Shown here: piece by piece, positions 1 to 35,787 of the stretch | Position numbering within the stretch: the stretch's first letter is position 1 | Layout of the letters: every line of letters starts with the position of its first letter | NCBI GenBank assembly: GCA_946538445.1 | Contig: CAMNGO010000003.1 | Span: 1 to 35,787, forward strand | Reading direction: 5' to 3' | From: an uncultured Lachnospiraceae bacterium | GTDB taxonomy: Bacteria > Bacillota > Clostridia > Lachnospirales > Lachnospiraceae | Length of the DNA: 35,787 nucleotides | Notes under the pieces: model-generated | What the model was told of the DNA's origin: nothing | Databases searched by the model: none | Seen by the model: only the letters and a program-made list of their open reading frames with translations | Program-made: the position numbers and the translations under genes

Positions 1-1
1 T

Positions 2-865
2 AATAATGGAGATAAAACTCTTCTGATTGCCTGTGAAGAGGGGGAGGAAGAGTATGAGGACCAGATACTCGCTGATTCCAACACAGCGATCGTTTATGTT
101 GATGAGGAGGAGGACCTGTCCGGAGAATACTTTCAGAACCTGATCGATACGCACCAGCCGGAACGGATTCTGATCGAACACAATGGTATGTGGTCCATCG
201 AGAAATTATGCCTGGCGATGGAGGGGACTCCCATGATGATCTATCAGACCATCGTTATGGTGAATGCCGAGACATTTGATCTGTATATGAATAATATGCG
301 GTCTCTGGCTGTAGAGATGTTCAAGATCGGTGAGATGGTCATCTTTAACCGGTGCACGAAAGATACTCCAAGGGCAACTTACCGGAGGAGTATCAAAGCG
401 GTGAACCGCCGTGCCCAGGTTCTGTTTGAATCCAGTGATGAAGACCTGGGTGAGGAGGATGAATCCCTTCCTTTTGATGTGGAAGGTGATGAAATCGTCC
501 TGGATGACGAGGATTTTGGAATATGGTTTGTGGATGCGGGGGAACGACCCGATGTCTACAGAGGGAAGACGATCACGATGAAGACAGTGGTTTTCAAGAG
601 TGTCCGTCTCCCGAAGGGAACTTTCGTCCCGGGAAGGCATGCCATGACTTGCTGTGCCGATGATATCCAGTTTATCGGTTATCTTTGCCACACCAATCAT
701 GCCAAGTCATCCAGCTTAAAAGCCATCAAGAATAAGATGTGGATCATGCTTACCGCCCAGATTCGATATGAGTACAATGACCAGTATGGGGAAGAAGGAC
801 CGGTACTGTATGCGACACGTATTGAGGCGGCAGAGAAGCCGGAAGATCCGCTGATCTATTTTTGA
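2..865 (+). CDS. CobW/UreG-type GTPase family protein, 5'-truncated by the window edge
   Basis: Frame 2 is open from base 2 (NNGDKTLLIACEEGEEEYEDQILADSNTAIVYVDEEED...) into the listed ORF at 188. The C-terminal part (FKSVRLPKGTFVPGRHAMTCCADDIQFIGYLC) resembles the TIGR03943/DUF1980-like tail of such GTPases. Confidence 0.6.
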   Translation, partial: NNGDKTLLIACEEGEEEYEDQILADSNTAIVYVDEEEDLSGEYFQNLIDTHQPERILIEHNGMWSIEKLCLAMEGTPMMIYQTIVMVNAETFDLYMNNMRSLAVEMFKIGEMVIFNRCTKDTPRATYRRSIKAVNRRAQVLFESSDEDLGEEDESLPFDVEGDEIVLDDEDFGIWFVDAGERPDVYRGKTITMKTVVFKSVRLPKGTFVPGRHAMTCCADDIQFIGYLCHTNHAKSSSLKAIKNKMWIMLTAQIRYEYNDQYGEEGPVLYATRIEAAEKPEDPLIYF

Positions 866-1024
866 TCTGCCCGGTTTTAATTGTAATGAAGTCGTAAGAT
901 TATGATTCTTTACAAAGAAAAACAGATAGAGTATTCTCTTTTTATGAGGCTAAAGTGGGGTTATATCGCTTAATAATCGTGGAGAATGACCACTCTCCCG
1001 GTAAGCCTTGGAGGAGAAATATTC

Positions 1025-2173
1025 ATGAGTACACTGTACCAATGGAGAAAAGGCGGAGTCATATTAACAGCTGGTTTCCTTGCTGTTACTGCCTGTTCCT
1101 GTTCCAATGCCGGTGACAGCATATCGTCGAATGAGGCAAGCACCCAGATTGAGGAAGAGGTTCAGACGGAAGGGATTCAGATCGATGAAGAGCTGTCAGC
1201 CTATGTGGCAGATGGTGTGATTCTGCCGGAAGATTTCAATTTTATGATCTACCCTGTGGAAGCTCTTATGGTTGGGTCTTATACCCAGGGCCTTCCTTAT
1301 TATAATGTAGAGGATCAGGCAAAATCTTTCTGGTTTCCCATGGCGGTATTGTCTTCTCTGTTGGAAGAACATGGAGTTATGGGTAAATCATTAAATGATA
1401 ATTACTGCCTGTACAGTGAAGAAGAGATAGATTCCTTTGCAGCAGCTCTGTACAGTAACTTCGCATCCGGCAAGATGATGATGCCTGATACGGCGGATGG
1501 GGAACCTTATGTCGTTTACCACGAAGAGTCAGATCAATATGCCATGTTGAATGGCAATATCGGAGATCTGGGCATACGGATTACGGACTGCCGGGCCTCC
1601 GATTCCGGCTATATGATAGAGACGGAATTACTTAATCTGGAATCAGGAGAAGAAATCACAGAATACCAGGTTTCCATAGTGCCGCAGAACAAATCTGCCG
1701 GTGATGGGCTCTTTGCTTATTCCGTCAGTGGGTTGACGGAGATAACAGATGGCGTGGAAGATACGAAAAATGAGGAGGCACAGCTGAACTCCGAATCTTC
1801 GGTTCTTAAGACGGATCAGGGGAAGGATTTGACAGCCGCTGCAGACAAAGGGAAAAAGGAAAAACAAAAAGAATCTTCCGATACTGTGGATTCGAAACAG
1901 GAAGAGGCGAAATCCGAGGAAGTGATCCCGGATCAGACGGATTCCGAAGAGAGAATCCAGGAGGCGGATGCCATGAACCTTGCAAGGAGTTTTATTGGGG
2001 AGGAATATACCCTTACTTATAAACAGATGATCACTCTTTCTGACTGTGAATACTATGACTTCTCACTGGAGGGAAGTGAGTTCGGCTCCACAGATGTTTT
2101 AGTCAGTGTGGATGGATCCGATATCCTCACCGGTGTACAGAACATGGATGGTTCATGGACTTTGGATCCCTGA
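1025..2173 (+). CDS. Putative secreted lipoprotein of unknown function
   Basis: ATG at 1025 follows the GGAGG RBS at ~1010. N-terminal hydrophobic signal with a cysteine-rich lipobox-like end (LTAGFLAVTACSCS), then a Glu/Ser/Lys-rich linker. Confidence 0.65.
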   Translation: MSTLYQWRKGGVILTAGFLAVTACSCSNAGDSISSNEASTQIEEEVQTEGIQIDEELSAYVADGVILPEDFNFMIYPVEALMVGSYTQGLPYYNVEDQAKSFWFPMAVLSSLLEEHGVMGKSLNDNYCLYSEEEIDSFAAALYSNFASGKMMMPDTADGEPYVVYHEESDQYAMLNGNIGDLGIRITDCRASDSGYMIETELLNLESGEEITEYQVSIVPQNKSAGDGLFAYSVSGLTEITDGVEDTKNEEAQLNSESSVLKTDQGKDLTAAADKGKKEKQKESSDTVDSKQEEAKSEEVIPDQTDSEERIQEADAMNLARSFIGEEYTLTYKQMITLSDCEYYDFSLEGSEFGSTDVLVSVDGSDILTGVQNMDGSWTLDP

Positions 2174-2234
2174 GTATAAAGACCATACAAAAGAGTGAAA
2201 TATAATCATTAAACAGCATATAATTAGATCAAAG

Positions 2235-2275
2235 ACAGAATTCCTGACTGCATCAAAGGAATTCTGTTTTTTTTT
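2235..2275 (+). terminator. Rho-independent terminator
   Basis: ACAGAATTCCT / AGGAATTCTGT 11-bp stem followed by a T run. Confidence 0.85.
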
Positions 2276-2556
2276 ATGAAAATGGTCTGATATCATATTT
2301 CTTAACAATGAAGTGATGGAAACACTGACAAATTACAGTAAAATATTCATCCAGGCTATAGAGTTTTTATCAATTATTTGCCGGTATTATCAACTTTTTA
2401 CGGTATACTGTGAAAACCAACAAAAACTAAAGATACATTTTGGTAAAAAGTAAGATAAAAAAATGTCATACTGTAAATTTTTTACATTTTCAGGAAGGAA
2501 TATATAAAAAAATCAACAAGAAAAGACAGTGTCTATAGTAAAAAACACAGAATAAA

Positions 2557-2567
2557 TGGGTAACCCA
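2557..2567. promoter_or_regulatory. Palindromic operator candidate O1 (TGGGTAACCCA)
   Basis: Perfect inverted repeat TGGGT-A-ACCCA; identical copy at 2673. Confidence 0.6.
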
Positions 2568-2631
2568 ATTATAAAATGATGACAAATATACTTGAGAAAA
2601 CAGTTGAAGTTGCCGAAATAAATTTTGATTA

Positions 2632-2660
2632 TTGCATAATTATCTGAAAATTAATATAAT
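2632..2660 (+). promoter_or_regulatory. SigA-type promoter for the lactate permease
   Basis: TTGCAT - 17 nt - TATAAT. Confidence 0.7.
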
Positions 2661-2672
2661 AAAAGCAGAAAA

Positions 2673-2683
2673 TGGGTAACCCA
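2673..2683. promoter_or_regulatory. Palindromic operator candidate O2 (TGGGTAACCCA)
   Basis: Second identical palindrome, just downstream of the predicted transcription start. Confidence 0.65.
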
Positions 2684-2732
2684 AAAAACTGTATCAACTA
2701 CTTACACATCATTTAACATCGGAGGTTTTGAA

Positions 2733-4289
2733 ATGTTATTTGTAAAATTTTTATTGGCAATGATCCCCATCCTCTGGCTGATCATCGCTCTCAGTATCCT
2801 GAAGATTCCGGGACATAAGGCATGTATCATCGCCTTGGTCATCACTGCGGTTTTGTCCATCGGATATTGGAAATTGAGCGTGATCAATACTGTCACAGGA
2901 GCTCTGGAAGGTGTCCTTAATGCATTATGGCCCATCTGTCTGGTAATCATTGCAGCTTTGTTTACTTATAATCTTACCTTGAAGACCGGTGCCATGGAAA
3001 CGATTAAAAAGATGCTTGCCGGTGTGTCCACTGACAAACGAATCCTTCTTCTTATCATCGGATGGGGATTCGGTAACTTCATGGAAGGTATGGCCGGATT
3101 CGGTACAGCTGTTGCGATTCCTGCATCCATGCTGGTAGCTGTCGGACTGGATCCCATGGGTTCTGTTCTGGCCTGCTTCTGTGCCAACACAACACCCACA
3201 GCTTTCGGTTCTGTCGGTGTTCCGACCACCACTTTGGCAACCGTTACAAACCTGGACGTGCTGCCCCTGTCAGGAGACGTTGCCACGATTCAGCTTATTT
3301 TAACTCTGCTTTCCCCGTTTATCATGGTAATCATCATTGGTAAAGGCCTTAAAGCTCTGAAGGGAATGATTCCATTTACTGTAGTAGCTTCCCTTTCCTT
3401 CGTGGTTCCATGGTTCTTTGCAGCCAAGGTGCTGGGATGTGAACTTCCGGATATCATCGGATCTATCATCTCCCTGGTTATTATGGTACTGGCAGCAAGG
3501 ATATTAGGACCTAAGGGTGACACAGAGTATTCCATCGTACTCGATCAGAAAGAGGAAAGCAGCATTACGGCTAAGGAAGGTATCGTTGCCTGGAGCCCCT
3601 TCATTCTGATCTTTATCCTGCTGATGATTACATCCAAACTTTGCCCGCCGATTCAGAACGCCATCGCTGGCATCAAGTCCAACGTCATCGTATATGCTGA
3701 CAAAGAGGTGGGTGCTACCCTTGGATTCAGCTGGGTCAACACTCCCGGTGTCATGATCTTTATCGCTGCCATCATCGGCGGACTGATCCAGAAGGCAACC
3801 TTCGCAGATATGGCCAGTGTATTAGGAGCTACTTTAAAAACCTACTGGAAGACCATCGTAACCATCTGTTCTGTTGTGGCGGTGGCCAAGGTTATGGGTT
3901 ACAGCGGAATGACACAGGATATCGCCAACTTCCTGGTTGCTGTGACCGGACCGATCCATATCTATCCGTTGATCTCCCCGCTGATCGGAGCAATCGGAGC
4001 CTTCGTAACCGGTTCCGGTACTTCCACCTGCGTATTGTTCGGACCATTGCAGGCATCCACTGCAGCACAGCTTGGATTAAGCCCCTCCTGGATCGCAGCT
4101 GCCAATGTTATGGGAGCCGGCATCGGTAAGATGATTAGCCCGCAGGGTATCGCCATCGGAGCCGGAGCCATCAGCATGGTGGGAAAAGAAAGCGAGATTT
4201 TAAGCTCAGTATTTAAATACTTTATCCTTTATGTGGTTATTGCCGGAATCGTTTGTTTCGCCGGTACCATGATGGGATTTGGAGCATAA
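2733..4289 (+). CDS. lctP: L-lactate permease (LctP/LldP family)
   Basis: 518-aa polytopic membrane protein; GFGNFMEGMAGFGTAVAIPASMLVAVG and TTPTAFGSVGVPTTTLA are characteristic of the lactate permease family. Confidence 0.9.
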   Translation: MLFVKFLLAMIPILWLIIALSILKIPGHKACIIALVITAVLSIGYWKLSVINTVTGALEGVLNALWPICLVIIAALFTYNLTLKTGAMETIKKMLAGVSTDKRILLLIIGWGFGNFMEGMAGFGTAVAIPASMLVAVGLDPMGSVLACFCANTTPTAFGSVGVPTTTLATVTNLDVLPLSGDVATIQLILTLLSPFIMVIIIGKGLKALKGMIPFTVVASLSFVVPWFFAAKVLGCELPDIIGSIISLVIMVLAARILGPKGDTEYSIVLDQKEESSITAKEGIVAWSPFILIFILLMITSKLCPPIQNAIAGIKSNVIVYADKEVGATLGFSWVNTPGVMIFIAAIIGGLIQKATFADMASVLGATLKTYWKTIVTICSVVAVAKVMGYSGMTQDIANFLVAVTGPIHIYPLISPLIGAIGAFVTGSGTSTCVLFGPLQASTAAQLGLSPSWIAAANVMGAGIGKMISPQGIAIGAGAISMVGKESEILSSVFKYFILYVVIAGIVCFAGTMMGFGA

Positions 4290-4377
4290 GAAACCCAACA
4301 AATCAGAAAAAAAGAGATTCATTATTAATTAAAATCAAAATAGACGATCATATAACTATTTTAAGGGAGGTAGAGCA

Positions 4378-5790
4378 ATGAACTACAATCAAGTAACACC
4401 TGAAATTATCGATCAGATTAAGGCAGCTGCCCAGTTCGTTTATACCGGAGCTGATATCAACCCGGATTATGCCAAGGACGAGATGCCAATCTATGGAACA
4501 CGCATGCCTGACGTTGCAGTACAGGCAACATCCACTGAAGAAGTGGCTGCAGTCATGAAGATTTGCTACGACAACAATATCCCTGTTACTCCTCGTGGAG
4601 CAGGTACCGGCCTTGCAGGTGGCGCAGTTCCGCTGTGTGGCGGCGTCCTGATTGATACCATGAAGATGAACAAGATCCTCGGCTATGATATGGAGAACTT
4701 TGTTGTAAATATCCAGGCCGGTGTAATCTTAAATGATCTGGCAGAAGATTGTCTGTCCAAAGGGATGATGTATCCTCCGGATCCGGGTGAAAAATTTGCT
4801 TGCGTTGGTGGAAACGTAGCTACAAATGCCGGTGGTATGAGAGCTGTAAAATATGGCGCTACCCGTGATTATGTAAGAGCTATGACTGTTGTTCTTCCGA
4901 CCGGTGAAATCACACATCTGGGCGCAACCGTATCCAAGACATCTTCCGGTTACTCCTTATTGAACCTCATGATCGGATCCGAAGGTACTCTTGGTATTAT
5001 CACAGAGCTTACTTTAAAGATTATTCCTGCACCGAAAGCTGCAGCTTCTATGATCATTCCTTTTGAGGATCTTAAGAGTGCTTTAAAACTTGTACCAATG
5101 ATCAAGACGAACTTCAATCCTCAGGCATGTGAGTTCATGGAGAGAGAGATCGTGCTTGCTTCCGAGCGCTTTATCGGAAAAGCTACCTTCCCCAAGACAG
5201 TGGATGGAGTGGAAGTCGGCGCATATCTTCTGGTTACTATCGATGGAAACTCCATGGATGAAGTATATGAAGTTGTAGAAAAAGCTGCCGAGATGGTACT
5301 GGAAGGCGGAGCTGTTGACGTTCTGATCGCAGATACACCGGATAAGATGAGAGATGCATGGGCAGCACGTTCCTCTTTCCTGGAGGCTATCCTGGAAGAG
5401 ACCAAGCTTCTTGATGAATGTGACGTTGTTGTTCCTGTGGACAAGATTGCCGATTATCTTGAGTTCGTAAATAAAACAGGAGAAGAATGTGAACTGATCA
5501 TCAAATCCTTTGGACATGCAGGAGACGGTAACCTTCATATCTATCAGTGCTCCAACGATCTGGAAGAAGAAGAGTTCAAGAAGAGAGTTGATAAATTCTT
5601 CGAGATCATCTACAAAGAAGCTACAGATTGTGGCGGACTTGTTTCCGGTGAGCACGGTATCGGTTCCGGTAAGGTGAAGTATCTCCTGGAATCCGTTGGC
5701 GAAACCAACATGAAGATCATGGAAGGAATCAAACGTGTATTTGATCCTAAGATGATCCTCAATCCGGGAAAAGTTTGCTATTTCCTGTAA
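4378..5790 (+). CDS. FAD-binding oxidase, GlcD/D-lactate dehydrogenase family
   Basis: PCMH-type FAD motif PRGAGTGLAGGAVPLCGGVLIDT and C-terminal SGEHGIGSGKVKYL...FDPKMILNPGK; GGGAGG RBS. Confidence 0.9.
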   Translation: MNYNQVTPEIIDQIKAAAQFVYTGADINPDYAKDEMPIYGTRMPDVAVQATSTEEVAAVMKICYDNNIPVTPRGAGTGLAGGAVPLCGGVLIDTMKMNKILGYDMENFVVNIQAGVILNDLAEDCLSKGMMYPPDPGEKFACVGGNVATNAGGMRAVKYGATRDYVRAMTVVLPTGEITHLGATVSKTSSGYSLLNLMIGSEGTLGIITELTLKIIPAPKAAASMIIPFEDLKSALKLVPMIKTNFNPQACEFMEREIVLASERFIGKATFPKTVDGVEVGAYLLVTIDGNSMDEVYEVVEKAAEMVLEGGAVDVLIADTPDKMRDAWAARSSFLEAILEETKLLDECDVVVPVDKIADYLEFVNKTGEECELIIKSFGHAGDGNLHIYQCSNDLEEEEFKKRVDKFFEIIYKEATDCGGLVSGEHGIGSGKVKYLLESVGETNMKIMEGIKRVFDPKMILNPGKVCYFL

Positions 5791-5845
5791 TCTAAGTTAC
5801 TGTTTTAAAAAAGATTTTCCGTATAATACCTTAAAAAATAAAAAA

Positions 5846-5878
5846 GGAGGGGCTGCCATATGGTAGCTCTTTCCTTTT
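5846..5878 (+). terminator. Likely rho-independent terminator after the lactate genes
   Basis: AGGGGCTGCC-ATAT-GGTAGCTCTT stem including G-U pairs, followed by TTCCTTTT. Confidence 0.6.
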
Positions 5879-5950
5879 ATATTAGCATTATGATATAATA
5901 TATATTAAGAAATGTGCCTGCTATGAGCAATAAGAAATGGATGGTGTCGG

Positions 5951-6667
5951 ATGAATCAGTTATCTGAAAATATGGACAGGGAAATACACGGGAACACGAA
6001 AACATATGAATATGTCTTCCAATACTTTTCGGATCAGATCTTCTCCGGAAAGATGAAGATCGGAGATAAGATCCGGCCGGAGCGCGAGATTGCGGAAAAA
6101 CTGGGTGTGAGCAGAAACTCCATCCGGGAAGTCATGCATATGTTTGAAATCAACGGCCTGATCGAATGTGTTCAGGGCAGTGGGAATTATGTGCGATGTA
6201 ACCCCCAGGAATATATGACTGTATTTGCCCATATGATCATAACCTTGATGGATATCGGATATGAAGAGATTTTGTATATCCGTATCGGGTTCGAGCTGGT
6301 GGCATTACGGCAGGCTATCACGAATGCCGGGGAAGAGGAGCTGGAGCAAATCCATGAAGCCCTTCTGAATATGGAGAAAGCCCAGACCAGGGAAGAAAGC
6401 GTCTTCTGGGATCAGGAATTTCACAAAAGGCTGATAGAATCCTCCCATAACCGCATGTTGATCCTGTATTCTTCCATGATTCGGGAGATAACCAATCGCT
6501 TTATCTCAGATCTTCGTGTGAAGATCCTCTCCACCCAGGAAAAGTCTGATGAGCTGGGCAGGTCTCACTGGGGTATTTATGACGCCTTGGTCAACAAGGA
6601 TTACATATCAGGAAGTGTAGCCATGAACCGGCATTTTGAGATTGTAGGGAATGAATTGTTCTCCTGA
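5951..6667 (+). CDS. GntR/FadR-family transcriptional regulator (wHTH + FCD), probable lactate regulator
   Basis: N-terminal GDKIRPEREIAEKLGVSRNSIREVMHMFEINGLIECVQGSGNYV wHTH; FCD-like C-terminus; adjacent to the lactate genes. Confidence 0.85.
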   Translation: MNQLSENMDREIHGNTKTYEYVFQYFSDQIFSGKMKIGDKIRPEREIAEKLGVSRNSIREVMHMFEINGLIECVQGSGNYVRCNPQEYMTVFAHMIITLMDIGYEEILYIRIGFELVALRQAITNAGEEELEQIHEALLNMEKAQTREESVFWDQEFHKRLIESSHNRMLILYSSMIREITNRFISDLRVKILSTQEKSDELGRSHWGIYDALVNKDYISGSVAMNRHFEIVGNELFS

Positions 6668-6844
6668 ATCATTGCAGGGCTTCCAATAGTAATTACGATT
6701 TTTATGGCTGCAAAAAAATGTCTGAAAATTTAAAAATCAAGTAATATTTTTTGAGAATCTCATTTTTGTAAAAAGTGACGAAATTATCCGGGCAATTGGG
6801 GATAACTCCCAGTTTTTCCTCCAGAAAGTGGAAAACCCCCTGAT

Positions 6845-6916
6845 CTATCCACACGAGAAAAGAGAAAAAAAGTGCTGAAAATGCGATTATCCACAAAGTT
6901 ATCCACTTTGTCCACA
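6845..6916 (+). promoter_or_regulatory. DnaA-box cluster
   Basis: CTATCCACA (6845), TTATCCACA (6887), TTATCCACT (6899), TTGTCCACA (6908), same orientation; consensus DnaA box TTATNCACA. Confidence 0.6.
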
Positions 6917-7059
6917 AATTAGTTAGTGGATGAAAACTCAGAATTCGTGTCAATGCAAAACATTTGTTTTGTTCATATTTAATTAAATTGTAATAATTTC
7001 CCCGGGGGAATTGACAGATAATCTGTAAAACAATTGTGAATTTGGATAGGAATTGTGAG

Positions 7060-7088
7060 TTGATTTGAATACCGATTCTTGCTATACT
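7060..7088 (+). promoter_or_regulatory. SigA-type promoter for hpf
   Basis: TTGATT - 17 nt - TATACT. Confidence 0.6.
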
Positions 7089-7161
7089 GAGATTGGAAGA
7101 TCCGATCGATTTGCCCGGGGGGCAGAGGTCTTCCAAATGTGTAAAAGAAGGAGTGTTGTAT

Positions 7162-7689
7162 ATGCGTTATTCAATTTATGGGAAGAATCTCGAAGTGACA
7201 GATGGTTTAAAAGAAGCCATCAATTCTAAGTTTTCAAAGTTAGATAAGTTTTTTACGAAAGATACAGAGGTTCAGATCACCTTGTCTCTCCAGAGAGAAG
7301 AGCAGAAGGTGGAAGCCATGATTCCCATGAAGGGCAATATTCTTCGTGCAGAACAGGCCAGCAAGGATATGTATGTATCTATCGAGAAAGTTGTTGAGAT
7401 CTTAGAGAGAATGATCCGCAAATACAAAACAAAGATCTCCCACACCGGCAAGGGTGGCGGACAGTTTTCCGAGAGTTTTATGGATGAAGACGTGGAAGCT
7501 CCGGAGAGCATCGTTATATCCAGAAGCAAACGTTTTGCCATCAAACCTATGGATGTGGAAGAAGCATGTATCCAGATGGAATTGCTGGGCCACGGTTTCT
7601 TTGTATTCCGCAATTCCGAGACCTTTGAGGTAAATGTAGTTTACAAACGAAAAGACGGAACCTACGGACTCATCGAGCCCGAGTTTTAA
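7162..7689 (+). CDS. hpf: Ribosome hibernation-promoting factor, long form (HPF/RaiA)
   Basis: MRYSIYGKNLEVTDGLKEAINSKFSKLDKFF N-terminus; long-form C-terminal domain (SKRFAIKPMDVEEACIQMELLGHGFFVFRNSETFEVNVVYKRKDGTYGLIEP). Confidence 0.93.
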   Translation: MRYSIYGKNLEVTDGLKEAINSKFSKLDKFFTKDTEVQITLSLQREEQKVEAMIPMKGNILRAEQASKDMYVSIEKVVEILERMIRKYKTKISHTGKGGGQFSESFMDEDVEAPESIVISRSKRFAIKPMDVEEACIQMELLGHGFFVFRNSETFEVNVVYKRKDGTYGLIEPEF

Positions 7690-7714
7690 TTCATAGATAC
7701 ATTTGATATACCAG

Positions 7715-7742
7715 GGCACCATTTTTATGGTGCCTTTTTTCT
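7715..7742 (+). terminator. Rho-independent terminator after hpf
   Basis: GGCACCAT-TTTT-ATGGTGCC then TTTTTT. Confidence 0.9.
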
Positions 7743-7886
7743 ATGCCTATACCTTGCATTGGCATATAATTGATGTTACAATGTACTTTGTATGCGTATG
7801 TCTATATAGGGGAAGTCTGCCCTTTTTTAGATAATTTCGAATTCTCCGGAAGCAATCCGGGGAGAATCATTATAGGAGGTTGATCT

Positions 7887-10520
7887 ATGGGATTCATGGA
7901 TAAGCTTTTTGGTAATAAAAGCGAAAAAGAGATAAAGAGAATACAAAAGAGCGTGGATGCGATTCTTGCTCTAGATGAGCAGATGCAGGCTTTGTCGGAC
8001 GAGGAGCTTCGCGGTAAAACTGCAGAGTTTAAGGAGCGCCTGGCCGCAGGAGAGACTCTGGATGACATTCTGGTGGATGCTTTTGCCGCTGTAAGAGAAG
8101 CTGCAAGTCGTGCGATCGGCCTGAAACATTACCCGGTGCAGCTCATGGGTGGAATCATTCTCCACCAGGGGCGTATCGCGGAGATGAAAACCGGTGAAGG
8201 TAAGACCCTTGTATCAACCTTGCCGGCATATCTGAATGCATTGGAAGGCAAAGGAGTACACATTGTAACGGTCAATGATTACCTGGCAAAGCGTGACGCT
8301 GAGTGGATGGGTAAGGTTCATGAGTTCCTGGGCCTGACAGTTGGTGTGATTTTGAACAGCTACGATTCTGCAGAGCGTCAGCAGGCTTATAACTGTGATA
8401 TTACCTACATCACAAACAACGAGCTGGGCTTTGACTACCTTCGTGATAACATGGTCATTTTCAAGAAGGACCTGGTACAGAGAGACCTTCATTATGCCAT
8501 CGTGGACGAGGTGGACTCCGTCCTGATCGATGAAGCCAGAACTCCTTTGATCATCTCCGGACAGAGTGGAAAGTCCACAGACCTGTATCGTGCCTGCGAT
8601 GTTCTGGCACGTCAGATGCAGAAAGGTACCTCTGACGGAGAACTGTCCAAGATGGATGCCATCATGGGAATCGATATCGAGGAAGATGGGGATTTCCTGG
8701 TAAATGAAAAGGAAAAACATGTGATGCTGACTTCCGAAGGTGTGAAGAAGGTAGAACAGTTCTTCCACATCAACAATCTGGCAGATCCCGAACATCTGGA
8801 GATCCAGCATAACATCATTCTTGCATTGCGTGCTCATAACCTTATGTTCCGTGATCAGGATTATGTGGTGAAAGATGATGAAGTTCTTATCGTCGATGAA
8901 TTTACCGGTCGTATCATGCCGGGAAGAAGGTATTCGGACGGACTTCACCAGGCAATCGAGGCCAAGGAAGGTGTGAAGGTGAAACGTGAGTCCAGGACAC
9001 TGGCTACCATCACTTTCCAGAACTTCTTTAATAAATATAAGAAGAAAGCCGGTATGACCGGTACTGCCATGACGGAAGACAAGGAATTCATGGACATCTA
9101 CGGGATGGATGTTGTTGAGATTCCTACCAATAAGCCAATGATCCGTGTGGATAAGGATGACTCCATCTACATGACAAAACAGGCAAAATTGAAGGCAGTA
9201 ATCAATGACATCATCGAAGCTCATGAGAGAAAACAGCCGGTTCTGGTAGGCACCATCAATATCGATGCTTCCGAGGAAATCAGCCGTATGCTCACCAAGA
9301 GGGGAATCCGCCATAATGTATTGAACGCCAAGTTCCATGAGATGGAGGCGGAGATTATCTCCCATGCAGGGGAGAAGGGAGCGGTTACCATCGCCACCAA
9401 CATGGCCGGTCGTGGTACCGATATCAAGCTGGAAGACGGTGTGGCCGAGCTGGGTGGTCTTAAGATCATCGGTACGGAGCGCCATGAAAGCCGACGTATC
9501 GATAATCAGCTGCGTGGCCGTTCCGGACGACAGGGCGATCCCGGTGAATCCAAATTCTACCTGTCTCTGGAGGACGATCTTATGCGTCTGTTCGGATCAG
9601 AGCGTATGATGAGTATCTACAAGAACCTGGGAATCGAAGAAGATGAAGAGATTCATCATAAGACTATCACCAAGCAGATCGAGAAGGCTCAGAAGAAGAT
9701 TGAGAATAACAACTACGGTATTCGTAAGAACCTCCTGGATTATGACCAGGTTAACAATGACCAGCGTGAGGTAATCTATGCGGAGAGACGGCGTGTTCTT
9801 GATGGGGAGAGCATGCGTGACGTCATCTACCGTATGATCCGCGACGTGGTCAAGGACGAAGTGGATATGGTGGCAGGGGAACTCCCTGTGAGAGATTGGA
9901 ACCTGGTGGAGCTTAATGAGTCTTTACGTCATAAGATTCCTTTGAAACATATCCGTTTTACTGAGGAAGAGATAGAAAATGATGATTATCAGGGCATCCT
10001 GGAGAGACTTCAGGAAGAAGCCATGGATATTTATCATAAGAAAGAACAGGAATTCGACGCATTCAAACAGGGCATCTCTCCGGAAGATCTGGAGGAGATG
10101 GATCTGGAAGAAGAAGCAATCTACAATGATGGAATCCGTGAAGTGGAACGTGTCATCCTGCTGAAGGTGATCGACCGGAAATGGATGAACCACATTGATG
10201 ACATGGACCAGCTGAGACAGAGCATCGGTCTTCAGTCCTACGCTCAGAAGGACCCTGTGGTACAGTATAAATTCCTGGGATATGACATGTTTGAGGAGAT
10301 GACCAGAAATATCAGTCATGATACGGTCACTGCCCTTATGCATGTGGAGATCCAGCATAACGTGGAGAGAGAACAGGTGGCAAAAGCCACAGGAACCAAC
10401 AAGGATGATTCTGTCGCCAAGGGACCTTACCGTCGGAAACAGCCGAAAGTAGGACGAAATGATCCGTGTCCTTGCGGCAGCGGCAAGAAATACAAACAGT
10501 GCTGCGGCCGTTTCGAATAG
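7887..10520 (+). CDS. secA: Preprotein translocase ATPase SecA
   Basis: [20 protein letters not shown] Walker A region, [20 protein letters not shown], and the C-terminal SEC-C zinc motif [19 protein letters not shown]. Confidence 0.98.
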
Positions 10521-10535
10521 AAGGAGGGGCATAGA

Positions 10536-11663
10536 TTGATTGAATTAGATCAATATAAACTCACATTAAATCAGTATAAAGACCCCCTGGCTGATCTGAA
10601 GAAAGCTCTGGAGCTGGACCGGAAGCAGAATCTGGCGGCGGAGCTGGAGAAACAGATGGAGAGCCCGGACTTCTGGCAGGATCCTGAGAATGCCCAGAAG
10701 ATATCCAAGGAAGTGAATTCCCTGAAGGAAAGCATCAAATCCTATCATAAACTGGAGACCGCCATGGATGACATCGATGTCATGATAGAGATGGCCCAGG
10801 AGGAAGAGGATGAGGATATGATTCCTGAGATCGGGGGTATGCTGGATCAGTTTATCGAAGATTATGAGAACATGAGGATCCAGACATTACTTTCCGGGGA
10901 CTATGACAAGGATAATGCAATCGTCACTTTACATGCAGGGGCCGGGGGAACCGAGTCCTGTGACTGGTGCAGTATGCTCTACCGCATGTATACCAGATGG
11001 GCTGACCGCCATCAGTTCCAGTATGAGGTGCTGGACTTTCTGGACGGGGATGAAGCCGGCATCAAATCCATCACATTTGAAGTGAAGGGGGAGAATGCCT
11101 ACGGCTACCTGAAGTCCGAGAGAGGTGTTCACCGTCTGGTGCGCATCTCCCCGTTTAACGCTGCCGGTAAGCGGCAGACCTCTTTCGTGTCCTGCGATGT
11201 CATGCCGGATATCGAGGAGGACCTGAACATTGAGATTGACGAGAAGGACATCCGCATCGATACCTATCGTTCCAGCGGCGCAGGCGGACAGCATATTAAC
11301 AAAACCAGTTCCGCCATCCGTATCACCCACTATCCCACAGGAATCGTGGTTCAGTGCCAGAATGAGAGATCACAGCATATGAACAAAGACAAAGCCATGC
11401 AGATGCTGAAAGCAAAACTCTACCTGCTGAAGGAGCAGGAGAACAGGGAGAAGCTCTCCGGCATCCGCGGGGAAGTCTCTGATAACGGCTGGGGCAGCCA
11501 GATCCGTTCCTATGTGATGCAGCCTTATACCATGGTGAAGGACCACCGCACTTCCCAGGAAGTCGGAAATGTGCAGAGCGTGATGGACGGGAATCTGGAC
11601 CCATTCATCAATGCCTATCTGCGCTGGATCAACCTGTCTGAGAATGCCGGTGAGAACCAGTAA
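10536..11663 (+). CDS. prfB: Peptide chain release factor 2 (TTG start)
   Basis: SPF motif (RLVRISPFNAAGKRQTSF) and GGQ motif (SSGAGGQHINKTSSA); AGGAGG RBS before the TTG codon. Confidence 0.95.
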   Translation: MIELDQYKLTLNQYKDPLADLKKALELDRKQNLAAELEKQMESPDFWQDPENAQKISKEVNSLKESIKSYHKLETAMDDIDVMIEMAQEEEDEDMIPEIGGMLDQFIEDYENMRIQTLLSGDYDKDNAIVTLHAGAGGTESCDWCSMLYRMYTRWADRHQFQYEVLDFLDGDEAGIKSITFEVKGENAYGYLKSERGVHRLVRISPFNAAGKRQTSFVSCDVMPDIEEDLNIEIDEKDIRIDTYRSSGAGGQHINKTSSAIRITHYPTGIVVQCQNERSQHMNKDKAMQMLKAKLYLLKEQENREKLSGIRGEVSDNGWGSQIRSYVMQPYTMVKDHRTSQEVGNVQSVMDGNLDPFINAYLRWINLSENAGENQ

Positions 11664-11711
11664 ATTACAGAATCAATTACAGAAGCATCGATGGAAGGAG
11701 TTTTGTTAAGA

Positions 11712-13853
11712 ATGAATATCGTCACACAATTGGCGGAGGAATTAAAGATCCGTCCACAGCAGGTGGAGGCGGCAGTCACCCTTATCGATGAGGGGAACAC
11801 GATTCCTTTTATCGCCAGATATCGAAAAGAAGCAACCGGAGCACTTAATGATGAAGTGCTCCGTAATTTACAGGAAAGACTGGTCTATCTTCGCAATCTT
11901 GAAGAGAAGAAACAACAGGTGATGCGAAGCATCGAGGAGCAGGGAAAACTGACGGAGGAACTTAAGCGCAAGATCGAGATGGCAACAACTCTGGTGGCGG
12001 TAGATGATCTTTATCTGCCTTATCGCCCCAAGAAGAGAACCCGTGCCACCATGGCAAAGGAACGAGGGCTGGAGCCTCTTGCAGACATCCTCTTTCACCA
12101 GGAAACCACACGCAGCATGGAGGAGGAAGCCCTCCCCTTCCTGAATGAGGAGAATGGGGTCCCCACCGTGGAGGCTGCCATCGCAGGTGCCAAGGACATC
12201 CTGGCTGAGACCATAGCAGATAATGCAGAATTCCGTAAGAGCATCCGTAAGTGGTCCATGAAGGAAGGAAATCTGATCGTCAAGGCAAAGGACGAGAAAG
12301 AAGAATCTGTTTACGAGATGTACTACGATTTCCGGGAACCGCTGGAGAAGATCAGCGGTCATCGTGTCCTGGCCATCAACCGGGGGGAGAAGGAGAAGAT
12401 TTTAACTGTGAAGGTCGAGGCTCCGGAGAGACAGATCCTTCATGCCTTGAATAAAACCCTGATCCGGGGGGAGAATCCCAACACAGAACCTTACATCCGG
12501 GAAGCCATTGCGGACAGTTATCAAAGACTGATCGCACCGGCCATCGAGAGAGATATCAGAAATGAACTGACAGAAGTCGCCCAGGAGGGGGCAATCACCG
12601 TATTCGGGAAGAATCTGTCCCAGCTTCTGATGCAGCCGCCCATCAAAGGGCAGACTGTCCTGGGATGGGATCCCGCCTTCCGTACCGGCTGTAAACTGGC
12701 GGTGGTGGATGCCACCGGAAAAGTTCTGGATACTGTGGTAGTATACCCCACGGAGCCTCAGAAGAAGGTCCGGGAGACGGAGAGGATCGTCCATGACATG
12801 ATCCGAAAATATCATGTAACCCTCATCAGTCTGGGAAACGGGACAGCATCCAGAGAATCGGAGCAGGTGATTACAGAACTCCTGAAGAAGATTCCGGAGA
12901 AGGTATCTTATGTAATCGTCAGTGAAGCAGGTGCCTCCGTCTATTCTGCCAGCAAGCTGGCCACGGAGGAATTTCCGGAATTCGATGTGGGTCAGAGGAG
13001 CGCTGCTTCCATCGCAAGACGTCTGCAGGATCCTCTTTCCGAGCTGGTGAAGATAGAACCCAAAGCCATCGGAGTCGGCCAGTATCAGCATGATATGAAT
13101 CAGAAGAAGCTGGAGGAAGCTCTGCATGGCGTGGTGGAAGACTGCGTGAACAAGGTAGGAGTGGATCTGAATACTGCTTCCGTATCTCTTTTATCCTACA
13201 TCGCAGGTGTCAATAAGACCATCGCAAAGAATATTGTGACTTACCGGGAAGAACATGGTGCCTTCGAAGAGAGAAAGGAACTTCTCAAAGTTCCCAAGAT
13301 TGGACCCAAAGCCTTCCAACAGTGTGCAGGTTTCCTTCGGATACCGCAAGGGAAGAATCCGCTTGATAACACGGCAGTCCATCCGGAGTCCTATGATGCC
13401 GCCGGAAAGCTTATTGATTATATGGGCTACAATGGCGAAGATCTTTCCCACGGCGGATTGAAGACTCTGGGTAAGAAAATAAAGAACCGTGAGGAGATGG
13501 CGGAAAGGCTGCAGATCGGTATCATGACTCTGAATGATATCATAGAGGAATTGGAAAAACCGGGGAGGGATCCCCGTAACGATATGCCAAAACCCATTCT
13601 TCGAACCGATGTGCTGGATATGGCAGACTTGAAAGAAGGGATGGTTCTTAAGGGAACAGTCCGCAATGTCATTGACTTCGGCGCTTTTGTGGATATCGGT
13701 GTACACCAGGACGGGCTGGTGCATATTTCTCAGATGAGTGACAAATATATCAAACATCCCCTCGAGGTTGTCAGTGTGGGCGACGTCGTGGAGGTGAAAG
13801 TAATGAGTGTGGATCTGAAGAAGAAGAGGATCCAGCTTACCATGAAGGGATAA
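11712..13853 (+). CDS. tex: Tex-family S1 RNA-binding transcription accessory protein
   Basis: YqgF-like core (GWDPAFRTGCKLAVVD), HhH region and C-terminal S1 domain (LKGTVRNVIDFGAFVDIGVHQDGLVHISQMSD). Start chosen at 11712 after AAGGAG. Confidence 0.95.
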   Translation: MNIVTQLAEELKIRPQQVEAAVTLIDEGNTIPFIARYRKEATGALNDEVLRNLQERLVYLRNLEEKKQQVMRSIEEQGKLTEELKRKIEMATTLVAVDDLYLPYRPKKRTRATMAKERGLEPLADILFHQETTRSMEEEALPFLNEENGVPTVEAAIAGAKDILAETIADNAEFRKSIRKWSMKEGNLIVKAKDEKEESVYEMYYDFREPLEKISGHRVLAINRGEKEKILTVKVEAPERQILHALNKTLIRGENPNTEPYIREAIADSYQRLIAPAIERDIRNELTEVAQEGAITVFGKNLSQLLMQPPIKGQTVLGWDPAFRTGCKLAVVDATGKVLDTVVVYPTEPQKKVRETERIVHDMIRKYHVTLISLGNGTASRESEQVITELLKKIPEKVSYVIVSEAGASVYSASKLATEEFPEFDVGQRSAASIARRLQDPLSELVKIEPKAIGVGQYQHDMNQKKLEEALHGVVEDCVNKVGVDLNTASVSLLSYIAGVNKTIAKNIVTYREEHGAFEERKELLKVPKIGPKAFQQCAGFLRIPQGKNPLDNTAVHPESYDAAGKLIDYMGYNGEDLSHGGLKTLGKKIKNREEMAERLQIGIMTLNDIIEELEKPGRDPRNDMPKPILRTDVLDMADLKEGMVLKGTVRNVIDFGAFVDIGVHQDGLVHISQMSDKYIKHPLEVVSVGDVVEVKVMSVDLKKKRIQLTMKG

Positions 13854-13869
13854 ACAACAGGAGGGTAAG

Positions 13870-14517
13870 ATGGAAGGATTCGACAAAATCAAGAATATTA
13901 AACTGTCTGATCTGGATGAAGATAATACTTTGGAAGATCAGTTGAAACCTGAAAAGAAAAAGGACATAAGCCCGGAGGAAACAGATGTATCCGGGAAGTC
14001 TGCAGAAGATAACCAGGAAGAGAGAATCCCTGTGGGCAGACATTATGAGATTGACGCGGAGATCACAGAGCAGGAACTGCGTAATTTCAGACTTGCCCAT
14101 GAATACCGCAGACCGGCCATTCTTTTGGTAAATGCAATGGCTATTTTCTTTATCATATACTCGGCTCTTTCAGGAGTGAAAGGGATGAATCTGGGAATAA
14201 CAATCGGGCTCGGTATCCTGATTATACTGTATTACCCATTTATCATAGCGACCAAGACAAAAGGAATTAAGAATAACAGCAAAGTGTTTCAGCATGTATT
14301 CCACTATATGCTGGATGAGGAGGGACTTCATCTCAAGGTGGATAAAGAAGCAGTGGATGTTGAATGGAAATATGTGAGAAAACTGATGGTGCTGAAATCA
14401 TCCCTTGTTGTCTACACAGGTAAGGCGAATGCCTGGATTATCCCTACCAAGGATATGGGAGATCAGAAGGATGAGATCATCGCCTTCCTGCAGGAAAAGA
14501 TTCAGACAGGAAAGTAA
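13870..14517 (+). CDS. YcxB-like membrane protein
   Basis: Two hydrophobic helices and a C-terminal YcxB-like segment (FHYMLDEEGLHLKVDKEAVDVEWKYVRKLMVLKSSLVVYTGKANAWIIP). Confidence 0.6.
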   Translation: MEGFDKIKNIKLSDLDEDNTLEDQLKPEKKKDISPEETDVSGKSAEDNQEERIPVGRHYEIDAEITEQELRNFRLAHEYRRPAILLVNAMAIFFIIYSALSGVKGMNLGITIGLGILIILYYPFIIATKTKGIKNNSKVFQHVFHYMLDEEGLHLKVDKEAVDVEWKYVRKLMVLKSSLVVYTGKANAWIIPTKDMGDQKDEIIAFLQEKIQTGK

Positions 14518-14521
14518 TGGT

Positions 14522-14953
14522 ATGATTATAGAGAGTTATTCAGCAGAAGACACTTTTTTATGTGGATACCGGTACGGACAGAAGGCGGAAGCCGGGGAGG
14601 TTTATTGCCTTTACGGCGATCTTGGCGTGGGAAAAACGGTTTTTACCCAGGGATTTGCCAAAGGCCTGGGTATAGAAGAACCGGTGAACAGCCCCACTTT
14701 CACCATTCTTCAAGTTTACGAGGATGGAAGACTCCCTTTCTACCATTTTGATGTATATCGGATCAGTGACCCTGACGAGATGTATGAAGTGGGATTTGAC
14801 GAGTATGTGGATGGAGAAGGAGTCACTTTTATCGAGTGGGCCGATCTGATCGAGGAGATTCTCCCGGAAGGATGTACTGAGATAACCATCGAGAAGGACC
14901 TTTCCCGGGGATTTGATTATCGCCGGATCACCATCAAGGAGGAGGAAGCATGA
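14522..14953 (+). CDS. tsaE: tRNA t6A biosynthesis ATPase TsaE
   Basis: GDLGVGKTVFTQGFAKGLGI P-loop and NSPTFTILQVYE...HFDVYR; start at 14522 rather than the longer ORF start. Confidence 0.93.
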   Translation: MIIESYSAEDTFLCGYRYGQKAEAGEVYCLYGDLGVGKTVFTQGFAKGLGIEEPVNSPTFTILQVYEDGRLPFYHFDVYRISDPDEMYEVGFDEYVDGEGVTFIEWADLIEEILPEGCTEITIEKDLSRGFDYRRITIKEEEA

Positions 14954-15684
14954 GAATACTTGCAATGGACAGTTCAGGTCTTGTGGCCAGTGTGGCTTTG
15001 GTGGAGGAGGAGAACCTCCTGGCCGAGTACACCATGAACCTTAAGAAAACCCATTCCGAAACCTTGCTTCCCATGATAGATGCGATTGTGGAACTGACAG
15101 GCATCGACTTATCCGAGATCGATGCCATCGCGGTCTCTGCCGGTCCCGGGTCTTTCACAGGACTCCGCATCGGGTCCGCCACAGCCAAGGGACTTGGATT
15201 TGCTCTGAAAAAACCTTTGATCTCTGTACCGACTTTGGAGGGGATGGCTTACCACTTCCCGGAAAGTGACAGGCTGATCTGTCCCATGATGGATGCCCGC
15301 AGAAAGCAGGTATACACCGCCATCTATCGGTTTGAGGATGGAAAACTTACCACGGTCATGGAAGGTTGCGCCTGTTCCGTGGAGGAGCTGATCCGTAAAG
15401 TAAATGAACTAAATCAGGAGATTATCTTCCTGGGGGATGGGGCTGCCATGGCCCGGGAGATGATAGAAGAAGGAGTCAAAGTGGCGCATAGATATGCCCC
15501 CTTGCATATGAACAGGCAGCGGGCAGCTGCCGTAGGAGCCAGAGCCTTTGACCTCTATAGGGAGGGACAGACCCAGACTGCAGCGGAACATGCCCCGGTG
15601 TATTTCAGGAAATCCCAGGCAGAGCGTGAGCTTGAAGCAAAAGGGAAGCATCTGGATTCTGACAGTGTAAGCCGTGCCCATTAG
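14950..15684 (+). CDS. tsaB: tRNA t6A biosynthesis protein TsaB
   Basis: MRILAMDSSGLVASVAL...HSETLLPMID...AVSAGPGSFTGLRIGSATAKGLG. Confidence 0.93.
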   Translation: MRILAMDSSGLVASVALVEEENLLAEYTMNLKKTHSETLLPMIDAIVELTGIDLSEIDAIAVSAGPGSFTGLRIGSATAKGLGFALKKPLISVPTLEGMAYHFPESDRLICPMMDARRKQVYTAIYRFEDGKLTTVMEGCACSVEELIRKVNELNQEIIFLGDGAAMAREMIEEGVKVAHRYAPLHMNRQRAAAVGARAFDLYREGQTQTAAEHAPVYFRKSQAERELEAKGKHLDSDSVSRAH

Positions 15685-15694
15685 GAGAAGAAGG

Positions 15695-16132
15695 ATGATT
15701 CGATACCGATGTATGGAAAGAGAAGACTGTCAGGCAGTACAGACGTTGTTTGAGGAGTGCTTTTCCCACCCCTGGAAGAAGGAAGCAATCGAAGAAAGCC
15801 TGGGCACGGAGGGCTATGTCTCTCTGGTGGCGGAATCAGATCAGAGGGTCGTGGGCTATATCGGTTACCGGTCTGTTCTGGATGAAGCAGATATCACCAA
15901 TGTGGCTGTCAGTCCCGAACTGCGCCGGCAGGGAATCGGCCGTCAGCTCATGGGAAGATTACTGTCTTTGGCAGGCGAAAAAGGAATCCTTACAATATTT
16001 CTGGAGGTACGGGTTTCAAATACAGCGGCCATCACTTTGTATGAGCATGCCGGCTTTCACACCTGTGGACAGAGAAAGAACTACTATACAGAGCCGGTGG
16101 AGGATGCCTTGCTGATGAGCTATAGTAAATAG
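15695..16132 (+). CDS. rimI: Ribosomal protein S18-alanine N-acetyltransferase RimI-like GNAT
   Basis: GNAT core ITNVAVSPELRRQGIGRQLM...LEVRVSNTAAITLYEHAGF; position between tsaB and tsaD. Confidence 0.85.
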   Translation: MIRYRCMEREDCQAVQTLFEECFSHPWKKEAIEESLGTEGYVSLVAESDQRVVGYIGYRSVLDEADITNVAVSPELRRQGIGRQLMGRLLSLAGEKGILTIFLEVRVSNTAAITLYEHAGFHTCGQRKNYYTEPVEDALLMSYSK

Positions 16133-16192
16133 AAGAATAAGAGTATTTTAAGTAATAGTTTATAAGAGTAATTATGGAAATGAGGAAATAAA

Positions 16193-17113
16193 ATGCTGGA
16201 ATTATGCCTGATTGGCTGTGGAGGAATGATGCCCCTGCCTTATCGGAGACTGACTTCCCTGATGGCCAGATATAACGGCAGCAGTATCCTGATAGATTGC
16301 GGGGAAGGGACTCAGATTGGGATCAAACAGAAAGGATGGAGTTTTAAACCCATAGATGTTATCTGTTTTACCCACTATCATGCGGATCATATCAGTGGTC
16401 TGCCCGGTCTTCTGCTTACTCTGGGTAATGCAGACAGAACGGAGCCCATTCTCCTGGTAGGACCAAAAGGGCTTATCCATGTGGTCAATTCCCTGAGGGT
16501 AATCGCACCGGATCTTCCTTATCCCATCCTGTTCAGGGAACTGGAGGAGCAGGAAGAGAGAATCGATATGGGCGGTTACTATATCGAGGCATTCCGTGTT
16601 AATCACAATGTGACCTGCTATGGCTATGCCATCTGTGTGGACAGGGCAGGCCGGTTTGATGTGGACAGAGCCAAATCCAATGGGATACCCATGAAGTATT
16701 GGAGCCGGCTCCACAAAGGGGAGACCATTGAAACCCCTGAAGGAATCACTTACACCAGTGATATGGTGCTGGGCCCGGACAGAAAGGGTTTAAAATGTGT
16801 CTACACCACAGATACCAGACCTGCAAAATATATCTACCAATATGCAGCGCAGGCGGATCTATTTGTCTGTGAGGGCATGTACGGAAACCCGGAGAAGAAA
16901 GAGAAAGCGATGCTGAATCGGCACATGATGATGTCCGAGGCGGCAAAGATTGCAAATAAGGCACAGGCAAAACGCCTGTGGCTTACCCATTATAGTCCGT
17001 CCTTAGCTTATCCGGAAGAATACCTGGAAGATATCCGGAAGATTTGTCCATTTGCAGAACTTGGAAAAGACGGAAAGAGTCTGACTCTTCGGTTTGAAGA
17101 AGAGGATTCCTGA
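16193..17113 (+). CDS. rnz: Ribonuclease Z-like metallo-beta-lactamase-fold protein
   Basis: ILIDCGEGTQIGIKQKGWSFKPIDVICFTHYHADHISGLPGLLLT. Confidence 0.88.
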   Translation: MLELCLIGCGGMMPLPYRRLTSLMARYNGSSILIDCGEGTQIGIKQKGWSFKPIDVICFTHYHADHISGLPGLLLTLGNADRTEPILLVGPKGLIHVVNSLRVIAPDLPYPILFRELEEQEERIDMGGYYIEAFRVNHNVTCYGYAICVDRAGRFDVDRAKSNGIPMKYWSRLHKGETIETPEGITYTSDMVLGPDRKGLKCVYTTDTRPAKYIYQYAAQADLFVCEGMYGNPEKKEKAMLNRHMMMSEAAKIANKAQAKRLWLTHYSPSLAYPEEYLEDIRKICPFAELGKDGKSLTLRFEEEDS

Positions 17114-17137
17114 GAGTAACGCAGCTTTGGAGGAAAT

Positions 17138-18172
17138 ATGGAAAAGAATAAGAAGGATATACGGATCCTGGCCGTCGAGACATCCTGTGACGAGACAGCC
17201 GCAGCCGTCGTACAAAACGGCAGGGAAGTATTATCCAATGTTATATATACACAGATTAAGCTCCATACCGTCTTCGGGGGTGTTGTCCCGGAGATTGCAT
17301 CCAGAAAGCATATCGAGAAGATCAATCCGGTCATTGAGACTGCCCTCAGTGAGGCGGGTGTCACTCTGGATGAGATTGATGCGGTGGCTGTCACATATGG
17401 CCCCGGACTTGTGGGTGCTTTGCTGGTTGGGGTGGCCGAAGCCAAGGCCATAGCTTATGGAGCCGGGAAAGCATTGATCGGTGTTCATCATATCGAGGGA
17501 CATATCAGTGCCAATTACATTGAACATAAAGAACTGGAACCTCCGTTCCTCTGTCTGGTGGCATCCGGGGGTCATTCCCACCTGGTGATGGTCAAGGACT
17601 ATGGTGTATACGAAATCATAGGAAGAACCAGGGATGATGCAGCGGGGGAAGCTTTTGACAAGGTTGCCAGGGCTATCGGGCTTGGTTATCCCGGAGGACC
17701 GAAAGTGGATAAACTTGCCAGGGAAGGGAATCGGCACGCCATCACTTTCCCCAGGGCAAAGATTATGGACCACCCGGATGATTTCAGCTTCAGCGGCCTG
17801 AAATCTGCCGTACTGAATTATCTGAATCAATGCCAGATGAAGGGAATCGAGGTTAACCGGGCAGATGTAGCCGCTTCATTTCAGCAGGCGGTAATAGACG
17901 TGCTGACGGAACATACCATTGATGCTGCCAAAAGGATCGGTGTAGATAAAGTAGCCATCGCCGGCGGTGTGGCTTCCAATTCTTCACTTCGAAGCCAGAT
18001 GAAAGAAGCCTGTGCCCGCAGCAGGATGCGTTTCTATTACCCATCCCCGGTTTATTGCACCGATAATGCAGCTATGATCGGTACAGCGGCATATTACGAA
18101 TACATAAAAGGGGTACGCCACGGCTGGGATCTGAACGCCATCGCGAACCTGAAGATTGGTGAGAGAAGATAA
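17138..18172 (+). CDS. tsaD: tRNA N6-adenosine threonylcarbamoyltransferase TsaD
   Basis: [15 protein letters not shown]...[12 protein letters not shown]...[11 protein letters not shown]...ASGGHSHLV. Confidence 0.97.
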
Positions 18173-18176
18173 AACT

Positions 18177-18884
18177 ATGGATGAGAACAGGACGATAGCC
18201 ATCGTTATGGCTGCCGGAAGGGGCAGCCGGATGAAATCAGACATCAATAAAGTATACCTGGAACTTCTGGGAAAACCGGTGTTGTATTATTCTCTGATAG
18301 CCTTTGAGAGAAGCAGGATCCATGAAGTGATCATCGTGGTTTCCCCGGGGGATGAAGATTATGTGCGCAAGGAGATCGTGGAGGCTTACGGCCTGAGGAA
18401 AGTGACAAAGATCGTGACGGGAGGCAAGGAACGATTTGAGTCGGTATCTAACGGAATCGATGCGTGCCCGGAGGAGGGCTACATCTTTATCCACGACGGT
18501 GCCAGGCCCTTTATCCTGCCGGAACAGATCAATACCTGCATCGAAGAGACAACCAGATATAAAGCTTGTGCAGTAGCTATGCCGGTGAAAGATACCATAA
18601 GGATCGTGGACGAAGAAGGCTACTCCTCCCTCACTCCAAACCGGAACTATGTATGGCAGATGCAGACACCCCAATGCTTTCTTTTGTCGGAAGCAAAAAA
18701 AGCCTACAAGATCATGATGGAATCCGGTGACAGGGACATCACGGACGATGTGATGGTACTGGAACGATACGGAAACAGACGATCCAAAATGATTCCGGGC
18801 AGCTATGATAATATAAAACTTACCACACCGGAAGATATGGTGTTTGGAGAAAGCATCCTGAAAAGGTATTTAGGAGATGAATGA
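18177..18884 (+). CDS. ispD: 2-C-methyl-D-erythritol 4-phosphate cytidylyltransferase IspD
   Basis: IVMAAGRGSRMKSDINKVYLELLGKPVL...VHDGARPF-like IHDGARPF...KDTIRIVDE...WQMQTPQCF...DITDDVMVLE. Confidence 0.93.
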   Translation: MDENRTIAIVMAAGRGSRMKSDINKVYLELLGKPVLYYSLIAFERSRIHEVIIVVSPGDEDYVRKEIVEAYGLRKVTKIVTGGKERFESVSNGIDACPEEGYIFIHDGARPFILPEQINTCIEETTRYKACAVAMPVKDTIRIVDEEGYSSLTPNRNYVWQMQTPQCFLLSEAKKAYKIMMESGDRDITDDVMVLERYGNRRSKMIPGSYDNIKLTTPEDMVFGESILKRYLGDE

Positions 18885-18887
18885 CAG

Positions 18888-20483
18888 ATGATAAATATGA
18901 TGAATATGCCGGAAGATATGATCCGAAATGGATTGGGATCCGGGAACATTTCCTGTGATTCTTTGTATCCGGAAGACAGACCGTATAAAATAAACATGCT
19001 TGAATCTGATGATTATGACGATGCAGAGGAAGATTCGGAGGAGGAAGAAGCCGAAGAAGTCGAGGTGATCGATAACGAAGATGACGATGATGAAGGCCCT
19101 GAGAAGAAGGGACCGGAATACTGCAGTGTCTGCCATCGCAGCGAATCCCAGGGAGCTACTCTGATCCACATGCCCAATAACATGTGTATCTGCACGGACT
19201 GTATGCAGAAATCTTTTGATGCCTTCGGGAAAGGATTCCCGGGAGGAGGAGTCCAGTTCCTCGACCTGTCCAATTTTGATTTCAACAGTCTGAAGAATAT
19301 GAATCTCGGAGACCTGCTTACCGGCTCCAACACGATTCAGAAACCTAAAAAAGCCAAGAAGAAGAAAAAGAAGAAAAAACAGGAAGAAACAACCCTCACT
19401 TTGAAAAACATACCTGCTCCCCATCAGATCAAGGCCAGTCTTGACGAGTATGTGATCGGCCAGGATTATGCAAAAAAAGTGATGTCTGTTGCTGTTTACA
19501 ATCATTATAAACGTGTGATCACCAACACGATGGATGAAATCGAGATCGACAAATCCAACATGTTGATGATCGGACCGACAGGTTCCGGAAAAACCTATCT
19601 GGTGAAAACTCTGGCCAGATTGCTGAACGTTCCTCTGGCTATCTGCGATGCCACTTCCCTCACGGAAGCAGGTTATATCGGTGACGATGTGGAAAGTGTA
19701 CTCTCCAAACTGCTTGCCAATGCGGATAATGACGTGGAGAAGGCAGAAAGAGGAATCATCTTTATCGACGAGATCGATAAGATCGCCAAGAAGAAAAATA
19801 CTACCAGCCGGGACGTCAGCGGGGAATCCGTACAGCAGGCCCTCCTCAAACTTCTGGAAGGAAGCGAGGTGGAAGTTCCTGTGGGGGCCAGTTCAAAGAA
19901 TGCCATGGTTCCTACAACCATGATGGACACCAGGAATATTCTTTTTATCTGCGGAGGTGCTTTCCCTGATCTGGACCAGATCATCAAGCAGAGGATGAAG
20001 AAGCAGACATCCATCGGCTTCCGTGCTGAGTTAAAGGATAAATATGATAATGAAGAGAACATCCTGCAGTATGTTACCATCGAAGATATCCGCAAGTTTG
20101 GCATGATTCCGGAATTCATAGGCCGGCTGCCGATCCTCTTTACCCTGAAACCTCTCTCCAAAGAGATGCTGGTAGATATCCTGAAAGAGCCTAAGAATGC
20201 CATCATTAAGCAGTATCAGAAACTGTTGGCTCTGGATGAGGTGGATCTTCAGTTTGAAGACGGTGCTCTGACCGCCATCGCTGAAAAGGCCATGGAGAAA
20301 GATACGGGAGCAAGAGCTCTGCGGGCAATCATCGAGGAGATCATGTTGGATATCATGTTCGAGATTCCAAAAGATGACAATATCGGAAGGGTTATCATCA
20401 CGGAAGATTACATCCGTAATCACGGACTGCCCATCATAGAGATGAGGCAATATCTTCAGCTAAAACAACAAGACGATAAATAG
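18888..20483 (+). CDS. ClpX-like AAA+ unfoldase paralogue with atypical N-terminus
   Basis: Zinc-binding CSVCHRSESQGATLIHMPNNMCICTDC; Walker A GPTGSGKTYLVKTLA; GYIGDDVE; Walker B IIFIDEID; SIGFRA loop; IPEFIGRLP. Acidic N-terminal extension and KKAKKKKKKKKQEE linker. Confidence 0.9.
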   Translation: MINMMNMPEDMIRNGLGSGNISCDSLYPEDRPYKINMLESDDYDDAEEDSEEEEAEEVEVIDNEDDDDEGPEKKGPEYCSVCHRSESQGATLIHMPNNMCICTDCMQKSFDAFGKGFPGGGVQFLDLSNFDFNSLKNMNLGDLLTGSNTIQKPKKAKKKKKKKKQEETTLTLKNIPAPHQIKASLDEYVIGQDYAKKVMSVAVYNHYKRVITNTMDEIEIDKSNMLMIGPTGSGKTYLVKTLARLLNVPLAICDATSLTEAGYIGDDVESVLSKLLANADNDVEKAERGIIFIDEIDKIAKKKNTTSRDVSGESVQQALLKLLEGSEVEVPVGASSKNAMVPTTMMDTRNILFICGGAFPDLDQIIKQRMKKQTSIGFRAELKDKYDNEENILQYVTIEDIRKFGMIPEFIGRLPILFTLKPLSKEMLVDILKEPKNAIIKQYQKLLALDEVDLQFEDGALTAIAEKAMEKDTGARALRAIIEEIMLDIMFEIPKDDNIGRVIITEDYIRNHGLPIIEMRQYLQLKQQDDK

Positions 20484-20499
20484 TATAGGCTGACATTTA

Positions 20500-20538
20500 C
20501 CCCATCTGAGGGATTGCTTCTCAGATGGGGATTTTTTT
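20500..20538 (+). terminator. Rho-independent terminator after clpX-like gene
   Basis: CCCCATCTGAG / CTCAGATGGGG 11-bp stem then ATTTTTTT. Confidence 0.9.
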
Positions 20539-20652
20539 ACATTTTCATATGAAATCTTGAATTTCTTGTATGGATATGTAAAAATAAAAGGGACTACAAT
20601 TGTATGATTCATGATAGATTCCCTTGAATTAAAGGGTTACACAGGAGGCAAT

Positions 20653-22617
20653 ATGGACGATTTATATTTGAAATATTTAAAAAGCCTGTCGGTGCAGTAC
20701 CCGACCATCGCCAAGGCTTCCACAGAGATGATTAACCTGCAGGCAAGACTTAATCTTCCCAAGGAAACAGAGCATTTTGTATCGGATATTCATGGGGAAT
20801 ATGAACAGTTCCTTCATATTCTCAGAAATGGTTCCGGAGCCATCCGTAATAAGATAGAGGATGTATTTGGCAGCACCCTCTCCCAGAAAGATAAGAAGAG
20901 TCTGGCTGCTCTGATCTACTATCCGGAGCAGAAAGTGGAGCAGATGAAACTGCATCTGTCCCAGGAAGACCTTTTGGACTGGTATAAAGTTTCCCTTCAC
21001 CGGCTGGTGGCTGTGTGTAAGGAAAGCTCTGCCAAATACACCCGGTCAAGATTACGTAAGAATCTGCCGCCGGACTATGCATATATCCTTGAAGAACTGC
21101 TCAGTGAGAATAACCGGGTAGTACAGAAAGAAGAATATTACAACGAGATATTTGATACCATCATCCGTATTAATCGCGCCAAGGAGTTCATCGTGGCCAT
21201 CTCCACGGCCATCCAGAGACTGGTTGTTACCAGACTTCACATCATCGGAGATATCTTTGACAGGGGCCCGGGTCCTCACATCATCATGGATCACCTGATG
21301 AAAGACAATGTGGAAGTAGATTTCCAGTGGGGCAATCACGATATCGTATGGATGGGTGCAGCCTCCGGATCCTGGGTATGTATCGCCAACGTGATCAGGC
21401 TCTGTGCCCGCTATAATAACATGGATGTGCTGGAGGACGGTTACGGAATCAACCTCCTCCCATTAGCCACCTTTGCCCTGGACACCTATAAGGATGATCC
21501 TTGTGAGATCTTCCGTGGCAAGACCATGGTGGAGGTGCCGGAAAATGAGCTTGAACTCAATACCAAGATGCACAAAGCCATCGCAATCCTTCAGTTTAAG
21601 CTGGAAGGACAGGTCATCAAAAAACATCCGGAGTTCAAGATGGAGAAGAGAAATCTTCTGGATAAGATCAATTATGATAATGGAACCATCACCATCGACG
21701 GCAAAACCTATCCACTCCTGGATACCTCCTTCCCAACCATTATGCCGGAGGATCCCTATGCACTGACCCCGGAAGAAGAAGAGCTTATGAACAGGCTCTG
21801 CCTTAATTTTAAAAACTGTGAGAAGCTGCAGGAGCACATCCGCTTTATGTTTAACAAGGGAAGTATGTACCTGTGTTATAACGGTAATCTTCTCTATCAT
21901 GGCTGTGTGCCTATCGATGAGGATGGGATGTTCCGAGAGGTACTGATTAAGGATAAATACTACAAGGGCAAGGGCCTCTATGATATCCTGGAATACTATA
22001 TGAGAAAAGGATATTATGAGCAGGAGGACGAAGAGGAACATGAATATGGAAAAGATATCATGTGGTACACCTGGTCCAACGAGAATTCCCCGGTCTTCGG
22101 CAAGGAGAAGATGGCAACCTTTGAGCGGTACTTTATCGATGACAAATCACTCCATGAGGAAAGGAAAGACTATTATTATCAACTCATAGAAAATGAGGAG
22201 ATGGTAAACCGGATCATGGTGGAATTTGGACTGAATCCGGATACCGCCCATATCATAAACGGACATATGCCGGTGAAGACCAAGAAGGGAGAGTCCCCGG
22301 TAAAATGCGGCGGCAAGGTTATGATCATCGATGGTGGTTTCTCCAAAGCCTACCATAAGACCACAGGTATCTCGGGATATACTCTGATCTACAATTCCTA
22401 CGGATTACGTCTGGTAGCCCACGAGGCGTTCACCTCCACAGAGGATGTGATCGAGAAGGAGATTGACGTACATTCCAGTACGGTAATTCGCGAACTTAAC
22501 AGCGTGAGAGAGAGGGTCTATGATACAGAAAACGGAAAGAAATTCCGTGAGAAGATCAAAGACCTGGAAGAGCTGCTTCTGGCCTATCGTTCTGGTCTTA
22601 TCCTGGAAAGAGAGTAA
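20653..22617 (+). CDS. fbp: Class III fructose-1,6-bisphosphatase
   Basis: HFVSDIHGEYEQFLHILRNGSG, IIGDIFDRGPGP, WGNHDIVWMGAASGSW; AGGAGG RBS before 20653. Confidence 0.95.
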   Translation: MDDLYLKYLKSLSVQYPTIAKASTEMINLQARLNLPKETEHFVSDIHGEYEQFLHILRNGSGAIRNKIEDVFGSTLSQKDKKSLAALIYYPEQKVEQMKLHLSQEDLLDWYKVSLHRLVAVCKESSAKYTRSRLRKNLPPDYAYILEELLSENNRVVQKEEYYNEIFDTIIRINRAKEFIVAISTAIQRLVVTRLHIIGDIFDRGPGPHIIMDHLMKDNVEVDFQWGNHDIVWMGAASGSWVCIANVIRLCARYNNMDVLEDGYGINLLPLATFALDTYKDDPCEIFRGKTMVEVPENELELNTKMHKAIAILQFKLEGQVIKKHPEFKMEKRNLLDKINYDNGTITIDGKTYPLLDTSFPTIMPEDPYALTPEEEELMNRLCLNFKNCEKLQEHIRFMFNKGSMYLCYNGNLLYHGCVPIDEDGMFREVLIKDKYYKGKGLYDILEYYMRKGYYEQEDEEEHEYGKDIMWYTWSNENSPVFGKEKMATFERYFIDDKSLHEERKDYYYQLIENEEMVNRIMVEFGLNPDTAHIINGHMPVKTKKGESPVKCGGKVMIIDGGFSKAYHKTTGISGYTLIYNSYGLRLVAHEAFTSTEDVIEKEIDVHSSTVIRELNSVRERVYDTENGKKFREKIKDLEELLLAYRSGLILERE

Positions 22618-22679
22618 TCCTTTCTAATGAGGATTATTCGCCTGATCCTTATTTATAAAAACTGAAAATGATCCTATCC

Positions 22680-22722
22680 GGAACCAAAATGGACTTTCAT
22701 AGGCTATTTTGGTTCCTTCTTT
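22680..22722 (+). terminator. Rho-independent terminator after fbp
   Basis: GGAACCAAAAT / ATTTTGGTTCC 11-bp stem then TTCTTTAT. Confidence 0.8.
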
Positions 22723-22775
22723 ATCCGAATATATTTTCTCAGATGGAAATTTAACGATTTAATGGACTGATGTGA

Positions 22776-22805
22776 TTGACAAATAGCGGCAACCTGTTAT
22801 ATATT
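22776..22805 (+). promoter_or_regulatory. SigA-type promoter for ilvBN
   Basis: TTGACA - 18 nt - TATATT. Confidence 0.6.
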
Positions 22806-22848
22806 CTAAATTATCATGCAATAATTATGGGAAAAGGAGTATAACAAG

Positions 22849-24582
22849 ATGAAGATTTCTGGCAACAAGTTGTTTGTGACGGCGTTGAAAAAAGAAGGCG
22901 TGGATACGGTTTTCGGGTATCCGGGCGGTATGGTCGTCAATCTTCTCGATGAACTCTATAATGCCCCGGGAATAAATATGGTACTTCCAAGACATGAACA
23001 AGGCCTGATCCATGCGGCGGACGGATATGCAAGAGCCACCGGCAAGGTGGGGGTATGTCTTGTAACAAGCGGCCCCGGAGCGACGAATCTGGTTACGGGG
23101 ATCGCCAATGCCAACTATGACAGTATTCCGCTGGTATGCTTCACCGGGCAGGTTCCGGAGTATCTGATCGGAAATGATGCTTTCCAGGAAGTGGACATCG
23201 TCGGAATCACGAGAAATGTGGCCAAATTTGTCATTATGGTTCGTGACCGTGAGATGCTTGCCCAGAGGATTAAAGAAGCCTTCTATATCGCCCGGTCCGG
23301 GAAACCGGGACCGGTGCTGGTAGACCTTCCGGCGGACGTTATGGCGGAACTGGGCTCCACGTCCTACCCCACAGAAGTAACAATTCGCGGATATAAACCC
23401 AACACCAGTATCCATATCGGTCAGCTTAAGAAAGCTCTCACTTTATTAAAGAGAGCCAAGAAACCAATGTTCCTGATCGGTGGCGGTGTTAATATCGCCG
23501 GAGCACAGGCGGAGTTGACGGAACTGGTAGAAAAACTGGAGATTCCTGTGGTGACTTCCGTCATGGGCAGGGGAGCTATCGCGACAGACCATCGATTATA
23601 TTTTGGCAACATCGGTATGCATGGATGTTTTACGGCAAACCGCATTGCCAATGAATGTGATCTGATGGTTTCCATCGGATGCCGCTTTAATGACCGTGTC
23701 ACAGGAAGGATCGCAACATTTGCCCCGAATGCCAAGATCATTCATATTGATATCGAATCGGCAGCAATCTCAAGAAATATCATCGTTGATATCCCCATCG
23801 TGTCGGACGCCAAACTGGCAATCACCAAGATGCTGGAACTGACCAAACCGATGAAACATGAGAAATGGGTGGCTGATATCGTTAAGTGGCAGGAGAAATA
23901 CCCTCTTTCTGTGGACTGTACGTCCGGCGTCAACCCCCAGAAGATCATGGAAACTTTAAATGAGATCTATGCAGATAAAGATACCATCTTTACTTCCGAT
24001 GTGGGACAGCATCAGATGTGGGCTAATCAATACCTGAGACTGGATGACCGACATCGTCTGATTCAGTCCGGCGGACTGGGTACCATGGGATTCGGCCTTC
24101 CCTCTGCCGTGGGAGCACAGATTGGCTGCCGGGAGAAGGAAGTCGTGTCTATCAACGGTGACGGCGGATTCCAGATGAACATGCAGGAGCTGGCCACAGG
24201 GGTTGTGGAAAGCCTTCCTCTGGTCAACGTTATTCTGAATAACACCTTCCTTGGCATGGTTCGCCAGATGCAGACCCAATTCCATAAAGGACGTTTTGCA
24301 CTTACCAATCTGAACTGCTATAAATCAGAGACAGGGGAAGTGATCGATAAAGGATTTGAGGAGATGGAATATGTGCCTAACTTTGTGAAAGTGGCTGAAA
24401 GTTATAACTCCAAAGGCTATCGTGTCACAAAGGATGAAGACCTGAAATCCACCATAGAAGAAGCCAGAGCGTATGCCATGGAGCACAAAAGACCGGTCAT
24501 CGTGGAATGCATGGTATCTCCGGACCAGCTGGTAATGCCATGGATTCCGGGCGGTAAGAGTTTTGACGATATATTATTATAA
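22849..24582 (+). CDS. ilvB: Acetolactate synthase large subunit (ThDP-dependent)
   Basis: FGYPGGMVVNLLDELY...LPRHEQGLIHAADGYARATGKVGVCLVTSGPGATNLVTGIANA; ThDP motif NGDGGFQMNMQELAT. Confidence 0.95.
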   Translation: MKISGNKLFVTALKKEGVDTVFGYPGGMVVNLLDELYNAPGINMVLPRHEQGLIHAADGYARATGKVGVCLVTSGPGATNLVTGIANANYDSIPLVCFTGQVPEYLIGNDAFQEVDIVGITRNVAKFVIMVRDREMLAQRIKEAFYIARSGKPGPVLVDLPADVMAELGSTSYPTEVTIRGYKPNTSIHIGQLKKALTLLKRAKKPMFLIGGGVNIAGAQAELTELVEKLEIPVVTSVMGRGAIATDHRLYFGNIGMHGCFTANRIANECDLMVSIGCRFNDRVTGRIATFAPNAKIIHIDIESAAISRNIIVDIPIVSDAKLAITKMLELTKPMKHEKWVADIVKWQEKYPLSVDCTSGVNPQKIMETLNEIYADKDTIFTSDVGQHQMWANQYLRLDDRHRLIQSGGLGTMGFGLPSAVGAQIGCREKEVVSINGDGGFQMNMQELATGVVESLPLVNVILNNTFLGMVRQMQTQFHKGRFALTNLNCYKSETGEVIDKGFEEMEYVPNFVKVAESYNSKGYRVTKDEDLKSTIEEARAYAMEHKRPVIVECMVSPDQLVMPWIPGGKSFDDILL

Positions 24583-24594
24583 GGAGGGACAACC

Positions 24595-25113
24595 ATGAGG
24601 GAAGTCAGCAATATAAAGAAAAAAAGATGGGTCTCTCTTTATGTGGAGAACCGGATCGGTGTTATGGCCCGCATCGCCAGTATGATGGCGGGGAAATCCT
24701 ACAATATTGACAGCATTACTGTCGGGAAGACAGAAGATCCCACGGTATCTCGTATGACAATCGGTTTATCCTCCGATGATCCGACTTTTGAACAGATCAA
24801 GAAACAGTTGAATCGATGCGTGGAGGTCATCAAGCTGAATGATATCACAGATGCCCCAACACACATGAAGGAGATACTTTTCTTCAAGATTCACGATTGT
24901 TCAGAATTCGAGAAGGGGGAGATCTTCCGGATCGCCACCGTATTTGGAGCGAAAGCCATCGATTACGGTATCGACAGTGTTCTTCTGGAATGTGTCGCCA
25001 CCGAGGGAAAGAATAATGATCTTATCAAACTGCTCATGGAGAAATTCAAGAAAGTAGAAGTGGTTCGTGGCGGTATCGTAGCCATCGAATCCATCAGTAT
25101 GACTGATCGATAA
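24595..25113 (+). CDS. ilvN: Acetolactate synthase small subunit (ACT domain)
   Basis: WVSLYVENRIGVMARIASMMAGKSYNIDSITVGKTEDPTVSRMTIGL ACT domain; directly after ilvB. Confidence 0.93.
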   Translation: MREVSNIKKKRWVSLYVENRIGVMARIASMMAGKSYNIDSITVGKTEDPTVSRMTIGLSSDDPTFEQIKKQLNRCVEVIKLNDITDAPTHMKEILFFKIHDCSEFEKGEIFRIATVFGAKAIDYGIDSVLLECVATEGKNNDLIKLLMEKFKKVEVVRGGIVAIESISMTDR

Positions 25114-25156
25114 AAACGAGCAAACTGTTGGTTGTAATAATAAGAGCTGAGAAAAC

Positions 25157-25195
25157 AGTGCCGGGAAGATAGTGCCTCCCGGCACTTTCTTTTTT
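25157..25195 (+). terminator. Rho-independent terminator after ilvN
   Basis: AGTGCCGGGA / TCCCGGCACT 10-bp stem then TTCTTTTTT. Confidence 0.9.
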
Positions 25196-25204
25196 AAGAG
25201 ATAC

Positions 25205-25233
25205 TTGACAGGCGGAAAACATTAATATATTAT
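25205..25233 (+). promoter_or_regulatory. Strong SigA-type promoter for surface protein
   Basis: TTGACA - 17 nt - TATTAT. Confidence 0.7.
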
Positions 25234-25333
25234 ATAACTGTAAAAATATTACAATATTACTAATTAATGTAATATCTGAGCAAGGAGGTGGAGATACCAT
25301 AGGTCATAGGAATGTGCGAGTCAGCGAGGAATA

Positions 25334-28300
25334 ATGGAAAGAGAGGTTAAGTATATGCATCGTACATGGAAGAAGATCCTTGCATTAACGATAGCAGCGG
25401 TTCTTCTGTTAGGCAGCAGCAGTCTGTCCTGGACTACAGAATCCGCTTACGCTTCCCAGGTGCAGGATCAACAGGATGAACTTACCTCAGATAAAACGGT
25501 CAAAAGGACTGACGGACATGCCACGGAGAAAGAATCGGACAATGAAGATAATGAAGATAGCTCAGAAGGAAATACCAAAGAATCTTTGTCAGAAAGTGAC
25601 AAATCGGAAGAAAGCACATCAGATGAAAAAACTACTGAAGAAGGGTCTTCCGAAGAAGAGCAAGGGCAAGGGGACTCTTCTGAAGAGAAACAGCCTGAAG
25701 AACTGTCTTCCGAAGACAAATCTACCGAGGAGAAATCATCGGAAGGTACCTCAGCTGAAGAGTCTTCCACCCAGCCGTCACCGGAAGAAGCAAGCTCGGA
25801 AGAAACGATTCTTAAAGACAAAGAGAATTATACCCTCCTGTCCTCATCCGGACCGCACAACGTGGATATGCCCAATGTCACCAGCCATTATTTCCGGCTT
25901 CAGAGAGACAGTAAAAAGGTCAGCTCCGCTTCCGGCACATACCTTAAAGTAGTGGGTAATGTCAATGAAGCCTCCAGGTATATTTCCACTGAGATGGCAG
26001 ATGGGGCACTCTACAGTTTTACACCTCGAAAAACTTCCTCCACCACGGTATCTGTCGGAGGTGGAAGCGGGGGAAGCATCTCTTTAACCGCAGTAGCGGG
26101 AACAAACAGGCAACGCTTTGGAGATGTCTATGACGCTGTAAAAGCAGGCCGCATCAGCAGCAAGGTGTTCAACCTGTCAAAATGTTCCGACAATCCTTAT
26201 GCCCTGTATACCAATGTAGGCACCTGGTATGATACTTCCACAAGAAAAACCTATTCCGTGGACATGAAGATGGAGGTGACCGGGTATCTGTTTCCCTCCG
26301 AGAAGATTCGGAAACAGCTGTATAATAATTATACGGCACCTTATGTGGGATTCAACAGCAACATGATTGGAATCACTGTCATGGGGACGGATTATGTGCA
26401 GACTGCTTTAACCTTCTATTATCATGGAACAAGCACTGAGATATCCAATCTGCATGGTGTGATTCAATTCTGTGATGTGGATGCACAGCAGGGTGTGGAT
26501 TTTGGAAGCGGTTTTCAGAAGATTATTATGTTCAATACCTCCGGATCTCATTTGCAGTATAATCCTTCAGGTATCATGGGAAGCAGCCACGGATATGTCT
26601 CCAGCCGGACGGTGGAAAACGTGAAATCAGGGAATGCCAATACTACAGTCCTCGGAGTATTTACCGGATCAAAAGTATCCTGCCGCTGGACGATAGCAAA
26701 ATGTGACCACAAAGACACAGGTGGGTCTGCTTCCTACGGAGTGTCTTCCGGATTTGGAATTCCTGCCGACAGCACTCTGGCAAATGCCATCTCTTATTAC
26801 AAAAGTAACAGTACCGGTTTTTTGGGTATCTATACAGACTTAGGTCTGATTACTCTCCCTCCCAGGATTGACAAGAATGAATATAGTGGGAAGGTGGACT
26901 CTTCCAAGTCTGCCATCAATCAGAAAGAGATGAGCCTTGCTGACCGGGAGGAGGAGATGACTTTTGTGCTGGCCTCAGCCGCGGCATCCCCCTCTGACAT
27001 TACGAAAGCCAAATATATCACCTACAACATAACAGATACATTGGAAGCTGCATTTTCCCTGAAAGAGGATGGAGTGAAAGTATATACCGAAAAATCAGTC
27101 GAGAATTCGTCGAACACCTACAGTGATGTGACCGGACAGTTCACCGTTACGGTCAGCAATCAGGCGGACCACCGTACCAAGATTGTGGTAGCGGCAAAGG
27201 CAGACTCCCTTAATATGGCATCATTCTACGGAAGAACCTATTACGTTCACATCCCGGTAAGGATTCGGACCGAGGAAGAACTGGAAGCTTTTGGTCTGTC
27301 CCTTTCGAACTGGTATCAGAAGGATGAGTCCCTCGGGAAAGCGATCGGAAGCAAGCAAAGCTATCGAGGCCTTATCGCCGTCGGAAACAATTCTCAACTC
27401 TATGTAGTATCCAATCAAGGCACTTCGAATACTTTGACCAGTCCCACTAACGGAGTGCGCATTCCCATGCGTGTCTTAATCCGTAAGTATGGGGATGACA
27501 AAGAAACACCGGTAAAAGGAGTGACCTTCGCCTTATATGGCGGGGAACCGGGAAAGGATAATGACGGGAAAAAACCTTTGATGACCGCAGTGACAGATGA
27601 AGAAGGTTATGCATGTTTTGAACCGCAGACAGGATCATTTTTTAATGCCTCCTATGGGGACGGACCCTATTATATCGCGGAGCTTTCTGTTCCGGACCAA
27701 TATAAAGATATATGGAGTCCTTCGGTTGATGCTGATTGGAAATATGTGATTGAGAAGCTTCCTGATCTTTCCCTTTTGGAGAAAAGAGAAGATATGATCA
27801 CGAAAATCATTACCAAGGATGAAGGCTATCTGGATCATACTCTAAGGAATCATGAGAAAGAAAATAAAGAGAATTCCGTGAGAGCTTATAAGAAGAGCAG
27901 TGATACCGGAGAATACCTGGGAGGAGCACAGTTCGTGCTTTCCGAGTGGTCCGAGAAAAAGGGAGAATATGTCGAGTTAATGCCTCTGACTGAAGGCAAG
28001 GATGAGAATGGAGATATCTATTACAGTAATGGAGCTCCTTTCCGTAACACCATGGACAATCTCGGCAGATATAAGGTGCTGGAAACCAAGGCACCTGCAG
28101 GATGTCTCCTGGCTCATGATGCCTGGGAGTTCACCATGGGAGAGGAAACGGAAAAGATTGTCCACACCTTCGATAATGCATTGCAAAAGGTGGCTTTGGA
28201 GATCCTGAAAAAGGGAGAAGACGGTAAGCTGCTTCCTAAGGTAGTCTTCCAGGTAAAAGCCGCAGAGGACATATATGCTCCATGGGCATCAGAAGAATCC

Positions 28301-30277
28301 GGGGACAAAAGCAGCTCCCTCCTTGTATCCAAAGGTACGGTGGTTGATACCATTACAACTGATGAGGAAGGGATTGCAAAAAGTACAGAGGGTCACGAAC
28401 TGTATGTGGGAGAGTATCTGGTCGAGGAGATCCAAGGAGCAGAGGACTACGTAATGAGCACTGAGCCTCATAGAATCAGTCTGGAGTACTCGTCTGAGAT
28501 CAAGGAACCGGTAATCCTGCATCAGATTAGTCTGAGCAACCCCAGGATGCAGCCTGCTATGGCTGTGGCAAAGCTTGCTGACCACACAGTAAATCCGGTG
28601 GGAGAGGATGTGAAGTTCAATCGAACCAGCGGACGTTACGAAGAAGAAAAGGTGGATGGCATCTATAACAGTGAGGAAACCGTTGATTTTACAATTACTG
28701 TGACCAATACCGGAAATGTAGACTTGCTTGATCTTAGACTGGAAGATTCCATGGATGAACTTAGTGAAGAACAGGGATACAGTCTGAAAGAATTTGTGCA
28801 GGAGGAGGCCTCCTGTTTCCAGATACCTAAAGAGGGCTATTATGTATCTGAGAAAGGGAACAAAGTAACCGTTTCCTATGAGAATGATAATCCCATGAAT
28901 CTCATATTGGACCGGCTTCCGGTACAGGATTCCGTAAAAGTCCATTTCCTCACAAAAGTCAAAAAAGGAGCAGCAAATGTATATCATCTGAAGAATGATG
29001 TGAAACTGACCGCCAGATACCAGGCAGTACAGGGAAACGATGTGGAACTGAAATTAAAGGATGTTCCCACGGAAGATTTATTGGACGAAGATGGAAATCC
29101 TCTGACAGAAGACTGGGATCACATCAATATCCCGGGTGAACCGGCCGCTAAGGTTGCAAAACTTGCAAATAAAACCACAGGAGCTGTTCTGAAAGACGGT
29201 CGCTATGAAGGGAGGAAAAAGGAAGGCCTGTATGAATATGGGGAAAATGTAGATTTCACACTTACCGTAACCAATTCCGGCACAGCAGAACTATACCAGA
29301 TTCTGGTGAAGGACACACCGGAATCCGAATTGTACGAATCTCTGGAAAGCGGATCCATTCAGCTGGCAGAAGGAACATTCATTACAGAACAAGGCCATGA
29401 AGTGCATGCAGTGACCAAAGAACAGGAAGATAAGAGAAGTTACGGACTCTTGTTGGACACCTTATCTGCCGGTGACAGCGTAGAACTCCATCTCATCGGG
29501 AAGGTAAAATCCGGTGCCAAGGCAGCGACATCTCTCAGAAACCATGTTGTGATATCCGCGGAATATCAGGCAAGAATAGACAGTTTTATCTCTGTTCCCC
29601 ACACCCCGGAGATGGAAGACGAGGATACCATCGGCATCGCTACTCCGAATCTGGTCATCGCCAAACTTGCTGATAAGACCAAGGGAGTTAAATTAAAGAA
29701 GGGAAGATATACAGGAACCAAGAAACCCGGTACCTATCAGGCAGGAGACAGTGTGATCTTCAGCTTAAATATCACTAATAATGGAAAGGGAACGGCCAAG
29801 GAGCTTGTAATTACAGAGCACCCATCCGGAAAACTGACCAAATACGTAAGCCCTGTAGGATATCAGGTAAATGAGGGTGATACTCTCACCACAGCCAAGG
29901 GGAATACCGTCGAAGTGAAAAGTGTCTCCGCAGATAAGGTTACTCTAGATCAGCTTCTCCCCGGAGACTCTGTGGAGATATGCTATGAATGTAAAGTAAG
30001 ACAACAGATAAAAACTGTGCGGAACCTGAAAAACCAGGCCAGGGTAACGGGAAAGAATCCGGACGGCAGTAAGATTCCTGACACACCGGAGATGAAGGAT
30101 GAAGACAACATACATCTGAAAAAGATTTCCCCTCCATCCTCCAAATCACCAGCTTATCCCTCCTCCTATCCTAAGACCGGAGACAGTAGTAACACGGCAG
30201 TAAATCTGGCTATAGCAGGTTTGGCACTGCTGGGCATCTTGTATTCTGTCCGCAGACGGAGGAAACATAGCTCTTAA
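25334..30277 (+). CDS. Large cell-wall-anchored surface protein/adhesin (signal peptide, Ser/Glu-rich region, SpaA/Cna-B-like domains, three DUF11-like repeats, sortase motif YPKTG); start may be 25355
   Basis: N-terminal ILALTIAAVLLLGSSSL signal; Lys-rich SpaA-like domains (e.g. ETPVKGVTFALYG, YLGGAQFVLSEW..KAPAGCLL); C-terminal SYPKTGD-hydrophobic-RRRRK. Confidence 0.85.
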   Translation: MEREVKYMHRTWKKILALTIAAVLLLGSSSLSWTTESAYASQVQDQQDELTSDKTVKRTDGHATEKESDNEDNEDSSEGNTKESLSESDKSEESTSDEKTTEEGSSEEEQGQGDSSEEKQPEELSSEDKSTEEKSSEGTSAEESSTQPSPEEASSEETILKDKENYTLLSSSGPHNVDMPNVTSHYFRLQRDSKKVSSASGTYLKVVGNVNEASRYISTEMADGALYSFTPRKTSSTTVSVGGGSGGSISLTAVAGTNRQRFGDVYDAVKAGRISSKVFNLSKCSDNPYALYTNVGTWYDTSTRKTYSVDMKMEVTGYLFPSEKIRKQLYNNYTAPYVGFNSNMIGITVMGTDYVQTALTFYYHGTSTEISNLHGVIQFCDVDAQQGVDFGSGFQKIIMFNTSGSHLQYNPSGIMGSSHGYVSSRTVENVKSGNANTTVLGVFTGSKVSCRWTIAKCDHKDTGGSASYGVSSGFGIPADSTLANAISYYKSNSTGFLGIYTDLGLITLPPRIDKNEYSGKVDSSKSAINQKEMSLADREEEMTFVLASAAASPSDITKAKYITYNITDTLEAAFSLKEDGVKVYTEKSVENSSNTYSDVTGQFTVTVSNQADHRTKIVVAAKADSLNMASFYGRTYYVHIPVRIRTEEELEAFGLSLSNWYQKDESLGKAIGSKQSYRGLIAVGNNSQLYVVSNQGTSNTLTSPTNGVRIPMRVLIRKYGDDKETPVKGVTFALYGGEPGKDNDGKKPLMTAVTDEEGYACFEPQTGSFFNASYGDGPYYIAELSVPDQYKDIWSPSVDADWKYVIEKLPDLSLLEKREDMITKIITKDEGYLDHTLRNHEKENKENSVRAYKKSSDTGEYLGGAQFVLSEWSEKKGEYVELMPLTEGKDENGDIYYSNGAPFRNTMDNLGRYKVLETKAPAGCLLAHDAWEFTMGEETEKIVHTFDNALQKVALEILKKGEDGKLLPKVVFQVKAAEDIYAPWASEESGDKSSSLLVSKGTVVDTITTDEEGIAKSTEGHELYVGEYLVEEIQGAEDYVMSTEPHRISLEYSSEIKEPVILHQISLSNPRMQPAMAVAKLADHTVNPVGEDVKFNRTSGRYEEEKVDGIYNSEETVDFTITVTNTGNVDLLDLRLEDSMDELSEEQGYSLKEFVQEEASCFQIPKEGYYVSEKGNKVTVSYENDNPMNLILDRLPVQDSVKVHFLTKVKKGAANVYHLKNDVKLTARYQAVQGNDVELKLKDVPTEDLLDEDGNPLTEDWDHINIPGEPAAKVAKLANKTTGAVLKDGRYEGRKKEGLYEYGENVDFTLTVTNSGTAELYQILVKDTPESELYESLESGSIQLAEGTFITEQGHEVHAVTKEQEDKRSYGLLLDTLSAGDSVELHLIGKVKSGAKAATSLRNHVVISAEYQARIDSFISVPHTPEMEDEDTIGIATPNLVIAKLADKTKGVKLKKGRYTGTKKPGTYQAGDSVIFSLNITNNGKGTAKELVITEHPSGKLTKYVSPVGYQVNEGDTLTTAKGNTVEVKSVSADKVTLDQLLPGDSVEICYECKVRQQIKTVRNLKNQARVTGKNPDGSKIPDTPEMKDEDNIHLKKISPPSSKSPAYPSSYPKTGDSSNTAVNLAIAGLALLGILYSVRRRRKHSS
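28558..30111 (+). repeat. Three tandem DUF11-like domain repeats inside the surface protein
   Basis: AVAKLADHT...GRYEEEKVDGIYNSEETVDFTITVTNTG; KVAKLANKT...GRYEGRKKEGLYEYGENVDFTLTVTNSG; VIAKLADKT...GRYTGTKKPGTYQAGDSVIFSLNITNNG. Confidence 0.75.
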
Positions 30278-30315
30278 TTTAATCTTGAGTTTCAGAAAAA
30301 ATCTGATAAACACAA

Positions 30316-30343
30316 AAATGCCGGTTCGTAAGAACCGGCATTT
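30316..30343 (+). terminator. Rho-independent terminator after surface protein
   Basis: AAATGCCGGTTC-GTAA-GAACCGGCATTT, 12-bp perfect stem. Confidence 0.85.
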
Positions 30344-30510
30344 CTTAAAAGAGAGAAAAGTATGAAAAATTTTTTATCAAAAACTTTTTTGTTTTGATGG
30401 CTTCATTATACATGATAAATCTTTTTTATGTTTTAATGAAAAATAAAGAAATACCGGATAAAATTCTGAAGAAGTTCTTACATTCTTTTCCAACTTTCCA
30501 CAAATTCAGC

Positions 30511-30539
30511 TTGACTTTATACTTTCCCAGTGATATTAT
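30511..30539 (+). promoter_or_regulatory. SigA-type promoter for tRNA-Pro
   Basis: TTGACT - 17 nt - TATTAT, about 10 nt upstream of the tRNA. Confidence 0.65.
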
Positions 30540-30549
30540 TGTTTGGTAT

Positions 30550-30623
30550 CGAGGCGTGGCTCAGTTTGGTAGAGCGCTGCGTTCGGGACGCAGAGGCCGT
30601 GGGTTCGAGTCCCGTCGCCTCGA
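30550..30623 (+). tRNA. tRNA-Pro (anticodon CGG)
   Basis: CGAGGCG/CGCCTCG acceptor stem, CTGCG-TTCGGGA-CGCAG anticodon arm, GTGGG-TTCGAGT-CCCGT T arm; no encoded CCA. Confidence 0.93.
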
Positions 30624-30632
30624 TTAGGGTTA

Positions 30633-30677
30633 ATCCTGGGAGTGGCTTAAACAGTCACTCCTGGGATTTTGTTTTTT
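30633..30677 (+). terminator. tRNA-Pro terminator
   Basis: ATCC-TG-GGAGTG / CACTCC-TG-GGAT stem with an internal mismatch, then T-rich tract. Confidence 0.6.
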
Positions 30678-30687
30678 TCCCGGGCGG

Positions 30688-30727
30688 CTTGAGTCAAGTC
30701 AAAATTGACTTGACGACTTGACTCAAG
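30688..30727. repeat. Nested palindromic repeat between tRNA-Pro and int
   Basis: CTTGAGTCAAGTC ... GACTTGACTCAAG (13-bp arms), with an alternative inner palindrome GTCAAGTCAA-AA-TTGACTTGAC. Confidence 0.85.
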
Positions 30728-30736
30728 TAATCAGCT

Positions 30737-32041
30737 TCACAAAGCACGATCGAGCTTAAAGTCCAAAAGATTATCTACTCTTCTCTGCTTTTCAGCCGAT
30801 GACTTTCTGTCAAAGTGGTAATAATTTTCAGATGTATTGATGTCAGTATGCCCCATAAGTGAGATTACCAGGTTTTTGTCAAAACCTGCATCGAGAATAA
30901 TGCTGCAGAAAGTCTTCCGGATCTTGTGTGTGGATTTCTTTTGCAGACCACAACTGTCACATATCCGATAAAGTCTTTTTCTTAATGTTTCCGCAGTCAT
31001 ACGCTCTCCGGAGGAATTGGTTGCCAGATATTCCGTAAATGGCCTTAATTTCTTCAACGTCGTAATGATCCAGGCATAATCGGCAGGGATAAAGGCTTTT
31101 CGGAATCCGGCTTCCGTCTTTGGGGAATCCTTCACATCGTAATGATATTTCCCGTTTTCATCCCGCCACTTCGTCTGCGTTCTCTTTACTTCGAAACAAG
31201 TATCAGACAAAAAATCACTGTATTTCAGTGTGGACATCTCTCCGACTCTTAATCCGGTCAGGATCATCAGAAGAAGACAAAGGTTATGGACATCCTGATG
31301 GTCAAGCAGGTACTGAATAAGTACCGGTAGTTCACGGTCTGTGAATACCTGTGACACTGGACTTTTATGAACTTTTCTTGGATGAACTTCCAACTCAGAA
31401 AATACATCGGCATAACTGTAATCAATCAGCCTATCCCGACGTGCCCTTTTCAGGATATTCTTTGTCAAAGTTTTCATACTTGAAAAGGCTCTGCTGGTCA
31501 ACCTAAGATTCCCAACAGATTCTTCTAAAAAATCAACCATACCTTCCATAGAAATATCAGATATTCTTTTCGTGTTCCACTCCTGATTTGTATAGAACCG
31601 TTTGAAATCAGAATCATATCTGTTGACTGTGGCTTTTGATACGTTACCGTAGTCAATTAATTTTTCTCTGAATCTGTAATATACCTCTTCGAAAGTAAGA
31701 TCACCATCTTCTTCTCTGATATTCTCAATTAGAAAATCCTCCAGTGCCTTTCTTGTTTTCCTGGCGATTTGCCTCTTCCCTTTTGGTTTTGTCGGATCTT
31801 TAATATTTGTTACATAGTAACCTCGCTTATTCTGCCATATGGCATAAGGATGTTTTTTCAAGATCTGAGCTCTTTTATTCTGTATCATGTCTTGCTTTAC
31901 AGCAGCTGCAATCTCATGACTTATTATACCACTTTCCGCCCAGGTTTTAATTAAAGAATTGAGGTCCTCCTTCATGTGTTCGAAATCCTTTCTATAGATT
32001 TCTAAACAATATGGAAAGATTATCGAATCATACTTTTTCAA
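30737..32041 (-). CDS. int: Tyrosine recombinase/phage-type integrase
   Basis: Catalytic set visible: TGLRVGE, SPKTEAG, HKIRK, GHTD, NYYHF. TTG start at 32041, or an internal ATG at ~31975. Confidence 0.93.
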   Translation of the reverse strand: MKKYDSIIFPYCLEIYRKDFEHMKEDLNSLIKTWAESGIISHEIAAAVKQDMIQNKRAQILKKHPYAIWQNKRGYYVTNIKDPTKPKGKRQIARKTRKALEDFLIENIREEDGDLTFEEVYYRFREKLIDYGNVSKATVNRYDSDFKRFYTNQEWNTKRISDISMEGMVDFLEESVGNLRLTSRAFSSMKTLTKNILKRARRDRLIDYSYADVFSELEVHPRKVHKSPVSQVFTDRELPVLIQYLLDHQDVHNLCLLLMILTGLRVGEMSTLKYSDFLSDTCFEVKRTQTKWRDENGKYHYDVKDSPKTEAGFRKAFIPADYAWIITTLKKLRPFTEYLATNSSGERMTAETLRKRLYRICDSCGLQKKSTHKIRKTFCSIILDAGFDKNLVISLMGHTDINTSENYYHFDRKSSAEKQRRVDNLLDFKLDRAL

Positions 32042-32093
32042 GAGAGAATATAGTATTACCAGAGAATGGAAACCAGAAAAATGAAAAACGAAA

Positions 32094-32508
32094 ATGTCAT
32101 CATATTATGCTTGTAAGTGATCAGTATTATAAGGAGATGACATCGTAGAAGAATGTATTATCAGAAATTGTTGGCATACCTTTTTGGTAATCGTTCCCTC
32201 TCAATCAATAGAATTGAGGCACGATGGCTTACGTGGTTAAGTATGAGTAACCCGTTGGATTAGATAATCGCAGTTGTGATATACCTGCAGGAAATGACAA
32301 ATATCACACCGTTCTTTTCCCAAACGGTAGTGGATTATGGGATAAGAATTGCTGTGTAAGCACAGCTAAGGGCTCCGACTGGAAGACAGGGAGTATATTT
32401 TGCCGGAAAACCGGCTAACGAACTGAAGCAACTGTTTTTTAAAATTTGTCACTATTATCTTTGTGTTGCCATAGAGGGGAAGGACATGGGACTTCCCCTC
32501 TATGGCAA
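32094..32508 (+). ncRNA. Candidate structured non-coding RNA / multi-hairpin region (strand inferred)
   Basis: No supported ORF; at least seven local stems, listed in findings. Confidence 0.45.
32466..32508. repeat. 17-bp perfect inverted repeat
   Basis: TTGCCATAGAGGGGAAG - gacatggga - CTTCCCCTCTATGGCAA. Confidence 0.9.
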
Positions 32509-32556
32509 TCACCTTTTAAATACGTTTTTTGTGACTAATCTGATGGAGGTGGTGAA

Positions 32557-33429
32557 ATGTCACGTAACCTGAGGCAACAGGCCAGAGGAATCATCTTTGC
32601 CGCATTTCGCGAAAACTTGGATAAACGTGCTATGAAAGCAGATGGAAAGGGGGAACGTAATATTTTTTCATATACATCCAGAAATCATCTGTTGGATGTG
32701 ATCAACAATTTTTGTAATACTGTGAAGGACGACATTCCCAGAAATCCTTCTGAACTGACTCGTAGGCATGTAAGGATCTTTCTTGATCAAAAGGCCCTGG
32801 AAGGCTGTAGCCAGAAGACATTGGACACCTATCGTAGTGACTTAGTCAAATTTGGAAAACTGATAGGTAAAGACCTGGATCCGGGGCGTGTCCCGGCACA
32901 AGTGACCAATGTCACACATAGAGGTGCAGGAGATATGATCTCACATGATGACTTATCAAAGATTATCGCCTATGCAAAATTATATCCGAGCAGATCAGGA
33001 GCATGCATCCAACTGGAGAAATTGCTCGGTATCCGCGTGGGAGATATGGCTTATGGTATGAAAATAAAGGATGACATCTTGGAGATTAAATGTAAAAACG
33101 GGAAGATTCTCATACGGAGGATCACGTCAGAGATAAAGGATATTCTATCATCGGAACAATTTCTGTCTATGATCCATGAGGATGGGAGAATAATCACTCC
33201 CAAAGATAACAGTATCAACACTTATCTACGCAGAGTAGAGGATAAGCTTGGAATCGAGCGACATTCTTTCCATTCCATCCGCAGAAGGATAGCTCAAGAT
33301 CAATATAATTATTATAGGGAGATGGGCTATACCCGGACAGAGGCCCTGTCGAAGGTATCAGTATGGCTCAATCATGGTGAGAAAAGGGAAAAGATGATTC
33401 TGAAGAGTTATATACGAGACGCATGGTAG
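32557..33429 (+). CDS. Divergent tyrosine recombinase-like protein
   Basis: N-terminal SAM-like core-binding region (SQKTLDTYRSDLVKFGKL); C-terminal LGIRVGDMA (Arg), HSFHSIRRR (HxxR), WLNHGEK (His), and a terminal Tyr in LKSYI. Confidence 0.65.
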   Translation: MSRNLRQQARGIIFAAFRENLDKRAMKADGKGERNIFSYTSRNHLLDVINNFCNTVKDDIPRNPSELTRRHVRIFLDQKALEGCSQKTLDTYRSDLVKFGKLIGKDLDPGRVPAQVTNVTHRGAGDMISHDDLSKIIAYAKLYPSRSGACIQLEKLLGIRVGDMAYGMKIKDDILEIKCKNGKILIRRITSEIKDILSSEQFLSMIHEDGRIITPKDNSINTYLRRVEDKLGIERHSFHSIRRRIAQDQYNYYREMGYTRTEALSKVSVWLNHGEKREKMILKSYIRDAW

Positions 33430-33432
33430 TTC

Positions 33433-33457
33433 AAAAAGGGGAACTAAGTTCCTTTTT
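33433..33457 (+). terminator. Likely terminator after the second tyrosine recombinase
   Basis: AAAAAGGGGAAC-TAA-GTTCCTTTTT, 10-bp stem with a 2-nt bulge. Confidence 0.55.
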
Positions 33458-33615
33458 GCAACAATTTTCAAGGGCAGGAACGTGCCGTGTATTATTGGTA
33501 GTAAAAAGGTAACATATAGCCTTTATATCTGCTATTTTCATAGGATAGGGGATCAAATAGTAATACTGCCAGTGTGCTAGGTAGTAACTGGAACACACAT
33601 GATATTATTTTATAC

Positions 33616-33645
33616 GAAAAAAGGAAGCTCCTTTAGTGAACTTCC
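33616..33645 (-). terminator. Terminator for the minus-strand rep-like gene
   Basis: On the minus strand: GGAAGTTC-ACTAAAG-GAGCTTCC then TTTTTT. Confidence 0.75.
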
Positions 33646-33670
33646 TCTCTTGAATATTAATATATAGTTT

Positions 33671-34765
33671 TTAGTGTTTCAGCTTTTTTATAACTTCCTC
33701 AAGCTTTTGATGATCCTCATTTGAGAAAAGAGTCTCATGCGAAGATGCATGTCTCCGGAGTGCTGCTTTTATCCTGGAACGATTCCGTGAATCTTTTTCA
33801 ATCTTTTCAATGATGGGGAATAATTCTTCTACATCAAGAATGAGGGGATACTGGTATTGGTTTTCCCAAGTTGAACAATCACGAAGAAGATTCACCAGCC
33901 AGTTGTCTTTCCTATTAGAGGATGAGATTTTATTTTTAAGAAATCTATCTCGTTCCCCAATCCATTTTGTAATTCTTTTTAGAATATTTTTCTCGATGGA
34001 TTTATCAAAGTAATCAGTTATCAATTCATCGGTTAACTCTGACAAACGATTTGTTTTGAAAGCACGCTTTATTCCCTGTGTACCTTTAAGACGAAACTCA
34101 AAGCGGACGAAGCTGATATTACTATCGGTATCTCGGCCAGAACAATATGTTTTGTCATATATCTTAAAATTACGGTAGCGAGATGAATGCTGTGTTTGTT
34201 TACTATTGGCATAATAAGACACTTCTTCTGTTTTATCCCCTGAGAGATTTTGAAATTTTATCTGGTTACTTAGGATCCCCGGCAGTTTGTTCATAATCAG
34301 ACGGAATACCCGATCATATTCTATAAAAGCATGATTGAGCATAAGAGTCCGGTTGATTTCGATTTCTTTCACTCCTGCATTATCCAAACATATATCTATC
34401 CCATATTTTGTAAACAGATGATTCTGGATGGATTTGATATATTTTTTATAATCTTTAATGCTTAGGCAATGAAGATTCTTATGAACCGGATCCTCGGGAA
34501 CCGATAGAGTCATAAAACAAAAAGGTATGGGCAGTCCCCTTTGGCTTAACACACCAGCACGCATGGATACAATCATTCCGTCCCCCTTAATAGACAAGTG
34601 AGAAAAAGCTTTTCCATGCCTGGCATAATAGTAAGGGGGATGCTTATTGACTTTTATGATTCCTTCTTTTGTCAGGAAATCAATATCGTAGATGTCTTTG
34701 ATGATTATGTTGTTAAGTACGATCTGATCAATCAGTACATTTTCATTTACAATACTTTCAATCAT
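33671..34765 (-). CDS. Putative replication initiation protein (phage gene II/X-like)
   Basis: 364 aa; GVKEIEINRTLMLNHAFIEYDRVFRLIM and NFKIYDKTY...SFVRFEFRLK resemble filamentous-phage/plasmid CRI-type Rep proteins; GGAG RBS upstream. Confidence 0.45.
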   Translation of the reverse strand: MIESIVNENVLIDQIVLNNIIIKDIYDIDFLTKEGIIKVNKHPPYYYARHGKAFSHLSIKGDGMIVSMRAGVLSQRGLPIPFCFMTLSVPEDPVHKNLHCLSIKDYKKYIKSIQNHLFTKYGIDICLDNAGVKEIEINRTLMLNHAFIEYDRVFRLIMNKLPGILSNQIKFQNLSGDKTEEVSYYANSKQTQHSSRYRNFKIYDKTYCSGRDTDSNISFVRFEFRLKGTQGIKRAFKTNRLSELTDELITDYFDKSIEKNILKRITKWIGERDRFLKNKISSSNRKDNWLVNLLRDCSTWENQYQYPLILDVEELFPIIEKIEKDSRNRSRIKAALRRHASSHETLFSNEDHQKLEEVIKKLKH

Positions 34766-35017
34766 ATTTCCGGCTCCTTTTTGATGTCACCTTCAATATG
34801 AGAAAGAGTTCAAAAACGATAGTATTAGAATCAAATTTTTGAATAATCTGCTACTCTCGAAATAATAAGGAAATATGCCTATTATCATAGATTCTTTATT
34901 TCCAGAAATAGTTCAGAAAAGGGTTCAGATTCAAATTTGTTTTAAACCCCTTTTTTAGAACTTACAAAGAAATCATATTATAGATATGTAGAATAGAAAT
35001 AGAAGGGAGATATTGAT

Positions 35018-35599
35018 ATGGCTCAATTACTAGGATATGCAAGGGTTTCTACGATTGATCAGAATCTAGATAGGCAACTGGACGCCCTAAAAGAATATGG
35101 GGTGGATGAGAGACTTATTTATCAGGAAAAGATCACGGGAACAAAAAAAGACCGACCAGAACTGATAAGGATGCTAAACGAAATGCAAAAGGGAGATACT
35201 CTGGTGATTTGCGATCTGACCAGGATATCCAGGAGTACAAGAGATATGCTTGATATCGTAGAGAAGATCAAAAGGAAAGGAGCCTATATCAAATCCCTGA
35301 AAGATACTTGGCTTGATACTACATCTGCTAATCCCTACAGTCAGTTTCTTCTGATCATCATGAGTGCTCTAGCCCAACTGGAGAGAGATCTGATTAGCCA
35401 AAGGACTAGAGAAGGTCTCAAAGCTGCTAAGGCAAGGGGGAGGAAAGGTGGAAGGCCTTCTATACAGAATGAACACAAAGATGCCGTAATGGCTATGTAT
35501 CGAGGTGGTATGAAAATTTCAGATATCGTTAGGGAGACAAAAATATCCAGAAGTACAGTGAAAAGGATTATAAAAAGTAATGAAGGAGAGATGAATTAA
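35018..35599 (+). CDS. Serine recombinase (resolvase/invertase family)
   Basis: LLGYARVSTIDQNLDRQLDAL catalytic Ser region; ALAQLERDLISQRTREGLKAAKARGRKGGRP; C-terminal HTH MKISDIVRETKISRSTVKRII. Confidence 0.95.
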   Translation: MAQLLGYARVSTIDQNLDRQLDALKEYGVDERLIYQEKITGTKKDRPELIRMLNEMQKGDTLVICDLTRISRSTRDMLDIVEKIKRKGAYIKSLKDTWLDTTSANPYSQFLLIIMSALAQLERDLISQRTREGLKAAKARGRKGGRPSIQNEHKDAVMAMYRGGMKISDIVRETKISRSTVKRIIKSNEGEMN

Positions 35600-35659
35600 G
35601 TACAAAATATGCTTTCTGTTCCAAGTCCTCATGATACTGTGTATCAAACTGGTTTATAA

Positions 35660-35787
35660 CCATGTGTATCAATTCCTGATATCCTTCACCCCGAGGAAGA
35701 GTTCACCGTAAAGGTATCAGAGAAGAGCGGAAAGCCCATAACCTATACACTTGCCATAGGGGACGAAGGACTTCTGGACCTTACCGC
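35660..35787 (+). pseudogene. Start-less fragment resembling bacterial alpha-2-macroglobulin
   Basis: Frame after an in-frame TAA (35657-35659) reads PCVSIPDILHPEEEFTVKVSEKSGKPITYTLAIGDEGLLDLT, matching the A2M pattern ...YTLAVVDEGLLDLT; no upstream start codon. Confidence 0.6.

What the first reader, a model, noticed from the sequence alone, without database searches (positions are those of the whole stretch)
32094..32508. Hairpin-dense ~400-nt non-coding segment: candidate undescribed structured RNA inside a mobile element
The gap between int and the second tyrosine recombinase has no supported ORF. It can fold into a series of local stems. (1) ATGTCATC/GATGACAT, 32094-32101 with 32136-32143. 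(2) ATCGT..CTCAAT/ATTGAG..ACGAT, 32190-32225. (3) ACG-t-GGTTA/TAACC-CGT, 32231-32255. (4) TGTGATAT/ATATCACA, 32275-32308. (5) CAC-CGTT/AACGGT-a-GTG, ~32307-32332. (6) GCTGTG-UAAG-CACAGC, 32351-32366. (7) GCCGG-AAAA-CCGGC, 32402-32415. (8) A 17-bp stem at 32466-32508. Several loops are A-rich on the plus strand, which favours plus-strand transcription. I could not match it to T-box, raiA, group I/II intron or retron signatures from memory.
Basis: partly seen in the sequence, partly recalled or inferred. Interest (0 to 1): 0.75.

Follow-up and report, generated by a model that had tools for sequence, protein, structure and literature searches.

The report
Recombinase gene with folded upstream hairpin
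The gap between two DNA-recombining enzyme genes of an integrated mobile element holds a long near-perfect hairpin that relatives of the second enzyme also carry just upstream of their genes, so it is probably a folded recognition site or RNA control element for that enzyme; the smaller stems beside it may be a new structured RNA, but this is not proven for this copy.

Summary
All eight stems exist at the stated coordinates, but they are not equally strong. Stems 1-7 are only weakly denser than chance (P about 0.04 on one of three measures; + strand folding z = -1.6, - strand -3.2 without stem 8). Their sequence matches no relative except a near-identical copy in a sister species, so covariation cannot be tested here. 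Stem 8 is far beyond chance and is the key feature. Eighteen loci of the same small tyrosine-recombinase group, on Clostridia plasmids and chromosomes, carry such a hairpin 20-210 nt upstream of the gene. Its base is conserved (TGT..GCATTAAC / GTTAATGC..ACA), its apex varies, and 8 of 16 have one bulged base on the 3' arm, the window included. G.U pairs fall on the gene-sense strand. The noncoding leader before it is structured in relatives, with compensatory changes in three pairs of relatives. No Rfam family fits. Best reading: a module of recombinase, folded hairpin and structured noncoding leader, the hairpin working like an integron attC or CTX-phage attP, or else as an RNA control element. 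No recombination or transcript is shown.

The parts
30549..30624 (+). tRNA-Pro (CGG); the element sits just downstream
   Evidence: ARAGORN and Rfam; identity to sister genome G013 rises from about 90% to above 99% at about 30707
30737..32041 (-). phage-type tyrosine integrase, 434 aa, next to the tRNA
   Evidence: Pfam PF00589 E 2e-18, PHROG integrase
32089..32460 (+). noncoding leader with local stems 1-7; strand assigned by analogy with relatives
   Evidence: stems verified, folding z -1.6 (+) and -3.2 (-), no ORF above 48 aa
32463..32512 (+). hallmark hairpin: GTG clamp, 17-bp stem, 9-nt loop, one bulged T (32509) on the 3' arm
   Evidence: fold; 0 of 300 shuffles give even 12 bp; counterparts upstream of relatives
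32545..32549 (+). GGAGG ribosome-binding-site-like sequence of the recombinase gene
   Evidence: read directly from the sequence
32557..33429 (+). small tyrosine recombinase, 290 aa, with R160, H239-x-x-R242, H273 and Y285 conserved
   Evidence: Pfam PF02899 E 8e-4 (below cut-off), PHROG integrase; Foldseek to XerA and lambda integrase E 4e-8 and 2e-7; conserved columns
33671..34765 (-). 364-aa protein of unknown family; one relative found, on small plasmid pRGI00704
35018..35599 (+). small serine recombinase (resolvase/invertase)
   Evidence: Pfam PF00239 E 9.5e-43

Best explanation
The segment is the 5' module of a distinct group of small tyrosine recombinases that live on Clostridia plasmids and plasmid-like integrated elements. 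Its core is the hairpin at 32463-32512: a base conserved across the group, a variable apex, and a one-base bulge on the 3' arm in many members. I propose that the recombinase encoded downstream recognises this hairpin in folded form, when the gene-sense strand is single-stranded (rolling-circle replication, transfer) or extruded, and recombines there, for example to resolve plasmid multimers or to integrate and excise. This would work like integron attC or CTX-phage attP(+). The preceding ~370 nt is a hairpin-rich noncoding leader that probably controls the recombinase or helps form the site. Shown: conservation of the hairpin, its strand asymmetry, and structured leaders in relatives. Inferred: binding, recombination, the single-strand requirement, transcription.
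For: 16 of 18 group members have a strong hairpin within 250 nt upstream of the gene, against 5 of 15 looser tyrosine recombinases. The conserved boxes sit at the base while the distance between them varies (loops, internal loops and stems of very different length), which suits a folded hairpin and not a fixed-spacing duplex site. The base consensus is nTGTnnGCATTAAC / GTTAATGC..ACA. A one-base bulge lies on the 3' arm at the same place in 8 of 16 (window, L014, L029, L016, L046, L047, L048, L050; about six lineages) and never on the 5' arm there. G.U pairs: 19 on the + strand, 3 on the - strand. No terminator-like T tail in the window. Near relatives L014 and L029 differ by paired changes that keep the hairpin perfect. 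Rep proteins of rolling-circle type lie next to the recombinase, in the same orientation, in L013 and L016 and probably L007. Catalytic residues conserved. Tree places the window protein in the hairpin-bearing group.
Against: No recombination product, empty site or second hairpin copy was seen; the own genome holds one copy. G.U pairs and the bulge fit an RNA hairpin equally well. The window's own hairpin has no G.U pair, and its box (GCCATAGAG) differs from the usual GCATTAAC. Hairpins near genes are common: 5 of 15 looser relatives also have one. L045 and L049 have weak versions. In L045, L049 and L050 the hairpin is more than 100 nt from the gene.
Confidence: 0.4

Rival explanations
1. The leader and hairpin act as RNA: a long structured 5' untranslated region (or a separate noncoding RNA) of the recombinase gene, whose conserved hairpin is bound by the recombinase or another protein to regulate its expression or plasmid copy number.
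For: Gene-sense fold with G.U pairs and few other mismatches; covarying leaders in three pairs of relatives; leader, hairpin and gene keep their order and orientation; an SD-like GGAGG follows.
Against: Distance from hairpin to start codon varies from about 20 to about 180 nt, so a fixed translational operator is unlikely; - strand folding scores are as strong as +; promoter-like sites no more than in shuffles.
Confidence: 0.3
2. The region is a replication origin of a plasmid-like element: structured single-strand or double-strand origin DNA that happens to lie next to the recombinase gene.
For: Many relatives are small plasmids; two carry rolling-circle Rep proteins (Rep_1, Rep_OBD) and L007 has a weak HUH Rep-like neighbour; structured intergenic DNA is typical of such origins (established knowledge).
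Against: The module keeps its place next to the recombinase and not next to Rep, with unrelated or no recognised Rep genes nearby. The window's own putative replication protein matches no Pfam family.
Confidence: 0.15
3. Stems 1-7 are chance folding of an ordinary intergenic region; only the long hairpin is functional, for example as a transcription barrier between divergent genes.
For: Weak significance of stems 1-7 (P 0.04 to 0.17; z -1.6 on +); no sequence similarity of the leader to relatives.
Against: Relatives' leaders at the same place are clearly structured (z down to -5.8) with two-sided pair changes.
Confidence: 0.11
4. The leader is a guide-like RNA that directs the tyrosine recombinase to its targets, in the manner of IS110 bridge RNA.
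For: A structured noncoding region is fixed next to a recombinase gene across the group.
Against: No match or complementarity beyond chance between the leader and the hairpin, the tRNA junction or other noncoding parts (one 11-mer is an artefact of overlapping query ranges). The enzyme has the usual DNA-binding recombinase fold.
Confidence: 0.04

Closest known systems
Integron attC site with IntI integrase (PMC2727003, PMC3053210)
   Same: Tyrosine recombinase; imperfect palindrome with conserved boxes at its boundaries, unpaired base on one arm, variable terminal structure; AAC/GTT at the inner edge of the box in most relatives.
   Different: One hairpin beside its own recombinase gene, no cassette array or attI seen; recombinase is not an integron integrase by NCBIfam; window box lacks AAC/GTT; one bulge rather than two or three extrahelical bases, and no constant unpaired central spacer.
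CTX-phage attP(+) and other Xer-using elements (own knowledge; Xer review PMC5357621 listed, not read)
   Same: Folded single strand of a rolling-circle element used by tyrosine recombinases.
   Different: Those use host XerC/XerD and a dif-like core; here the element encodes its own recombinase and no dif comparison was made.
ColE1 cer site with the Rcd RNA (own knowledge)
   Same: Plasmid recombination site with a small structured RNA beside it.
   Different: cer is a duplex site used by host Xer proteins; no sequence relation tested.
Candidate structured RNAs of human microbiomes, HMP2 set (PMC8040213)
   Same: 28 candidates there are most common near integrase, sortase or phage domains, and some are palindromic.

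Membership tests
Integron (IntI + attC) | Integron-integrase protein family | tested here: not met
   No NCBIfam match for the 290-aa protein, while the neighbouring integrase does match integron-integrase models below cut-off
Integron (IntI + attC) | Boundary boxes RYYYAAC / GTTRRRY | tested here: not met
   Window box reads GCCATAGAG / CTCTATGGC; relatives GCATTAAC / GTTAATGC share only AAC/GTT. Box consensus from own knowledge
Integron (IntI + attC) | Extrahelical base on one arm of the folded site | tested here: met
   Bulged T32509 on the 3' arm, same place in 8 of 16 hairpins
Integron (IntI + attC) | Recombination of a folded single strand | not testable with these tools
   Needs biochemistry
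Known RNA families (riboswitch, T-box, raiA, group I/II intron and others in Rfam 15) | Covariance-model score at the gathering threshold | tested here: not met
   None in the gap or in 16 related loci except tRNAs
One structured RNA family shared with the relatives' leaders | Shared sequence or structure with the leaders of relatives | tested here: inconclusive
   No sequence similarity; motif TAGYCTGAAA absent from the window; relatives covary only among close pairs
Intrinsic terminator | Stem followed by a T run | tested here: not met
   Terminator scan of the window does not list the long hairpin on either strand
IS110-type bridge RNA system | DEDD/serine recombinase | tested here: not met
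   Protein is a tyrosine recombinase by PHROG and by fold
Rolling-circle single-strand origin | Function as an origin, or a Rep nick site nearby | not tested
   No nick-site search was made; Rep genes lie near some relatives only

The most novel reading that the evidence does not exclude
A tyrosine recombinase works together with a structured noncoding RNA transcribed from its own leader, the RNA being needed for site choice or for assembly of the recombination complex at a folded hairpin.
Probability: 0.05. Interest if true: 0.9.

Novelty: new variant of a known kind. Interest (0 to 1): 0.5.

Why it matters
Folded single-strand sites for tyrosine recombinases are known mainly from integrons and Xer-using phages. 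A plasmid-borne group in Clostridia with its own recombinase and an attC-like hairpin would widen that principle, bear on how such sites arose, and could offer a small recombination tool. If the hairpin is read as RNA instead, it would be an undescribed control of recombinase genes.

Tried and rejected
blastn of the gap in plasmids and phages: no match. Rfam at low threshold: chance hits only. Searches with the single window protein in the genome and viral collections: nothing; later viral scans failed because the machine gave no answer. The TAGYCTGAAA motif, seen by eye in several relatives, was tested by leave-one-out scoring: it holds for L007, L008, L014, L029, more weakly for L045, L015, L047, L050, and not for the window, so it is not claimed here. 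A fixed-spacing duplex core site was rejected because the distance between the conserved boxes varies. Guide-like complementarity: none. The GCATTAAC palindrome pattern alone is not specific: most genomic hits are terminators or coding. MAFFT alignments of the leaders and of the hairpin arms are too poor for a column-based covariation count, so no covariance model was built. A count on the hairpins themselves would also be circular, since they were found by their complementarity.

Full report
Observation. The fold is stable, but on the + strand the 17-bp stem carries the significance: with it z = -5.0, without it z = -1.6 on + and -3.2 on -, against -0.9 to -1.8 for coding controls. Stem counts exceed shuffles on one of three criteria (4 against 1.4, P = 0.04; otherwise P = 0.10 and 0.17). 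Nothing in Rfam fits.

Setting. A tRNA-Pro lies at 30549-30624 and a phage-type integrase at 30737-32041. The sister genome G013 is about 83-95% identical in the flanking chromosome (kilobase windows) but above 99% identical from about 30707 on, with one difference in 32042-32556. So the element moved recently, and this homologue is useless for covariation. Downstream of the gap come the small tyrosine recombinase, a protein of unknown family whose one relative found is on small plasmid pRGI00704, and a small serine recombinase. The host is taken to be of the family Lachnospiraceae, because two relatives that share the window's family label carry that name or genus.

Relatives. Searches with the recombinase and alignments of it found members in Lachnospiraceae-type genomes, in the genus of C. 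beijerinckii, and on plasmids pRGI00546, pRGI00782, C. beijerinckii CP029330 and C. carboxidivorans p19. They form one group with the window's protein nearest L050 and L047 (support 87/96 for the group and 87/78 for the three). Identities to the window protein are 24-37%.

The hallmark hairpin. Of 18 members, 16 have a hairpin scoring at least 11 within 250 nt of the start codon, and L045 and L049 have a shorter one with the same box. Among 15 looser tyrosine recombinases, 5 have any hairpin of that score (one of them, L040, has the same kind of hairpin as the sister group L036/L037/L039). The conserved part is the base (TGT, then GCATTAAC, or CCATTAA, or GGTATTAACG in variants); the apex varies in length and shape. 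In the window the base reads TGTGTTGCCATAG...CTATGGCAATCAC. A one-base bulge on the 3' arm, between outer clamp and conserved box, is present in window, L014, L029, L016, L046, L047, L048 and L050. G.U pairs sum to 19 on the + strand and 3 on the - strand over 16 hairpins (L049, which misfolds, left out; flanks included; near-duplicates L014/L029 and L046/L048 counted). These asymmetries say that the gene-sense strand folds, as RNA or as single-stranded DNA; they do not choose between the two. It is not a terminator in the window. The pattern GCATTAAC...GTTAATGC is not specific by itself, since most other genomic copies are ordinary terminators or coding.

The leader. In relatives the 300-400 nt before the hairpin are structured (z to -5.8). 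Pairwise consensus folding gives z of -7.8 (L014/L029), -6.3 (L046/L048) and -4.3 (L007/L008) on the + strand, with 4, 7 and 13 pairs changed on both sides and none broken; the - strand gives -5.6, -6.8 and -6.4, so strand is not settled by this test. The broken count is zero partly because the consensus is chosen from the same alignment. No Rfam match other than tRNAs exists in these loci. The window's leader shows no sequence similarity to any of them, and the motif TAGYCTGAAA of part of the group is missing. Membership of the window's leader in one RNA family is therefore open.

Mechanism. The best reading is a folded recombination site next to its recombinase, working like attC (PMC2727003: conserved boundary boxes, extrahelical base that sets strand choice, variable terminal structure). 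It is not an integron: the enzyme matches no integron-integrase model and the box differs. Rolling-circle replication genes beside L013 and L016, and a weak candidate beside L007, oriented like the recombinase, would expose the folding strand. The main rival is an RNA leader. Binding, cleavage, transcription and recombination are all inferred.

Novelty. A limited literature search found no description; the held library lacks most subscription papers, and the microbiome RNA catalogue of PMC8040213 could not be compared by sequence. I rate it a new variant of a known kind (folded recombination site), with an open candidate RNA beside it.

Noticed in passing
window 30688-32652: The element is above 99% identical to that of sister species G013 while the flanking chromosome is about 90% identical, so it was acquired or exchanged recently; the jump lies at about 30707, some 80 bp past the tRNA-Pro.
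   Followed up: partly
L029 and L050 leaders (same genome, different recombinase branches): First ~250 nt hold three to four repeats of an SD-plus-ATG-like unit (AAGAAGGtATTaATATG) without a long ORF; the two leaders align far above shuffles although the recombinases differ.
   Followed up: no
L033 (G779 chromosome): An IstB-like gene, as in IS21-type elements, ends just upstream of the recombinase hairpin where the leader would be (gene identity read by eye from the sequence).
   Followed up: no
L034 (G798:C39): A 50-kb contig begins exactly at the first base of the recombinase hairpin; two large serine recombinases follow. The cause of the break is unknown.
   Followed up: partly
CP029330 (L014, L032, L042): The 29-kb C. 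beijerinckii plasmid record appears to be about two 14.5-kb copies, the second recombinase copy with stops, so it may be a dimeric assembly.
   Followed up: no
window 25334-30277: 1647-aa protein with SpaA, DUF11 and an LPXTG anchor, a likely sortase-anchored surface protein just before the tRNA-Pro.
   Followed up: no
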